This document shows positions 1 to 64,000 of a DNA stretch of 64,000 nucleotides, one piece after another. A model generated the notes under the pieces. The model was not told where the DNA came from. It saw nothing but the letters and a program-made list of their open reading frames with translations, and did not search any database. The stretch's first letter is position 1. The number at the start of each line of letters is the position of its first letter. Source of the DNA: Rothia terrae (GTDB lineage Bacteria > Actinomycetota > Actinomycetes > Actinomycetales > Micrococcaceae); contig NZ_JAAXPV010000005.1 in assembly GCF_012396615.1 (NCBI RefSeq), positions 1-64,000 of the forward strand. Reading direction: 5' to 3'. A program made the translations under genes and the position numbers.

Positions 1-105
1 AGGCTCCACCAAAGCCTGGGGTACCGAACCCCGGTCGAGGTGGAAACCGATTTTTGGAAGCAGAACCCGCCGCAAGTGATAATAGAAATCAAGGCAAATG
101 CCTAG
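1..105 (+). CDS. IS3-family transposase OrfB, C-terminal fragment (cut by window edge)
   Basis: This is the last 34 codons of a DDE integrase-type transposase that catalyses cut-and-paste or copy-out movement of the element. The visible tail contains LHQSLGYRTPVEVE, the conserved C-terminal H-x-x-L-G-Y-x-T-P motif of IS3-family OrfB proteins, then FWKQNP and a stop at 103-105. The catalytic DDE residues are upstream of the window. The reading frame is open from base 1, so this is a truncation by the window and not a broken gene as far as can be seen. Confidence 0.85.
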   Translation, partial: RLHQSLGYRTPVEVETDFWKQNPPQVIIEIKANA

Positions 106-127
106 GAACAAAACTCGGGGCACTTCA
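1..127 (+). mobile_element. Right end of an IS3-family insertion sequence (truncated by window edge)
   Basis: The segment holds the 3' end of an IS3-type transposase gene followed by about 22 bp of terminal sequence. Read inwards from position 127, the terminus begins TGAAGTGCCCCGAGTTTTG, which has the TGA/TG-plus-CCCC look of IS3-family terminal inverted repeats. From position 128 the sequence becomes the coding sequence of an Asp23-like gene on the other strand, so the junction is placed at about 127/128. The left end and the target duplication lie outside the window. The family assignment is firm; the exact base of the junction is inferred. Confidence 0.8.
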
Positions 128-342
128 ACAGTGAGTGCGTTATCGCCTGAGCTCACATTCACCGTGGTTGGATTATTCTCGCTGTGCTTGTTAACGAGGT
201 CGCGGATGCGACCAAAGGCACTGGCGGTGGGGTTGGACTGACTGCTGATTCCGTGCACGTCTTTAAGTGCAAGTTCACCGATTTTTTCAAGGACGGCGTC
301 GGGAATGTCAGTGGTTCCGCCCGGGGCGACGAGTGTAGCCAT
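128..342 (-). pseudogene. Asp23/Gls24-family protein, 3' end removed by IS3 insertion
   Basis: Starting at the ATG at 342, behind a CAGGAG Shine-Dalgarno, the frame encodes an N-terminus with a TDIPDAVLEKIGELALKDV segment followed by GRIRDLV, typical of Asp23/Gls24 (DUF322) envelope-stress proteins. After about 73 residues, where the family normally continues into a second beta strand and helix, the frame runs straight into the IS3 end and stays open to the window edge, adding unrelated sequence. The protein is therefore probably truncated or chimeric. The remainder may lie beyond the left edge. Confidence 0.7.
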
Positions 343-396
343 GACATGCTCCTGAAAATACTGGGGGAGTTATTGAGTACGTATATTTATAAAGGA

Positions 397-444
397 ACGG
401 CGCTGGGAGAAGCGGTAAGTGGAAGGTGCCTGCCCCAGCGCCGT
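397..444. other. Inverted repeat between asp23 fragment and copA
   Basis: ACGGCGCTGGG (397-407) is perfectly complementary to CCCAGCGCCGT (434-444), with a 26-base loop. It sits about 55 bases upstream of the asp23 start and about 95 bases past the copA stop. It could be a terminator-like hairpin for copA or a regulatory stem in the asp23 leader. There is no clear T-tract. Confidence 0.5.
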
Positions 445-539
445 CTCTTAGTTAGACGCGACGGACTATAAAAATGTCACGAAAAAGTTAATAATTTAAC
501 TAAGTGAGTGTAGTTACGCGTTCTTTACTGTTGAGTAGC

Positions 540-2795
540 TCACGGCTTCCACCAGGTGAGGCGCAAGGAGTTGAGCACGACAAAGACCGAGCTGAATGCC
601 ATCGCCGCACCCGCAATCATGGGGTTAAGCAGGCCGAGCGCAGCAACCGGGATCGCCACTACATTGTAGATAAACGCCCAAAACAGGTTGGACTTAATCA
701 GGCGCAGGGTGGCGCGTGAAAGCTTCAGCGCTGTGGGCACGGATGCGAGTTCGCTGCGCATCAGCGTCATGTCGGCAGCTTCCATGGCAACATCGGTGCC
801 TGAACCCATCGCAATGCCGAGATCAGCCTGTGCCAGTGCCGCTGCGTCGTTCACGCCGTCGCCTACCATGGCAACGGTCTGACCGGCATTCTGCAGCTCA
901 CGAACCTTCGTGACCTTGTCCTCAGGGCTTACCTGCGCAAAAACATCGTTCTCATCAATGCCTACCTGCTGTGCTACCGCCTGAGCTACAGGTAGAGCGT
1001 CGCCTGTCAAAAGCACTGGGCGCAGACCTAGTGCCTTGAGCTCCGCAATGGACTGCGCAGAATCAGGCTTGGGGGCATCCTGCAAACAAATAATGCCCAC
1101 AGGTTTACCGTTGACTGCCACAGCCACGGTTGTAAAACCTTCGTGCTCCTTGGCAGAAATCAGTTCTCGCTGATAATCGTTGAGAAAAGCCCGATGCTCA
1201 TCCAAGAAGTCTGCCTTGCCCACAACAACGGTGCGCCCATCGGCGAGAACCGCGCGCACACCGCCACCTGCATAGGACTTGAAATCCTGCGACTCAGGGA
1301 GGGTGCCTCGCGCCGAACCAGCCGCCGCAATAGCGCGCGCAATCGGATGCTCACTGCGCTGCTCAACCGCAGCCGCGGGGGCAAGAACCTCAAGATAAGG
1401 ATCAGCATCAGAACTAAACGCCTCAACCTGTATGACCTCAACATCACCCGTGGTCACAGTGCCGGTTTTATCAAGAACGACGGTGTCAACACCGCGGGTA
1501 TCTTCAAGCACCTGCGCGCTTTTAATGAGGATGCCCAGCTGAGAACCGCGTCCTGTACCCGCCAACAAAGCGGTAGGAGTCGCCAGCCCCAAAGCGCACG
1601 GGCAGGCGATAATCAGCACCGAAACACCGGCAATAAACGCATCAGAAATATCGGGTGAAACCAGCAACCACACGACGAAAGTCAGCGCAGCAATCGCCAA
1701 AACGATAGGAACAAAAACAGAAGAAATACGGTCAGCCAAACGAGCGATAGGAGCCTTGGAGGACTGCGCCTCAGACACCAACTTACCCATCTGCGCCAGC
1801 GTCGTCTCACTACCTACGCGAGTGGCACGCACCGTGAGTGCGCCAGAAACGTTGACCGTCGCGCCCGTAACAGAACTACCCGGGCTCACCTCAACCGGAA
1901 CGGACTCACCGGTCAGAAGCGACTCATCAATCGCAGAACTACCCGAAAGCACCACGCCGTCCGTCGCAATTTTCTCGCCGGGACGAACCACAAACTCATC
2001 ATCGGGCAGAAGATCCTTCACCGGAATACGGATCTCTTTGCCGTTTTGAATCACGGCGACATCCTTAGCGCCCAAGTCAAGAAGCTTACGCAGAGCCTCA
2101 GATGAGCGTCGCTGCGTGCGCGCCTCAATAAAGCGTCCCACCAGCAAGAACAGTGCGACCATCGTTGAAGAATCAAAGTACAAATTATGGTCGTGAGCGC
2201 TCATGCCATCGTGACCGGCATGAGCCGTCACATACGGGTAAGCAATGAGGCTGACCAGCGAAAACCCGTACGACGCAATGATTCCCAAAGACACCAGGGT
2301 GTCCATCGTGCCCGATAAATGACGCGCATTAATCGCCGCCGAACGGTGAAAAGGCCACGACGCCCACGTCACCACCGGTAGCGCCAGTAGCGCCACCACC
2401 CAGCCCCAGTGCGGAAACTGAAACACTGAAAACATGGTGATGCAAAAAACCGGAACCGCAAAAATTACAGCCACCCAAATACGCTTCTTCAGCATCTCAG
2501 GAGAATGCAAAGACGTCGTATCAAGCTCAGGCGACGAATCTTCATCATGCTTAACTGACGCTGAGTACCCCGCCTTCTCAACGGCCTGCACAATCTGGTC
2601 ATCGCTGATGCTCGCCGGCGCAATCACGCGCGCCGACTCCAGCGGAAGGTTCACCGACGCGTCCACGCCCTCAAGCTTGCGCAGCTTGCGCTCCACACGC
2701 CCCACGCAGGACGCGCACGTCATGCCACCCACGTTCAGGTTAAGGACGCGGGTCTCAGGTTGTTGCAGGATGTCTTGGGGTGTCGTGCTCGACAT
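540..2795 (-). CDS. copA: Copper-translocating P1B-type ATPase
   Basis: A 751-residue P-type ATPase that exports Cu(I) across the membrane using ATP. An N-terminal HMA domain carries GMTCASC (C27, C30). The transmembrane metal site CPCALG lies near residue 397, the TGES actuator loop near 293, the phosphorylation motif DKTGT near 440, and the hinge [10 protein letters not shown] near 644. Eight hydrophobic segments are compatible with the P1B architecture. CPC plus the adjacent CopZ and CsoR indicate copper rather than zinc or cadmium. It is the last gene of a leftward csoR-copZ-copA group, 327 bases after copZ. That spacer contains its own hairpin, so copA may have an independent promoter. 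Confidence 0.95.
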
Positions 2796-3122
2796 GATTC
2801 CTTCTCACGATGCGTAGGTAGGGGAAATATCTAGGGGACGGTCTCATTAATCAGCACGCAGTCGCCAGCAGCCCCTCTCGTGGACTCGCGCTGGGCGCTC
2901 GCCACGATTCACGCCAGACCCGATGCCAGCTGGCGACGTTGTGTGCTTATTGATGCGAGAAGGTCCGGCCTTCGTCACTTATGCGGGGCGCACTTTGGTT
3001 GGCGCTCAACTGGCTCCGGTTGCCGAGGTCGCGCACTCCTTGGGCGCAGTCGTCCTAGCGTGCAAAAGCGGTTAGCCACTGCGGTTACACGCACTAGCTA
3101 ACCGGTTGCCAGCGTTGTTCTG
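2796..3122. other. copZ-copA spacer with a long imperfect hairpin
   Basis: No convincing gene is present in these 327 bases. The arm at 2849-2869 and the arm at 2929-2951 are complementary with a few mismatches: the outer part AATCAGCAC pairs with the mirror TGTGCTTATT, the inner part GTCGCCAGC with GCTGGCGAC. A second stem, CGTGG (2879-2883) with CCACG (2902-2906), nests inside. A short inverted repeat CGGTTAG/CTAACCG lies near the copZ end. The nested stem could be a cis-acting RNA, an mRNA-processing site, or a small palindromic mobile element. Confidence 0.5.
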
Positions 3123-3341
3123 TTAGTTCTGAACGACGTCGTAGCCGGCTTCTGCGATTGCCGCGTTGATGGCGGTGTCGCTGACGGGCTCAGTGTGCTC
3201 GATGGTTACGGTTGACTCGCCGTCTTTGACGACGTCAACCACTACTGACTCAATACCTTCTACCTCTGAAACCTCTTCGGTGACGCTCAGTGCGCAGTGG
3301 TTGCAGGTGAGACCGGTTGCTTTGACGACCTTGGTAGCCAT
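3123..3341 (-). CDS. copZ: Copper chaperone, heavy-metal-associated domain
   Basis: A 72-residue single-domain HMA protein with the metal-binding motif GLTCNHC (C13, C16) and the ferredoxin-like beta-alpha-beta-beta-alpha-beta length typical of CopZ. It would carry Cu(I) to CopA and load or unload CsoR. The start follows a GGAG-type ribosome site. It lies between csoR (57 bases upstream) and copA, all on the minus strand, which supports a copper rather than general metal role. Confidence 0.9.
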   Translation of the reverse strand: MATKVVKATGLTCNHCALSVTEEVSEVEGIESVVVDVVKDGESTVTIEHTEPVSDTAINAAIAEAGYDVVQN

Positions 3342-3398
3342 GATTTTCTCCTTCGGAGTGGGGTGCTGGCGGGTGCCAGCGTGAGTACATCTTGTGAG

Positions 3399-3728
3399 CT
3401 AGCTGCGCATCATGCGGGAGATTGCTGCGGTTGCTTCGGCGATTTTTTCGTCGACTGCGGCGGAGTCTCCGGTGCGTTCTGATTCGTGCGCGGCTTCAAC
3501 CACACAGTGGCGTAGGTGTTCTTCAAGAAGACCGGTTGAGACTGAGTGCAGTGCCTTATTGATGGCGGCTACCTGCGTCAGAATGTCAATACAGTATTTG
3601 TCTTCTTGTACCATGCGCTCGATACCGCGCACCTGCCCTTCGATGCGACGCAGACGCTTGAGGTAGGCGTCCTTGTTGTCGCTGTAACCGTGGGGGCCGT
3701 GTTCGCAGCCGTTGTGTGTTTCGCTCAT
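3399..3728 (-). CDS. csoR: CsoR-family copper-sensing transcriptional repressor
   Basis: A 109-residue all-helical DUF156/CsoR repressor. It contains RLRRIEGQVRGI and the Cu(I)-binding triad C46, H71, C75, with the 25- and 4-residue spacing of mycobacterial CsoR. An extra His/Cys-rich N-terminus (residues 5-13) is visible. Binding of Cu(I) is expected to release the operator and switch on csoR-copZ and perhaps copA. A palindromic GC-centred operator lies 11 bases upstream of its start, implying autoregulation. Confidence 0.93.
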   Translation of the reverse strand: MSETHNGCEHGPHGYSDNKDAYLKRLRRIEGQVRGIERMVQEDKYCIDILTQVAAINKALHSVSTGLLEEHLRHCVVEAAHESERTGDSAAVDEKIAEATAAISRMMRS

Positions 3729-3739
3729 GCTTCCACGTT

Positions 3740-3756
3740 ATACCCCCTGGGGGTAT
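3740..3756. promoter_or_regulatory. CsoR operator
   Basis: ATACCCCC-T-GGGGGTAT is a perfect 17-bp palindrome with the pseudo-dyad of G/C tracts flanked by TA that CsoR proteins bind. It is just upstream of csoR. No second copy was found upstream of copZ or copA. Confidence 0.85.
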
Positions 3757-3858
3757 GCTTGCAAGGGCTTTACGAACTTTTCCGCTACGTGCATTCCCCA
3801 CTTTATAAACACACACCGCACAATTTCGTGAGTACACCCGTTTGATAGGCTTAAGAAC

Positions 3859-5958
3859 ATGGCTTCTTATATCGAGGACTACGCTCTACTGTCTGACATG
3901 AATACCGGTGCGCTCGTCTCGCGCGCCGGCTCAATTGACTGGTTCTGCGCCCCGCGTTTTGACTCCGGTGCTGTTTTCGCTGCCCTTTTGGGTGAGCGCG
4001 ATAATGGACGCTGGCTACTGGCTCCGCTGGAATCTATGAACCCCACGCCGGTTGAGGAAATCCGCATCGAGCGTAGCTATCGCGAGAACACCTTCGTACT
4101 GCAGACGGTGTGGTCTGTGGGCGATGCGAGCGTGCGCGTTACCGACTTCATGCCGCTAGCTGCCGGTACCTCGATCGTGCGAAACGTGGAGGGGCTCACC
4201 GGTGAGGTCACCATGTACAACGAAATCGCGATGCGTTTTGATAACGGTAAAACTCAGCCGTGGGTGACGCGCTACGATGGCGCGCCGGACGCCAACGGCA
4301 ACACCAACCCTGAAGAATCAATGCTGGTGGGCATGGCTGGCCCGCACGCGCTGGTGTTCCGCGGCGATGCAATGCCCGACGGTGAACCCGATCAGCACGC
4401 TGGAACTTTCACCGTTACCGCAGGTCAGAACTATGTTTTCACCCTGTCATACTTTGCCTCCAACCAGAATCCGCCCGCACCGATTGATTACCCCACAGCA
4501 CTGAACTACGCGCAGGAACAGTGGCGTGAATGGTCAGGTTTGTACGTGGATGAGGTTCCCGAAACTCCCGAAGCACCAGCTGAGGTGCCCGCTGTTGAAG
4601 AGAACACTCATTACGGTGACGGCGAGGACGTCGACACCAACCGCATCGCGCAGGTTGAGGCACCCGCTACCGATGTGTCGGTAGATAGCAATTCGATTGC
4701 TGTCACCCGCGAGGTTGGGGCTGAAGTTCTTGAGCCCTCCACCAATACCACCTCCTTCGAAATTGATGCCGCAACCTACGAGGAATTCGCGCAGACCAGC
4801 GTCAACCCCATTGTTGAGCAAGAAGAGGACGACGCCGCCTTCGAGGCTGAGCTACGCGAGGCACGCTTGCGTTCACTCCTGGTGCTACGCGCTATGATTT
4901 CACGTGAAACCGGCGGCCTGGTGGCCTCCGTAACGACCTCACTGCCCGAGGTTTTAGGCGGTAAACGCAATTGGGACCACCGCTTTGTCTGGCTACGCGA
5001 TGTCGCCATGGCAATGGACGTTACCCTCGCCCACGGTCACGAACGCGAAACTGCGCAGCTACGTAACTGGATGCTACGCGCGCTCGCCAACAACCCCTAC
5101 AACCTGCACGCTGTCTACGGCGTTGCCGGTGAGAAGGACGACCTTGACCGCCGCCTTGCTCTTGCCGGTTACGAAGGCGCTCAACCGGTGCGTTCGGGTA
5201 ACGGCTCGCACAGCTACTTCCAGGGCGACGCGCTGGGCCAGGTGCTGGCAACTTTCGCGAATCTGCGCCGTCACGGCGTGGGCGAAGACCACCTCTCATG
5301 GCCCTTGCAGCAAGCACTTCTCAACTCAGCTGTTGAAAAAATCGGTAGCGAAGACCGCTCTATCTGGGAGATGGCGGGCGAGCCACATATCTTCACCCAC
5401 TCACAGGCTATGCTGTGGGCTGCGTTCGACGCCGGTGTTACTGCCGTTACCGAGCACGGCATGACGGGCGATGCGCAGGCGTGGGCTGAGGCTCGCGACC
5501 GCGTGGCAGAAGAGATTTTGGAGCGCGGCTACAACGAAGAGCTGAACTCCTTTGTGCAAACCTACGACGGGGTGCACGTGGACGCGTCCCTGTTACAGCT
5601 TGCTCAGATTGGTTTTGTGGCGTGGGACGACCCTCGCATGGTGGGCACGGTAGAGCGCATTGAAGACGAACTCATGCACGAATCCGGCCTTATTTACCGC
5701 TATATCAACCGCGACAGCATCGATGGATTTGAAGGGCAGGACAACCCGCACTTCGGTGCTTCGCTGTGGTTGGCGGAGCAGTACCTGCGATCAGGACGCG
5801 CCGAAGACGGCAAACGCGTCCTGCGCACCGTGCTGGCGTTGTCTAACGACTTGGGGCTGCTCAGCGCGTCCTACGATTTTGAGGCCCAGCGCATGACGGG
5901 CAACTTCCCGCACATCATCCCGCACATCGCGCTCATTCGCGCAGTGGAAGCTGTCTAA
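3859..5958 (+). CDS. Glycoside hydrolase family 15 (glucoamylase/trehalase-like)
   Basis: A 699-residue cytoplasmic GH15 protein with no signal peptide. The N-terminal beta-sandwich starts with IEDYALLSD and GSIDWFCAPRFDS; the (alpha/alpha)6 catalytic domain begins around residue 335 with DHRFVWLRD near 373. Likely catalytic acids are Glu in SIWEMAGEPH (about 503) and in WLAEQYL (about 639). Actinobacterial members of this type include trehalases, so trehalose or an alpha-glucan is a plausible substrate, but the sequence alone does not settle it. Residues about 230-330 form an acidic, Pro/Glu/Val/Thr-rich insertion between the domains not usual for the family. It stands alone, divergent from csoR, and ends in palindrome A1. 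Confidence 0.85.
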   Translation: MASYIEDYALLSDMNTGALVSRAGSIDWFCAPRFDSGAVFAALLGERDNGRWLLAPLESMNPTPVEEIRIERSYRENTFVLQTVWSVGDASVRVTDFMPLAAGTSIVRNVEGLTGEVTMYNEIAMRFDNGKTQPWVTRYDGAPDANGNTNPEESMLVGMAGPHALVFRGDAMPDGEPDQHAGTFTVTAGQNYVFTLSYFASNQNPPAPIDYPTALNYAQEQWREWSGLYVDEVPETPEAPAEVPAVEENTHYGDGEDVDTNRIAQVEAPATDVSVDSNSIAVTREVGAEVLEPSTNTTSFEIDAATYEEFAQTSVNPIVEQEEDDAAFEAELREARLRSLLVLRAMISRETGGLVASVTTSLPEVLGGKRNWDHRFVWLRDVAMAMDVTLAHGHERETAQLRNWMLRALANNPYNLHAVYGVAGEKDDLDRRLALAGYEGAQPVRSGNGSHSYFQGDALGQVLATFANLRRHGVGEDHLSWPLQQALLNSAVEKIGSEDRSIWEMAGEPHIFTHSQAMLWAAFDAGVTAVTEHGMTGDAQAWAEARDRVAEEILERGYNEELNSFVQTYDGVHVDASLLQLAQIGFVAWDDPRMVGTVERIEDELMHESGLIYRYINRDSIDGFEGQDNPHFGASLWLAEQYLRSGRAEDGKRVLRTVLALSNDLGLLSASYDFEAQRMTGNFPHIIPHIALIRAVEAV

Positions 5959-5972
5959 GCTTCGTAAGCTCT

Positions 5973-6033
5973 CACTTTCCGTGGATTTGCGCTGTAAAAA
6001 CGCGAAAATTACAGCGCAAATCCACGGAAAGTG
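5973..6033. repeat. Palindromic repeat family A, copy 1
   Basis: CACTTTCCGTGGATTTGCGC and its exact reverse complement flank a short loop, giving an about 25-bp perfect stem. It lies between the convergent GH15 and lipoprotein genes and would act as a bidirectional terminator. The same stem sequence recurs at 32568-32628 and 33456-33514. Confidence 0.85.
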
Positions 6034-6080
6034 AAAAGGCAGACCTTTTACGTGCCTCTCAGCTAAAAACTGCGCTGATT

Positions 6081-6443
6081 TTAGCCGTTATCATTATCTG
6101 AATCGTTGCCACCATCGGTGTCTGAGCCGTTAGCATCGTCCTTCTCAGAATCAATGGGGTCGTTATTATCGCCATCGCCATCGGTGGTGTCGTGGTCGTT
6201 AGCGTCATCGCTGTCGTTAGCATCGGGTGACTCGGTTGCATCATCGCTATCGTCAGCTTCCGGTGACCCCGATGCGTCGTCGTTGTCATCGTTGGTTGCG
6301 TTGGTGGATGCGGGTGCCTGCGTGGTTTCTTTATCGTCGGGTTCGTTGGTATCTGAGTCGGACGAGCCGCACGCTACTAAGCCGAGGCCCAGCACAGTGG
6401 TTGAAAGGGCGATCATGAGTTTGCGGGTCACTGGGTTTTGCAC
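6081..6443 (-). CDS. Small highly acidic lipoprotein
   Basis: 120 residues. A signal peptide with a lipobox (LVAC, Cys25) is followed by an almost entirely Asp/Asn/Ser/Glu/Thr low-complexity tail with many DD, SD and ND units and no recognisable domain. The Cys would be lipidated and the tail displayed outside the membrane. Such tails may bind cations (calcium, hydroxyapatite) or serve as spacers; this is inference only. No named family recognised. Confidence 0.7.
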   Translation of the reverse strand: MQNPVTRKLMIALSTTVLGLGLVACGSSDSDTNEPDDKETTQAPASTNATNDDNDDASGSPEADDSDDATESPDANDSDDANDHDTTDGDGDNNDPIDSEKDDANGSDTDGGNDSDNDNG

Positions 6444-6665
6444 GGTTTCTCCTTTGAACGCGTCTGTGACTCTCTTTACACTACCGGGTGAATCGACGCG
6501 CTAACAAGGGTGCTGAGTAAATTGTCTGGGTGCTACCTGCACGCGCATCCTATTTTCTCTGACTGCCAGCACGTAGTTGTCTGTGCATGTGAGCGAGCCG
6601 CACCTTCCCCTGCCGGCAGGTGCTTACTCTAAGAAACATCAACCCGTAAGTAGGCAGGAAATCTC

Positions 6666-6842
6666 GTGCAAACATCATTTTTAGCAACCCTCAAGTCCGC
6701 AGTATCGAACAGCCTCCCACAACTTAGGGAGTCCATCAAAGAATCGCTGGATGCTTCGGGGCTCCTTGATTCTTCGGGTGGAGGGGCGGACGTGAACTCG
6801 GATGATTCATCAGGTTCAAATGACGATTCAGATGATGACTAA
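6666..6842 (+). CDS. Small protein with acidic Ser/Asp tail, unknown
   Basis: A GTG-started frame of 58 residues behind GCAGGAA. The N-terminal half (LATLKSAVSNSLPQLRESI) looks amphipathic-helical; the C-terminal half is Gly/Ser/Asp-rich and ends in DDSDDD. It has no signal peptide and no family I recognise. Its tail resembles the composition of the neighbouring acidic lipoprotein. It ends one base before the stop of the convergent LysE gene. Coding status rests on the start site, length and composition, so it is moderate at best. Confidence 0.45.
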   Translation: MQTSFLATLKSAVSNSLPQLRESIKESLDASGLLDSSGGGADVNSDDSSGSNDDSDDD

Positions 6843-6843
6843 A

Positions 6844-7515
6844 CTACAGCAGCTTCATTGTCATCTCGCCAAGAATTGAGATACCAAAGCAGGTGAACAC
6901 GGCACCAGCCACACCGTCGAGCACCAGAGTTGCGCGCGGGTGCGCTAGCCACTTTTTCGCCAGGGCAGCCAGCACAATAATAAGCGTAAACCACAGAACA
7001 TTAATGCCGCCGTGAATGAGTGCCAGGTAAGAACCCATCAAAAACGAGGGCACTGAATCAATCATGAACGGTGGCACAGAGGCTATATAAAAAATCGCGA
7101 TTTTTGGGTTGAGAATGTTAGCCACAAAGCCGGTGCGAAAACTCTTGGCAATGTCGGCGGTTCCTCCGGCAACCGTACTACCAGCATCCTGCCCGGTGGT
7201 TTTAAGGGATGATGCGTGCCCCCACTCCCGCAGGTTCTTGAGCAGGCTCAGCCCAAGGTAGATTAGGTAGAGACCGCCGGCGATGGTGATGACTTCAAAG
7301 ACGCCGGGTGCTTTTTCCATGAGCACGGCAAGGCCGGTGGCGGCGGCGACACCCCACACCAACAGTCCGCAGGTGATGCCAAAAACCGCGGCGTAGGCGG
7401 CACGGCGTCCATAGGCGGTCAAGGAGCGCAGTACCAGCGCGGTGTCGGTGCCTGGAATGATCGTAATCAAAAAGGCAATGGTCGCGAACCCGGTTAGTGC
7501 TGAGATCAAAGTCAT
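6844..7515 (-). CDS. LysE/RhtB-family amino-acid exporter
   Basis: About 223 residues with six hydrophobic segments. The N-terminus TLISALTGFATIAFLITIIPG matches the LysE family's first helix and conserved Pro-Gly. These proteins export amino acids or related metabolites by proton exchange. The ATG at 7515 is chosen because it begins the family's first helix; an upstream ATG (7566) would add 17 atypical residues. It is divergent from a LysR-type regulator, the classic lysE-lysG arrangement. Confidence 0.85.
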   Translation of the reverse strand: MTLISALTGFATIAFLITIIPGTDTALVLRSLTAYGRRAAYAAVFGITCGLLVWGVAAATGLAVLMEKAPGVFEVITIAGGLYLIYLGLSLLKNLREWGHASSLKTTGQDAGSTVAGGTADIAKSFRTGFVANILNPKIAIFYIASVPPFMIDSVPSFLMGSYLALIHGGINVLWFTLIIVLAALAKKWLAHPRATLVLDGVAGAVFTCFGISILGEMTMKLL

Positions 7516-7602
7516 GGCATTCAGACTAAAGTAGATTGAAACATCACACCATGCCATGAATTTCAACAGTATTCGTGGTTAATCTCCATGAAAGGTGGTC
7601 GT

Positions 7603-8517
7603 GTGTATGACCTCAAGCGCCTTGAAATTCTGTACGAAATTTCTAACTACGGTTCGCTGGTTGCCGCCGCAGATGTGCTGGGGTACGACCCCTCAACGGT
7701 TTCAGCTCACCTGAGTAAGTTGCAAGCAGAAGTCGGCCACACTCTGTATGAAAAGTCAGGACGCGGTGTGGTGCTTACCGCGCGCGGGCAGGAGCTGGCG
7801 CAGTATGCCGGGCAGATGCTGGCTATCGCTGAGCGGGCTCGCATTGCCATGGAAAATCCAGCGACTACTACGCCCCGGATGTTGCGCGTGGCGTCCTTCA
7901 ATAGTGCCGCACGGTACGCGGTGCCTCAGATTTTTGAGCAGCTTGAAAAGCGTGCCCCGCACCTGACGTTGGAACTTACCCAGTTAGAAGCAGAGCGCTC
8001 TATTTCGGAGCTCACCAAACACCATTTTGATGTCGCGGTGGCAGAGGAATATGAGGGGCGACCGGTTTCTTTGCCACCCTCGCTCACTCGCGTCGAACTG
8101 TGGCAAGACCCTATTGTGATCGTTGCACCGCAATCAGTGGTGCCCGCGCAACCCCTGAAACAAATGGGCTGGCTGGCAGAGCTTCCCTGGTGCATGGAAC
8201 CCGTCGGAACGCAGCTTCGTGCCTGGTCAGACGCCTTTTTAACGGCGCGTAATATTCGCGCGGTACCGCGGTTTGTGTCAACCGACCTGAGCTGGCAGTT
8301 GCAGTCAGCGTACGGTGGGCATGCCGTTGCTATCTTGCCGCATCTTGTGCTGGACGCCATTTACCGGGTGGAAGGACAGGCATCCTCACCCCATGCTGTG
8401 CCGCAGGGACTGTGGGTCAGCGAGCCACTAGGCAAAAGAACCTTTTTGCCGTTATCCGCAAAAGTTCAGCAACCCACCCTGCAGTCTCAACTATTTTGGA
8501 TATTCTGCGCGAGATGA
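7603..8517 (+). CDS. LysR-family transcriptional regulator
   Basis: About 304 residues with an N-terminal winged helix-turn-helix (YDLKRLEILYEI ... DPSTVSAHLSKLQ) and a C-terminal periplasmic-fold effector domain. GTG at 7603 is preferred over ATG at 7588 because AAAGGTGG precedes it and the family starts at YDL. It probably controls the divergent LysE-type exporter from the 87-base region between them, sensing the exported amino acid. Confidence 0.88.
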   Translation: MYDLKRLEILYEISNYGSLVAAADVLGYDPSTVSAHLSKLQAEVGHTLYEKSGRGVVLTARGQELAQYAGQMLAIAERARIAMENPATTTPRMLRVASFNSAARYAVPQIFEQLEKRAPHLTLELTQLEAERSISELTKHHFDVAVAEEYEGRPVSLPPSLTRVELWQDPIVIVAPQSVVPAQPLKQMGWLAELPWCMEPVGTQLRAWSDAFLTARNIRAVPRFVSTDLSWQLQSAYGGHAVAILPHLVLDAIYRVEGQASSPHAVPQGLWVSEPLGKRTFLPLSAKVQQPTLQSQLFWIFCAR

Positions 8518-8530
8518 ACCCCGCACAGAT

Positions 8531-9493
8531 TTAGTCCTCTAGCTGCCGCGCGTATTTAGACGCCCGCGCCGCGCAGATCATCAGCTGAACCTGGTGAAAG
8601 AGCATCAGTGGCAAAATAAGCAGACCCACGGACGCACCTCCAAAGATAATCACTGCCATCGGCAGACCTGTTGCCAGCGACTTTTTAGTGCCGCAGAATT
8701 GCATAGCGATGCGGTCGGGGCGGTTAAAGCCCAGTTTCTGGCCCACAAAATTAGTCAGCCACAGCATGATTTCAACAAGAAGCACGTTGATAATAATCAG
8801 CGCAATGAGCTGAGGGATAGAAACGCGCGCCCAAATGCCGTCTACCACACCTTCTGAAAAGGCTGAATACACCACCATCGCGATAGACAGGCGGTCAATA
8901 TTTTTAGTGAGCTTGTTCTTAGCAAAAGGCGCTGCCCACTTGCGCAACAGCTGACCGAGTACAAAAGGTAACAGCAACTGCACGGCGACGTTGATAAAGA
9001 CATCGCCGGAAATGCTGACGTGGTCGGAACGCATCAAGAGCATAACCAATACCGGGGTAATAAGAACACCCAAGAGGTTGGATGCGCTCGCCGCCACCAC
9101 TGCGCCGGCGACGTTACCGCGCGCTACAGAGGTGAAGGTGACCGATGACTGCACCGTGGACGGTACAAGGCTCATAAACAGCAGACCCAGGTACAGTTCT
9201 TGACCAATCACATGCTGGAGTGGCCACATGAGTAACCCGATGATAGGAAACAGCACGTAGGTGAAAGCAAGAATGGAGCTGTGAAGCTTCCAGTTCTTCA
9301 GACCTGCCACGGCTTCTTGGGGCGAAAGACGCGCGCCATAGAGAAAGAACAAAAACGCGATAGCGATTTTGGTGGCGACCGAGAAACCATCGGCAAACTC
9401 GCCTCGCGCCGGGACGATGATTGCAAGAATCACCGCACCGAGAATCATCATGATAAGCGGGTCTGGTGCAGAGAGTTTAAAACGGGAAGCCAT
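8531..9493 (-). CDS. Bile acid:sodium symporter-like transporter (SBF-like)
   Basis: 320 residues with about nine to ten transmembrane segments, of the YfeH/SBF-like type. Conserved features include FLFFLYGARLSP near residue 50, SLVPSTVQSSVTFTSVARGN near 117 and FCGTKKSLATGLP near 267. These are sodium-dependent organic-anion transporters, but the substrate of bacterial YfeH-type members is mostly unknown. Its stop is only 13 bases from the LysR gene's stop (convergent), leaving no room for a separate terminator. Confidence 0.85.
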   Translation of the reverse strand: MASRFKLSAPDPLIMMILGAVILAIIVPARGEFADGFSVATKIAIAFLFFLYGARLSPQEAVAGLKNWKLHSSILAFTYVLFPIIGLLMWPLQHVIGQELYLGLLFMSLVPSTVQSSVTFTSVARGNVAGAVVAASASNLLGVLITPVLVMLLMRSDHVSISGDVFINVAVQLLLPFVLGQLLRKWAAPFAKNKLTKNIDRLSIAMVVYSAFSEGVVDGIWARVSIPQLIALIIINVLLVEIMLWLTNFVGQKLGFNRPDRIAMQFCGTKKSLATGLPMAVIIFGGASVGLLILPLMLFHQVQLMICAARASKYARQLED

Positions 9494-9556
9494 GCATACA
9501 AGTGTAGTGATAGATCGGTAAGGGTTTTAACCGCGGGCGGGCAGGCCTATCAATGG

Positions 9557-9617
9557 CCCCTAGCGTTTGGCTTGTTCGCTGAGACTTTAGTCCTTGTTGT
9601 AAGTGAAACGCTAGGGG
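9557..9617. terminator. Inverted repeat downstream of the msiK-like gene
   Basis: CCCCTAGCGTTT (9557-9568) and AAACGCTAGGGG (9606-9617) form a perfect 12-bp stem with a 37-base loop. It lies just after the leftward ABC ATPase gene and before the SBF-like gene on the same strand. It may be a terminator or an operator for the downstream gene. Confidence 0.5.
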
Positions 9618-9627
9618 TTAGCGATAT

Positions 9628-10734
9628 CTATAGTTCGAGGTTGGCGCCGGTTTCAGGGTCGAAGAAGTGCATCTTTCCAGCCGGTGCCAGCCACACGTTG
9701 TCGTAGCGGGCAGCGCTACGTCCGGGTACGCGCAGAATTGCCTGCGCAGGGCGATCGGGCGAGGTCTGCTTGAGCGTGACGTCCTGGTGACGGGAGAGCA
9801 CAGCGTAAACGTAAGCATCTGCGCCTAGCTCCTCGACCAGGTCAACGTGTGCGCGAATGCCTTCACCCTCACGCGTCATCACCAGGTCTTCAGGACGCAC
9901 GCCGATGCTGATGCGGTTGCTGGTGAGTTTTGAACGCATCCCGGATGAAATCGGGATGATGCTCTTGCCAAAGTGCGCGCCCTGCTCCTCTACGGGGCAG
10001 GAGAAGATGTTCATGGATGGTGAGCCGATAAAGCCTGCAACGAACTCGTTGGCGGGGTGGTCGTAGAGGTTACCCGGTGTGTCTACCTGCTGCAGGACGC
10101 CCGCGTTCAGCACTGCCACGCGGTCGCCCATGGTCATTGCTTCGGTTTGGTCATGGGTGACGTACACGGTGGTGGTGCGCAGCTGGCGGGTGAGCTCTGA
10201 AATCTGGGTGCGGGTTTGCACGCGCAGCTTGGCATCCAGGTTAGAGAGGGGTTCATCCATGAGGAAGGCGCGAGGCTCGCGCACGATTGCGCGTCCCATT
10301 GCCACGCGCTGACGCTGACCACCGGAGAGCGCCTTGGGCTTGCGGTCAAGGTACTCGGTGAGGTCCAGGAGGTTGGCGGCCTCTTCAACGCGTCGGTTGA
10401 TTTTGTCTTTGGGGAACTTGGCGACCTTGAGGGAGAAGGCAATGTTCTCACGCACGGTCATATGCGGGTACAGCGCGTAGTTCTGGAACACCATGGCGAT
10501 GTCACGGTTCTTGGGCGGCGCGTAGGTGACGTCCTCATCGCCAATGGTGATGCGTCCGGACGTGACGTCCTCAAGACCGGCGAGCATACGCAAGGTCGTG
10601 GACTTACCGCAGCCCGAAGGGCCAACGAGCACGAGGAACTCGCCGTCCGCGATATCCAGGTTCAGATTGCTCACCGAGGGACGTTCCGCACCGGGGTACT
10701 GGCACACAACATTTTCAAATTTGATTTTGGCCAT
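9628..10734 (-). CDS. Sugar ABC transporter ATP-binding protein, MsiK/UgpC type
   Basis: 368 residues from the ATG at 10734 (GGGAG just upstream). It contains a Walker A GPSGCGKST, signature LSGGQRQRVAMGRA, Walker B AFLMDEPLSNLDA, switch THDQ, and a C-terminal regulatory/TOBE domain of the MalK/UgpC class. In Gram-positive bacteria a single such ATPase often energises several sugar importers. No permease or binding-protein gene is next to it, which fits that shared role. A longer in-frame start 33 codons upstream adds a basic segment not seen in the family. Confidence 0.92.
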   Translation of the reverse strand: MAKIKFENVVCQYPGAERPSVSNLNLDIADGEFLVLVGPSGCGKSTTLRMLAGLEDVTSGRITIGDEDVTYAPPKNRDIAMVFQNYALYPHMTVRENIAFSLKVAKFPKDKINRRVEEAANLLDLTEYLDRKPKALSGGQRQRVAMGRAIVREPRAFLMDEPLSNLDAKLRVQTRTQISELTRQLRTTTVYVTHDQTEAMTMGDRVAVLNAGVLQQVDTPGNLYDHPANEFVAGFIGSPSMNIFSCPVEEQGAHFGKSIIPISSGMRSKLTSNRISIGVRPEDLVMTREGEGIRAHVDLVEELGADAYVYAVLSRHQDVTLKQTSPDRPAQAILRVPGRSAARYDNVWLAPAGKMHFFDPETGANLEL

Positions 10735-10964
10735 GGCTCCCTTTCGCGTGAACAGTCTCTTTAGGGTATCAAGAAGCCGGTTGTAGCTACCCCCTAGCCT
10801 TACGCTCACCCGCTGAGGTTGCCCCTTTGACATAACAGCTCACCCCCTTCTGTTGGCTTTCTTCATGGCGAGTCCAGTTTGCTGTGATCCGTTGAAAGTC
10901 CGTCAAGAGGGCGTTTAAAGCTTAGTGGTTTTAAATCTTTTATGGTGAGCTCGTTTTAAATGGA

Positions 10965-10999
10965 AAAGGGTGGACGCCTAGAGAAGGCATCCACCCTTT
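10965..10999 (-). terminator. Terminator after lacS
   Basis: AAAGGGTGGA-C-GCC and GGC-A-TCCACCCTTT form a 13-pair stem with a 7-base loop, 12 bases beyond the lacS stop. On the minus strand the stem runs into TTTT-rich sequence. Confidence 0.8.
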
Positions 11000-11010
11000 C
11001 TGCTCTGTTA

Positions 11011-12420
11011 CTAGTCGTCTAGCATGGTGTATTCAATGACGGGATTCTCTCGAAGTTCCTTATTCGCTTTTTCAACCTTGAGGCGAGTGAGCAAGAAGAG
11101 GATGAGGAGGTTAATACCGGCAGGAATCCAGAGGTACATGATGTACAGCATGCTAATAGCTGATTCAGACTGTTCAGGGGCGTTAGCGACGTAGCCGCTG
11201 ATTGAAAGTAACCAGCCTGCAAGAGCTGTACCTACACCGCCACCAATTTTCACACCGAGTGAGGTTGCTGAGAACATGGTGCCATCAATGCGCTTCTTCT
11301 TGGAGAGGAAGGTGTACTCGGAGGCCTCTGCGATGAGAGCGTTGATAGTTCCCTGCAAGGGGCTCATACCGATGGACGCAATACCTGAGAAGACCAGCAT
11401 CAGCGGGATGTTACCCATGTAGGCTGCGACAATCACCAATGCTCGTGCGATAAACGCAATGATGTAACCGATGATGTTGATCTTGTACATGCCGTTGAAT
11501 TTCTGAACCACCATAGGGGTGAACAGAAGACCGATAATCAACGGCACGTTGATTGCCCACGCAAAGGGTCCGAGCAGTGTTGCATCGCCCAGGATGTAAG
11601 TCATGAAGTAGATGCCCATGCTGAGCGTGGTATTGAAAATCTGGTTTAGCAAGAACACCGAAAGAATCAGCAGATAGAACTTGTTGCTGACAAGTAGGCC
11701 AAGTGACTCTTTGAGGCTGTACTTCTCGGGTACAGGATTGTTCTTCTCACGAATAATCGGGATAGCCTGAGTCTCTTCTTCCAAAACAGACTTGGGCAAT
11801 TCCTTGACGGAGAAAACGGAGAGAGTGTTTACGGCAAGGCCGATGAGCGCGTAGATAATAGCGATAGTTCGCCAGCCTTCAGCTCCGCCGCCGAATATCT
11901 GGACACCCTGGACAGTGATGCTCTGGATGAGCAAGCTAGTGCCGAACGCGAACATGAAGCGGATGGATCCCATCTGCACACGTTCGTTACCGTTCTTGGT
12001 AATCAGCGAAGTAAGAGCTGAATACGCAATATTGTTTGCGGTGTAGAAAACGCCGTTCAGAAGGGTATAAGCGATGAAGAACCATGCGTACTGAGCAAAC
12101 TGTCCCATAGAAGTGGGAATCGCGAAGATAGCGATAATCATTGCTGCACAGCCGAAGTAGCCCCACAGCATCCATGGACGAGCCTTACCCATACGGGTGT
12201 TGGTCTTGTCAATCATTGCGCCGAAGAAGAGGTCTGAGATGCCGTCAAAAATCTTCGAAACAAGAATTAAGGTACCGATAATACCCGGGTTCAAACCGAC
12301 AGTGTCGGTTAGATAAATCATCACAAAGGAGGCAAGGAACGCGTACACCACGTTGCCGGCAACATCGCCGGAACCGTAGCCTACTACGTTGTACCACCTA
12401 AGGTATTTCTTTTCGTTCAT
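11011..12420 (-). CDS. lacS: GPH-family lactose/melibiose-type sugar:cation symporter
   Basis: 469 residues with 12 hydrophobic segments and the glycoside-pentoside-hexuronide signature: DTVGLNPGIIGTLILVSKIFDGISD near residue 40 and MGKARPWMLWG near 83. It lacks the C-terminal EIIA-like domain of Streptococcus LacS. Located 26 bases after lacZ on the same strand, so lactose is the likely substrate; the symbol is given by function rather than proven orthology. The region is visibly AT-richer than its flanks, suggesting the pair may have been acquired. Confidence 0.85.
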   Translation of the reverse strand: MNEKKYLRWYNVVGYGSGDVAGNVVYAFLASFVMIYLTDTVGLNPGIIGTLILVSKIFDGISDLFFGAMIDKTNTRMGKARPWMLWGYFGCAAMIIAIFAIPTSMGQFAQYAWFFIAYTLLNGVFYTANNIAYSALTSLITKNGNERVQMGSIRFMFAFGTSLLIQSITVQGVQIFGGGAEGWRTIAIIYALIGLAVNTLSVFSVKELPKSVLEEETQAIPIIREKNNPVPEKYSLKESLGLLVSNKFYLLILSVFLLNQIFNTTLSMGIYFMTYILGDATLLGPFAWAINVPLIIGLLFTPMVVQKFNGMYKINIIGYIIAFIARALVIVAAYMGNIPLMLVFSGIASIGMSPLQGTINALIAEASEYTFLSKKKRIDGTMFSATSLGVKIGGGVGTALAGWLLSISGYVANAPEQSESAISMLYIMYLWIPAGINLLILFLLTRLKVEKANKELRENPVIEYTMLDD

Positions 12421-12446
12421 TGTTTTGCCTTTTGTTGATCCCTGCT

Positions 12447-15545
<3,099 letters not shown>

Positions 15546-15575
15546 CTACTCAACGGTGCGCATAAGACACCGATT

Positions 15576-15713
15576 TGTTTATTTATGTTCACTATAGTTT
15601 AATCCTGTGTCCTTTAGTTTAAAAATGTTTAATTATGACTCGGAAGAATTTTTCCAAAGTTGGAACATGGTCTTTTTGAACAAAAGTGGCGGATCTTGTG
15701 TTTGTTTATGTTC
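15576..15713. promoter_or_regulatory. Three direct repeats, likely DeoR-type regulator operators
   Basis: The words TGTTTATTTATGTTC (15576-15590), TGTTTAATTATGACT (15626-15640) and TGTTTGTTTATGTTC (15699-15713) share TGTTT-N-WTTATG. They lie in the AT-rich 247-base region between lacZ and the regulator. DeoR-family LacR proteins of lactic acid bacteria recognise TGTTTNATT-type sites, so these are probable binding sites controlling both divergent operons, perhaps by looping. Functional assignment is inference. Confidence 0.65.
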
Positions 15714-15762
15714 TTTTTTGTTAGACTGCGAGTGTATAGATGCTTTCCGAAAGAAGGTTCAC

Positions 15763-16530
15763 ATGCTTGCTCAGCAACGTCACAACGCCATCATGGCGCA
15801 GGTTCACGCCAGGGGAACCGTTCAGGTTCAAGACCTTGCCGAGTCGCTTGATGTTTCAACCATGACCATTCGCCGCGACCTCGCTGAGCTCGACGAGCTA
15901 GGCGTCCTCACCCGCGTCCACGGCGGCGCTACCCTTGTAACTTCTGCCCACGAGCCGCAGTTCGCCGAGAAAATGGCAATCAACGCGGACGCTAAATCCG
16001 CCATCGCCCGCGCCGCCCTGAACCTTGTGCACAGCTCGCAGTCCATCGGCATTGCAGGCGGTTCTACCTGCGCCAAAATCGCCCAAGAAATCACGGCGCA
16101 ACCCGAGCTTACCGACATCACCGTGGTCACCAACTCTCTGCAGGTGCTCAACATCTTCCACGCAGATCTCAAACCCGGCATCAAAACCCTACTCACCGGC
16201 GGCGAACGCACCCCGTCCGACGCCTTCGTTGGCCCAATCGCGGACGCCGCGCTGAGCACACTCTCCACCGATATCCTCTTTATGGGCGCCCACGGCATTG
16301 GTGAGAAAGGCCTCTTCACTCCCAACCTGCATGAAGGCCACACCAACCAGGTCTTCATGAAATCTGCCCGAGAAGTCGTCGCAGTCTTCGACGCCACCAA
16401 GTGGAGCGTCACCGGTCTGATGCGTTTTGGCGAATGGCGCGACGTCGACACCGTAATCACCAGCAACACCATCACCGACGAGCAGCACCGCGTGCTCACC
16501 GATAACGTCAACAAGGTAGTAGTAGCATGA
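15763..16530 (+). CDS. DeoR-family repressor of the lactose/galactose genes
   Basis: 255 residues from the ATG at 15763, preceded by AAGAAGG. An N-terminal DeoR helix-turn-helix (VQVQDLAESLDVSTMTIRRDL) is followed by a C-terminal sugar-phosphate isomerase-like sensor domain (GGSTCAKIAQ, VVTNSLQVLN, GAHGIGEKGL). Such regulators sense phosphorylated sugars, e.g. tagatose-6-P or galactose derivatives. It overlaps galT by four bases (ATGA), so repressor, galT and galK form one operon, opposite lacZ-lacS. Confidence 0.9.
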   Translation: MLAQQRHNAIMAQVHARGTVQVQDLAESLDVSTMTIRRDLAELDELGVLTRVHGGATLVTSAHEPQFAEKMAINADAKSAIARAALNLVHSSQSIGIAGGSTCAKIAQEITAQPELTDITVVTNSLQVLNIFHADLKPGIKTLLTGGERTPSDAFVGPIADAALSTLSTDILFMGAHGIGEKGLFTPNLHEGHTNQVFMKSAREVVAVFDATKWSVTGLMRFGEWRDVDTVITSNTITDEQHRVLTDNVNKVVVA

Positions 16531-17654
16531 GCAACCACCCCGTACGCATCACCCGCGGAACCCTCGCTGACGGCCGCGAAATCCTGTTCTACGATGACTC
16601 AGAACCCTATGTTTCCGGAGAAAAAGTCCGCAAAATTAAAGACCCTCGTCCGCTAGATGCGCGTGAGCTACCACCAGTGGAAGCTGCGTCCATTCGCCGT
16701 GACCCGCTGACCGGTGAATCCGTTGCCATTGCCGCTCACCGCAACAACCGCACCTTCATGCCGCCTGCCGACGAAGACCCGCTGGCACCTGCTGGCCGCG
16801 GGAGCGTCCCCGGTGAAATCCCTGAAGAAACCTACGATGTTGCCGTCTTTGAGAACCGCTTTCCTTCGCTGCAGGGCCCGCTAGCGGTTCACCGTGATGA
16901 TGACCTTTTCTTTGAAACCACCCCGGCAGGACGCTGCGAAGTCGTCTGCTTTACCCCCGAGACTGAGGGCTCATTCGCATCATTAGGTTTCAAGCGCGCC
17001 CGCACCGTCGTTGAAGCGTGGACGCACCGCACCCGCGAACTTTCTGCCAACCCGGACATCGCGCAGGTGTTCCCCTTTGAGAACCGCGGCAAAGAGATCG
17101 GCGTGACCCTGCCGCATCCTCATGGGCAGATTTACGGCTACTCCTACCTGCCGTCCTACACCGCTGCCGTGGTGCGTCAGGCAGAAAAATACGCGGCAGA
17201 CAACGGGGGAGCGGACCTGCTCGGCGACCTGCTGAACAAGGAACTGGCTGAAGGTACTCGCATCGTCAAAGAAACCGAACACTGGGTAGCTTTCGTGCCT
17301 TTCGCCGCTAAATGGCCCGTAGAGATTATGGTATTCCCGCGTCGTGCAGCCCGCGACTTTACAGAGCTCACCGACGCTGAAAAAGATGAGCTCACCGAGC
17401 TCTACCTCGACATTGTGGGTCGCCTGGACCGCTTCTTTGAAGGCGTCACCACCTTGCCCTACATTGCCGCCTGGCATCAGGCGCCCACTCGCGACGGTGA
17501 GCACATCTCGCGCATGTATCTGCGCATCTTCTCGCTCATGCGCTCACCCAACAAGATGAAATTCTTGGCGGGCAGTGAATCCGCGGTAGCCGCCTGGATT
17601 TCTGACACCACACCCGAGCGCATTGCCGCACGTTTTAAGGAACTCGCATCATGA
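16527..17654 (+). CDS. galT: Galactose-1-phosphate uridylyltransferase
   Basis: 375 residues. Transfers UMP from UDP-glucose to galactose-1-phosphate in the Leloir pathway. The active-site motif HPHGQIYGYSYLP is at about residue 196, the middle His of HPH being the uridylylated nucleophile. GREILFYDD, FENRFPSL and the C-terminal WHQAP are also family landmarks. It overlaps the regulator upstream and galK downstream by four bases each, indicating translational coupling. Confidence 0.95.
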   Translation: MSNHPVRITRGTLADGREILFYDDSEPYVSGEKVRKIKDPRPLDARELPPVEAASIRRDPLTGESVAIAAHRNNRTFMPPADEDPLAPAGRGSVPGEIPEETYDVAVFENRFPSLQGPLAVHRDDDLFFETTPAGRCEVVCFTPETEGSFASLGFKRARTVVEAWTHRTRELSANPDIAQVFPFENRGKEIGVTLPHPHGQIYGYSYLPSYTAAVVRQAEKYAADNGGADLLGDLLNKELAEGTRIVKETEHWVAFVPFAAKWPVEIMVFPRRAARDFTELTDAEKDELTELYLDIVGRLDRFFEGVTTLPYIAAWHQAPTRDGEHISRMYLRIFSLMRSPNKMKFLAGSESAVAAWISDTTPERIAARFKELAS

Positions 17655-18949
17655 CTGAACTTGTTTGGAAAACCGCCCAAGAAACCGGTGCACACGTAGC
17701 GCGCGTGCGTCAGGCTTTCATTGATGAATTTGGCTATGAGCCGGCACGCGTGTTTTCCGCGCCCGGCCGCGTCAACCTGATTGGTGAGCACATTGACTAC
17801 AACGGCGGCATCGTGATGCCTCTTGCCTTGCCGCATCGCACCTTCGTGGCAATTTCACCGCGCACCGACGGTGTTCTGCGCGTGACCTCCACTCAGGACG
17901 GTAGCGAGACCACAGGGATCGCGGCGGACGCGATTGCCCCCGGTGCCGTGGATAGCTGGATTGCTTATGTGGTTGGCGTGCCCTGGGCGATGCGTGAACT
18001 TGGTCTTTTGGATGAGGTTACCGGCGCTGACATTGCCGTAGATTCGGATGTTCCGCTGGGTGCTGGACTGTCATCGTCGGCGGCACTAGAATGCTCCGTT
18101 GCGTTGGCTTTTGATGCGCTGGCTAGCGGCAATGATTCTTCACGCCAGTTGCTCGCGGCTACCGACGAAGGACGAAAGAAGCTAGCGACTGCCTGCATCA
18201 AGGCAGAGAATGAGATTGCCGGTGCGAACACCGGCGGCATGGATCAGTCTATTTCTTTGCGCGCTTCACAGGGCTCAGTGTTGACCATCGACTGCCGTGA
18301 TTTTGCGACCACCAAGGTTCCGCTTGATCTTGCCGCCGCGGGGCTTTCGCTACTGGTGATTGATACCCGCGCGCCGCACCAGCTCAACGACGGTCAGTAC
18401 GCTAAGCGTCGCGCTGGTTGCGATGCCATGGCGGACGCTTTCGGTGAGAAATTTTTGAGCTCTTTGGTTACCGACGGCACCGAGGTTAAGGGCGATGTTG
18501 ATGACGCTGTAGCTCGCTGGCGTGAGATTGCATCCGCAGGTGAGGTAGAGGTTCCCGGTGAATATACCGTTGAGGCGTTGCTGCGCCATGTACTGTCTGA
18601 GCAGTTGCGTGTAGTTGAGACTATCAAGCTTTTTGAAGCGGGCGAGCCCACCGCTGGCACCTGGTCGAAACTAGGTGAACTGCTGACCGCCTCACACGCA
18701 TCCTTACGTGATGACTATCAGGTGACCTGCCCCGAGCTGGATGTTGCCGTGGACGTTGCGTTGGAGGCCGGTGCGCTGGGCGCGCGTATGACCGGTGGTG
18801 GTTTTGGTGGTTCGGCGGTTGCGCTGGTTCGCGCAGGTGAGCAGGATGCGGTAGCCCACGCTGTGCGCGAGGCGTTTGCTTCTCGTGGCTTCAACGAGCC
18901 GCACTTTTTGAGCGCGACCCCGGAGGAATCCGCCCGCGAAGAGTTTTAA
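17651..18949 (+). CDS. galK: Galactokinase
   Basis: 432 residues of the GHMP kinase superfamily, phosphorylating galactose at C1 with ATP. The galactokinase signature PGRVNLIGEHIDYNGG is at about residues 37-52, the ATP-binding GAGLSSSAALE at about 136-146, and MTGGGFGGSAVAL near 380. It completes the deoR-galT-galK operon. No galE or galM is in this window, so UDP-galactose epimerisation must be encoded elsewhere. Confidence 0.96.
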   Translation: MTELVWKTAQETGAHVARVRQAFIDEFGYEPARVFSAPGRVNLIGEHIDYNGGIVMPLALPHRTFVAISPRTDGVLRVTSTQDGSETTGIAADAIAPGAVDSWIAYVVGVPWAMRELGLLDEVTGADIAVDSDVPLGAGLSSSAALECSVALAFDALASGNDSSRQLLAATDEGRKKLATACIKAENEIAGANTGGMDQSISLRASQGSVLTIDCRDFATTKVPLDLAAAGLSLLVIDTRAPHQLNDGQYAKRRAGCDAMADAFGEKFLSSLVTDGTEVKGDVDDAVARWREIASAGEVEVPGEYTVEALLRHVLSEQLRVVETIKLFEAGEPTAGTWSKLGELLTASHASLRDDYQVTCPELDVAVDVALEAGALGARMTGGGFGGSAVALVRAGEQDAVAHAVREAFASRGFNEPHFLSATPEESAREEF

Positions 18950-18967
18950 CCTCCTGCTAGGTAACTG

Positions 18968-19024
18968 CGAGAGGGAGCGATGTGCCACTTTTTACCTCAA
19001 AAGTGGCGCATCGCTCCCCTCTCG
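18968..19024. repeat. Palindromic repeat family B, copy 1
   Basis: An imperfect stem (CGAGAGGGAGCGATG with CATCGCTCCCCTCTCG, then CCACTTTT/AAAAGTGG) between convergent galK and higA. The same arms and the same right flank (CTC-R-CGATTAAAATC) recur after the ABC-F gene at 21505-21554, but with the central loop inverted. Confidence 0.85.
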
Positions 19025-19058
19025 CGATTAAAATCCCTCGCACCGTTGAGGGTAAAAT

Positions 19059-19352
19059 TTACGCCGCCGCTTTTTCGCTAACCTCCAGTTGCAGATCAAG
19101 GGCGTTGAAGATCTTGAGGACGGTTTTCCAGGAGGGATTCCCTTCTGTACTGAGTGACTTGTAGAGGGATTCTCTGCCCACGCCAACTTTTTCGGCAATT
19201 GTAGCCATGCCTTGTGAGCGTGCGATATCGCCTAGGGCTGCCTGAAGCACTGCAGATTCCCCGGTTTCGAGTGCTGCGTTTAGGTAGGCGATAATTTGTT
19301 CGCGACTTTCGAGGTGTTCGGCGGCGTCCCGCGGTGAAAGTTTGGTATTCAT
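19059..19352 (-). CDS. HigA-type antitoxin (addiction-module antidote)
   Basis: 97 residues with an XRE-like helix-turn-helix (MATIAEKVGVGRESLYKSLS). The layout matches the 'putative addiction module antidote' family paired with Gp49-like HigB toxins: the toxin gene precedes the antitoxin and overlaps it by ATGA. It should neutralise the toxin and repress the operon. The toxin partner here is frameshifted, so the antitoxin may now be an orphan. No named strong Shine-Dalgarno beyond the AGGAG in the toxin's tail. Confidence 0.85.
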   Translation of the reverse strand: MNTKLSPRDAAEHLESREQIIAYLNAALETGESAVLQAALGDIARSQGMATIAEKVGVGRESLYKSLSTEGNPSWKTVLKIFNALDLQLEVSEKAAA

Positions 19353-19653
19353 TGGCTCTCCTGTAGTTCTCGGGCTAGATTGTAGGCCTTTTCTATATCT
19401 TTGGATTGGCTTGTTTTGCTTCCTCCAATGAGGAGAAGCATCATTTGTTGATTTTTGAGGGTGTAATAGATTCTGTAACCGGGGTCGGTGTGAATGCGCA
19501 GCTCGCTTACCCCGTTTCCTAGTGGCTTGATGTCACCAACTACCCTTCCTGCAAGTAGACATCGCGTGAGGGTGATATCTATTCGGGCTCGCCCCTGTGT
19601 GTCTTTTAGTTTTGATACCAGCGTTTATAGGTATCGGTCTGCAGGATTTCCAT
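19349..19653 (-). pseudogene. HigB/RelE-type toxin (phage Gp49-like), frameshifted
   Basis: From ATG at 19653 the frame reads MEILQTDTYKRWYQN then stops at TAA. A shift of -1 at the run CAAAACTAAAAG restores a continuous frame, with segments GRARIDITLTRCLL, GVSELRIHTDPGYRIYY and LLLIGGSKTSQSKDIEKA, the conserved C-terminal core of Gp49-like toxins. The restored protein would be 101 residues. The break is one missing A in a four-A run. It does not form an X-XXY-YYZ slippery heptamer, so programmed frameshifting is unlikely. Loss of function or a base-call error are the alternatives. Confidence 0.8.
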
Positions 19654-19857
19654 AAGCTTTAATGTATCCTGGGAGATACAAATTAAGCAATACGGGGTGT
19701 TGCTTGCACACCCCTTCTTAGCCCTATGTGGTCTATGTTGCTTTTGAGGTGTTTTATTCCCTACGAGAGGCAATCCCTTGGATTCACAAACGCTTTCTGC
19801 ATAAGTAGCTAAAGCGTGCCCGCGCCTTAGCTGAAATCTCTAGCTGATAGGCGTTTT
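19654..19857 (+). promoter_or_regulatory. Leader of the ABC-F gene with hairpins and a possible leader peptide
   Basis: GGGGTGT/ACACCCC (19694-19700, 19708-19714) forms a tight hairpin. Downstream, an ATG at 19726 opens a 28-codon frame ending in TAA at 19810-19812, but it has no visible ribosome site. Its stop lies inside a second stem, AGCTAA-A-GCG (19807-19816) with CGC-C-TTAGCT (19823-19832), just before the ABC-F start. This resembles the uORF-attenuator layout known for ABC-F resistance genes, but conservation is untested. Confidence 0.35.
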
Positions 19858-21498
19858 GTGATGTCCACTTTTAATGATTGCTCTGTGTCTTTTTCTCACC
19901 TGTCATTCACATGGCAGGACGGCACCTCTTGTTTCTCCGACCTAGCCGGTGCTTTCAGTGCACCCCTGACGGGCCTGGTTGGAGATAACGGCAGCGGTAA
20001 ATCAACGTTTCTCAAGGTGCTCGCTGGGCTCATTCAGCCGACGTCGGGTGATGTGCAGCGTCCTGCGCGAGTTGCTTATCTACCGCAAGATCTCGGGCTT
20101 GATGCGAACAGCACGGTTGCCGATATTTTTGGAATTACAAAAATTCTTGACGCCCTGACCGCCCTAGAAAGCGGCGACTTTTCCAATTTTGTGTACGAGG
20201 CAATCGGCGATAAGTGGGACGCTGGTGAGCAGATCATTGTCGCGCTGGCCAGGGCAGACTTCGCCCCGGTTACAGGGCTCTCGGATGCGGAGGTCTCAGA
20301 GTTTCTCCGGCGCCCCCTCTCAACCTTCTCAGGCGGCGAGGCTGTGGCTCTCGCGCTCACCGCAACACTCGCATCCTCACCGGACTTTCTGCTGCTCGAC
20401 GAACCCACCAACAACCTCGATTCGCACGCTAAATCCAGCCTCATCGAGCAGTTGCACCACCTGCCCTGCCCGGCAGTCATCGTCAGCCACGACAGAGACC
20501 TCCTTGCGCACGTCGATGAAATTGCTGAGCTTTATCAAGGAACCCTGCGCACCTTCACCGGTAACTACGAGAGCTACGCCCAGGCTATCGACGCCGAACA
20601 ACATGCGGCTCAACGCACCGTCCGCGACGCGAAAGCGCAACAGCGCAAAGAAACCAAAGAACGCGCCGACATGCTCACCCGACTGGCACGCGACGAGCGA
20701 CGCGGTAAAAAATTCGCTGCCTCAAAACGCAAACCCGGCATGGCAATGGGGCTCGACAAAAACTCCGCGCAGCGCACCGCGGTTAAACGCTCTCAACAAC
20801 ACGAGAACTCCGTGGCGGACGCGCGCCGGTCGGTTGACGACGCACAAAAGCAAGTGCGCGAGGACGACTCTATCTACATCCACCTGCCCGAAACGGCCTT
20901 ACCTGCCGGGAAGAAAGTCCTAGAACTATCCCTCACCCGCGCAGATGCGGAGAGCATGCCGGAGAGCATCATTCTTGAAGGACCAGAACACTTGCGAATC
21001 ACCGGCGCGAACGGCAGCGGTAAAACAACCCTGTTCAACCACATCGCTCACGAATCCGGACTCACCGCTCCAACGGACCGGCCCGCGTCCTACACTGTCG
21101 CCTACGCGCTGACATCGTGCGGGTACTTGCGTCAGCGCATCAACCTCGCGCCGGATAAGACGGTGTTAGAAACTGTCGCGCAAACCAACATCACCGCCAC
21201 CGAGCAGTACCTGCGAGACCAACTGGCACAACTGCAATTCAAACGCGACCGCGTTAACGCCTGCATCAGCGAGCTCTCGGGCGGTGAGCGTTTCCGTGTG
21301 GAACTCGCACGCATCCTGCTGAGATGCCCCGCCCCGCAGCTACTGTTGCTCGACGAACCCACCAACAATCTCGATATTTCCTCGGTCAACTGGCTGGTGG
21401 ACGCGCTGTCCAGCTATGAGGGGGCGCTGGTGCTGGTGAGCCACGACGAGGACTTTTGTAGCCGCGTCCGTATTGATAGGACGTTGCACTTGCCTTAA
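19858..21498 (+). CDS. ABC-F family ATPase
   Basis: 546 residues with two ABC domains and no transmembrane segment. Walker A motifs GDNGSGKS (about 42) and GANGSGKT (about 382); signatures [11 protein letters not shown] (about 157) and [11 protein letters not shown] (about 472); Walker [12 protein letters not shown] in both halves. The roughly 100-residue charged linker (about 230-335) is the domain that reaches the ribosome in ABC-F proteins. Some members protect ribosomes from macrolides, lincosamides or pleuromutilins; others are translation factors. Its stand-alone position and possible leader regulation make a resistance role possible but unproven. Start is GTG 19858 or ATG 19861. Confidence 0.85.
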
Positions 21499-21504
21499 CG
21501 CGAC

Positions 21505-21554
21505 AGGGGAGCGATGTGCCACTTTTGAGGTAAAAAGTGGTACATCGCTCCCCT
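21505..21554. repeat. Palindromic repeat family B, copy 2 (loop inverted)
   Basis: AGGGGAGCGATGT and ACATCGCTCCCCT enclose CCACTTTT-GAGGTA-AAAAGTGG, seven bases past the ABC-F stop and convergent with the M48 gene. Relative to copy 1 the loop ACTTTTTACCTCAAAAGT appears as its reverse complement while the right flank keeps its orientation. Confidence 0.85.
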
Positions 21555-21684
21555 CTCACGATTAAAATCTCATCCGTGCGAATAACCGGTGGGCGAGGTT
21601 CCTGAGACAGGCTTTCTGGGCAAAGATTTTTATTTCCTCGCTCACTCGGAAAATCTCCACCCAGCCCCTATTACAGCGAGTGGG

Positions 21685-23004
21685 CTAGCGGTTATCTACT
21701 TGCTGGTCAGGACCTCCCTGTCCCTGTTGCCCTTGGTATTCCCGGGCGCGCTGCTCGCGCAGATACGGCGGCACCCATTCGGTGTCGAGCATATCGGCGA
21801 CGCGTCGGTCGCGCTGGCTCGCCGGAACCTTCGACTCCACGCGGGCGATGCCGAAGTGCTGGTTTTCTGGGTTCTCCGGGTAGATGCTCATGTAGTCGGT
21901 TGCCTGCATAGGATCAGCCCAGGTCTCTGCGGGCTCAGCCGCGGGAACCATCGACAGCGGGTAGGGCGGGTTGCTCTTGGGACGCCAGATGATGCGGCCG
22001 GGTTCTGATCGGTCGCGCAGTGCATGTGCGCGCCATGTGTTCGAAGGATGCGAGGCGCCCAGGTTCGCGAACCAGGTGAAGAAGCCGCCCTCGTAAACCG
22101 CGCGGTTGGCGTACTCGTCGAAGTTGACCTCGTTCATCAGGTACTTGCCGGCAGCCAAAACACCGATAACTTCGCGTGAGCCCTGCGGGCAGTAGCGGTA
22201 GCCAAAGTTGTCGGCGGTGTACTCCTGAGTACGCGATAGAATCGCGCCGGCGTAGGGCAACTGAGAGAACAAAGAAGTGAAGATCAGGCGGAAATAGCTG
22301 GTGTGACCTGCGGCGATGTGTCCGACTTCGTGCCCGATAATAAAGCGCAGCGCGTTGGGATTGCGTGGAGCCCCACCGATTTCAAAGAGGTCTGAGTAGA
22401 TTACGATAAAACGGCGGTGCCCGTGGCCGGACGCGAACGCGTTGATTTGCCCGTTGCCCAGCTGAATGTAGGCGTCCGGGACGCGACGTAGACCGGCTGC
22501 ACGAGCTGCTTCAACTACCATCTGGTAGGCCTCGGGAAACTGCGTGGGCGTAATGCGCACACCTGTTAGGCGAATCTGCGCGTACATAACTGCGCGCGCA
22601 AAGAACAGCAGAAGCGGCAAGTAAACCGCCAGCAGAGCCAGCTGAAGCATCAGTCCAATGTTGGATGCTGAACCGGTTTCGGAGTCCACATCGATAGCCT
22701 GCAGATCAGGAATAAATGAGGTCACAAAGTACACCGCCACACCAATGTAGGCAACGAGCGTGATGCTGTACGCCGCGATCAGCCAGGGTAGCTCACCGGG
22801 GTGGCGTAGCGCGTTGATGAACTTGAAAGGCAGAAGCGTCTGAAAGCCAAACAGCTTAGGCGCCGGTAGCGGTGACATCGGGTTTTGGCGTGTGTCTTCG
22901 GGCAGCCAGCCGCGCGAAAGGTCGTTCGGCAAAGGCGTGGTGAGTTCATCGGTGTTTGCCGGGGGACGGTGGCCGCCCTGCTGGGGGCCTGGCTGGTTGC
23001 TCAT
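21685..23004 (-). CDS. M48-family membrane zinc metallopeptidase
   Basis: 439 residues. A Pro-rich cytoplasmic N-terminus (about 50 residues) precedes two hydrophobic segments (about 67-90, 115-140), then the catalytic zinc motif HEVGHIAAGH (about residue 219) and a distal Glu-containing helix (EYTADNFGYRY about 250). The fold matches HtpX/Ste24-like peptidases involved in membrane-protein quality control. The Pro/Gln-rich C-terminus is variable. Gene neighbours give no substrate clue. Confidence 0.88.
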   Translation of the reverse strand: MSNQPGPQQGGHRPPANTDELTTPLPNDLSRGWLPEDTRQNPMSPLPAPKLFGFQTLLPFKFINALRHPGELPWLIAAYSITLVAYIGVAVYFVTSFIPDLQAIDVDSETGSASNIGLMLQLALLAVYLPLLLFFARAVMYAQIRLTGVRITPTQFPEAYQMVVEAARAAGLRRVPDAYIQLGNGQINAFASGHGHRRFIVIYSDLFEIGGAPRNPNALRFIIGHEVGHIAAGHTSYFRLIFTSLFSQLPYAGAILSRTQEYTADNFGYRYCPQGSREVIGVLAAGKYLMNEVNFDEYANRAVYEGGFFTWFANLGASHPSNTWRAHALRDRSEPGRIIWRPKSNPPYPLSMVPAAEPAETWADPMQATDYMSIYPENPENQHFGIARVESKVPASQRDRRVADMLDTEWVPPYLREQRAREYQGQQGQGGPDQQVDNR

Positions 23005-23618
23005 GAATATCCTTAGAACAGTTTTGTGGCTGTGAAACTGGGACTAAGTCCAATCTATAGAGTGCGCGCGTAATATCCAAAGAGGTTGCCCTGATTTACT
23101 TCTTGCGGACGATATCCGAAGAACCCGGCGTCCTTATGGATCTTCAGAGCAATAGTTCTTGAGGACGAGGGGTGCTCTACGAATTGCAGTTACTTAAAAA
23201 CTTTTAAAAAGTTTTTCGTTTTTGCGTCATGAAACCGGCCAAACCCGCTCTTTAAGGGTGACGGCGTCAAAACCGTCAAAAAATCGTCAATAGGGAACGT
23301 GCCCGATCTGCGGTGAGAAAAGCCTTCCTGGTCTTGGATCAACCCGGTGAAAAGCATGATGCGCTACCAAGTGCTGATGGTGGTGCATAGAGACGAACAA
23401 ATGAGGATTTGCGTTAGGGGAAAATGCTGAACCTCATGTGCGCACTATATCGAGCTGGGGAACTCGATGCGCGCAAGCATAAAGCCCGCTTCTTGGGGAA
23501 GAAAGCGAGCCACATAAGCAGGCGCTATTTTGCTGGTAGTGCCTAGCACCGGTGACGAACAGCGTCGTTCGCTGCCGGTGCATCAAGTATCGGATATTTG
23601 GGAATCTACCCGATATAT

Positions 23619-23652
23619 GGAACGCCGCAGTCTGGGGAGTCTGCGGCGTTCC
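23619..23652. terminator. Perfect 12-bp hairpin
   Basis: GGAACGCCGCAG, a 10-base loop, then CTGCGGCGTTCC, followed by GCTTATTTAA. A terminator for whatever is transcribed rightward from the preceding gap is plausible; no gene for it is known. Confidence 0.6.
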
Positions 23653-23665
23653 GCTTATTTAAGGC

Positions 23666-23736
23666 AAAAAATTACCCGGATCCGTGCTTTATACCCGATT
23701 TTTTCGGGTAATTTGCACGGATCCGGGTAATTTTTT
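23666..23736. repeat. Long palindrome D, likely bidirectional terminator of ackA
   Basis: A-tract, then TTACCCGGATCCGTGC, and its exact complement followed by a T-tract at the other end; an inner CCCGA/TCGGG stem sits in the loop. Both sides carry A/T tracts so it can terminate in both directions. It lies 52 bases beyond the ackA stop. Single copy in the window. Confidence 0.8.
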
Positions 23737-23787
23737 CGTCCCGGGAGCCCTAGGTAGGGCACCGGGCGCGACGCTAGTAACTAGCGA

Positions 23788-24927
23788 CTAGCTGTTTACA
23801 ACCTCAACGGTAGCCTCAGCGATAGCTTTCTCCTCGTTGGTAGGAATAACCAAAACGGGGATCGCTGAGTCCTCAGTTGAAATAATCTGAGGAGCGTCGC
23901 TACGAACCGAGTTCAACTCGGGATCAAGCTTGATGCCCAAAGCACCCAGGCGCTCACCAACAAGTGCGCGGAACGGTGATGAATTCTCACCAATACCCGC
24001 GGTGAATACCAGAGCCTGTGCGCCACCAACAGCAACATGGTAGCCACCAATGTACTTAGCCAGGCGGTAAGAAGTCATATCCAGTGCGAGCTTTGCTCTC
24101 TCGTCGCCAGACTCCATTGCCTCCACAACAGCGCGCATATCGTTGTTGCCAGCAATCGCGAGCAGACCTGATTCCTTGTTAAGGATGTGGTCTAGCTTCT
24201 CAGCAGTCATCTCGGGGTCGCGCATCATCAAAGCGGTCAGAACTGAGGGATCAATATCGCCGGAACGGGTACCCATCACAAGACCAGCCAACGGGGTGTA
24301 ACCCATGGAGGTATCCAATGACTTACCGCCCTGAACAGCAGTGATGGACGCGCCGTTACCCAAGTGAGCAATGATGCCGTTGAAGTCATCACGGTTAATG
24401 CCCAAGAACTCAGCCGCAATACCAGTTACGTAATCGTGCGAAGTACCGTGCGCACCGTAGCGACGTACACCGTACTCGGTGTAGAACTTCTCAGGAACAG
24501 CGTAACGGTATACATGCTCAGGCATGGTCGAGTGGAAAGCGTTATCGAAAACAGCTACCTGGGGTACGCCAGGGTAAGTCTTAGTTGCAGCCTTGATACC
24601 CAAAACGTGAGCAGGGTTGTGCAAAGGAGCCAGAGGTGAAAGATCATCGATCTTCTGCAGAACATCTTCGTCAATAAGAACGGGCTCAGTGAAGATGTCG
24701 CCACCCTGAACAACGCGGTGACCAATTGCGTCAATGGTCTTACCGTGCAGGGGCTCTTCAAGGTTCTTCGCCATGATTTCCAGAGCCTCAGTGTGGTTAG
24801 GAATCTTGGTACCGATGTTCTCAATCAGACCCTTAGCAATGACCTGGGTGTCTTCGATTGAACCTTCGGTATCACGAACCTGGTACTTCACAGATGAAGA
24901 ACCGCAGTTAATAACGAGTACGAGCAT
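23788..24927 (-). CDS. ackA: Acetate kinase
   Basis: 379 residues from the ATG at 24927, chosen because AAGGAG precedes it and the family starts at MxVLVINCGSSSVKY (ASKHA signature). The second signature (YGAHGTSHDYV, about 175) and GMGTRSGDIDPSV-type loop (near 217) are present. It converts acetyl-phosphate and ADP to acetate and ATP. It follows pta on the same strand, but a 456-base structured spacer separates them, so co-transcription is not assured. Confidence 0.96.
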   Translation of the reverse strand: MLVLVINCGSSSVKYQVRDTEGSIEDTQVIAKGLIENIGTKIPNHTEALEIMAKNLEEPLHGKTIDAIGHRVVQGGDIFTEPVLIDEDVLQKIDDLSPLAPLHNPAHVLGIKAATKTYPGVPQVAVFDNAFHSTMPEHVYRYAVPEKFYTEYGVRRYGAHGTSHDYVTGIAAEFLGINRDDFNGIIAHLGNGASITAVQGGKSLDTSMGYTPLAGLVMGTRSGDIDPSVLTALMMRDPEMTAEKLDHILNKESGLLAIAGNNDMRAVVEAMESGDERAKLALDMTSYRLAKYIGGYHVAVGGAQALVFTAGIGENSSPFRALVGERLGALGIKLDPELNSVRSDAPQIISTEDSAIPVLVIPTNEEKAIAEATVEVVNS

Positions 24928-25383
24928 GTATTTACTCCTTGATAGTTGATACCAGCCGGTAGCTGGCGGTAAAAGATTTTGGGTGAGGAAGCGGTTGAAG
25001 TTCGACAGCAGCGACAAGCGCTCAAGCTCAAACATTAAACGCGGACGCGGGGGTCGAGTTTAATTTTCGGAGCGAGACAGTGCGGTGATAGTTCAGCGTC
25101 CGCGTTTAAAACTCGCAGTCGCACTGTCGCTGCCTGTCTCACTGACCGTTGGTACCCCAATATCTTTTCCCTTGTGAGAAGAAGAGATATTGGTCTTTCT
25201 GCGCACCTAGCTGTCTCCTGTGACGGAGGCGAAGTGCGTTGCGGGGGCTCCGTCCGAGCCTGCTGACTAGGTCGCCCAGCGACCTTCATCAGCAGGCGAG
25301 GGGCACACCCCCCCGCAATGTACTTCGCGCAGTCAATAACCCGCGTCCTTACAGGCAAACTCTGCCCTTTGAACCACAGTTGA
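24928..25383 (-). promoter_or_regulatory. Heavily structured pta-ackA intergenic sequence / ackA leader
   Basis: At least three sizeable hairpins lie in tandem. First: CGAAGTGCGTTGCGGGGG (from about 25229) pairs with CCCCCGCAATGTACTTCG (to about 25328), with nested GCCTGCTGA/TCAGCAGGC and AGGTCGC/GCGACCT. Second: CCAATATCT/AGATATTGG (about 25154-25193). Third: ATTAAACGCGGACGC (from about 25036) with GCGTCCGCGTTTAAA (to about 25113). An upstream in-frame ATG at 25035 would extend AckA by 36 odd residues and is not favoured. No known riboswitch was recognised. Confidence 0.5.
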
Positions 25384-27498
25384 TTAAAGGGTCTGAGCCT
25401 GAATAGCAGTAATCGCCACGGTGTTCACGATGTCCTCAACGGTGCAACCGCGTGAAAGGTCGTTCACGGGCTTGCGCAGACCCTGCAAAACGGGGCCGAC
25501 TGCAACTGCGCCTGAGGTCTGCTGAACGGCCTTGTAGGTGTTGTTGCCGGTGTTGAGGTCGGGGAAGATGAACACGGTTGCCTGACCTGCAACATCTGAG
25601 TCGGGCAGCTTGGACGCTGCGATGGATGCGTTGGATGCTGCGTCGAACTGGATTGGGCCTTCGAACGCGAAGTTGGGGTTTGACTCGCGCAGCTTCTCAG
25701 TTGCCTCAACGACCTGCTCAACGTCTGCGCCGGCGCCTGAGGTGCCGGTGGAGTAGGAGAGCATTGCGACCTTGGGGTCAACACCGAACTGGCGTGCAGT
25801 TTCTGCTGATGCCTTTGCGATGTCTGCGAGCTGGTCTGAGTTGGGGTTGGGGTTCACAGCGCAGTCGCCGAAGACGAGTACGCGGTCTTCCATGAGCATG
25901 AGGAAGACGGATGAAACAACCTTGACGCCTTCGCGGGTCTTGATGAATTCCAGTGAGGGGCGGATGGTGTTCGCGGTGGTGTTGACTGCACCGGAGACCA
26001 TGCCGTCGACGAGGCCCTTGTAGACCATCATGGTGCCGAAGTATGAGGGGTCAGACATGCGGTTGCGTGCACCTTCGAGGGTCATGCCCTTGTGTGCGCG
26101 CAGTTCTGCGTAGGTTGCTGCGAAGTCTTCAGCGTATTCGTTGTTGGTGAGGTCGATGATGCGGATGCCCTTGTCGCCTTCGTTTTCAGCGATGGGCAGG
26201 TCGATACCTTCCTTCTGGGCAACTTCGAGAATCTGCTTCTTGTCGCCGAGCAGTACGATGTCGCAGAAGTCGCGGCGCACGATGATTTCTGAGGCGCGCA
26301 GGATGCGGGGGTCCTGACCTTCGGGTAGTACGATGGCGCGGCGGTTGGAGCGTGCCTTTTCGATGAGGTTGTGCAAGAAGCGCAAGGGGGTCATGGACGC
26401 GGGGCGCTCAAGTTCGAGGCGCTCGAGCAGCTCGTGCTCGTCGACGCGTCGTGACCATTCACCGAGAGCTGCCGCTACCTTGCGGGGCTGGCCGAGTGAG
26501 AGGTTGCCGTGTACGCCTGCTACTGCGCGTCCTGACTTGAAGGTGTCGAGGTCGGTGCGGAACACGGGGAAGGGTGAGCGCTCAACGAGTGAGCCGATCA
26601 CTGAGTCGGGTGATACGGTGTCTTCGAATCCGCCGGTGAGCAGCATACCTGCCGGTGCGGGGAAGCTCGGTGACAGTGCTGATGCCAGGGTTGCAACCAT
26701 GACGTCGGTGCGGTCGCCGGGAACGATGACGAAGTCGCCGTCTTCGAACTGTGCGAGGAAGTTTGAGACGGTCATCGCAGCGATCTTGATGTCGTGGATG
26801 TCGCGGTCCAGCATCTCGTCTTCGATGGTTTTGGTGTTGAGGTCGAGTGCGCTCACAACTTCGCGGACTGAGGGCTGCGCGATTTCGGGCATCTCGGGCA
26901 GGACGTAGACGGGACGCTTGGAGGGGCCGCGCTTGACGCTCTGCTCTACTTCTTCAACGAGTTCGGGTGCGCAACGGTTGACCATGATAGCCAGTACGTC
27001 GACCTTAGCGTCGTGCAACTCGGTGCGTGCAACGTCTACCGCGTTGTTGATGTCTGCAACTGATGAGTCCTGCGCGCCAACAACAGCGATGACGGGTACG
27101 CCGAGGTCGCGTGAGAACTCGGCGTTGAGGTCGAATTCTACGGTTGCTGCGTTGTGCGCCATGAGGTCAGTGCCGTCGATGATGATGACGTCGCAGTGCT
27201 CAGCCATTTCACCGTAGACGGACACAGCGATGGATGACATCTCCTCGTGGTTGCCTTCAGCGAGAAGTTCGCGGCAACGTTCCAGCGAGACACCGCCGCG
27301 TGCCTGCTTTTCGCTGAGGTTGAAGTTCTTGCGCATGAGTTTGACCATGGGGTCTTCTGATTCCACGGTGCCGTTGAAGACGGGGCGGAAGAAGCCGACG
27401 CGGTCTGCGCGCTTGATCAGTGAATCAGCAAGACCGAGCGCAACCAGGGACTTGCCTGACTGTGAGGTCATTGCGGATAGGTAAATGCCAGTAGCCAT
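25384..27498 (-). CDS. pta: Phosphate acetyltransferase (long form with DRTGG domain)
   Basis: 704 residues. Residues 1-200 form a P-loop BioD-like domain (SQSGKS near 13), about 220-330 a DRTGG domain, and about 375-700 the PTA_PTB catalytic domain (EGQDPRILRASE, YFGTMMVYKGLVDGMVSGA, SYSTGTSGAG). It interconverts acetyl-CoA and acetyl-phosphate. The N-terminal domains regulate the enzyme in long-form Pta proteins. With ackA it forms the acetate overflow pathway. Confidence 0.96.
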   Translation of the reverse strand: MATGIYLSAMTSQSGKSLVALGLADSLIKRADRVGFFRPVFNGTVESEDPMVKLMRKNFNLSEKQARGGVSLERCRELLAEGNHEEMSSIAVSVYGEMAEHCDVIIIDGTDLMAHNAATVEFDLNAEFSRDLGVPVIAVVGAQDSSVADINNAVDVARTELHDAKVDVLAIMVNRCAPELVEEVEQSVKRGPSKRPVYVLPEMPEIAQPSVREVVSALDLNTKTIEDEMLDRDIHDIKIAAMTVSNFLAQFEDGDFVIVPGDRTDVMVATLASALSPSFPAPAGMLLTGGFEDTVSPDSVIGSLVERSPFPVFRTDLDTFKSGRAVAGVHGNLSLGQPRKVAAALGEWSRRVDEHELLERLELERPASMTPLRFLHNLIEKARSNRRAIVLPEGQDPRILRASEIIVRRDFCDIVLLGDKKQILEVAQKEGIDLPIAENEGDKGIRIIDLTNNEYAEDFAATYAELRAHKGMTLEGARNRMSDPSYFGTMMVYKGLVDGMVSGAVNTTANTIRPSLEFIKTREGVKVVSSVFLMLMEDRVLVFGDCAVNPNPNSDQLADIAKASAETARQFGVDPKVAMLSYSTGTSGAGADVEQVVEATEKLRESNPNFAFEGPIQFDAASNASIAASKLPDSDVAGQATVFIFPDLNTGNNTYKAVQQTSGAVAVGPVLQGLRKPVNDLSRGCTVEDIVNTVAITAIQAQTL

Positions 27499-27818
27499 GT
27501 AAAAACATCCTCATAGCGTTGTGTGCTGCGCGTGTTTGCGTAGCCTGTGTTGCCATCGCGCCGTGAGACGTTTTTATGTAAAGACGTGAGTCAAGGCGCG
27601 AGAGCCTTCTTGTCATTGTTAATGCTACTTATACATAAGCGTCAGGTGGTAGGTTTCGGGCTGTTTGGGCGTAAAAGGTATATGGTGTTGGGCACGGTAT
27701 CTACCACTGTTTTGGCAGGAGCCGGAGCGTGCAAGCACAAAAAGACTGATGCCCCATATTCTTAGGAAGAGCATGAGGCACCAGTCTTTATGCAAGTAAT
27801 CAGTGGTTATGCAGTCAT
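27499..27818. other. 320-bp intergenic region upstream of pta
   Basis: Contains the pta promoter and leader and, at its right end, a terminator for the decayed MFS gene. A 44-base imperfect hairpin (GCGCC near 27557 with GGCGC near 27598) sits about 60 bases upstream of pta. No gene recognised. Confidence 0.5.
27741..27789 (-). terminator. Terminator after the MFS pseudogene
   Basis: AAAGACTG-A-TGCC (27741-27753) pairs with GGCA-C-CAGTCTTT (27777-27789), 30 bases beyond the MFS stop. A-run on the left gives a T-run on the minus-strand transcript. Confidence 0.75.
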
Positions 27819-29271
27819 TTAGCTACGCGGACGCACCGTGGCAATCGGCATGGTGGTGGTGTCCAGCTTGGGGTTCTCAAACTGGGTGCGCACCAGCTCG
27901 GATGCCTCTTCTTCGGACGCTACGGGCGGGAAGGATCCGAGCAGGTTGCGTCCTGCGCTTTCCTTGTAGAACGTTAGGCCGATGATGCCGATGACGCAGG
28001 CAAACATCATGTAGTAGGCACCCGCGTAGTTGGTGTGCCATCAGCTTTCCAGCACGGTCACAACAGAACCAGCGGTTGCACCCAGCAGGGTCGCTGACAG
28101 GTTGAATATGAGAGCCATTGCGGCGTAGCGGTGATGCGTGGGAAAGAGTGAGGGTAGGGCGGAAGGCTGCACTGAAATCTGGAACATCAATACCAGGCTC
28201 ATGAGGAACAAGCCGATGAGGGTCGTCGACACGTGTCCCAGCATCATGAGCCAGAACGCTGGAATGGCCAGAATCAGACCTAAGATGGCGCCGGTGAGCA
28301 TTAGGGTCTTGCGTCCTACCTTGTCAGATAGCAAACCGAAGAACGGCAAGCATGCTGCCACCAATAAGAAGATAGGAATGAGCAAAATGTTGCCGTGCAG
28401 GGTGTCATAGCCCAGATTATCGGTGAGGTAAGAAGGCATATAGGTTGCAAAAATAAAGCCGGTGACCTGCGCACACATGACTAGCGCAGAACCAATAAGC
28501 AGCTGCGGCCAGTACTCTTTGCAGATAGTTTTCAGGCTACCGCGCTTTTCTTGCTGAAGTTCAGCGTTATGCTCTTTGGCGGCCTCGAAGGTTGATGATT
28601 CCTTGACTCGGGTACGCAAAACCAGGCCGATGATGCCCAGCGGCAGAGCGGCCCAGAAACAGATGCGCCAGCCGAAGTCCAGCATCTGCTCGGGGGTAAG
28701 CATGAGCTCAACGATGGTCGCTAGGGCAGCCGCAGTCGCAAAACCGATGTAAGAACTCATGTCCAAGAAGGACGTCCAGAACCCGCGTCGGCGATCAGGC
28801 GCGTACTCAACCACAAAAGTCGTTGCGCCCGCGTACTCACCACCGGTTGAAAAACGTGCACAAACTTGAGCAAAATCAGGGCAATAGGTGCCGCCATGCC
28901 CCAAGTTTCATAGCTGGGAATGCAACCAATCAAGAAGGTACCCAGCGCCATCATGATAATGGTGAACGCTAGAACCTTGCGTCGACCAATTTTGTCGCCG
29001 CGCGGGCCAAGAATAAAGCCACCCAAAGGACGCACGACGAAGATCGCCAACAGGGCGCCGTAGAAAGCGAGCTTTGCCCAGGGATCACCGAAAGGGAAGA
29101 AGAGGGCAGTCAAGGATGCGCCGAGATAGGAGTAGACGCCTACGGCGAACCACTCCATGAAGTTGCCGAGCAGAGTTGCTCGTACGGCCTTCTTCATGTC
29201 CTCGGGGTTGACGACGTTAATGTCTTCTTGCTGTAAAACAGGGGGGTGCCACCGTGGGCTGCTGTGCTCAT
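27819..29271 (-). pseudogene. MFS metabolite:proton symporter (MHS family), multiply disrupted
   Basis: Fragments of one MHS/ProP-like 12-helix transporter: N-terminal helices with NFMEWFAVGVYSYLG and PLGGFILGPRGDKIGRRKVL, a middle part with FSTGGEYAGATTFVVEYAPDRRRGF, and a C-terminal part. Three breaks are visible. Near 29245 a run of six Cs puts the ATG at 29271 (MSTAAHGGTP) out of frame; one extra C restores it. Near 28872 a run of five Ts needs one more T to join KFVHV to FSTGGEY. At 28041-28043 an in-frame TGA separates VLES from WWHTNYAGAYY. Natural substrate unknown (family: organic acids, betaine, shikimate). Confidence 0.85.
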
Positions 29272-29435
29272 CGAGTAGCTTTCTTTTTTACGAATAAGGA
29301 CATACGGATAATACCGTGAGCGTGACGTACAACAACTATAAGCCGTGTTTATGAATCATGAATTGTCTTTTATGACCGTGAACTAGGTATTCATGAGGTG
29401 TTTACGCTACAGCCACTAGGGCATAGTCTTAGAAC

Positions 29436-29744
29436 ATGTTGTTTGCATTTTCAGTAGCGCCCATGACTACGGGCGAAGACGGTTCAGTTCACGACGCAGT
29501 TGCCGCAGCTGTGAAGGTCGTACGCGAGTCCGGTTTGCCCCACGAAACCACCTCCATGTTCACCACTATCGAAGGCGATTGGGACGAGTGCATGGACGTT
29601 ATCAAGCGCGCCACCGACGCTGTGCGAGCTTTTGGTTCTCGAGTCTCACTGGTTGTGAAAGCTGATATTCGTCCCGGCCATGATTCCGGTGAAATTCAGG
29701 GCAAGGTAGACCGCCTCGAAAAGGCGATCGCTGAGTCGGAGTAG
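29436..29744 (+). CDS. MTH1187-type thiamine-binding protein (DUF77)
   Basis: 102 residues of the MTH1187/YkoF-like ferredoxin-fold family (FSVAPMTTGEDGSVHDAVAAA, then SLVVKADIRPGH near 73). Homologues bind thiamine or hydroxymethylpyrimidine and form tetramers. No thiamine genes lie nearby. It has its own promoter region, rich in ATGAAT/ATTCAT words, and is followed by hairpin G1. Confidence 0.85.
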   Translation: MLFAFSVAPMTTGEDGSVHDAVAAAVKVVRESGLPHETTSMFTTIEGDWDECMDVIKRATDAVRAFGSRVSLVVKADIRPGHDSGEIQGKVDRLEKAIAESE

Positions 29745-29783
29745 CTTATCTTTTAGCCAGCCTGGCCGACATAACGTTGAGGT

Positions 29784-29823
29784 AAGGACGCGGTGACACG
29801 GGTAGTCGGTTCACCGCGTCCTT
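29784..29823. repeat. Hairpin repeat G, copy 1 (left of the MazEF-type module)
   Basis: AAGGACGCGGTG and its partner CACCGCGTCCTT flank a 16-base loop ACACGGGTAGTCGGTT. Almost the same 39-40 bases occur at 30423-30461 immediately after the toxin gene, so the module is bracketed by direct copies of a palindrome. Confidence 0.85.
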
Positions 29824-29863
29824 CCGCCTTTCTGGGTGAATCCCATTTTGGTATTCTTGGGTT

Positions 29864-30094
29864 ATGACTACTCAAATTGCCGTTCGCTTGCCCGATGACC
29901 TGGTTGAGTTTCTCGACTCTGCAGTCGCACATGGTGAGGCCCCGAGCCGTGCCGCTATTGTGGCTGAGGCACTCGAGCAAGAACGTCGTAAATACGCCGC
30001 ACGAGCCGATACTCAAATTCTTCAAGAACAGGGCACTGAAGATGATCTCGACGATTTAGTTGCGTGGACTGCCTCATCGGCAGTTATTGATTAG
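29864..30094 (+). CDS. Ribbon-helix-helix antitoxin (MazE-like)
   Basis: 76 residues starting TTQIAVRLPDDLVEFLDSAV, the beta strand plus first helix of a ribbon-helix-helix DNA-binding domain, followed by SRAAIVAEALEQE and an acidic, probably disordered toxin-binding tail. It precedes a MazF-type toxin by eight bases. Expected role: block the toxin and autoregulate the operon. Confidence 0.88.
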   Translation: MTTQIAVRLPDDLVEFLDSAVAHGEAPSRAAIVAEALEQERRKYAARADTQILQEQGTEDDLDDLVAWTASSAVID

Positions 30095-30102
30095 GTTTGA
30101 GC

Positions 30103-30420
30103 ATGCGCGAAATATGTCTGGTGCACCTCGATAAGACCCGCCCTGCTCTAGTTCTGACCCGCGAGCCAACTCGATTTGTGATGTCCAAAGTAACAATCGC
30201 CCCTATCACTTCAACGGTGAAGGGGCTTTCAAGCGAGGTTTTGCTAGGTTCTCAGAATGGTCTTGACCATGAGTGTGTTGCGTCAATCGATAACATTTTG
30301 ACTGTTCCCGCTTCAGCTTTAGGGCGCACCATCGGCTACTTAACAGAGACTCAAGAGAAAGACTTGGCGCGTGCTGTCGTTTTGGCTTTTGACCTGCGGG
30401 TTCCTTTATCTGAAGGATAG
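30103..30420 (+). CDS. MazF/PemK-family endoribonuclease toxin
   Basis: 105 residues from the ATG at 30103. It shows the MazF pattern: EICLVHLDKTRPALVLTRE at the N-terminus, then VTIAPITSTVKGLSSEVLLG, ASIDNILTVPASALGRTIGYL. MazF toxins cleave mRNA at short motifs. The frame is intact, unlike the HigB-type toxin at 19.5 kb. A TTG two codons upstream is a possible start. Confidence 0.9.
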   Translation: MREICLVHLDKTRPALVLTREPTRFVMSKVTIAPITSTVKGLSSEVLLGSQNGLDHECVASIDNILTVPASALGRTIGYLTETQEKDLARAVVLAFDLRVPLSEG

Positions 30421-30422
30421 GT

Positions 30423-30461
30423 AGGACGCGGTGGCACGAGTAGTCGGTTTACCGCGTCCTT
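30423..30461. repeat. Hairpin repeat G, copy 2 (right of the MazEF-type module)
   Basis: AGGACGCGGTG-G-CACGAGTAGTCGGTTTACCGCGTCCTT in outline: same stem and loop as copy 1 with about three substitutions. It begins three bases after the mazF stop and lies before the convergent GNAT gene, so it probably terminates both. Confidence 0.85.
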
Positions 30462-30470
30462 GCGCAACAC

Positions 30471-31115
30471 CTACACTGTGATACCGCGGAACATCCGCCC
30501 GGTGTGCGCGATTTTCTCTGGCGGGAGCGTGGCCGAAATTTCAGGTTCGGGTGACCACGCGCCACCGCACTCAAAGAACGTTCCCTCTAGTGAGAACCCG
30601 TTTTTCTCATAAAACCGGACGCCGCGCTCATTGCCGCGTATCACCCACAGGTAGGCGTCCTCGTCCGGGTAAATCAGCGCATCAAACATCGCCTGCCCCA
30701 ACCCCGTGCCGTGGGTAGACGCCAGTGTGTAAAGCTGCGTGAGCTCGCGCGTGCCTTCGGGTACAGGCGTCACCGGCATGTAGGATTCCCAGCTCAACGG
30801 GCCGGGGCGAGACAGCCCCAAGCCCACCGGGTTCTCCCACTCCAATCTTGCACCCACAGCGCAGGATAGCCCGCCTGACGGCGTCCACCCCGGAACCTCG
30901 TAGGCAAGCCAGGCGCGGGCACCGGGTGCGGCGATATTTTCGGCGAACTCCTCGAGTAAGTTCGCCTTGTCTGCGCGGTGACGAGCCGCGAACTCCGCGT
31001 CGGTAATATCACTGTAGGTCTCACCCAGGCAACGAATCTGCAGGTCAACGTACTTATTGGCACCCGCCTCGGTCACGGCATCGAGTACATACCTGCCGTT
31101 GCATACAAAACCCAC
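30471..31115 (-). CDS. GNAT-family N-acetyltransferase
   Basis: 214 residues. The acetyl-CoA-binding region is TQLYTLASTHGTGLGQAMFDAL (about 130-150), with an unusual H-G-T-G-L-G pyrophosphate loop, followed by VIRGNERGVRFYEKNGF, the typical GNAT beta-6/7 segment. Substrate unknown. It is divergent from the spermidine-synthase-like gene by 46 bases. Confidence 0.8.
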   Translation of the reverse strand: MGFVCNGRYVLDAVTEAGANKYVDLQIRCLGETYSDITDAEFAARHRADKANLLEEFAENIAAPGARAWLAYEVPGWTPSGGLSCAVGARLEWENPVGLGLSRPGPLSWESYMPVTPVPEGTRELTQLYTLASTHGTGLGQAMFDALIYPDEDAYLWVIRGNERGVRFYEKNGFSLEGTFFECGGAWSPEPEISATLPPEKIAHTGRMFRGITV

Positions 31116-31161
31116 GAGCTCTCCTTTTCCCTGGTCTTTACCTATAGCGTAGGCTTATTTC

Positions 31162-32058
31162 GTGGCTAAACGTAGAAGAAAACCCAAAAAGCAGCAGACT
31201 CCTGAGCACGGCCCGGTCGAAGGTACCTATCAAATCGATACCGGCGTCGCCGAACTCATCGAAGACGACTACACCCCCGACGGCTGGGTGTTAGAGATCA
31301 ACGGCATGGAATCCTCACACATTGTGTTGGGACGCCCGCGCGAACTCGACTTTGAATACATGCGCTGGCTGGTAGCCGTTATTGAACCCTACGTTGATGC
31401 CCACCTCGACGCCGAAAAACTACGCATCACTCACTTGGGCGGTGGCGCGTGTTCTATGGCGCGTTACCTGGCGGATGTCTACCCCAAATCGCGCAACACC
31501 GTGGTCGAGTTGGACGGCAAACTTGCCGACTACGTGCGCGAATGGTTTGAGCTACCCAAGGCACCCCTAGTGAAAATCCGTGTGGGTGAGGCACGCGCGG
31601 TGACCGAGTCTTTCGCCCCGCAATCCCGCGACATTATTATTCGCGACGTCTTCGCCGGCTACATCACCCCTGAGCCGCTGACCACTTTAGAGTTCACCCA
31701 AATTGCCGCGTCCTCACTGGCAGAGAACGGTTTGTACATTATCAACTGCGGCGACAACCGCGATCTGCAGGGCGCGCGCGCCGAGGCCGCCGCGATTGCG
31801 CAGGTTTTCCCGCACACGTGCGCGGTGGCTGACCCTGCCATGCTCAAGGGCAGGCGCCGCGGAAACATTATTCTGGCGGGCTCCTTCTCGCCTCTGCCGC
31901 TGGATGGGGAAGTGGCGACCGCCGCCATCGCCAAGCGCCTGCTGGGTGGCGGCGTGCCCGCACAATATAAGGACGACGCATGGGTGCGTGATTTCGCGCG
32001 CTCCGGCAAGATGCGACGCGATCCGGCGGCAGACTTAAGCGCCGAGAGGGCACTTTAA
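31162..32058 (+). CDS. Spermidine synthase-like SAM-dependent enzyme
   Basis: 298 residues from GTG at 31162. A Lys/Arg-rich N-terminus (AKRRRKPKKQQ) precedes a Rossmann methyltransferase fold: THLGGGACSMARYLADVYP (motif I, about 90), VVELDGKLADYV (motif II, about 115), IIRDVFAGYITPEPL (about 155). Actinobacterial homologues are annotated as spermidine synthase-like; polyamine synthesis is not demonstrated and the catalytic Asp-Asp pattern is altered to IIRDVF. Its stop codon lies inside the left arm of palindrome F. Confidence 0.75.
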   Translation: MAKRRRKPKKQQTPEHGPVEGTYQIDTGVAELIEDDYTPDGWVLEINGMESSHIVLGRPRELDFEYMRWLVAVIEPYVDAHLDAEKLRITHLGGGACSMARYLADVYPKSRNTVVELDGKLADYVREWFELPKAPLVKIRVGEARAVTESFAPQSRDIIIRDVFAGYITPEPLTTLEFTQIAASSLAENGLYIINCGDNRDLQGARAEAAAIAQVFPHTCAVADPAMLKGRRRGNIILAGSFSPLPLDGEVATAAIAKRLLGGGVPAQYKDDAWVRDFARSGKMRRDPAADLSAERAL

Positions 32059-32101
32059 CCCGGTTTTTGAGCGAAAATCCGGGTTAAAGTGCATTCTCGG
32101 C
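32041..32101. repeat. Palindrome F overlapping a stop codon
   Basis: GCCGAGA-GG-GCACTTTAACCCGG (32041-32063) and its complement (32079-32101) differ at only two positions. The left arm contains the final five codons and the TAA of the spermidine-synthase-like gene; the right arm reaches to seven bases from the stop of the convergent YchJ-like gene. Confidence 0.8.
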
Positions 32102-32107
32102 GTGGGG

Positions 32108-32527
32108 CTAGTCTATATCTCCATCCACGTAGAACCACGAGCCGTTTTCCTTCACAAACCGCGAGTTCTCACGTTGCACACCCTTCACCTTTTCCTCCGC
32201 CGGAACACCCGGAAGAGAGCGGTAAAAAGCGGCAAAGCGCACCGTTCCGGCGGAATCGAAAACTCCACCGGTCGCGTCCTCAATATCCAGACGGTACCAG
32301 CGCAAAGAATTATCAAGCTCAAGGTCTGCAGGACGCGTACTGGCATGCCAAGTGGCGCTCAGATAGTCAGTGTCGCCCACCGCAAACGCGGTGAAGCGGG
32401 AGCGCATCAAAGCCTCAGGAGTGGGAGCAGTGAGAGTGCCGGATTCAGCGAAAGCGGTGTGAAAACGCGCGCAACAGTTGCCGTAGGTTTCGCCCGTTCC
32501 GCAGGGGCAGCGAGTGTCTGTGTTCAT
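32108..32527 (-). CDS. YchJ-family protein with SEC-C zinc motif
   Basis: 139 residues. The N-terminus CPCGTGETYGNCC (C7, C9, C18, C19) is a SEC-C-type zinc-binding motif, followed by the YchJ/UPF0225 domain (PEALMRSRFTAFAVGDTDYL, TVRFAAFYR). The fold is NTF2-like; function is not established. Divergent from the fructosamine-kinase-like gene. Confidence 0.85.
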   Translation of the reverse strand: MNTDTRCPCGTGETYGNCCARFHTAFAESGTLTAPTPEALMRSRFTAFAVGDTDYLSATWHASTRPADLELDNSLRWYRLDIEDATGGVFDSAGTVRFAAFYRSLPGVPAEEKVKGVQRENSRFVKENGSWFYVDGDID

Positions 32528-32567
32528 ACCTCTAATCTAACGCAACCGTACTAAGCGGCTTTAAACT

Positions 32568-32628
32568 AACTTTCCGTGGATTCGCGCTGTAACTTTTACG
32601 GTTTTACAGCGCGAATCCACGAAAAGTT
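32568..32628. repeat. Palindromic repeat family A, copy 2 (in a divergent promoter region)
   Basis: Same stem as A1 with T-to-C changes on one arm and the matching A-to-G on the other (GGATTCGCGC with GCGCGAATCC), so pairing is kept. Unlike the other copies it lies between divergently transcribed genes, 41 bases upstream of YchJ and 56 upstream of the kinase, where a terminator is not expected. Confidence 0.85.
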
Positions 32629-32683
32629 TCGCGCGAGACGAGAAAACCCTGCATTGCTCACCATTCTGTAGTTCAGTGGAGAT

Positions 32684-33451
32684 ATGGAAACTTTTATCAA
32701 ACACGGCTCCGAACGCGCGGTAGCCTGGGAAGCTGCCGGGCTCACCTGGCTGGCAGAAGCCACTGCTGATGGCGGCGCTCGCGTGGCGCAGGTGGTCTCG
32801 GCACAGGGAGATACTTTAGAAATCGAACGCATCCAAGAAGCAACACCGTCCAAGCGGGTTGCCGGAGACTTCGGCGCGCAACTTGCCCGCACACACGCAT
32901 CCGGCGCTGATGCTTTCGGGGTGGGACCCACCGGCTGGGCGGGCGCCGGACTACAAGGCCCGGCAGGTAACCAGCTCAAACTACCGCTGGGCACTTACGA
33001 AAACTGGGGTTCCATGTGGGCGGATGCGCGCATCGCCCCGCTGGTGCAGAAAGTCAAAGACTTCGGAAAAACCGAGCGGGCAGTCTTCGATCGCCTGAGC
33101 CAGCGCCTGCGCGACGGCGACTTCGACGGATCCTACGGCAGCAACTCCCAGCCCGCCCGCATCCACGGCGATTTGTGGGCAGGCAACCTGCTGTGGACGT
33201 CCTCTGATGCCGTGCTCATTGACCCCACGCCTTACGGCGGTCACCCCGAAGATGACCTGGCAGCGCTCGCACTTTTTGGTACTCCGTACTTGCGCGAGAT
33301 TATCGCGGGCTATGAGCAGGTAACCCCTTTGGACGCCGGTTGGCAGGAGCGCGTGGAGCTTCACCAGCTGCACCTGCTGCTTTTGCATGCCGTACTTTTT
33401 GGTGGCGGGTACACGGCCCAAGCCCTGAGCGCGGTTAAAAAGTACTCTTAA
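32684..33451 (+). CDS. Fructosamine kinase family protein
   Basis: 255 residues. The aminoglycoside/choline-kinase-like fold shows the catalytic RIHGDLWAGNLLW (about 165-177) and metal-binding LIDPTPYGGHPEDDLA (about 184-199), both hallmarks of FN3K/YniA proteins that phosphorylate glycated amines for repair. The ATP-binding N-lobe is compact. It ends five bases before palindrome A3. Confidence 0.9.
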   Translation: METFIKHGSERAVAWEAAGLTWLAEATADGGARVAQVVSAQGDTLEIERIQEATPSKRVAGDFGAQLARTHASGADAFGVGPTGWAGAGLQGPAGNQLKLPLGTYENWGSMWADARIAPLVQKVKDFGKTERAVFDRLSQRLRDGDFDGSYGSNSQPARIHGDLWAGNLLWTSSDAVLIDPTPYGGHPEDDLAALALFGTPYLREIIAGYEQVTPLDAGWQERVELHQLHLLLLHAVLFGGGYTAQALSAVKKYS

Positions 33452-33455
33452 AACA

Positions 33456-33514
33456 ACTTTCCGTGGATTTGCGCTGTAAAAACTCGATTTTTACAGCGCA
33501 AATCCACGGAAAGT
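33456..33514. repeat. Palindromic repeat family A, copy 3
   Basis: ACTTTCCGTGGATTTGCGC and complement with a GTAAAAACTCGATTTTTAC core; nearly identical to A1. Lies between the convergent fructosamine-kinase and NCS2 genes. Confidence 0.85.
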
Positions 33515-33540
33515 AAGAAAACCGCAAGGGGGAATCGGCT

Positions 33541-35022
33541 TTAGCCGTGCATCCAGCCCTCAATCACGCCCATTCCAAAGAAGATGAGGAATGCGAGTGA
33601 CACGATGTACATGATGGGGTGTACTTCTTTACCGCGACCCTGAATGAGGCGGATGAAGGAGTACGCCACGAAGCCCGCACCAATGCCGTCAGCAATGGAG
33701 TAGGTGAAGGGCATCATCACGATGGTCAAGAACGCGGGAATACCCAAGCCCCAGTCAGCCCAGTCAATATGGATTGCCTGGCGAACCATCAAGAAACCGA
33801 CAACAACGAGTGCCGGTGCAACAGCTTCAAAGGGCACAATCTTGACCAACGGTGAGACGAAGACCGCGAGCAAGAACAGCACACCGGTGACGATGTTGGC
33901 AAGGCCGGTGCGCGCGCCTTCACCAATACCGGTTGCTGATTCAACGAAGATCTGGTGTGCGGAGCTGGATGCGCCACCACCGAGAACTGAACCTGCAGCG
34001 TCGATAAGAAGGACGCGGTCGATGTTCTCGATTTTGCCGTCTTCGGTCATGGTGCCGGCTTCTGCGGCAAGACCAACGGAGGTGCCCATTACGTCGAAGA
34101 ATACAGCGAGCAGGATCGCGAACATGAGCATGGTTGCGCCGAGGCCGCCGAGTGCGCTGCCTGCGAATGCGCCGGTCATATCAACTGCGCCGATCAGTGA
34201 AAGGTCGGGAACGCCCAGCCACTGGGTGGGAATCGCGGGAACCATGAGTGACCAGCCGGTTGCTGAATCCATGGATGAACCTGAGGGTGCTACCTTCTCG
34301 ATGATGATAGCGAGAACGGTGGATGCGACCACGCCGATTAGAATCGCACCGCGCACGTTGCGGATGAACAGTGCGATGGTCAAGAAGAGACCAAACAGGA
34401 AGATGAAAATCGGCCAGCCAATGAGGTGACCGCCAGCGCCGAATGAGACGGGGACGGTGGTGCCAGCAGCATCCGGCATGCGGCGAACAACGCCAGCGTT
34501 GACCAGGCCGATGAGCGCGATGAACAGGCCAATACCCACAACAATTGCGGTCTTAAGCGACTCGGGGACAGCATCGAATACTGCGCGGCGGAAGCCGGTG
34601 AGAACCAGAATCGCCATAATAATACCTGCCCACACGACCAGACCCATGATCTGCGGCCAGGTGAGGTTGGGGTTGGTTGCAATGGTGGATGCCAGCAGCG
34701 CGTTAACGCCGAGGCCCGCAGCCATCGCGAAGGGCTGCTTAGCCCACAGACCCATGATGATGGTCAAGATGCCCGCAATCAAAGCGGTAACAGCAGCAAC
34801 GCGCTCGACACCAAGGGCGTTGCCGGCCGCGTCCGGTCCCAAGCCAAGAACCAAGGGGTTGAGCACAACAATGTATGCCATTGCGAAGAAGGTTGCGAGA
34901 CCGCCGCGGATTTCGGTGCCAACGGTTGAACCTCGTTCAGAGATTTTAAAGAAGCGATCCAGCCCGTTTTTGGGTGCTGGTGCTGAAGCGGAAACATGAG
35001 CCGCGGTGTTCTCAGAAGCCAT
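33541..35022 (-). CDS. NCS2-family purine permease (AzgA/PbuG type)
   Basis: 493 residues with about 12 to 14 transmembrane segments. Landmarks of the AzgA-like branch: EIRGGLATFFAMAYIVVLNP (about 38), MAAGLGVNALLAS (about 100), VFFDVMGTSVGLAAEAG (about 308) and a GGASSSAHQIFVESATGIGEG-type segment (about 350). Proton-coupled uptake of adenine, guanine or hypoxanthine is the expected role. No purine riboswitch was visible upstream. Confidence 0.9.
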   Translation of the reverse strand: MASENTAAHVSASAPAPKNGLDRFFKISERGSTVGTEIRGGLATFFAMAYIVVLNPLVLGLGPDAAGNALGVERVAAVTALIAGILTIIMGLWAKQPFAMAAGLGVNALLASTIATNPNLTWPQIMGLVVWAGIIMAILVLTGFRRAVFDAVPESLKTAIVVGIGLFIALIGLVNAGVVRRMPDAAGTTVPVSFGAGGHLIGWPIFIFLFGLFLTIALFIRNVRGAILIGVVASTVLAIIIEKVAPSGSSMDSATGWSLMVPAIPTQWLGVPDLSLIGAVDMTGAFAGSALGGLGATMLMFAILLAVFFDVMGTSVGLAAEAGTMTEDGKIENIDRVLLIDAAGSVLGGGASSSAHQIFVESATGIGEGARTGLANIVTGVLFLLAVFVSPLVKIVPFEAVAPALVVVGFLMVRQAIHIDWADWGLGIPAFLTIVMMPFTYSIADGIGAGFVAYSFIRLIQGRGKEVHPIMYIVSLAFLIFFGMGVIEGWMHG

Positions 35023-35359
35023 TCGTGAAAATCCGTAGATACTCGGTGGGTGTGTGTGCCCAAAAATGAAGAGAGCGTCTATCCGTGAGGCCCTAGAATC
35101 AGGTGCGGCACGGTTGACGCTGTTAATTACCTGTTAATCTTACGGCTGAATATACGGGAGGTAATGTCGAAAAGTAACTTATACGGTGTGTTTGTGCTTA
35201 CGCACGTGCGATGAATGAGACTGGTAGGGGACGGCTCGCATCTCAAATATTCAGTTTTGAACTATGATCTTTGTATCAGCTACTGAACTACCCTTTATCG
35301 GGGTCGGTACCTGCTGTAAGCTCGCTCAGGTGAATGAAGATTTACATAAGGAGCAAGTC
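35023..35359. other. Divergent promoter region of NCS2 permease and DUF2218 gene
   Basis: 337 bases with no gene. I looked for a purine-riboswitch core in the minus-strand leader and did not see one. A short GTTAATTACCTGTTAAT direct repeat (near 35121-35137) is the only evident motif. Confidence 0.5.
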
Positions 35360-35737
35360 TTGAGCGATCATTCCGAGAACACCGGCGAGATTATTGCCCC
35401 CGCCGATTACCCCGCAATTGAAGAACTCGATTTTACGGGTGAAACAATCGTAGATACCGCGCGTCCTGAACGCTACGCAAAGCAGCTAGCATCTCACTTC
35501 AGCGCGAAGCTTCCTAGCGAAGACATCGAATACGGAACCCGTCTGACTTTTAATCGTGACGGTCTCTTTACCGGTTACGCAGATGTACTGGTAGAGCCCA
35601 TCGACGGTGTTGACCACCTCAAACTCGCGGTATACGCAGCTGATGCTGAAAAGCGCGAAAAGCTAGCAGCTATCGTGGGTGGTCACCTAGAGCGATTTGG
35701 TGAACGCGATCAGCTAGAAGTGCACTGGGAATTCTAG
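35360..35737 (+). CDS. DUF2218 domain protein
   Basis: 125 residues from a TTG start at 35360, chosen because AAGGAG lies seven bases upstream; an in-frame ATG at 35264 would add 32 residues without a ribosome site. After an acidic leader the DUF2218 domain shows ARPERYAKQLASHFSAK and the C-terminal DQLEVHWEF. The family is often near iron or siderophore genes, but none are here. Function unknown. Confidence 0.75.
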   Translation: MSDHSENTGEIIAPADYPAIEELDFTGETIVDTARPERYAKQLASHFSAKLPSEDIEYGTRLTFNRDGLFTGYADVLVEPIDGVDHLKLAVYAADAEKREKLAAIVGGHLERFGERDQLEVHWEF

Positions 35738-35805
35738 CAACTCAAGCCAAGAGGTAGTGGAAGCGGATGTTCAGCTCCTCTCTTGGGATAATAAGAAAAG
35801 CCTCG

Positions 35806-35838
35806 GGGCGGTAGCTTATGAAAGCTACCGCCCTTTTT
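35806..35838 (+). terminator. Rho-independent terminator after the DUF2218 gene
   Basis: GGGCGGTAGC, 8-base loop, GCTACCGCCC, then TTTTT. A textbook terminator separating DUF2218 from the Pel-like locus. Confidence 0.9.
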
Positions 35839-35842
35839 GCTT

Positions 35843-36159
35843 CCATACTCAAGGAAACGTATGTACGACAAGAATTATTTAGAATTATGAATCAATAAAT
35901 ATTGAGTCAAATCCGACACATGCCCTTATGTAATATTGTCCCCTTCTAGCAGAATTTTTGTAGGTTCTTCTGTGAAAATTATTCTCTTATTGTGGGCTGT
36001 TTTGTTTTTCTTTAATCTACTTTCACCAACCGTTAGAGGGTTACAAAATACTTGATGAAACCTCGAAAATTTTGTTTTTTAAAAAACAGTATTCTCTTTT
36101 TTAAAGAACTTATTTTGGCGACCACCTAGTGACGCCAAACCAAGAGGGAGACCAGTATA
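35843..36159 (+). promoter_or_regulatory. AT-rich upstream region of the Pel-like locus
   Basis: 317 bases, markedly richer in A and T than the surrounding DNA, with runs such as GTTTTTTAAAAAAC and TTCTCTTTTTT. No gene is visible. AGAGGGAG precedes the GTG start at 36160. The phrase CCTAGTGACGCC occurs here (about 36126) and again inside the first gene (about 36289). Composition suggests acquired DNA or a nucleoid-protein-controlled promoter. Confidence 0.55.
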
Positions 36160-37425
36160 GTGTCCACTGCTATTATCTCCGGCACTCAAAAGCCGAAATT
36201 CAGCTTTAAAAAAGCCAAGTTTTTATACCAATTCTTGTTGTATCTGTCGCCGGTAATTCTTCTTACCGCTATATTCCCCCTAGTGACGCCGAGAATAGCT
36301 CACATACAGATTGGTGGAATTGCCCTTTCGCAGATTATTCTTGCAGTTTCTATCACCGTTCCTTGGATGTCTCAGAGCGTATGCTTGCCTGTCTACCGCG
36401 CGATGGATGACCTCTTGGGCGAAAGAAACATGGATGCCTGCATGCGAAGGTTTGCAGAATATTGGGTCACCACTAACCTTGCAGTTATCCCGATTCTAGT
36501 TTTGTTCTCGTTGCCTTTCTTCTTCGCCCTGAACTGGAGCCTTTCAGCGTTAGCCGCATACTTGATCTTGGGCTATCTGAATATGGCGTTTAGTCAGTTG
36601 CTCGTTATCGCTAATCTCCCTACAGATAGTCGAGAAACATGGGCTTATGCTTGGGTCGCCTATGCCTTTGCGCTGTTGGTATTCCCCACAGTGTGGTTTC
36701 TTCCTCCCGTGATGGGCATCCTGGTTATGCTCTTTGTCTTGCGAGGTCAGTTTCGTTACTTAGGAGCCTTTAAGCGTCTAGATTTACGCGTTGTCTCTCG
36801 AGAAATGTTGCGTGGATTTTTGATGGGAACAGTGCTGTGGGCAGATAAATACATTCTGTTCATCGCTTTAGGCGGCACTATGGATGTCATTGCTGTCTAC
36901 ATGGGACTGGTCCCTGCCGTTATCGCTTATAACTACTTCTTTGCTGCTGAGGCTTCCAAGATTGACCGTTCGGTAAACCAGCTACGTTCTGTTATTGAAA
37001 ATAAGGGTTACCAAGAGGTAGAAGTTCAGTCTGCTGTAGTTGAGAACCGTGTTGTTAACTCCACTCGTCGAACTTTGATTTTGGCAGCAGTGAGCTCCAT
37101 TATCGTAGCGATTCTCATGTATTTTTTGACCCCTGCCTCGTTCACTCTAGCCGTTTCAGTCATTATCGCGTCATGGTTGTTCTTAGCGGTAACAATTTTC
37201 TGTTATCAAATTGACTACTTAGGGTCATACGTACCCCCTCAGGTAGTTGGGCTTGCACATCTTTTGTTATGCACTGCGGCTTTTCAGCTTATTCCGCACT
37301 CCGGAGCTTACTTCATCATCATGGCAGGGGAAGCCATGCTGGTAGCTGTGAGCTACGTGATCTTCCGTCGGACGTGGAGGACTCCGGCTTACGACCTTTT
37401 CTGGCGTCATGCGATGACTTGGTAA
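36160..37425 (+). CDS. PelG-like polysaccharide exporter / membrane protein
   Basis: 421 residues with about 12 transmembrane segments and no signal peptide, starting at GTG. The assignment as a PelG-like (MATE/PST-type) transporter rests on the polytopic layout, the segment GTVLWADKYILFIALGG near 227 (PelG proteins carry a W-x-D-K-x-I-x-W-like helix here), and above all on the PelF-like gene 48 bases downstream. It would move a glycan across the membrane. A divergent member; homology should be checked by profile search. Confidence 0.65.
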   Translation: MSTAIISGTQKPKFSFKKAKFLYQFLLYLSPVILLTAIFPLVTPRIAHIQIGGIALSQIILAVSITVPWMSQSVCLPVYRAMDDLLGERNMDACMRRFAEYWVTTNLAVIPILVLFSLPFFFALNWSLSALAAYLILGYLNMAFSQLLVIANLPTDSRETWAYAWVAYAFALLVFPTVWFLPPVMGILVMLFVLRGQFRYLGAFKRLDLRVVSREMLRGFLMGTVLWADKYILFIALGGTMDVIAVYMGLVPAVIAYNYFFAAEASKIDRSVNQLRSVIENKGYQEVEVQSAVVENRVVNSTRRTLILAAVSSIIVAILMYFLTPASFTLAVSVIIASWLFLAVTIFCYQIDYLGSYVPPQVVGLAHLLLCTAAFQLIPHSGAYFIIMAGEAMLVAVSYVIFRRTWRTPAYDLFWRHAMTW

Positions 37426-37473
37426 ATCGTTACTACATAACTTCATTTTTAAATTATTGCTAAGAGGACAATA

Positions 37474-39216
37474 GTGACCGCGAATGTATACAAAGAGCTC
37501 AGATTGCCATCATCGGATGGTAAATACACTGACCCGAATTACCCAGACGTCGATGTTGCCATTGTTATGGAGTCAACCTATCCCTTCCTCAAAGGAGGGG
37601 TCTCTGCTGTAGTCCATGACATCATTGAGACGAACCCAGATCTAACATATGGAATTATCCATATTTGTTGGGATTCGAGCTCACCCAACAAGGATCTTTA
37701 CGGCATGCCGGACAATGTTTTGTGGGTTAAGACTGTCTTCTTGAGCCTTGAGGAGCACAAAGAGGAATTCGGCTTGCCCGTGAGAGATCTTAAAATGAAC
37801 TCACGCCAGCGCACGGCTGTCTCTTACGAGATTATTGACGCTTTACTAGCACTTTCTGAGAATGCGGATGTTAATCCCCTCTGGGATATCTACGACCGGA
37901 TGTTTGCCGATAAGAGCCGAGAATTTCCAGGCTGGGTATTACTCGGAACTAAAGAATTTATGAAGGTTTTCTTCGAGCGTATGCCAATACCTTCGATGAG
38001 TTTCTCTGAGGTATTCTGGCTGCTGCGCACCTTCTTCTCGCTTCTGTATGCGCTTTTGCATGATCGTATGCCCTACGCCCGTGTTTACCATGCGCACACC
38101 ACAGGCTATGCTTCGCTGATTGGTGCAGCAGCAGCGCGTGATAACGGTACTAGCTTCTTGCTGACCGAACATAATCTATATATTCGCGATACAGTGAATA
38201 CTCTGTTGGACCGTAATATGTCTCTCCCTGTTGCCGTGGGCGATGAAGATATTTTTGATCTAACCCCAGAACAACGTGCATGGGTTATCTGGTGGATTCA
38301 ATTGGGTCGTTTCTGCTACCCGAGTGCAGACCTTATTACCTATCTCTATCCCAAGGCTATTGGCGAGGCTCAAGGGCTCCACGGCATGGAAGAAAAATCC
38401 ATTATTTTACCCAATGGCATGTTGCTTTCAGACGTTAATGAGGCTTACGCTCTTCGTCGTTCTGCCCGCGAGAAGATTGAATTGCAGGGCAAGAATCATC
38501 ACTGGAAATTTGTTTTTATTGCCAGGGTTGTTCCTATCAAGGGGCTTATTGACCTCATCGATACAGTAGAGATGCTACGAGACGAAGGCTATAACCTACA
38601 CATTGACTGTCTCGGACCAACGGAGCATGTGCCTTGGTATTACGATGAGTGCCGTGAAGCAATCGCAGCTAAGGGGCTGGAAGACTACTTCACCTTCCAC
38701 GGTACTGTAAATGTGCGTGAGAAACTGGGTGAATTTGATGCATTGGTCATGCCTAGCTATAACGAAGGACAACCAATTGTGGCGTTAGAAGCAATGAGCG
38801 CGTCTATCCCAGTTATTGGTTCTGACGTAGGCGGCATGTCTCAGCTCATTGACGATATCTTGGTCGGTGATGATAACGAAATGGTAGAGCGTTGCGGTAT
38901 TCTTACTCAAGCGGGAGACTCCGAAGGTTTCGCTCATGCGCTCAAGCGTGTGATGGATAACCCCGCCTTCTACGAGCAACTGTGTATTAACGCACGCGAG
39001 CGAGTATCACGCTTTTTCCAGCTTCACACCGTGATGGAACGTTATAACATGATTTACCGTGACTTAGGCAAATTACCCCCTAAACCTGAACACGAAGGAA
39101 TGTCCATGGACGCTGTCCGCAGTATCCCTGCCGATGAGCGTGAGCAGCAGATTTCCCTTTTGGAAAAGTCGTCTGACTTGCATACTAGCTCTGAACGCGT
39201 CTCTGTAAGCTCATGA
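37474..39216 (+). CDS. PelF-like GT4 glycosyltransferase
   Basis: 580 residues, GTG start behind AAGAGGAC. The N-terminal DUF3492-type region is clear: VDVAIVMESTYPFLKGGVSAVVHDII in outline (about 26-50) and LLTEHNLYIRDT (about 229). The C-terminal GT4 domain shows FIARVVPIKGLIDLI (about 350), LVMPSYNEGQPIVALEAM (about 425, the E-x7-E nucleotide-sugar site) and GSDVGGMSQLI. PelF of Pseudomonas uses UDP-sugars to build the Pel polysaccharide. It overlaps the next gene by four bases. Confidence 0.85.
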   Translation: MTANVYKELRLPSSDGKYTDPNYPDVDVAIVMESTYPFLKGGVSAVVHDIIETNPDLTYGIIHICWDSSSPNKDLYGMPDNVLWVKTVFLSLEEHKEEFGLPVRDLKMNSRQRTAVSYEIIDALLALSENADVNPLWDIYDRMFADKSREFPGWVLLGTKEFMKVFFERMPIPSMSFSEVFWLLRTFFSLLYALLHDRMPYARVYHAHTTGYASLIGAAAARDNGTSFLLTEHNLYIRDTVNTLLDRNMSLPVAVGDEDIFDLTPEQRAWVIWWIQLGRFCYPSADLITYLYPKAIGEAQGLHGMEEKSIILPNGMLLSDVNEAYALRRSAREKIELQGKNHHWKFVFIARVVPIKGLIDLIDTVEMLRDEGYNLHIDCLGPTEHVPWYYDECREAIAAKGLEDYFTFHGTVNVREKLGEFDALVMPSYNEGQPIVALEAMSASIPVIGSDVGGMSQLIDDILVGDDNEMVERCGILTQAGDSEGFAHALKRVMDNPAFYEQLCINARERVSRFFQLHTVMERYNMIYRDLGKLPPKPEHEGMSMDAVRSIPADEREQQISLLEKSSDLHTSSERVSVSS

Positions 39217-40385
39217 AACCATATCTTCCGAGCGTCGCAACAAAAGGATTATGGGTGCGCTATGGTGGTCAGCCCATTACCTCCAAGCAAATTGAGTTCG
39301 CCGCCCGTCATTACACCGTGGCTTTGCTTCAGCCTGAGTATACGGATGTAGTTGCACGCCTGAAAGAAATTAACCCAGCGATGACGGTGCTTTGCTATAA
39401 GTGCCTCTCTTCTACACGTAATTACGAAACGGAGAGTCCTTTTACATCGGGGGTTTCTTTTGCTGAGGCAGAAAAGGCTGAAGCAGAAGGACAGCAGTGG
39501 TTTGCTCGCCGTTTGTCAGGGGAACGTATTGAGTGGCAAGGATATCCAGGTCACTTTCAAATGAATGTGTGGAATCCTGAATATCGACGACGCTGGGTGA
39601 AGAATATCTGCGCTGAGCTTGAAAATTCATCTTTTGACGGGGTGTTGGCTGATAACGATATTTATGGAGACTACTACGGGATTAACGTACCTATTCGTGA
39701 TGCTCGTAGTATGGACCGTTTTCATAAAGGATTAGACCTTCTTATTAGAGACGCTGGCAAAGCCCTTAACGCTCGAGGCAAGATTATCGTGCCCAATATT
39801 GCAGAGTCACGTATGGCTCCTGGTAAATGGAAACGTCATAGTGCCTACGGTGGTGGATTTGAAGAGGTCTTCTTAGGATGGTCTGCTACTGAGTTTCTGA
39901 ATCAGACATCAGCTCTTGCTCAAATGAAAGAGATGATGGAAGATTTCAGCGCTGTTGAAGTTGCAACATCTTCTGGTGGGGTCGAAAAACGTCCACGTTT
40001 GACTTTATTGCGTGCATCCACTGACGGCGAGGACACCCACCCTAACTTTATGGCTGCGCTTGCAGCTCTCTGGGTTTTCAGCGGCGGACAGTGGAGTGCG
40101 TTGAGCGCAGGGTCTCATGATGGTCACAATGGAACACCCTGGTTAGAAGAGTTAACTTGGGATCTTGGTGCTCCCATAGGGCACCCTCAGCCGGTTAAAG
40201 GCGCTTGGATTCGAGAACTTGAGCATGGTTGGGCGGCAATAAATTTGACCAATCACGAATCTGGTCAGATTTCAGTTCCCAAGGAGTTATTTGCCGTCGA
40301 AGGAACAGCGCCAGCGACTGTAGTTCTTCCTCCGCATGGTGGGGTTGTTTATCGGACTGAGGACGCGGGTATTGCTCTGGCCTAG
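39213..40385 (+). CDS. Putative glycoside hydrolase (GHL15-like) of the Pel-like locus
   Basis: 390 residues without signal peptide, so apparently cytoplasmic. A TIM-barrel-like pattern with FDGVLADNDIYGDYYG near 141 (candidate acids D142, D147, D149), VLCYKCLSSTRN near 58 and GKIIVPNIAES near 190 resembles the hypothetical glycosyl hydrolase family 15. Linked by an ATGA overlap to the PelF-like gene, it probably trims or recycles glycan intermediates, or acts as a structural analogue of the PelA hydrolase. No activity can be stated. Confidence 0.65.
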   Translation: MKPYLPSVATKGLWVRYGGQPITSKQIEFAARHYTVALLQPEYTDVVARLKEINPAMTVLCYKCLSSTRNYETESPFTSGVSFAEAEKAEAEGQQWFARRLSGERIEWQGYPGHFQMNVWNPEYRRRWVKNICAELENSSFDGVLADNDIYGDYYGINVPIRDARSMDRFHKGLDLLIRDAGKALNARGKIIVPNIAESRMAPGKWKRHSAYGGGFEEVFLGWSATEFLNQTSALAQMKEMMEDFSAVEVATSSGGVEKRPRLTLLRASTDGEDTHPNFMAALAALWVFSGGQWSALSAGSHDGHNGTPWLEELTWDLGAPIGHPQPVKGAWIRELEHGWAAINLTNHESGQISVPKELFAVEGTAPATVVLPPHGGVVYRTEDAGIALA

Positions 40386-40460
40386 GTATTTTCAGGTGAT
40401 AAGTGAATCAGATGAGTCGTGTTAGCACGATTGGCGTCTTGCTTTCATAAATTACAGAGA

Positions 40461-40500
40461 AGCAGTGGGGGCGGCAGTTATAACTGCCGCCCCCACTGCT
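40461..40500. terminator. 40-bp perfect palindrome ending the Pel-like operon
   Basis: AGCAGTGGGGGCGGCAGTTA followed by its exact reverse complement, with no loop. It lies between the glycoside hydrolase and the convergent YagU-like gene. No strong T-tract on either side (TTTAAG right), so termination may be assisted. Confidence 0.85.
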
Positions 40501-40533
40501 TTAAGATTATGAAGATTTTAGTGCACGATGTCT

Positions 40534-41103
40534 TTAGCGAACGGACGCGCGTTCGAGGGGAACTTCAGCATCAGGTTCGTGGGTGATGCGATTGCGCAGG
40601 TCGCGGCGCACAATTTCAATGGACCACATCCACACAATGTGACCGAAGGATTCAGAGAAGTGCTCGCCGAAAGGCTGGTTCCATGGCGCGGGCACGATGC
40701 CCATTGCCGGCATGATGACTACGTGGAAGGCGATGTAAAGAACGATGCCGACTGCGGCGCCCTGCCATAGTTTGATAGCAGGCCAGTACTCAGCAATGAC
40801 GCAGTATGCGATAGCGAAGAAAATCGCGAAGCCGAAGTGAATGACGAAGCTCCAGTAGGGGAGCTCATTGCCCAAGTATGAGTAGGTGGCGTGAGAGGTT
40901 TCGTGCGACATGCCGAGCATTTCCCACAGTGCCTGAGGAGGGTTGGTGGCGTTTCGCTCCGGGGTGCGCGGAGGGAACGGGATCTCCCAGCCGAACTTTA
41001 CGATGGCGGAGAAGATGCCCGCGATAAGACCAACAAGTACTGCCGTTCCCAGTCGACGACGCACGGGGTCGGTAATGGTTTTGAGAGTGCATGATGACGC
41101 CAT
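40534..41103 (-). CDS. YagU-like inner-membrane protein (DUF1440)
   Basis: 189 residues from ATG at 41103, behind GAGGAG. Four hydrophobic segments and the DUF1440 pattern (AGIFSAIVKFGWEIPFPPRTPERN at the first helix, then GAAVGIVLYIAFHVVIMP). E. coli YagU contributes to acid resistance; the role here is unknown. An ATG eight codons upstream is less likely. Confidence 0.8.
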   Translation of the reverse strand: MASSCTLKTITDPVRRRLGTAVLVGLIAGIFSAIVKFGWEIPFPPRTPERNATNPPQALWEMLGMSHETSHATYSYLGNELPYWSFVIHFGFAIFFAIAYCVIAEYWPAIKLWQGAAVGIVLYIAFHVVIMPAMGIVPAPWNQPFGEHFSESFGHIVWMWSIEIVRRDLRNRITHEPDAEVPLERASVR

Positions 41104-41477
41104 GAGTACTCCTCGCAAGCTGCGCAATAGTGCGTGATTGGTATCAAGAATAAAACAGGTGATAACCTCGAATAAAGATCAGTAGATGCCCAATATTTTA
41201 TATGCATTATTTAGAATATAAACAGGTCAAAAGCTCATTAACTGCCATATTTTAGCTGGCTAGGGTGAATGGCTGAAGGGCATTATGACCTTAACTATTT
41301 TTGAGGCTAAAGGCCATTTCAGCCCTAAAACCAGTATCACATCGACATTTTTCATATAACGGACGCTGGCGTCTCTTGATGTGGCCCTATATGGCAGCGC
41401 AAAAGTTTCGGGGCGGCGGCTTAAACAAGCCACCGCCCCGAAACTTCTCAATCATCGGTTCTACTGAACCGAGCGTC
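41104..41477. other. 374-bp intergenic region between YagU-like gene and broken lipoprotein
   Basis: Contains the YagU-like promoter on one side and a strong terminator (41404-41445) on the other. No gene recognised; the middle is moderately AT-rich. Confidence 0.5.
41404..41445 (-). terminator. Terminator after the broken LGFP lipoprotein
   Basis: AGTTTCGGGGCGG-C-GGCTT and AAGCC-A-CCGCCCCGAAACT form an 18-pair stem. On the minus strand it ends in TTTT. Confidence 0.85.
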
Positions 41478-42646
41478 CTACCAATTCATAACCTCAGACT
41501 CCACGCCCATGATGATGCGGTCGCCGTCGCGTCCTTCACGCAAAAACTGAGTCATGCGATGGGGTGCGATGGCGATGCAACCCCACGACTGGTAGGTATC
41601 GGCGGTGCTACCAGAGCCGCTGTACTTCACGGTGTGCAACATAATTGCAAAACCTGCGTTGCCCGACGGAACAGACCCATCAGGGTTGCGGTTGTAATCA
41701 ATCAAAATGCCCTGACGGTACTCGCCGCGAAGGGAGAAGTTCCACATGTTCTCATTGGGGTAGCCGAGATTAATGTCTTCAATGTACTTGTTGTAGTACC
41801 AGGTAAAGCGGTCGCCGCCCCAACGGGATGTGGGGTTGAGGGTGTGGTAGCCGCTGAATCCGCTTCCGGGGTTAGAGACACCGTAGGGGTTTGAGAAACC
41901 GAAGGATCCAGTAGGAGAGTAGGCCCCTGCGGTATTGCCAGTAACACCTGCAGGCAGAAGCTCGCCGGTCTCTTAGTCATCGATGCGTTTCCCCGGTGCG
42001 AGGAAGCCGCTTTCACCATATGCCGCGGTGGTCTTCCACTTGAGCGTGTACATGCCGTAGGTGTTTTCACAGGAGTAGAAAGTGCCGTGTGAGCCTACCG
42101 GGTCATTGCGATAAGCGGAGTATCGAGGTGCTAGCGCGAGAGCAACCTGACGCGCACCTTGCGGAGAGTACTTTGAGCGTCCGTTATTGAGGGCTACACA
42201 TTTTTGAGCTTCGTGACCAATCGTGCCACCGCCGAAGTTATCCCAGGTGACTACGCCGTACTGAGATTTTTGGTAGCAACGGCCGTTGGTGCAGGTCTCT
42301 TCGGATGTGGGGTAACCGTAGCGTTGCGGGGTGTCTACACCGCCAGTACGGAAGTTGCCGTTATTCGCCCAGTAGCTACCGATAGCACCACCAAAGTTGA
42401 CGTAGTGAGTGCCGGTGCCCCAATTGGTCCAGTACATGGCGTCGAACTTGCCAGCGGGTGTCTGGAAGAGCTGTTCGACCGCTTGACCACCTGAGAGCGA
42501 TGCTTCACCACGAACAGGTATGCCGTATGCGGAATTCATTCCACCTGCTTTTCCCTAGGTGCTACGAACGGCGCCCCGCATCCGGCAAGTATCGTGATGG
42601 CTAGGGCGCCTGTAGCGGCTGCAAAAAGAAGGGGAGGGCGGGGCAT
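41478..42646 (-). pseudogene. LGFP-repeat lipoprotein with L,D-transpeptidase-like C-terminus, disrupted
   Basis: From ATG at 42646 (CAGGTGA upstream) the frame encodes a lipoprotein signal, PRPPLLFAAATGALAITILAGC, then VAPREKQVE and a TGA. One base out, an open frame from 42539 carries LGFP-type repeats (NWGTGTHYVNFGGAIGSYW, YGYPTSEETC). It stops at an in-frame TAA (41973-41975), after which the same frame continues to 41478 with a segment containing SWGCIAIAP, resembling the SHGC motif of YkuD transpeptidases. Restoring one base and the stop gives a roughly 389-residue cell-wall enzyme. Two lesions suggest real inactivation, though separate expression of the parts is possible. Confidence 0.75.
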
Positions 42647-42945
42647 ATGGTCACCTGAGATCTAGTGAGGGGATTGACTCACATTGTCCACTAATATGGT
42701 TATAAGTGACGCACAACTCACCGATAATTCGTGTAAGAAACCCCAAGAATTTTTGAGCCGCTGACCTTATCTGAAATCGTGACTCAAGTTAACGAACGTC
42801 AAGTATTTTTACGTCAAAGTTAAGCAAACCTAAGTTTTATGTCACTGTGCCTGCAACAGGCTGACCCTCACGTGTACGTCCTAGTAAACTGGGGAGCAAT
42901 TGTCTAAAGAATTCATAGCCCCATGCGGGCTTGAAAGGAATTATT

Positions 42946-44349
42946 GTGTCTGAAGCTCCACGCCCGTTGCGCGTTGCTGTTATTGGTTCAGGTCCTGCCG
43001 GTATTTACGCAGCCGACATCTTGACCAAGTCTGAAGAAGTAAAGAACGGCGATGTTCCCGTAGCCATCGACATTTTTGACCGCTACCCTGCACCGTTCGG
43101 CCTGATCCGCTACGGCGTGGCTCCCGATCACCCGCGTATTAAGGGCATCATCACCGCCCTGCACAAGGTGCTCGACCGCGGCGATATTCGCTTCTTCGGC
43201 AACGTGGAATACGGCAAGGATCTTTCACTTGCTGACTTCCAGGAGCACTACGACGCAATTATCTTCGCGACCGGTGCTATCAAGGACGCTTCACTGGACA
43301 TTCCCGGTGTGGAACTCGACGGCTCATACGGCGCATCGGACTTCGTCTCATGGTACGACGCTCACCCCGACTACCCCCGCACCTGGCCGCTGAACGCCAA
43401 AGAAGTGGCGGTTATTGGTAACGGTAACGTAGCGTTGGACGTCGCTCGTGTGCTGTCAAAGCACGCTGATGATCTGCTGGTCACCGAAATTCCCGACCAC
43501 GTCTACGAGGGCCTTAAATCATCACCCGTTACTGACGTTCACGTCTTCGGACGCCGTGGCCCCGCACAAATTAAGTTCACCCCGCTGGAGTTGCGTGAGC
43601 TGGCGCACTCACGCGACGTTGACATTGTGCTCTACGAAGAAGACTTCCAGTTCGACGACGCCTCAAAGGAGGCAATGGAAACCAACGGCCAGGTGAAGGT
43701 CATGATGAAGACCCTCAACGGCTGGTTGGAGAAGCAGAAGGAAGAGGAGCAGACCGCATCACGCCGTCTGCACCTGCACTTCTTGCAGTCACCCGTTGAA
43801 ATCAAGGGTGAAGACGGCAAGGTAACCGGACTGAAGATGGAACGCAACGAGCTCAACGGCAACGGTGGCGTTACCGGTACCGGTGAGTACGTTGAGTACC
43901 CCATGCAGGCTATCTACCGCGCCATCGGCTACTTCGGCTCAGAGCTGCCCGACGTTGGCTTCGACGTTGAGCGCGGCGTCATCACCAACGTTGAAGGACG
44001 CGTCATCGACGACTCCGACGTGCCCGTACCGGGCCTATACGCAACCGGTTGGATTAAGCGCGGCCCCGTTGGTCTGATTGGTTCCACCAAGTCAGACGCG
44101 CTGGAGACCGTCACCCACCTGCTTGAAGACCGCGATGACCTGTACACCGCGTCTGAACCCGATGCTGAGAAGTTCACCGAATTCTTGGACTCCAAGGGCA
44201 TCAAGTACACCACCTGGGAAGGCTGGCACAAGCTGGACGAACACGAGAAGGCACTCGGTGAGCAGTCCAAGGATGCCAACGGTGAGCCCCGCAAGCGCGT
44301 GAAGGTGACCGACCGCGACGAGATGATCCGCATTTCACGCGGTGAGTAA
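42946..44349 (+). CDS. fprA: Ferredoxin-NADP reductase, FprA type
   Basis: 467 residues from GTG at 42946 (AAAGGA upstream). FAD-binding VIGSGPAGIYAAD at the N-terminus, PAPFGLIRYGVAPDHP near 53, NADP-binding GNGNVALDVARVL near 160 and GWIKRGPVGLIGSTK near 370 define the adrenodoxin-reductase-like FprA family. It passes electrons between NADPH and ferredoxins. Monocistronic, ending 17 bases before palindrome C1. Confidence 0.95.
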   Translation: MSEAPRPLRVAVIGSGPAGIYAADILTKSEEVKNGDVPVAIDIFDRYPAPFGLIRYGVAPDHPRIKGIITALHKVLDRGDIRFFGNVEYGKDLSLADFQEHYDAIIFATGAIKDASLDIPGVELDGSYGASDFVSWYDAHPDYPRTWPLNAKEVAVIGNGNVALDVARVLSKHADDLLVTEIPDHVYEGLKSSPVTDVHVFGRRGPAQIKFTPLELRELAHSRDVDIVLYEEDFQFDDASKEAMETNGQVKVMMKTLNGWLEKQKEEEQTASRRLHLHFLQSPVEIKGEDGKVTGLKMERNELNGNGGVTGTGEYVEYPMQAIYRAIGYFGSELPDVGFDVERGVITNVEGRVIDDSDVPVPGLYATGWIKRGPVGLIGSTKSDALETVTHLLEDRDDLYTASEPDAEKFTEFLDSKGIKYTTWEGWHKLDEHEKALGEQSKDANGEPRKRVKVTDRDEMIRISRGE

Positions 44350-44366
44350 CCTCTAGGCTCGAAAAC

Positions 44367-44426
44367 TTACTCCCAAAGTGTGTTTGTACTGACGCTAGTG
44401 TCAGTACGTTCGCACTTTGGGAGTAA
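44367..44426. repeat. Palindromic repeat family C, copy 1
   Basis: TTACTCCCAAAGTGTG..CGCACTTTGGGAGTAA with inner GTACTGAC/GTCAGTAC, ending in a T-tract. Sits after fprA. Same sequence at three further loci. Confidence 0.88.
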
Positions 44427-44480
44427 TTTTTTGCGCCGGACATGTTTATCCGCGCGGAAGTGCTCTGTCATACTACGCTT

Positions 44481-45206
44481 ATGATCTATAACAATTCCCA
44501 CCTCGCTGCGATTTACGACGCTGATAATCCTGACGGCGAAGATCATGATTTCTTTCGAGCAAAAGCTGAAGAGCTCACAGCCCTCCGCATCGTAGATTTA
44601 GGATGTGGAACCGGTCTTCTTACCACCACATTGGTTTCACCGGACCGCTCTGTAGTGGGGATTGACCCTGCGGACGCGATGCTTGATGTTGCACGCGCGT
44701 GTCCTGACGGTCAGCAGGTGGAATGGCTGCAGGGTACAGCAGAGCTTATCCAACCAGCATCAGTGGACTTAGCCATCATGAGTGGAAATGTCGCTATGCA
44801 TATTTTGAGCGATGAATGGCATAAGACGCTGGGACATATATCGAAGGGTCTGCTGAAGGGCGGCAACCTCATTTTTGAGTCTCGTAACCCTGACGCAGAG
44901 GCCTGGAAAAATTGGAGCCACCAGGTCACCCGGGAGACACCAATAGGCTTGCTTCAAGAATCGGAAGAAACGACCGAACCGGATGAGCACGGGATAGTCA
45001 CTATGAAGTGTCACTATAGGTTTCTTGAAGATAACTATGAACTTGATACGCAACAAAAGCTACAGTTTCGTTCCCATCAACAAATTGTTGAGGACCTTGA
45101 AGCTGTTGGGCTCGTCGTAACTGCATCCTATAAAAATTGGCATCGTGAGGATTTCACTGGCGGATTGGAGCAACCGCTTATGGTTTTCGCGGCAGAGAAA
45201 GAATAA
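44481..45206 (+). CDS. Class I SAM-dependent methyltransferase
   Basis: 241 residues from ATG at 44481; an upstream in-frame ATG (44442) adds a non-family segment. Motif I VDLGCGTGLLTTTL (about 39), motif II VVGIDPADAMLDVA (about 60) and motif IV-like VDLAIMSGNVAMHIL (about 95) mark a Methyltransf_25/11 domain. Substrate unknown. It ends five bases before a perfect palindromic terminator. Confidence 0.85.
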   Translation: MIYNNSHLAAIYDADNPDGEDHDFFRAKAEELTALRIVDLGCGTGLLTTTLVSPDRSVVGIDPADAMLDVARACPDGQQVEWLQGTAELIQPASVDLAIMSGNVAMHILSDEWHKTLGHISKGLLKGGNLIFESRNPDAEAWKNWSHQVTRETPIGLLQESEETTEPDEHGIVTMKCHYRFLEDNYELDTQQKLQFRSHQQIVEDLEAVGLVVTASYKNWHREDFTGGLEQPLMVFAAEKE

Positions 45207-45210
45207 AAGA

Positions 45211-45240
45211 TGCCCTCAATATGAATTCATATTGAGGGCA
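45211..45240. terminator. Perfect 30-bp palindrome after the methyltransferase gene
   Basis: TGCCCTCAATATGAA directly followed by its exact complement, with flanking A and T extending it by one pair. It follows the methyltransferase stop within five bases; TTGTTC follows. Confidence 0.8.
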
Positions 45241-45268
45241 TTGTTCTCACCAAAACATTCAAAGAGGT

Positions 45269-45300
45269 GGGGCGCAGACTGGGAGCCTGCGCCCCTTTCT
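45269..45300. terminator. Hairpin downstream of the 38-aa peptide gene
   Basis: GGGGCGCA (45269-45276) pairs with TGCGCCCC (45288-45295), followed rightward by TTTCT. It lies just past the stop of the small minus-strand peptide gene and could end that mRNA, or back up the methyltransferase terminator. Confidence 0.6.
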
Positions 45301-45304
45301 ATCT

Positions 45305-45421
45305 CTAATCGTCTTTCTTGAACCAGCTACGAATGGTGTCCGCAGAACCTACAAGGTTCTTGACAATCACCGATACTGAGACAAGAATCAGAGCTAGAGA
45401 TGTAATGTCGGTCCAAGACAT
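45305..45421 (-). CDS. 38-residue hydrophobic peptide, candidate type I toxin
   Basis: The ATG at 45421 is preceded by a very strong AAAGGAGG five bases away. The peptide has one membrane helix (TDITSLALILVSVSVIVKNLV) and a charged C-terminus, SWFKKDD, the layout of Fst/TxpA/holin-like type I toxins. On the opposite strand a TTGACA-17-AAGAAT promoter (45360-45388) and a terminator hairpin with T-tract (45449-45482) would make a short RNA antisense to the ribosome site. A minus-strand TACAAT (45488-45483) may drive the peptide mRNA. No family match is claimed; the toxin role is inferred from architecture. Confidence 0.6.
   Translation of the reverse strand: MSWTDITSLALILVSVSVIVKNLVGSADTIRSWFKKDD
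45360..45388 (+). promoter_or_regulatory. Candidate antisense RNA promoter
   Basis: Perfect -35 TTGACA (45360-45365), 17-base spacer, -10 AAGAAT (45383-45388, four of six consensus bases). It lies inside the small peptide gene on the opposite strand and points to the terminator at 45449-45482. Confidence 0.45.
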
Positions 45422-45482
45422 TACGCCTCCTTTATATATTTTTAGTGAGTGCGACCTCGGTTCGAGCTGGGGCCGCATTTTT
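45395..45482 (+). ncRNA. Candidate antisense RNA to the 38-aa peptide mRNA
   Basis: Predicted from the promoter above to a terminator: TGCG-A-CCTCG and its partner TGGGGCCGCA form a ten-pair stem with one mismatch and G-U pairs, closed by an eight-base loop, followed by TTTTTA. The about 88-nucleotide RNA would cover the start codon and AAAGGAGG of the peptide mRNA. No direct evidence of expression. Confidence 0.4.
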
Positions 45483-45514
45483 ATTGTATGACTCATTGCT
45501 GAACGCTGAGAAAC

Positions 45515-45574
45515 TTACTCCCAAAGTGTGTTTGCACTGACGCTAGTGTCAGTACGTTCGCACTTTGGGAGGAA
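45515..45574. repeat. Palindromic repeat family C, copy 2
   Basis: As C1, with GTTTGCACTGAC on one side and GGGAGGAA at the right end, followed by TTTTTT. It lies between the peptide locus and ktrB, both reading away from it, so it is not in a simple convergent setting. Confidence 0.88.
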
Positions 45575-45699
45575 TTTTTTTGCCCCGGACACGTTCACCC
45601 GGACGCGGCTCTCAGCTGACACTCAGACACGAAAATTTCTGCATCCGCAAAATCCGTGTTTTACGTGAAAACCGCGCGGGCAGCCCTAAGATATCTTCT

Positions 45700-47037
45700 G
45701 TGCCGATTTCACCACGAGTAAATCCTCAGCGCAGCGTCTTTCTCGGATTCCTCACCGTTATCCTTGCCGGTACGCTTCTGCTTCTTCTGCCGATTTCGCA
45801 TTTGCAGCCGTCAGCGCACAGGATCATCGATAATCTTTTTACCGCAGTTTCTGCTACCTGCGTGACGGGTCTATCTACCGTCGACACCCCTAAGTATTGG
45901 TCAACTACCGGCCTGGTCATCATTATGTTGCTGATTCAGGTGGGTGGTCTGGGCGTCATGACGCTGGCAACCGCTATTGGCGCGTCCATTCAGCGTAACC
46001 ATATGTCGTTGAATGCCAAACTGAAGACGTCCGCCGAGGTGCGCGGTAATGGCTTGTTCAATATGCGTAAAGCTGTGTTGCGCATCATTAAAATTTCGCT
46101 CATGTTTGAGGCTGCTGGTGCTCTTATCATGTCTTTGCGCTTTTATTTCGGTTACGGAATGAGTCTCGGGAACGCCCTCTGGCACGGTGTTTTTCATGCG
46201 GTTTCGGCCTTCAATAATGCGGGTTTTGCCTTATATTCCGATAATCTGATGAGTTTCACTGACGACCCTGTGATTCTATTGACCATTAGTCTTTTGATTA
46301 TTTGTGGCGGGCTGGGTTTTCCGGTTCTGATGCAGCTTCGTAAGTACGGCGTTCACCGTCACTTTTGGAATATGGGCACCAAGCTGGTTCTCTACGGCAC
46401 AGCTATTTTGCTGGTAGTTGGCACTGTTGGCGTGGCTGTTATTGAGTGGAATAACCCTGCCACTCTTGGCCCCATGAACGTCTGGGAGAAGCTCCTGAAC
46501 GCTTTCGCCCAGTCCGTTTCGACGCGTACGGCCGGGTTTAATAACCTCAATATGGGTGCCCTTCACCCCTCTACTCTCATGTTCATTGATTTGTTGATGT
46601 TCATCGGTGGTGGTCCGGCAGGTACTGCCGGCGGTATCAAGATCACGACTTTTGGCGTCCTCTTTTTCATTCTTCTGACTGAGATGCGCGGCGATGGCGC
46701 GGTAAACATTTTCGGCAAGCGTTTGTCGCGCTCTGTTCATCGCGAGGCGATTACTGTTGTGCTGTTGAGCGCCGCGCTAATTTTTGCCAGCGTCTTTGTG
46801 CTTCAATTGCTCACTAATTTCACGAGCGATCAGATTGTTTTTGAGGTTGTCTCAGCCTTCGCAACCGTCGGGCTGAGCACCGGTATCACGCCCGTCATGC
46901 CGGATGCGGGCAAGATTATTCTCATTATTCTTATGGTGGTTGGACGCGTTGGCCCCGTGACCGCTGCCGCTGCTTTTGCGTTCCGCCGCAAGGCTGTCTA
47001 CTACGAGTTCCCCAAGGAAAGGCCGATCATTGGTTAG
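45700..47037 (+). CDS. ktrB: Ktr/Trk-type potassium uptake channel subunit
   Basis: About 445 residues from GTG at 45700. It has the four-repeat TrkH/KtrB architecture with selectivity-filter-like segments TCVTGLSTVD (first pore), AFNNAGFALYSDN, STRTAGFNNLN and the final TVGLSTGITP, and a GGGPAGTAGGIKITT loop. It takes up potassium with gating by KtrA. Earlier ATG codons lie inside palindrome C2 and are rejected. No clear ribosome site before the GTG, so the start is provisional. ktrA overlaps its end. Confidence 0.9.
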   Translation: MPISPRVNPQRSVFLGFLTVILAGTLLLLLPISHLQPSAHRIIDNLFTAVSATCVTGLSTVDTPKYWSTTGLVIIMLLIQVGGLGVMTLATAIGASIQRNHMSLNAKLKTSAEVRGNGLFNMRKAVLRIIKISLMFEAAGALIMSLRFYFGYGMSLGNALWHGVFHAVSAFNNAGFALYSDNLMSFTDDPVILLTISLLIICGGLGFPVLMQLRKYGVHRHFWNMGTKLVLYGTAILLVVGTVGVAVIEWNNPATLGPMNVWEKLLNAFAQSVSTRTAGFNNLNMGALHPSTLMFIDLLMFIGGGPAGTAGGIKITTFGVLFFILLTEMRGDGAVNIFGKRLSRSVHREAITVVLLSAALIFASVFVLQLLTNFTSDQIVFEVVSAFATVGLSTGITPVMPDAGKIILIILMVVGRVGPVTAAAAFAFRRKAVYYEFPKERPIIG

Positions 47038-47731
47038 TAAGAAGAGACTCGCGTTTTTTAACGCCGATATGGCTGATGAAAAGAAGACTGTTGCCATTAT
47101 TGGGTTGGGACGTTTTGGTCAGTCTATGGCGTTGGAGCTGATGGCTGACGGTACTGAGGTGTTGGGCATTGATAATGATGCCAATGTGGTGCAGCAGATG
47201 AATAACCGTTTAAGCCATGTGGTGCGTGCTGATGCGACTAATCCTGAGGTGCTGGAGCAGCTCGATATTCTTGATTTTGATCGCATTGTAGTGGCGATCG
47301 GTAATCATCTAGAGTCCAGTATTTTGGTGACTTCTTACCTGTTGCGTCAGGGCGTAACGAACATCTGGGCGAAGGCTGTTTCTGAGCAGCACGGCATTAT
47401 TTTGCAGCAGCTGGGCGTTGAAAAGGTTGTATTCCCTGAGCGTGATATGGGTAAGCGTGTTGCACATCTTTTGCAGGGCGGTTTGCAGGAATACATTCAG
47501 ATTGATCGCAATTGCGTGACGGTGATGTCTTCTGCGCCGCGGGTATTCGTGGGCAAGGACGTCCGCCCCCGCCAGCTTTTGCAACAGTATGGTTTGGCTT
47601 TTACCGCTTTTAAGGATGCGCGTGGTCAGTGGCATCATTTGCCGGAAAGTATGCGCGTTGAGGCAACGGATACCGTGGTGTTTTCTGGTCCGCCGCAGAA
47701 GGTGGAGCAGTTCGCGCGTCAGTACCTGTAG
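47030..47731 (+). CDS. ktrA: Ktr potassium uptake regulatory subunit (RCK/TrkA-N)
   Basis: 233 residues from TTG at 47030, behind AAGGAAAGG and overlapping the ktrB stop. The Rossmann RCK domain has VAIIGLGRFGQSMALEL, an acidic end of beta-2 (LGIDND) and VRADATNPEVLEQL; a TrkA-C domain follows from about 155. It binds nucleotides and gates KtrB. An in-frame ATG at 47069 is an alternative start without a ribosome site. Confidence 0.92.
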   Translation: MVSKKRLAFFNADMADEKKTVAIIGLGRFGQSMALELMADGTEVLGIDNDANVVQQMNNRLSHVVRADATNPEVLEQLDILDFDRIVVAIGNHLESSILVTSYLLRQGVTNIWAKAVSEQHGIILQQLGVEKVVFPERDMGKRVAHLLQGGLQEYIQIDRNCVTVMSSAPRVFVGKDVRPRQLLQQYGLAFTAFKDARGQWHHLPESMRVEATDTVVFSGPPQKVEQFARQYL

Positions 47732-47746
47732 GCCTGATCTAAAAAG

Positions 47747-47806
47747 TTACTCCCAAAGTGTGTTTGTACTGACTCTGGTGTCAGTACGTTCGCACTTTGG
47801 GAGTAA
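47747..47806. repeat. Palindromic repeat family C, copy 3
   Basis: As C1 with GACTCTGGTGTC in the centre and a TTTTTT tail; between convergent ktrA and the lactone-oxidase-type gene. Confidence 0.88.
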
Positions 47807-47820
47807 TTTTTTCCCCGGTC

Positions 47821-49149
47821 CTATTGACCGAGTAACACCTTCTCCAAATAGTCGTTCAAGAAGATGCCTTGCGGGTCTAAATGATCGCGTAGCGCCACGA
47901 AAGCGTTAAATTCGGGATAGAGCTCAGCGAGGGACGCGGCGTCTTGGGTATGTAGCTGGCCCCAGTGCGGGCGTCCGCCGTAGTCTTTGAAGATTTCTTC
48001 GATGAAGGTGAATTCTTCAAGATAGGGTGCCCGCCAATATTCTCGAACTGAAATATAGCCGGTAGTGCGCCCGTTTGCGGGGGAGAGCGGTAAATCGTCA
48101 CCCGCTGAGGTCCGTACTACCAGCGGGTAGGCGAGTTCGCCGCGCATATCGCCCAGCTTTTCGCGCAGTTCGTCGAGCACAGCCGGTAGATGTGCGATAT
48201 CGAAGGCGTATTCCATGTTGTTTTGGCGGACGCGGCGACGCATGGTGAAGACCTGCGGAGCCAGATCAGTGTAACGACGGTTGCCTTTGCCCCAGTTTGC
48301 AACGGCGTTGAGAGCTTTCTGCGTGACGGGGGCTTTAGCGCCGAGCATGAGCATGCCCTCGTAAATGCCGTCGTTGAGGAAGAAGTCGCCGCCGTGCCTG
48401 CGCGCGCGAGAAAGTTGCGCGTAGTGCGGTTCGTAGCCGTCCGGCATGAGGGGCAAACGGGTGAGGCGTCGCGTCCTAACATCGGATGCGCCGGGGAACC
48501 AGCTGAATTCGTAGTGGTCGGCGCCGCGCGAGCGTTCTTCGAAGGCGGGCACAATTTTGTTGTAGTCGTGGCCGCGTTCTGCCGCGTGCAGGCGAAAGAG
48601 CGGAACAACGTTGAAAGTTAGTTCGACGATAATGCCCAGCGATCCTAAACCGACCAGCGCGGCTCTAAAAATCTCGGGGTTTTCGTCTGCTGAGCAGTGA
48701 AGTAGTTCGCCGTTGGCCGTGACCATGCGTAGCGCAGCTACCTGCGTCGCCATAATGCCGTAGCTGATTCCGGTGCCGTGCGTGCCAGTTGCAACTGCAC
48801 CCGCGAGACTCTGTTCGTCCAGGCGTCCGAGGTTTTCAAATGCCAGACCGTAGTGCATGAGTGATTTGTTGGCGTCGCGGACGCTGGTGCCCGCTAAGAA
48901 GGTGGCTGTGCCGGCTTCGCGGTTCACGCGGGTGATGCCGGTGAGAAAGTCTAGACGGACAAGGGTTCCTGAGGGCTGGGCGATTGCCGATGAACTGCGG
49001 GAGTAGCCAATAACTTTGATGCGGCTCTTGCGTTCGCGGGCATCTGCAACGATGCGCTGGAGTTCAGCTACAGAGCGCGGTGTAAGAATCTGGCTGACTT
49101 CGGCGGCGTGCTGTTTTCCCCAGGTAGTCCAGGTGTGTTCCGTGCTCAT
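47821..49149 (-). CDS. FAD-dependent lactone oxidase-like enzyme (ALO/GULO family)
   Basis: 442 residues. An FAD_binding_4 domain (RSVAELQRIVADARERKSRIKVIGYS, ATGTHGTG near 121) and a C-terminal ALO domain (HWGQLH near 400) place it with sugar-1,4-lactone oxidases that oxidise aldonolactones. The position of the usual covalent-FAD histidine in the G-x-G-H-S motif is Tyr49 here (IGYSRSSS), so FAD may be held non-covalently. Substrate unknown. Confidence 0.82.
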   Translation of the reverse strand: MSTEHTWTTWGKQHAAEVSQILTPRSVAELQRIVADARERKSRIKVIGYSRSSSAIAQPSGTLVRLDFLTGITRVNREAGTATFLAGTSVRDANKSLMHYGLAFENLGRLDEQSLAGAVATGTHGTGISYGIMATQVAALRMVTANGELLHCSADENPEIFRAALVGLGSLGIIVELTFNVVPLFRLHAAERGHDYNKIVPAFEERSRGADHYEFSWFPGASDVRTRRLTRLPLMPDGYEPHYAQLSRARRHGGDFFLNDGIYEGMLMLGAKAPVTQKALNAVANWGKGNRRYTDLAPQVFTMRRRVRQNNMEYAFDIAHLPAVLDELREKLGDMRGELAYPLVVRTSAGDDLPLSPANGRTTGYISVREYWRAPYLEEFTFIEEIFKDYGGRPHWGQLHTQDAASLAELYPEFNAFVALRDHLDPQGIFLNDYLEKVLLGQ

Positions 49150-49412
49150 AGTGCCTCTCCAAAACGGCGCTGTTTGTGTACTTGTTCTCTATTGTGACAC
49201 TGAAAAATCGGTACGTGTTGATGAATTTTAGGATTTCTCTATGAGTCACAATTTCGGCACGAAATGATAACGATTTGGTAACGAAACCCTGAAAATACGC
49301 TCCCTATAGAATCACAATTCAATTAATACGGTTTCACTCCTTTCAAATGTGTGATGCACTGGAGATAAGTGGAAAAGAACTTATTTGTCGATACCAAAGA
49401 AGAGAGGCAAAG

Positions 49413-50006
49413 ATGAGCATCTTGGCACACTCCGTAAAGAACATGAAGAAAATGGCTGGCGTAGGCGCTACCGTTGTTGCTCTTTCAGTAGGTGGCTTCA
49501 CCGGCGCTCAGGCTACTGAAATCGGTACCGCACCCCAACAGCAAGAGAACGTTACCGGCGTCGCTAACGCTACTTTCCAGCCCATTGATGGCGGAGCTGT
49601 TGTTTCTAATGGTTTCAGCTCTCACGCTGTTACCGGCGATATTTACAACGCGTGGATCACTGCTGGTTACCCCACCGCTTTGTCGGGTACTCCCGTGCAC
49701 TTCCTGCTTCCCTACACTGATCAGGTAGCTGTGGGCGATGGCGTCAAGCAGTCGTTCTCCAGCGAGGGTGGACGCGGCGTTTTCTACGCTAACCCCACTG
49801 CAGGTGCGCACTTTGTTGATGTAGATACTGCTGCTGGTCAGTTCTACGAAATCAACGGTGGTGCTGCCGCATATGGCTTCCCGACGGGTGAGGTTGTTCA
49901 GACTGAAGGTCAGACTATTTTGCCCACCGAATACGGTGCAATCAGCGCGACATTCCAGAACGGTCAGATGGTGGGAACCTTTATTCCTAACCCTGCCGGT
50001 AACTAG
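49413..50006 (+). CDS. Secreted LGFP-repeat protein
   Basis: 197 residues from ATG at 49413 (AGAGAGG upstream). A Sec signal peptide ends near AQA (32-34). Two LGFP-like repeats with Gly-Tyr/Phe-Pro cores are visible (WITAGYPTALSGTP and AAYGFPTGEV), a fold found in actinobacterial cell-wall proteins and thought to bind the envelope. No catalytic motif. It shares repeats with the disrupted lipoprotein at 41.5-42.6 kb. Confidence 0.8.
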   Translation: MSILAHSVKNMKKMAGVGATVVALSVGGFTGAQATEIGTAPQQQENVTGVANATFQPIDGGAVVSNGFSSHAVTGDIYNAWITAGYPTALSGTPVHFLLPYTDQVAVGDGVKQSFSSEGGRGVFYANPTAGAHFVDVDTAAGQFYEINGGAAAYGFPTGEVVQTEGQTILPTEYGAISATFQNGQMVGTFIPNPAGN

Positions 50007-50028
50007 TTGTTACTTCGAGTAACCCCTG

Positions 50029-50068
50029 TGGTGGCGGATGCAAACCCCAAGCGTCCGCCACCATTTTT
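50029..50068 (+). terminator. Terminator after the LGFP protein gene
   Basis: TGGTGGCGGA (50029-50038) and TCCGCCACCA (50054-50063) with TTTTTA following. Confidence 0.88.
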
Positions 50069-50252
50069 ATATCTTCGTTTCAATGCGTGTACTAAATATT
50101 CGTGCAAATCATCGTCACTATTTGTCATAGACGTGCTTGCGCGCCCCACCTCAGGGTGGACGGGACTACACTGGAATGAGATAAAAGATTCTTGCGACCG
50201 GCTAATTCGTAGAGATCGCAAGGGACAATAATCCACGGGAGGATGTCACACC

Positions 50253-51263
50253 ATGAGTGAACTTTCATTTGGTCGCCAAGCAGTTGCAAACCGTTCTTCT
50301 GAGGCTGAGCTTTCGAAGATTACTGGTGAGATTATTGTTGGTCTTGACGGTTCTGAGCAGAGCTATGGTGCATTGATTTGGGCGGCTCATGAGGCTAAAT
50401 TGCGCAACGCCCCCTTGCGTGTTGTGACCGCTTACTCCCTTCCTGTATTTACCGGCAGCGGTTTTGATGCCGGCTATTCAGTTATTGATGAGGAAGCACT
50501 GGTTGAAGGTGTTGCTCAGATTCTTGATGAGGCAAAAGAACGTCTGGGAGCTCTTGGCGATGAGATTGACCTGCGCGTGAGCGTACAGACGGGCGACGCA
50601 TCCGCTATTTTGTTGGAGCTTTCCAAGAACGCGGAGCTGATGGTCGTTGGTTCACGCTCACACGGCGCTTTCTTGGGCCGCCTGTTGGGTACCGTTTCGA
50701 CGTCTTTGCCGGCTCACTCCCACTGCCCCACGGTGGCTGTTCCCCAGGCTTACGCGGATAAGATCGCTAAGAACCCAGAAATTCTTGATGAGCGTCGTCC
50801 CGTCGTTGTGGGTTCTGATGGCTCTGACCAGGCGCGTCTTGCTATTTTGAAAGCCGCTGAAGAAGCATCACGACGCGGAGTCAAGCTGGTTCTGGTCAAC
50901 GCGCTTGCACCCTATACCGGTGCTTTGAACTGGGTGCCGGCGGCTGTCGACTTTGAGGCAATTTACCGTGAGGTCGCCGCGCTTCAGCGTAAGGCAGCGG
51001 AATGGATTCGCGGTTACTTCCCCGAGCTTGAAATTGAGTTCAAGCTCATCGACGGTTCCGCTTCGCAGGTTCTTGTTGAAGAAGGCAAGACCGCTGAGCT
51101 CATGGTGGTCGGTACCCGTGGACGCGGTGGCTTGACTGGCATGGTTCTCGGCTCAACCTCGCAGGGCGTCCTGCATCACGCACCGGTGCCGCTGATGGTT
51201 GTTCCCGAGATGGAGGACGAACGCGTCGACACCGCGCCGGAGGCAGATGTTACTTGGGGCTAA
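50253..51263 (+). CDS. Universal stress protein, tandem UspA domains
   Basis: 336 residues with two UspA domains (about 23-165 and 185-325). Each has the start EIIVGLDGSEQS / PVVVGSDGSDQA and the nucleotide loop GSRSHGAFLGRLLGTVS / GTRGRGGLTGMVLGSTS, so both probably bind ATP. Such tandem proteins act in dormancy and stress in actinobacteria. Single-gene unit with GGGAGG upstream of the start. Confidence 0.93.
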   Translation: MSELSFGRQAVANRSSEAELSKITGEIIVGLDGSEQSYGALIWAAHEAKLRNAPLRVVTAYSLPVFTGSGFDAGYSVIDEEALVEGVAQILDEAKERLGALGDEIDLRVSVQTGDASAILLELSKNAELMVVGSRSHGAFLGRLLGTVSTSLPAHSHCPTVAVPQAYADKIAKNPEILDERRPVVVGSDGSDQARLAILKAAEEASRRGVKLVLVNALAPYTGALNWVPAAVDFEAIYREVAALQRKAAEWIRGYFPELEIEFKLIDGSASQVLVEEGKTAELMVVGTRGRGGLTGMVLGSTSQGVLHHAPVPLMVVPEMEDERVDTAPEADVTWG

Positions 51264-51598
51264 TGCCTCTTTAGGCGTAAGCTGAACATAACAAGCAGGG
51301 AAGTCCCGCCGGAAAATCAAGGTTCTTGAGGCTCCGACGGCGCTTTCCTGCTGTTGTTTTAAAAAACTTTGAAAATTTTTTTGAGAAAAAATTTATCTCG
51401 AAAAATATTGCTCTGACTAGGGGAAATAATTTTCTTACAGCTCTGAAAAGTACGTTTTTTGTGGGCTGGCACACTGAAAATTCACTCTTTTGGGTGGTGC
51501 TCGTTCATTTTCGATTTGCGCGATGTTTTTTTCTCCCGTAGAGTATTACTTGTTCGAGCGACGGACTGAAGAAATTCAGGGCGTCGTGAGTGATCTAG
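51264..51598. other. Intergenic region upstream of the tRNA cluster
   Basis: 335 bases. AT-rich in the middle (GAAAATTTTTTTGAGAAAAAATTT in outline), without a gene. It probably contains the tRNA promoter near 51520-51550 (TTTTTTCTCCCGTAGAGTATTAC region), placement tentative. Confidence 0.45.
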
Positions 51599-51671
51599 GC
51601 CCCCATCGTCTAGCGGCCTAGGACGCCGCCCTTTCACGGCGGTAACACGGGTTCAAATCCCGTTGGGGGTA
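51599..51671 (+). tRNA. tRNA-Glu (TTC)
   Basis: 73 bases, GCCCCCA acceptor pairing with TGGGGGT, anticodon stem CCGCC/GGCGG with loop CTTTCAC (anticodon TTC) and GGTTCAAAT T-loop. No encoded CCA. First of three tRNA genes in a row. Confidence 0.97.
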
Positions 51672-51724
51672 CTGTGAATCTTTTAGATTCACGGCCTTAT
51701 TCAAAGCTTCGGTTTTGAATGTTA

Positions 51725-51798
51725 GGCCCCGTAGCGCAGTTGGTTAGCGCGCCGGCCTGTCACGCCGGAGGTCGCGGGTTCAAGTCCCGTCGGGGTCG
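51725..51798 (+). tRNA. tRNA-Asp (GTC)
   Basis: 74 bases, acceptor GGCCCCG/CGGGGTC, D-arm GCGCAGTTGGTTAGCGC, anticodon loop CTGTCAC (GTC), T-loop GGTTCAAGTCC. CCA is not encoded. Confidence 0.97.
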
Positions 51799-51855
51799 CT
51801 CCGACCGCGTATTCTTCACTGAATCGCGGTTGTGGCATATCTAAGTGATGTGCCT

Positions 51856-51928
51856 GGCTCTGTAGCTCAGTTGGTAGAGCGTACGACTGAAAATCGTAAG
51901 GTCACCGGATCGACGCCGGTCGGAGCCA
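51856..51928 (+). tRNA. tRNA-Phe (GAA)
   Basis: 73 bases, acceptor GGCTCTG/CGGAGCC, D-arm GCTCAGTTGGTAGAGC, anticodon stem TACGA/TCGTA with loop CTGAAAA (GAA). The T-loop reads GGATCGACGCC, with ATC in place of the usual TTC. Confidence 0.96.
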
Positions 51929-51929
51929 C

Positions 51930-51967
51930 GAACCTATTCCCTAGGCTTCTACAGTGGGAATAGGTTC
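51930..51967 (+). terminator. Terminator of the tRNA cluster
   Basis: GAACCTATTCC (51930-51940) and GGAATAGGTTC (51957-51967) form a perfect stem two bases after tRNA-Phe. Confidence 0.85.
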
Positions 51968-52061
51968 TTCCCATTTAACGTGGTTTTTCTTTTAGCTCTA
52001 GTGGCCGCCTGGTTGAGGTGGTCCGCCGGGGCTTTTTATTTAAGTTTCGCTCTTTTTTGCG

Positions 52062-52129
52062 CCGAGATCCTGATTTATCGTCGAAATCCTGTTTTAAATC
52101 AGGATTTCGACGATAAATCAGGATCTCGG
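52062..52129. repeat. Palindrome E, 30-bp perfect stem
   Basis: Two perfectly complementary 30-base arms (52062-52091 and 52100-52129) around an eight-base TTTTAAAT loop, with T-rich sequence on both sides. Between the tRNA cluster and convergent xthA. Single copy here. Confidence 0.85.
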
Positions 52130-52175
52130 TGATTTTTGGTGGGTGTCGACGGTGTGGTTGCGTGTGTGTGAGTAA

Positions 52176-52976
52176 CTAGCCCAGCTCCACCACCACGGGC
52201 GTGTGGTCGGACGCGCCCGCCCCTTCGCGCTCGTCGCGGTCAATGAAAGCGCCAGTCACGCGCGAAGCCAGCGCGGGGGAGAGTAGCTGAAAGTCGATGC
52301 GCATTCCCTCATTCTTGGGAAAACGCCCCGCCTGGTAGTCCCAGTAGGTGTATTCACCGGGCGTGCGTTCGCGCACGGGATCAACCAGCCCAACCTCGTC
52401 CAAGAACGCATTGAAAGCAGCTCGTTCTGGTGCAGAAATGTGGGTGAGCTCGTTATCCAAAAAGTACTGAACGTCCCACACATCTTCGTCACGCGGGGCA
52501 ACATTCCAGTCGCCCACTAGGGCAAACTCTGCCGACGCGTCCTGTTTCAGCCAATCTGCAGCGTTAGCGCGCAGGGCGTCCAACCATCGCAACTTGTAGT
52601 CCATATGCGGGTCAGTGAGGCCACGCCCGTTAGGGATGTAGAGGCTCCACACGCGCACCCCGCCGCAGGTTGCGCCAATCGCGCGAGCCTCTAGCACCTC
52701 GTCCTCGCCAGGCTTGCCGAAGGCGGGCTGATTCTCAAAGCCGCGCTGAACTTCCTCAAGCCCCACGCGCGAGGCAATCGCCACGCCGTTCCACTGGCTC
52801 AGCCCAAAATGAGCCACCTCGTAGCCCATGAATTCAAAAATTTCTGAGGGAAAGTTGGCGTCCGTGCACTTGGTTTCTTGGATGGCGAGCACATCCACAT
52901 CGCTGCGTTCTAGCCATTCTTCAACACGGTCGGCGCGTGCGCGCAGGGAATTGACGTTCCAGGTAGCAATTTTCAT
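52176..52976 (-). CDS. xthA: Exodeoxyribonuclease III / AP endonuclease
   Basis: 266 residues of the EEP fold. Catalytic landmarks: ATWNVNSLRAR at the N-terminus, QETKCTD (metal-binding Glu, about 35), VGDWNVAPRDEDV (about 153) and the C-terminal GASDHTPVV (catalytic His, about 258). It repairs abasic sites and 3' blocks in DNA. Confidence 0.95.
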   Translation of the reverse strand: MKIATWNVNSLRARADRVEEWLERSDVDVLAIQETKCTDANFPSEIFEFMGYEVAHFGLSQWNGVAIASRVGLEEVQRGFENQPAFGKPGEDEVLEARAIGATCGGVRVWSLYIPNGRGLTDPHMDYKLRWLDALRANAADWLKQDASAEFALVGDWNVAPRDEDVWDVQYFLDNELTHISAPERAAFNAFLDEVGLVDPVRERTPGEYTYWDYQAGRFPKNEGMRIDFQLLSPALASRVTGAFIDRDEREGAGASDHTPVVVELG

Positions 52977-52989
52977 AGGGTTAACCCTA

Positions 52990-53193
52990 CTAGGTGCGAT
53001 CTTCGGCGCCAGCTACCAGTGGTTTACCGTCGGCGTTGAGTAGGGGAGTGATAGCAACTCCAGTATTCTCGCGTACCACTAGGTATTGCACTCCGGTGTG
53101 GGAATCGGTGAGAACGCGAAGTCCACCGGTGATTCCTTCCTGCTTATCATTCAGAATGAATCGTTTATCTGCGGAATCTGTTTTATTGAACAT
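52990..53193 (-). CDS. DUF6440-like small protein
   Basis: 67 residues with RFILNDKQEGITGGLRVLTD and GVQYLVVRENTGVAITPLLNADGKP, the pattern of DUF6440 proteins, whose role is unknown. It lies 13 bases upstream of xthA on the same strand and may be co-transcribed. Start ATG at 53193; AAGAAAC upstream is a poor ribosome site. Confidence 0.7.
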   Translation of the reverse strand: MFNKTDSADKRFILNDKQEGITGGLRVLTDSHTGVQYLVVRENTGVAITPLLNADGKPLVAGAEDRT

Positions 53194-53320
53194 AGTTTCT
53201 TCTCAACGGTAAGTATTGACCACGCTACCAATCAACACGTGAGTAGCACCACCTACTTGCGCCACTTTGTCCGGTTGAAAAGCTAGTCTTGAAACAAAGA
53301 ACAAATACTAAGGAGAGATA

Positions 53321-54394
53321 GTGTCTGATCAATCCACCGATTTGGTGCTCACTGAAATCCAAGGTTCACTAGGTATTATTACCCTCAACCGTCCGCGCGC
53401 GGTGAATGCGTTGAACTATGAGATGCTCAAGGGTGTGGACGCTGCTCTCACTGAGTTTGAGAAGGACGACAACGTCCGGGCAGTGCTCATTCACGGCGCA
53501 GGTGAGCGCGGTTTGTGTGCCGGTGGCGACGTGGTTTCGCTCTACCGCGCCATTGAGAAAGAAGACTACGAGCAGGGCCAAGAATACTTCCGTGTGGAGT
53601 ACACGCTGAATCACCGCATCGCCAATTTCTCTAAGCCTTACATTGCTTTCATGGACGGTCTGGTGTTGGGCGGTGGCGTGGGGGTCTCGGCGCACGGTTC
53701 GCACCGCATCGTCACTGAAAACACCAAGGCGGGTATGCCCGAGACCGTGATTGGTTTCAGCCCCGACATTGGCGGTTTGAACATTCTGGCGCGCGCTCCG
53801 CACAATTTCGGGACGGCGATGGCGCTCACCGGCATCCACGTAGGCGCGGCGGATGCGATTACGGTAGGCCTCGCGGATTATTTCGTTCCAGCGGATAAGC
53901 TCGAAGACCTGCGCAAAGCGCTGACTGATGTTTCCAGTGCTAAGCAGGTCACCGAGGTTATCGAGAAGTTCACGCAGGATGCTGGCGACTCGCCGTTTGA
54001 AGAAAACAAGGAATGGATTGAGATTGCCTTTGGTGAGGAGACCCCGCAGGAGATCGTGGACGCGCTCGAGAAGGCAGCGCAGGGTGAGTCCACCGGTCTC
54101 GCCGAAGAGCTGTTTGCTGCGATTTTGCGCAACAGCCCCACCGGAGTAAAGACCGCGCTCAAAGTCATTCGCCTGGCCGAAAAGCAGAGCCTAGCAGAGA
54201 CGCTCGAACAAGATTACCTGACCTCATGCAATGCCATGCGCGGCCACGATATGCGTGAAGGTATCCGCGCGCAGGTGGTCGATAAGGACCGCAACCCCGT
54301 GTGGCAGCCTGCGTCTTTCGACGAGGTTAGTGACGAGATAGTAGACAGCTTCTTCAATGCCATCGACAGTGAGAAAGATCTGAAACTGGGGTAG
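53321..54394 (+). CDS. 3-hydroxyisobutyryl-CoA hydrolase (crotonase family)
   Basis: 357 residues from GTG at 53321 (AAGGAGAG upstream). Crotonase fold with LNRPRAVNALN (about 24), oxyanion-hole segments AGGDVVSLY and GLVLGGGVGVSAH (about 113), and the catalytic Glu/Asp region GMPETVIGFSPDIGG (about 137). Length and the C-terminal ECH_2 extension fit HIBCH-type thioesterases of valine degradation better than enoyl-CoA hydratase. Followed by hairpin H1. Confidence 0.88.
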   Translation: MSDQSTDLVLTEIQGSLGIITLNRPRAVNALNYEMLKGVDAALTEFEKDDNVRAVLIHGAGERGLCAGGDVVSLYRAIEKEDYEQGQEYFRVEYTLNHRIANFSKPYIAFMDGLVLGGGVGVSAHGSHRIVTENTKAGMPETVIGFSPDIGGLNILARAPHNFGTAMALTGIHVGAADAITVGLADYFVPADKLEDLRKALTDVSSAKQVTEVIEKFTQDAGDSPFEENKEWIEIAFGEETPQEIVDALEKAAQGESTGLAEELFAAILRNSPTGVKTALKVIRLAEKQSLAETLEQDYLTSCNAMRGHDMREGIRAQVVDKDRNPVWQPASFDEVSDEIVDSFFNAIDSEKDLKLG

Positions 54395-54406
54395 TAAGCG
54401 CGGTCA

Positions 54407-54472
54407 GTAAGACGCCGTCTGTTAGCTTCCCTTAAACGCCAACCCCGAGCCAGCTAACCGCCGGCGTCTTAC
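54407..54472. repeat. Conserved-loop hairpin H, copy 1
   Basis: Arms GTAAGACGCCG/CGGCGTCTTAC and GTTAGCT/AGCTAAC separated by a 3x3 internal loop; terminal loop 54428-54451 begins TCCCTTAAACGCCA. The same loop, with unrelated but complementary arms, occurs after the second crotonase gene (55745-55810). Confidence 0.85.
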
Positions 54473-54533
54473 ATGCCCCGGTACTCACCGAACGAAAACA
54501 GCCCTTCACCGTACCCCGCCACGAAAGGACGCC

Positions 54534-54914
54534 ATGCACGCCGAAGACCTCCACGAGATAGCTAGTCGGCGGGCGAGTGAACTGCCCGCCACCGATATCA
54601 CGCACCCTTTCGGCGAAGACTGGGACGTTTGGAAGGTGCGCGGCAAGGTTTTTATGCTGCAGACGGAGGTAACTGGCACATCGCAGGTGATCCTCAAAGT
54701 TGACCCCTTTGACGGGCAAGCCCTGCGCTCTCAGTATCAAGATATTGCGCCGGGTTACCACATGAATAAGAAACACTGGATTTCTGTTTATCCAGGTGAG
54801 AGCGTAGATAAAGAGCTGTTGAGGGATTTGGTGACGGAGTCCTACGCGCTGGTGGTTGAGAAGCTGCCTCGTCGTGAGCGTCCTGTTGATTCCGCGTCGT
54901 TCAGAATCGAGTAG
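54534..54914 (+). CDS. MmcQ/YjbR family protein
   Basis: 126 residues of the CyaY-like-fold MmcQ/YjbR family. Typical features: [20 protein letters not shown] (about 22-41), [12 protein letters not shown] (about 81), and a C-terminal helix [14 protein letters not shown]. Members are thought to bind DNA; function otherwise unknown. Start preceded by GAAAGGA. Lies between the two crotonase genes, perhaps co-transcribed with the second. Confidence 0.87.
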
Positions 54915-54943
54915 CGGCACCAGCTTGCACTGAAGGAGAGATG

Positions 54944-55714
54944 ATGTACGAGAATATTCTGACTGAAGCCCGCGGACGTGTGGGTGTTATTACCCTGAAT
55001 CGCCCGAAAGCTTTGAACGCGCTCAATGAGGCGACTATGCGTGAGGTAGTGGCCGCGGCTACCGAGTTCGACGCGTCGCCTGAGGTTGGCGCAATCGTCC
55101 TGGCCGGTAGTGAGAAGGCTTTTGCGGCGGGCGCCGATATTAAGGAGATGGCTCAGCAATCATACACCAGCATGTACGCCTCTGATTGGTTTGCGCACTG
55201 GGATCGTCTGACGGCACTGCGCACTCCAATCGTGGCAGCAGTTCGCGGCTATGCCCTGGGCGGTGGATGCGAGCTTGCTATGATGGCGGATGTGCTGGTG
55301 GCTAGTGAAAACACTAAGTTTGGGCAGCCCGAGATTAACTTGGGCATCATTCCGGGTATGGGTGGTTCGCAGCGTTTGACGCGCGCCGTCGGCAAGGCGA
55401 AGGCAATGGACATGGTGCTGACCGGACGCATGATGGACGGCGTCGAGGCTGAGCGTGCCGGGTTGGTGTCACGCCTGGTGGATGATAAGCAGATTCTGCC
55501 TATCGCCCTCGAGATTGCCGAAACCATCGCGGGCAAGTCTAAGCACGCGTCACAGGTTGCGAAAGAGGCAGTGAACGCCGCCTTCGAGACCACGCTGACG
55601 CAGGGCGTCCTCTTTGAGCGCCGAACCTTCCACTCGCTCTTTGCCACCGAAGACCAAAAAGAAGGTATGGCTGCCTTCGTTGAGAAGCGCAAGGCGGACT
55701 TCAAGCACCGGTAG
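54944..55714 (+). CDS. Enoyl-CoA hydratase
   Basis: 256 residues; the second of two ATGs (54941, 54944) is preferred from the spacing to AAGGAG. Crotonase landmarks: [11 protein letters not shown] (about 20), [11 protein letters not shown] (oxyanion, about 58), [13 protein letters not shown] (about 98), and the catalytic pair in [17 protein letters not shown] (about 127). Short-chain enoyl-CoA hydration in fatty- or amino-acid degradation is expected. Followed by hairpin H2. Confidence 0.93.
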
Positions 55715-55744
55715 GAAAGACGAATTTACTTTTGTTTTAGCTTC

Positions 55745-55810
55745 AGTTGGACATCGACTGACAATATCCCTTAAACGCCAGCCCGCGCCATTGCCAGTCG
55801 ACGCCCAACT
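55745..55810. repeat. Conserved-loop hairpin H, copy 2
   Basis: 21-base arms (55745-55765, 55790-55810) pair with three A/C mismatches; loop 55766-55789 contains TCCCTTAAACGCCA then GCCC-GCGCC, almost the loop of copy 1 while the arms differ completely. Lies between echA-type gene and a convergent acetyltransferase gene. Confidence 0.85.
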
Positions 55811-55837
55811 TACGCAGCGCACCGTCATAAGCTAATC

Positions 55838-56428
55838 CTAAAGATACTTCTCTAATCGTGTGTTTAGCAGGTTTTGCACTGCGGGCCATTCGTCGCGCAC
55901 GATCGAGTACTGCGCGGTGTCGCGCAGTGAGCCGTCGGGCATGCGTCGGTCATTACGCAAAATTCCGTCTAAGGACGCGCCGATAGCCTCGATGGCGGCG
56001 CGCGATTGCATGTTGAATTTGTGGGTTTTGAAGTTTACTGAAATGCACTCAAGCTCTTCAAAGCAGTGCGTGAGCAGCAGTAGCTTGGATTCAATGTTGG
56101 TGCCGGTGCGCTGGGCGCTCGCCGCATTCCAGGTATAACCGATTTCAAGGCGGGGTGCTTCGCGCAAAATATCCGCCAAGGACGTCATACCTATGACCTT
56201 GTTGTCATGCAGTCGACGCGTAGCAAAGGGAACCATCAGACCCGCGTCCAAAAGCGCCAGGCGACGTTTGATTTCCGCTTCCATCCCCTCGGGCGTGGGC
56301 ACGGTGGTGTACCAGATCTTCCAGACGTCACCGTCAGCACTTGCTTCTTGTAAGTCTGCGAGGTGATCGAGTGAAAGTGGCTCAAGCTGAACAAGCGAGC
56401 CGGTGAGGGTAACGGGTCCAATTTCCAT
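55838..56428 (-). CDS. RimJ/RimL-like GNAT acetyltransferase
   Basis: 196 residues. The N-terminus (PVTLTGSLVQLEPLSLDH) and LEIGYTWNAASAQRTGTNIESKLLLLTHCFEEL (in two parts, about 91-125) mark an Acetyltransf_3 domain; the usual pyrophosphate loop is Q-R-T-G-T-N. Substrate could be a ribosomal protein or small molecule; unknown. Confidence 0.85.
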   Translation of the reverse strand: MEIGPVTLTGSLVQLEPLSLDHLADLQEASADGDVWKIWYTTVPTPEGMEAEIKRRLALLDAGLMVPFATRRLHDNKVIGMTSLADILREAPRLEIGYTWNAASAQRTGTNIESKLLLLTHCFEELECISVNFKTHKFNMQSRAAIEAIGASLDGILRNDRRMPDGSLRDTAQYSIVRDEWPAVQNLLNTRLEKYL

Positions 56429-56517
56429 AGTCTGACACTATAAAACTCTGTCGGGCTTGGCACGCAGGTTACGCAACGTGTTTATGACTATCTAGCTTTC
56501 ACAGTAAAGTAAGGTGC

Positions 56518-56811
56518 ATGAGTAAAGATTCAAATGAGCTGGTTGAAGCACGGCTGTTCCTCACCACTGTTGCGCAGCATCTTGACCTTGATCCTAAGAC
56601 TGTTCAGGACGCCATGCCCTTCCTGCTGGGTATGACCAAAAACGTGGCTCACAAGGCGATACGCCCTGCCGCGCCTTTGACGGCTTTCCTGGTGGGTTTG
56701 GCTACCGCGCAGGCATCCGACAGTAAAACCTCTATTGATGTTGAGGTGGTGCGCGCGCAGATCGTCAAGGCAGAGGCAGCTATCGAAGAGTGGATTAGCG
56801 AGCAGAACTGA
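56518..56811 (+). CDS. DUF6457 protein, molybdopterin-gene partner
   Basis: 97 residues, mostly helical, with ARLFLTTVAQHLDLD and RPAAPLTAFLVGLATAQA. This domain is often found fused or next to molybdopterin-guanylyltransferase or fdhD in actinobacteria. Its stop overlaps the fdhD start by one base, which indicates translational coupling and a role in molybdenum-cofactor enzymes. Confidence 0.8.
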   Translation: MSKDSNELVEARLFLTTVAQHLDLDPKTVQDAMPFLLGMTKNVAHKAIRPAAPLTAFLVGLATAQASDSKTSIDVEVVRAQIVKAEAAIEEWISEQN

Positions 56812-57644
56812 TGGGCAGAATTAACAAATCAGTTTCAACCACCAAGGTCACACGTAACGCTGATGGCACCTTTAACTTCAATAAGCGCGCGGACGCTGTC
56901 ACCGCCGAGGAGCCGCTGGAAATCCGTCTGAGCGGTACGACGATTACCACCACCATGCGCACGCCTGGTCACGATATTGAGCTGGCGCACGGCTTTTTGC
57001 ACTCCGAGGGCATGATTAAGTCTGCTGCAGAGGTTACCAATGCCCGCTACTGTGCTGGCGCAACCGGCCCTGACGGCCAGAATACCTACAACGTACTGGA
57101 TGTAACGCCTATTAGCACTGTTCGTGCACCTGGCTTGGAAAACCTGCGCTTGACGGTCACTAACTCGGCCTGCGGTATCTGCGGCTCAACCTCAATCTCG
57201 CAGATTATGGATAAATCCCATCGTCCCATTGAGCCACTGGCCTTAGACCCAGGGCTCATTCTGGAACTGCCGAATATCCTGCGTGACCAGCAGAAACAGT
57301 TCAAGCGCACCGGCGGTATTCACGCGGCGGGCGTCTTCGAATCTGATGGCACGCTGATCGTTGCTCGCGAAGATATTGGACGCCACAACGCAGCAGACAA
57401 AGTCATTGGCCACCTGATGCTCGAAAACACCTTAGACAAGCCAGGACGCATCCTGGTGATGAGCTCACGCGCATCCTTTGAGCTGGTGCAAAAGGCCATC
57501 ATGGCAGGATTCTCTGCCTTGATTACTGTTAGCGCGGCGTCATCACTCGCCGTTGACTTAGCGCGCGAAGCAGGTTTGACGCTGGTAGCTTTTGCCCGTG
57601 ATAACCGCTTTAACCTCTACTCCGGCGAACTCATTGAACAGTAA
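56811..57644 (+). CDS. fdhD: Formate dehydrogenase accessory sulfurtransferase
   Basis: 277 residues. The sulfur-transfer motif NSACGICGSTS carries C121 and C124. RTPGHDIELAHGFLHSEG (about 46), RTGGIHAAGVF (about 165) and REDIGRHNAADKVIG (about 187) match FdhD. It transfers sulfur to the molybdenum cofactor of formate dehydrogenases. Ninety bases upstream of the fdhF-like gene. Confidence 0.95.
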   Translation: MGRINKSVSTTKVTRNADGTFNFNKRADAVTAEEPLEIRLSGTTITTTMRTPGHDIELAHGFLHSEGMIKSAAEVTNARYCAGATGPDGQNTYNVLDVTPISTVRAPGLENLRLTVTNSACGICGSTSISQIMDKSHRPIEPLALDPGLILELPNILRDQQKQFKRTGGIHAAGVFESDGTLIVAREDIGRHNAADKVIGHLMLENTLDKPGRILVMSSRASFELVQKAIMAGFSALITVSAASSLAVDLAREAGLTLVAFARDNRFNLYSGELIEQ

Positions 57645-57734
57645 ACTGTCGCATTTTAGTAAGTCACTCTTGTAATCTTTAACAACACGCAACCAAGAAA
57701 AGTCATACCACCACAACCCTGTTAGGTTAGAGCT

Positions 57735-60053
57735 ATGAACGCTCCACTAGAATCAAAGAATATGCCGACGGTGAGTCGCGTTAGTGCAATCGCTAACGAG
57801 TACGACCACCCCAAAGTCGGTCACCGCGTCAAAGCGGCAGCAGGCACTGGCGGTGTCTTGCATGCAATGCAGCATGCGGTGCCCGCTCGTGGCCTTTTGC
57901 CCCTGATTAATATGAACCAGCACGGTGGCATCGACTGCCCCGGCTGTGCCTGGCCCGAGCCTAACCAGCAGGAACTTAATTTTGTTGAATTCTGCGAAAA
58001 CGGTGCTAAGGCTGTTGCAGAAGAAACCACCCCCGACCGTGCGGGTGCTGACTTCTGGGCAGAATACAGCGTGACCGAACTGCGCGATAAGACCGACCAC
58101 TGGTTGGGCAAGCGTGGACGTATCACTGAGCCGTTGCTCTACGATCGCTCATCGGGTGATGACCACTACCGCCCTGTTTCTTGGGAAAAGGCTTTCTCGC
58201 TGATTGCTGACCAGCTCAAGCGCACCGACCCCAATAAGGCTGTTTTCTACACCTCAGGACGCGCGTCCAACGAGGCAGCATATGCCTTCCAGCTTTTGGC
58301 CCGCCGCATGGGTTCTAACAACCTGCCCGACTGTGGCAACCTCTGCCACGAGTCAACCGGTACCGCTTTGAGCCAGACTGTTGGCCTAGGCAAGGGTTCT
58401 ATCACCATGAAGGATTTGGAGACCACTGATCTCTATATCTCTATTGGTCAGAACCCCGGCACCAACCACCCCCGCGCGCTGACTACCTTCAAGAAGATGA
58501 AGGAAAACGGCGGCAAAATGGTTGTTCTCAACCCCATGCCCGAGACCGGTCTGATGAAGTTCAACGAGCCTCAGTCCATTAAGGGTGGCCTTGGCATCTC
58601 AGAGAAGCTCGCTGATGAGTACCTGCAGGTTCGTCTGGACGGTGACCGCGCTTTCTTTCAGCAGCTCAGCAAGGAACTGATTAAGCGCGATGCTCTCGAC
58701 TGGGTATTCCTTAACCGCTTCTGCTCAGGCTATGAAGAGACCATTGAGCACATCAAAAACCTGGACGACGCTGAACTTGAGCGCGGCTCAAACATCTCTA
58801 AGGCTGAAGTCTCAAAGATCGCTGACATGGTAGAGAAGGCCGACTCAGCAGTTGTTGGCTGGACGCTCGGCGTCACCCAGCACAAGAACGCTGTTTCAAC
58901 CCTGCGCGAAGTTGTGAACTTCTTGCTGCTCACCGGCAACATGGGCAAGCCCGGCGCAGGTACCGCACCCTTCCGCGGCCACTCCAACGTACAGGGCAAC
59001 CGCACCGTCGGCATCTGGGAAAAGATGCCCGACCGCTTCATGAACGCCCTGCAGGAATACTTCGGCTTTGAAGTACCCAAGGAGCACGGTCTAGATACCG
59101 TTCAGTCACTGCAGCAGATGCGCGACGGCAACAACCAGTTCTTCATGTCGCTCGGCGGCAACCTGGTGCGCGTCGCATCCGACACCACCGCCTGCGAAAA
59201 CGGCATGAGCCAGCAGGAAATGACCGTTCACCTTTCCACCAAGCCCAACGGTTCACATGCGTGGCCCGGTGAAAAATCACTGATTCTGCCTGTTCGCGCT
59301 CGCACCGACCTCGACATGCAAAAGTCAGGTCCGCAGAAGGTTACCGTTGAGAACTCGGCTGGCGTGGTGTCAGCATCCATCGGTAAGCGCACCGCTAACA
59401 AGGATCTTAACCTCAAGTCAGAGGTCGATATCATCTGCTCCGTTGGCCGTGAAACCTTTGGCGATGACTTCTGGCAACCCATGATTGACGACTACGGTGT
59501 AATCCGCGATGCTATCGAAGGTACTATTCCCGGTTTTGAGCGCTACAACGAGCGCATCGAAAAACCCGGTGGCTTCTACCTGCCCAACGGCCCGCGTCAG
59601 CGTGTCTTTAACACCGATGACGGTCGCGCGCACCTGACCATTAACCAGACCAACGTTCTTGACGTTCCTGAAGGCCACCTGCTGATGTCGACCGTGCGTT
59701 CGCACGATCAGTTCAACTCAACCATCTATGGTTTGGATGACCGCTACCGTGGCGTTCGCGAGGGTCGTCGCGTGATTTTCATGAACAAGGAAGACATTCG
59801 CGAACTTGGTTTAGCTGACGGCGAGCTGGTAGACATCGTTTCGGTGTGGTCGGACGGCGAGCGTCGTGCACCTAGCTTCCGCGTGGTTGAATACGATCAT
59901 GCTAAGGGCTGTACCTCAACCTATTTCCCCGAGGCAAATGTGCTTGTACCCCTGGACTCAGTTGCAGAAGAATCAAACACCCCGGTCTACAAGTCGGTTT
60001 TGATTCGCCTGGAATCCTTGGGCAAGAACGCTAAGGATCTCGAGAAGAAGTAA
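57735..60053 (+). CDS. FdhF/YdeP-family molybdopterin oxidoreductase
   Basis: 772 residues of the molybdopterin-bisMGD superfamily. An N-terminal DCPGCAWPEP (C68, C71) motif, then YTSGRASNEAAYAFQLL (about 172), CGNLCHESTGTAL (about 198), GQNPGTNHPRAL (about 238) and a C-terminal molydop-binding domain (RSHDQFNSTIYGLDDRYRG about 655) fit the YdeP-like branch. This branch lacks the full N-terminal 4Fe-4S cysteine set of classical FdhF, so formate as substrate is uncertain. No electron-transfer subunit gene is nearby. Confidence 0.88.
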   Translation: MNAPLESKNMPTVSRVSAIANEYDHPKVGHRVKAAAGTGGVLHAMQHAVPARGLLPLINMNQHGGIDCPGCAWPEPNQQELNFVEFCENGAKAVAEETTPDRAGADFWAEYSVTELRDKTDHWLGKRGRITEPLLYDRSSGDDHYRPVSWEKAFSLIADQLKRTDPNKAVFYTSGRASNEAAYAFQLLARRMGSNNLPDCGNLCHESTGTALSQTVGLGKGSITMKDLETTDLYISIGQNPGTNHPRALTTFKKMKENGGKMVVLNPMPETGLMKFNEPQSIKGGLGISEKLADEYLQVRLDGDRAFFQQLSKELIKRDALDWVFLNRFCSGYEETIEHIKNLDDAELERGSNISKAEVSKIADMVEKADSAVVGWTLGVTQHKNAVSTLREVVNFLLLTGNMGKPGAGTAPFRGHSNVQGNRTVGIWEKMPDRFMNALQEYFGFEVPKEHGLDTVQSLQQMRDGNNQFFMSLGGNLVRVASDTTACENGMSQQEMTVHLSTKPNGSHAWPGEKSLILPVRARTDLDMQKSGPQKVTVENSAGVVSASIGKRTANKDLNLKSEVDIICSVGRETFGDDFWQPMIDDYGVIRDAIEGTIPGFERYNERIEKPGGFYLPNGPRQRVFNTDDGRAHLTINQTNVLDVPEGHLLMSTVRSHDQFNSTIYGLDDRYRGVREGRRVIFMNKEDIRELGLADGELVDIVSVWSDGERRAPSFRVVEYDHAKGCTSTYFPEANVLVPLDSVAEESNTPVYKSVLIRLESLGKNAKDLEKK

Positions 60054-60068
60054 GCTCTTCTTGCGCTG

Positions 60069-60105
60069 AAAAGTGCCCCACTGCGGTATGCAGTGGGGCA
60101 CTTTT
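60069..60105 (+). terminator. Terminator after the fdhF-like gene
   Basis: AAAAGTGCCCCACTG, loop CGGTATG, CAGTGGGGCACTTTT: a perfect 15-bp stem ending in TTTT. Confidence 0.9.
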
Positions 60106-60132
60106 GCGTTTGCCGGTGTTTTGCGCAAAAAA

Positions 60133-60192
60133 TTACTCCTAAAATGCGTTTGTACTGACACTGGCGTCAGTACAAACGCATTTTGGGAGTAA
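60133..60192. repeat. Palindromic repeat family C, copy 4
   Basis: The most perfect and most diverged copy: TTACTCCTAAAATGCGTTTGTACTGAC in outline, with compensating changes GTACAAACGCATTTT on the other arm. Between convergent fdhF-like and GAPDH genes, just after an ordinary terminator. Confidence 0.88.
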
Positions 60193-60232
60193 CTCTTAGG
60201 CAGGACGCGCCGGAGGCTTTAGAGGGCCGGCC

Positions 60233-61681
60233 TTACAATTCCTCGGGCTTAGGGAAGACCGGGGTGGTGCGTCCTGACATGGTCTCAAGCACGCGGATGA
60301 CCTGTGATGAGTAGCCGAACTCGTTGTCGTACCAGACGTAGACGATGACGCTGACGGGGGTGACGATGGTTGCGAGGCCGTCAACAACGCCCGCTGCGCG
60401 TGAGCCTACGAAGTCGGTGGAGACGACCTCGTGTGAGTCGGTGTAGTCAATCTGGCGACGCAGCGGTGATTTGAGTGCTGCTTCGCGCAGGATGTTGTTG
60501 AGTTCGTCCTTGTCAGCCGGCAGTTTGTCGAGCTGTAGGTTGAGGATTGCCATGGAGACGTCCGGGGTGGGAACGCGAATAGCGTTACCGGTGAGCTTGC
60601 CTTCAAGCTGCGGCAGAGCCTTGGATACAGCCTTCGCTGCACCAGTCTCGGTGATGACCATGTTCAGTGCTGCGGAGCGTCCGCGGCGGTCACCCTTATG
60701 GAAGTTGTCGATCAGGTTCTGATCGTTGGTGAAGGAGTGAACGGTCTCAACGTGGCCGTGTATTACACCGTACTCGTCGTCGAGGACTTTGAGGACGGGG
60801 GTGATCGCGTTGGTGGTGCAGGATGCCGCTGAGACAACGACGTCTGAGTCTTCGATAGTGTCATCGTTGACGCCGCAGACAATGTTCTTCATGCCCTTAC
60901 CCGGTGCGGTGAGCAGTGCGCGCTTGATGCCCTTTGACTTCAGGTGCTGGCTCAGTGACTCTTCGTCGCGCCAGCGTCCGGTGTTGTCTACAACGATGGC
61001 GTTGTTGATGCCGTAGGCGGTATAGTCGATGTCTGACGGGTCTGAGGCGTAGATGAACTGGATGGGGGTACCGTTGGCGATGATGGTATTGGTTTCTTCA
61101 TCAATGCGGATGGTGCCTTTGAAGGCGCCGTGCACGGAGTCGCGGCGAAGCAGCGAGGCACGCTTGTAGAGGTCGATGTCTGAGTTCTTGCGAACAACAA
61201 CTGCGCGCAGTGCTAGGTCTGAGCCGGATGAACGCTCGAGTAGGATGCGTGCGAGCAGGCGGCCGATGCGTCCAAAGCCGTAGAGAACAACGTCCTGGGC
61301 AGGCTGAGTATCGGTGCCCTTCTTGCCTACGACCTCGGAGAATTCTTCGCGCAACCAGCCTTCGAGGTCTGAGGACTTTGATGCCTCAAACTTGTGCCAG
61401 AGAGCTGCAATATCAACGGATGCTGCGCCGAGTTCGAGGCTGCTGAGAACCTGCAGCATCTTGAGGGAATCTGCTGGGTTGAGTTCAGCGGTGTCAACCT
61501 GACGGGCAAAGCGGTGCGCCTTGAGAATCTGAATGACTGACTTGTTGATGAGGCTTCTGCCGTGAATGCTCACCACCACATGGTTTTCGCGGTTGAGCTT
61601 GCCAATCAGAGGGATCATTGCCTCTGCTTCTGCTTCGCTTGCAACCCACTGTTCGTGAGCGTTTGCGGTAGAAATAGTCAC
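60233..61681 (-). CDS. gap: Glyceraldehyde-3-phosphate dehydrogenase, long actinobacterial form
   Basis: 482 residues from GTG at 61681 (GAAGAAGG upstream). An extra N-terminal helical region of about 130 residues precedes the NAD-binding domain (VVLYGFGRIGRLLARIL). Catalytic SAASCTTNAITP has the nucleophilic Cys near 287, and WYDNEFGYSSQV closes the domain. It converts glyceraldehyde-3-P and 1,3-bisphosphoglycerate. The long type is common in actinobacteria; preference for NAD or NADP is not settled by the sequence. Confidence 0.92.
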   Translation of the reverse strand: MTISTANAHEQWVASEAEAEAMIPLIGKLNRENHVVVSIHGRSLINKSVIQILKAHRFARQVDTAELNPADSLKMLQVLSSLELGAASVDIAALWHKFEASKSSDLEGWLREEFSEVVGKKGTDTQPAQDVVLYGFGRIGRLLARILLERSSGSDLALRAVVVRKNSDIDLYKRASLLRRDSVHGAFKGTIRIDEETNTIIANGTPIQFIYASDPSDIDYTAYGINNAIVVDNTGRWRDEESLSQHLKSKGIKRALLTAPGKGMKNIVCGVNDDTIEDSDVVVSAASCTTNAITPVLKVLDDEYGVIHGHVETVHSFTNDQNLIDNFHKGDRRGRSAALNMVITETGAAKAVSKALPQLEGKLTGNAIRVPTPDVSMAILNLQLDKLPADKDELNNILREAALKSPLRRQIDYTDSHEVVSTDFVGSRAAGVVDGLATIVTPVSVIVYVWYDNEFGYSSQVIRVLETMSGRTTPVFPKPEEL

Positions 61682-62122
61682 AGTGCGACCTTCTTCCTCG
61701 GCACCTGCCTCATTGCAGTTACCGGTAGGGCACAAAATTGGTGTGCGATTTTTTGTGTCGGCGTGCTGGTGCCAGAACAATCAGTGAGCGACCGAACCGT
61801 CCTTGAACCGAGCACTCTAGCACCAGCTTATACGGTGAGCCCGCGCGGTGCACAGTTGAAGCGCAATATGTAGCTTGGTTACACAGCGGGTGGACGCATT
61901 GGGACGAGTTGGGTGCTGACGTTCGGACGGGGGCGAAAAGCACTGGCCCTGCGCCATAAAGCAACACAAGCCGTACCGAGCGACGCTGGCGTCACTGTTG
62001 GGTGTATGTTCAAAGGGTTATACCCATAACATCTTGCGAAAACAGTAACCACAGCCGTGCGGTATCGGTGTCCTAGCACCAGATTTTCCGAGAACCGTGC
62101 ACGGAATATAAAAGATATAAAA
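61682..62122. other. 441-bp region upstream of GAPDH
   Basis: No convincing gene. It should contain the gap promoter and, at the right end, the promoter for the small membrane-protein genes. Frames open on the minus strand here have no family likeness and no ribosome site. GGGTTATACCC near 62017 is a small inverted repeat. Confidence 0.5.
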
Positions 62123-62236
62123 ATGAAATTTAAACGTAAGCCACTGGATAAAAACGGCAATACTATTTGGGACTACGTGTGGCTTGTGATCCTGCTAATC
62201 GTCATCGTAAAAATCATTGAAATTCTGCCCTTTTAG
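62123..62236 (+). CDS. 37-residue membrane peptide, unknown
   Basis: ATG at 62123 opens a frame with a basic N-terminus (KFKRKPLDKNGN) and one hydrophobic helix (DYVWLVILLIVIVKIIEILPF). It lies 53 bases before the next membrane-protein gene, same strand. Ribosome site is weak (AAAAGAT). Plausible small membrane protein; coding status unproven. Confidence 0.45.
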   Translation: MKFKRKPLDKNGNTIWDYVWLVILLIVIVKIIEILPF

Positions 62237-62289
62237 AATGAACCACTTTTCTTGCCGTCAGGCGAGACAATACCTAAAGAAACGCGGAA

Positions 62290-62721
62290 ATGTCAGAAAA
62301 TCCCAAGAGCCAGGCCACTGGCACTGCTCAGGCTAAGAACCCCCAATCTTCGATTGCAACTGAAAGGCTCAAGCGCACCTATGAACACGGCAAAAAATCA
62401 CTCACAGCTCTGTCAATAGTTTTATTAGCAGGTGCTAGCGATGTGATTGAGTCAGCGTTCAAGCGGTCGCTCACTGTCGATGGCATCATTATCTGGCTTC
62501 TTGGTGTGACGCTTCTTGCCTATCTTTACTTTAAAAAGAAATCTTTGAGCCCAAAGATTCTGGGGTTCACGTTTGTGGTTATCGCTTTACTAGCAGTGAT
62601 GCTCCACTCCATTAATGGGTCTTATACCTGGCTCATGGCGAAGTATTCAATGGTCTATGGCATGGCTTATCTTTCTCTGACATATCTCATCGCTAAATAC
62701 AGGGCAAGGGCAGAAGACTAG
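62290..62721 (+). CDS. Hypothetical membrane protein
   Basis: 143 residues. A polar N-terminus of about 40 residues is followed by four probable transmembrane segments (about 40-55, 60-80, 88-105, 112-135) and a basic/acidic C-terminus. No family recognised. It may form a unit with the 37-residue peptide upstream. Confidence 0.65.
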   Translation: MSENPKSQATGTAQAKNPQSSIATERLKRTYEHGKKSLTALSIVLLAGASDVIESAFKRSLTVDGIIIWLLGVTLLAYLYFKKKSLSPKILGFTFVVIALLAVMLHSINGSYTWLMAKYSMVYGMAYLSLTYLIAKYRARAED

Positions 62722-62779
62722 TCCGACGAAATGCGTTCACTCCCGCGTCTCTTCCCACCTCCGCTGGTAAAATTGAGCC

Positions 62780-63724
62780 ATGTTGACTGTAATTGGCGAA
62801 GCCCTCGTAGACGTTGTTAAGCGTCCTGACCAGCCCGAACACGCGTACCCCGGTGGTAGCCCCATGAATGTGGCTATCGGTGTCTCCCGTTTGGGGCACA
62901 AGACCCAGTTCATCGGCCGCTATGGTGACGATGAGAACGGCAAGATGATCGACGCGCACCTGCGCGACTCCGGCGTCCTTCTGCCTGTGGGTGCTGACGA
63001 TAAAAAGACATCCACTGCCCAGGCGAACATCGGTGAAACCGGTGCCGCCGAATACGAGTTCGATCTCGACTGGTCGCTGGACGCCGCCAAAGACACCCTG
63101 CGCGAGGTTGCCGAAACAGCCACCGCAATCCACGTAGGCTCCATTGGCGCAATGCTCGAACCCGGTGCAACAACCGTCGTCGAAACCCTGCAGGCAGCAG
63201 ACGGCACCGCGCTGATTACCTATGACCCCAACTGTCGTCCCACTATCATTCCCGACTCATCCGTCGCCCGCGACTGGGCGCAGCGCATCATCAAGCACGC
63301 CGATGTTGTCAAAGCAAGCGACGAAGACCTGCTGTGGCTCTACCCCAACCGCACCCTCGAAGACACCGCGAAAGCATGGCTAGAAGCCGGCGTTAACCTC
63401 GTGATCGTGACGCGCGGTGAAATGGGCCCCTGCGCCTTCACCAAGTCAGTGGCATCCCAGGGTGTCGCAGTCCCCGCGCACAAGGTAGAGGTAGCAGACA
63501 CCGTCGGCGCTGGCGACTCCCTCATGGCAGCGCTGATTACCACCCTGTTAGACCGCGGCATCGAAGGTGCAGACGCATCCACAAAAATTGAGGAACTCAC
63601 CGAAGACGACCTCAAAGAAATCCTGACCTTCAGCGCAACCGCAGCGGGCATCACCGTCTCACGCGCAGGCGCTCACCCGCCCACTCGCGAAGAACTAGAG
63701 ACGGTTCTCAGCAACCGCAAGTAA
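62780..63724 (+). CDS. PfkB-family sugar kinase (fructokinase-like)
   Basis: 314 residues of the ribokinase superfamily. N-terminal GEALVDVV and GGSPMNVAIGVSRLG (about 26-40) and the C-terminal active-site motif DTVGAGDSLMAAL (about 236-248, catalytic Asp in GAGD) are clear. Closest in style to fructokinases. No transporter or hydrolase is next to it to define the sugar. Confidence 0.9.
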   Translation: MLTVIGEALVDVVKRPDQPEHAYPGGSPMNVAIGVSRLGHKTQFIGRYGDDENGKMIDAHLRDSGVLLPVGADDKKTSTAQANIGETGAAEYEFDLDWSLDAAKDTLREVAETATAIHVGSIGAMLEPGATTVVETLQAADGTALITYDPNCRPTIIPDSSVARDWAQRIIKHADVVKASDEDLLWLYPNRTLEDTAKAWLEAGVNLVIVTRGEMGPCAFTKSVASQGVAVPAHKVEVADTVGAGDSLMAALITTLLDRGIEGADASTKIEELTEDDLKEILTFSATAAGITVSRAGAHPPTREELETVLSNRK

Positions 63725-63735
63725 TCGCTAGTATG

Positions 63736-63767
63736 GAGGGTGTACTCGAGAAATCGTGTGCACCCTC
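63736..63767 (+). terminator. Hairpin after the PfkB kinase gene
   Basis: GAGGGTG (63736-63742) pairs with CACCCTC (63761-63767), 11 bases past the stop; GCGGTTTCTT follows. Confidence 0.65.
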
Positions 63768-63802
63768 GCGGTTTCTTAGACGCATATATTCAAGGAGGAA
63801 TC

Positions 63803-64000
63803 ATGCTCAATCGTGAACCTTACGCAGACCTGCCCGAACTGCCCACCTTCACCCTGACTTCAGAGGACATTAAAGACGGCGACCAGGCACCCGACTGGAT
63901 GCTCTCCAAGGCAATGGGCATTGAGAAGGGCGAAGACACCAACCCGCAGCTATCGTGGAGCGGATTCCCCGAAGAAACCAAGTCGTTCGTCATTACCTGC
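63803..64000 (+). CDS. YbhB/YbcL-type phosphatidylethanolamine-binding protein, N-terminal part
   Basis: The first 66 residues from ATG at 63803, behind AAGGAGG. FTLTSEDIKDGDQAPDWMLS and NPQLSWSGFPEETKSFVIT match the start of bacterial PEBP/Raf-kinase-inhibitor-like proteins (PxLxW-x-G-x-P motif). The gene runs off the window; the ligand-pocket His-containing motif would follow shortly. Confidence 0.88.
   Translation, partial: MLNREPYADLPELPTFTLTSEDIKDGDQAPDWMLSKAMGIEKGEDTNPQLSWSGFPEETKSFVITC

Follow-up and report, generated by a model that had tools for sequence, protein, structure and literature searches.

Does the 38-codon reading frame on the minus strand of this stretch of Rothia terrae DNA (64,000 nt, hereafter the window) encode the toxin of a type I toxin-antitoxin locus, as an earlier note made from the sequence alone had proposed? 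The elements on which that proposal was built are all present: the peptide gene, its strong ribosome site AAAGGAGG, a TACAAT box on the same strand and, on the opposite strand, a TTGACA-17-AAGAAT promoter and a T-tailed hairpin (Table 1). The antisense RNA covering the start region, put at about 88 nt, is predicted here at 88-91 nt in the window and at 87-91 nt in six copies of the locus. To these elements our analysis added a pairing stretch in the 3'UTR, a start-codon hairpin, a 3' G+C hairpin and an mRNA terminator. The same peptide is contained in a longer, 63-codon frame from 45496, and the 38-codon start was favoured because of its strong ribosome site and its homologues. The -35 element of the window mRNA promoter (TTCTCA, at 18 nt) is weak, and the -35 is not conserved among the copies. 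Our results make it probable that the proposal is right and that the locus represents a type I family observed, to date, in Rothia alone.

Table 1. Elements of the window locus, with positions in the window.
Feature	Position	Strand	Basis
Putative membrane toxin ORF, 38 codons, stop codon included	45305..45421	minus	ORF list, homologues, predicted single helix
Ribosome site AAAGGAGG	45426..45433	minus	read in sequence
-10 box TACAAT, predicted mRNA promoter	45483..45488	minus	
Hairpin, predicted mRNA 5' end; also the antisense terminator when read on the plus strand together with TTTTT at 45478-45482	45450..45477	both	
Start-codon hairpin, 8 pairs, 7-nt loop at 45410-45416	45402..45424	minus	folding and covariation
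Long-range stem, 5' side (ribosome-site region)	45426..45449	minus	folding
Long-range stem, 3' side (anti-ribosome-site stretch, 3'UTR)	45246..45267	minus	folding; shuffle test p 0.004
G+C hairpin in 3'UTR	45269..45295	minus	folding
Predicted mRNA terminator hairpin	45210..45241	minus	terminator scan, folding
Predicted mRNA, 281 nt	about 45482 to 45202	minus	ends predicted
Antisense promoter TTGACA (45360-45365)-17-AAGAAT (45383-45388), inside codons	45360..45388	plus	
Predicted antisense RNA, about 88-91 nt	45395..45485	plus	ends are predictions
Segment between two 70-nt repeats, holding the methyltransferase gene and the peptide locus	44363..45580		

Taken alone, the antisense promoter of the window is no better than chance. 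An equally good one was obtained in 10.5% of synonymous recodings of the ORF (p 0.11), and a 2-kb stretch contained 4 promoter-like and 6 terminator-like sites, compared to 2.0 (sd 1.3) and 2.0 (sd 1.2), respectively, in shuffles. Note that the promoter matrix consisted of E. coli sigma-70 frequencies. It is in the family of copies that the design exceeds chance.

The genome of the window belongs to the genus Rothia and has 2.48 Mb in 41 contigs. Searches with one sequence identified L002 (59% identical, E 1.1e-6) and L003 (49% identical, E 2.7e-5), together with a weak match, L006, in the window's own genome (E 1.03). A profile search of 35 Rothia genomes added L011, L013 and L018 at chance-level E values (0.37, 0.50 and 0.22, respectively). 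Despite such E values, L006, L011, L013 and L018 were accepted as members because they share the RNA layout; the strong E values that they obtained later, when already part of the query, are circular. The seven intact copies are distributed over five of the 35 genomes (the window and L006; L002; L003 and L018; L011; L013). Searching the genus with an RNA model revealed a divergent eighth copy, L095 (E 9e-5), in one of these five genomes (G011), and the decayed copy L076 (E 5e-8). Eight weaker matches of this search were read along with these two, and none is a member; L096 is the reverse strand of L095. Three further Rothia genomes carry decayed copies: in G002 and G029 the 3' half is gone, and one of them is also frameshifted, while in G007 the frame stops after six codons. 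The peptide frame is broken in all three decayed copies L025, L033 and L076, and the 5' hairpin persists. The statistics rest on six distinct copies (the window, L002, L003, L006, L018 and L011). L013, which occupies the same site as L011 and is near identical to it, and the decayed L025, L033 (on the contig of L068) and L076 were left out of all statistics. L095, found later and divergent, was left out of the six-copy statistics and included in the complementarity and seven-copy covariation tests, making seven distinct copies.

Outside Rothia, no member was found in the family and order genome samples searched. Profile A2, run on 395 family and 396 order genomes, gave weak matches only beyond the genus (best 0.0023), nearly all in frames of >130 residues; these matches include a 31-residue frame (G211, E 0.32) and a 95-residue frame (G145, E 0.44). 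Two weak matches that were read, L034 and L041, are not members. In L034 (G179, a different genus) a short hydrophobic frame with a charged tail (1501-1593, minus strand) is followed by a strong hairpin, in another RNA layout. The RNA model R1, at E 0.02, matched 9 of the 395 family genomes, 8 of them Rothia, and 2 of the 396 order genomes, both Rothia; these family- and order-wide searches used stricter filters than that of the genus. The match in the ninth genome, L097, is false: a gene ends there with a bidirectional terminator. A DNA pattern recovered 13 stretches from genome contigs, 7 from Rothia and 6 from other phyla, the latter likely due to chance as judged by their titles. The same approach on viral contigs gave six stretches: L051 and L053 are two R. 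nasimurium copies already known, and L050, L052, L054 and L055, near-identical to one another, are unrelated to the family. The window peptide had no match in annotated plasmids (E up to 1), nor had the L011 and L003 peptides in annotated phages (E up to 10).

The seven distinct peptides have 37-39 residues, with a hydrophobic core and a charged tail, and their best 15-residue hydropathy ranges from 2.1 to 3.2 (2.69 in the window peptide). For the latter, a single helix is predicted over residues 3-37 (pLDDT 88.6 from single sequence). As modelled, the candidate peptides have the features of small hydrophobic toxins (<60 residues, one membrane helix). The window peptide matched no Pfam, PHROGs or NCBIfam entry at E 10, the other member peptides gave only chance-level matches to profiles (best 0.017), and among PDB sequences the best match of the window peptide (0.26) was a designed protein. 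The idea of a Corynebacterium porin-like peptide, which came from the helix and the size, was dropped when the genus turned out to be Rothia and the RNA layout appeared.

The six distinct copies, with predicted transcripts of 267-281 nt, fold alike. A 5' hairpin, which on the other strand would also serve as antisense terminator, lies directly after the -10 box, and the ribosome-site region pairs with a stretch of the 3'UTR. This long-range stem encloses the start-codon hairpin, the coding region folded into a rod, and the G+C hairpin; the terminator lies outside, on the 3' side. In all six copies the start-codon hairpin, with its 7-nt loop, buries the start codon. L095 has the same fold, without a clear terminator. 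Across seven copies, 92.9% of the cells of the start hairpin are paired, and 14 cells are changed on both sides, compared to 5.0 in shuffles (0/500 reach this number). Its covariation score is 0.690, compared to 0.177 when shuffled (0/500), and all slid controls are <=0.238; the number of pairs with a double change, 5, was matched by 51/500 shuffles. Note that these values come from a hand alignment on the loop, which favours that structure and was made because the MAFFT alignments (A3, A4) misplace some hairpin arms.

The complementarity between the ribosome-site region and the own 3'UTR exceeds that of shuffles in five of the six copies (Fisher 3e-8; p 0.004 in the window, 0.002 in L002, L003 and L011, and 0.012 in L018), as it does in L095 (p 0.008). 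L006, the paralogue in the window's genome, failed this test (p 0.39), and for all copies except L006 the own 3'UTR was the best partner among the six. The energy needed to open the ribosome site is 6.8-19.1 kcal/mol for the full-length mRNA, 0.1-3.4 kcal/mol without the 3' stretch and 5.6-11.0 kcal/mol for a nascent RNA that ends 45 nt into the ORF. In every form folded, including the trimmed ones, the start codon is paired, and translation may thus require more than trimming. Codon choice lowers the folding energy: in each of the six copies the native value is reached by 0-1.0% of 400 recodings. According to these models, the primary transcript would have its ribosome site shut, a feature of type I systems, with L006 as the weaker case.

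On the other strand, the best sigma-70-like site of the ORF is found at the same place in 6/6 copies, with a 17-nt spacer, 30 or 33 nt from the start codon. Compared to synonymous recodings, the six p values are 0.105, 0.024, 0.055, 0.126, 0.110 and 0.019, two of them <0.05 singly. Combined, they give a Fisher value of 6e-4 assuming independent copies, which, being related, are not fully independent; the sense-strand control gave 0.99. In all six copies the predicted antisense RNA forms two hairpins, with 4-5 T after the second, and the unpaired link between them is complementary to the ribosome site. For the window copy and L006, the duplex of each copy's own two RNAs is predicted at -169 to -174 kcal/mol, and the cross duplex between the two copies at -51 to -53 kcal/mol. 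The antisense promoter and terminator are kept in 6/7 distinct copies. The exception, L095, has a weak promoter at the same place (5.4 bits, TTGATG-17-GAGACT) and no T-tail on the antisense strand, and keeps the peptide and the 5'-3' pairing. L095 is the kind of homologue that the earlier note had named as refuting its proposal; it is one of the seven distinct copies, and the anatomy of the other six supports the type I reading.

In the window, the neighbours of the locus are an fprA-like oxidoreductase, a methyltransferase, trkH and trkA. The methyltransferase gene, of class I (44442-45206), and the peptide locus are both placed between fprA and trkH. Two 70-nt repeats (44363-44432 and 45511-45580), 97% identical, flank this pair of genes and suggest that the segment was gained. 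fprA adjoins trkH in two relatives (L099, L100), with neither a methyltransferase match nor the peptide gene; in a third (L101) fprA is outside the locus. The arrangement suggests that the window copy was inserted, as both L099 and L100 lack it. The repeat itself, near-palindromic and ending in TTTTTT, occurs three times in the window (the third at 47743-47812) and at 12 sites genome-wide (24 matches strand by strand); it may be a bidirectional terminator present in several copies, or else a small mobile repeat. A gene close to L095 has a match to the N-terminal part of the type I restriction R subunit, and most of the intact loci are chromosomal, outside recognised mobile elements.

L003 and L018 reside in prophages, with a lysis set (amidase, holin, XhlA-like) on one side and a tyrosine integrase on the other; note that the XhlA match of L003 is below Pfam's cut-off. 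Beyond the integrase of the L018 prophage, ARAGORN calls a 96-nt tRNA-Ala (agc; L061, 7259-7354), possibly part of the attachment site or a chance call. The position of these two copies beside holin, XhlA-like and amidase genes would fit another explanation, in which the mRNA fold is real, the peptide is harmless or regulatory (for example, a prophage lysis helper) and RNA-gated, and the antisense RNA is absent or incidental. The modest antisense promoter scores of single copies, and the preservation of the fold in L095 without a good antisense promoter, point in the same direction. However, no lysis genes are present in 5/7 distinct copies (3-kb loci read), the antisense promoter and T-tail persist in six of the seven, and the sealing of the ribosome site by the 3' end is described in PMC6733600 as a hallmark of type I toxin mRNAs. 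We consider this explanation unlikely.

A different possibility is that the antisense promoter is a by-product of the constraints imposed by the protein and the RNA fold, control being exerted by mRNA folding alone. Recodings do favour that place, and in 3/6 copies the chance of an equal score is nearly the same for a site anywhere as for a site there (0.05-0.13). Against this stand the Fisher value, the lack of correlation between antisense promoter score and folding energy among recodings (-0.13 to 0.06), and the 4-5 T that follow the antisense hairpin in 6/6 copies, which the mRNA does not need; we give it a slim chance. Finally, a chance small ORF between two terminators, a reading that could draw on the within-chance promoter of the window and on the strong terminators abounding there, deserves practically no credence, since it is already refuted by the start-hairpin covariation, and homologues with compensating changes exist in other genomes (E 1e-6 and 3e-5).

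The type I toxin-antitoxin locus is the explanation that we favour. The peptide, the promoters, the hairpins, the conserved pairing and the mobile settings come directly from the sequences and the folding computation; from them we infer the transcripts, the 3' trimming, the toxicity, the membrane target and the addiction, as follows. An mRNA of about 281 nt would encode the 38-residue single-helix membrane peptide. In its full-length form, pairing of the ribosome-site region with the 3'UTR in the long-range stem would shut the ribosome site, and trimming of the 3' end would open it. An antisense RNA of ~90 nt would start inside the codons, end at the mRNA 5' hairpin and bind the start region of the trimmed, active mRNA. 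Should the element be lost, the antisense supply would stop and the peptide would be freed, which would make the locus an addiction module of prophages or other inserted DNA. The fold shared by six copies, the start-hairpin covariation, the 5'-3' complementarity, the opening energies, the codon choice, the constant place of the antisense promoter, the predicted two-hairpin antisense RNA with its T-tail, the two copies between lysis genes and integrase and the decayed copies with a broken frame count for this explanation. The L095 exception, the failure of L006, the start codon paired in all folded forms, the modest single antisense p values from related copies, the unconserved -35 and the mostly chromosomal loci count against it.

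According to PMC12390103, a paper of 2025, type I systems had previously been described in Proteobacteria, Firmicutes and Tenericutes only; one cyanobacterium has been added since, and the paper blames search methods relying on known toxins. By this account the earlier note, which put the type I systems of actinobacteria at 'few', was if anything too generous; in the open-licence literature, we found no report of such systems in actinobacteria or in Rothia. The mechanism is of a known type, and the host phylum and the peptide are new as far as literature searches reach. With some reserve, we lean towards a wider view: an Actinomycetota type I family, carried in Rothia prophages and insertions, would have reached the AapA/IsoA design independently, with one hairpin serving as mRNA 5' end and antisense terminator, and with codons that carry the peptide, the fold and the antisense promoter. 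The Rothia family, found via its RNA layout, supports the view that searches with known toxins miss systems. The locus provides a concrete actinobacterial case to test, and the RNA model can be used for further searches. If our interpretation is true, unrelated phyla have this way of sealing an mRNA in common.

How does the Rothia locus compare to the known systems? It shares a short helix with a charged tail with the Fst/Ldr superfamily; unlike in that superfamily, the PXXXG motif, described in PMC8309996, is absent from the seven distinct Rothia peptides (read by eye), which also lack a family match. BsrG/SR4 and YonT/SR6 of B. subtilis resemble it in the 38-residue membrane peptide (BsrG) and the prophage setting (PMC8309996 and PMC5848175). 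In these and other B. subtilis prophage systems, however, the antisense RNA overlaps the 3' end, whereas that of Rothia overlaps the 5' end. With hok/Sok it has in common the inert full-length mRNA, the 5'-3' pairing and an early metastable hairpin (PMC6733600), but the Rothia peptide has no Pfam match and the antisense overlap covers the toxin's own start region. From AapA/IsoA of H. pylori, the locus differs in its actinobacterial host and in a peptide of no known family, and the likeness is drawn from anatomy. As portrayed in PMC6733600, AapA/IsoA relies on a long-distance 5'-3' interaction, metastable hairpins and activation by 3' truncation, and has a stable 5' stem-loop and an 80-nt antisense RNA with the -10 box inside codons. 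Compared with that description, the Rothia locus likewise has a peptide of about 30-40 residues, a stable 5' stem-loop in the mRNA, and several copies per genome along with decayed ones. Its antisense RNA, predicted at 87-91 nt over the 5' part (about 80 nt in AapA/IsoA), also has its -10 inside codons, and, as computed in Rothia, its ribosome site would be shut by the 5'-3' interaction in the full-length mRNA and by a local hairpin in the nascent one.
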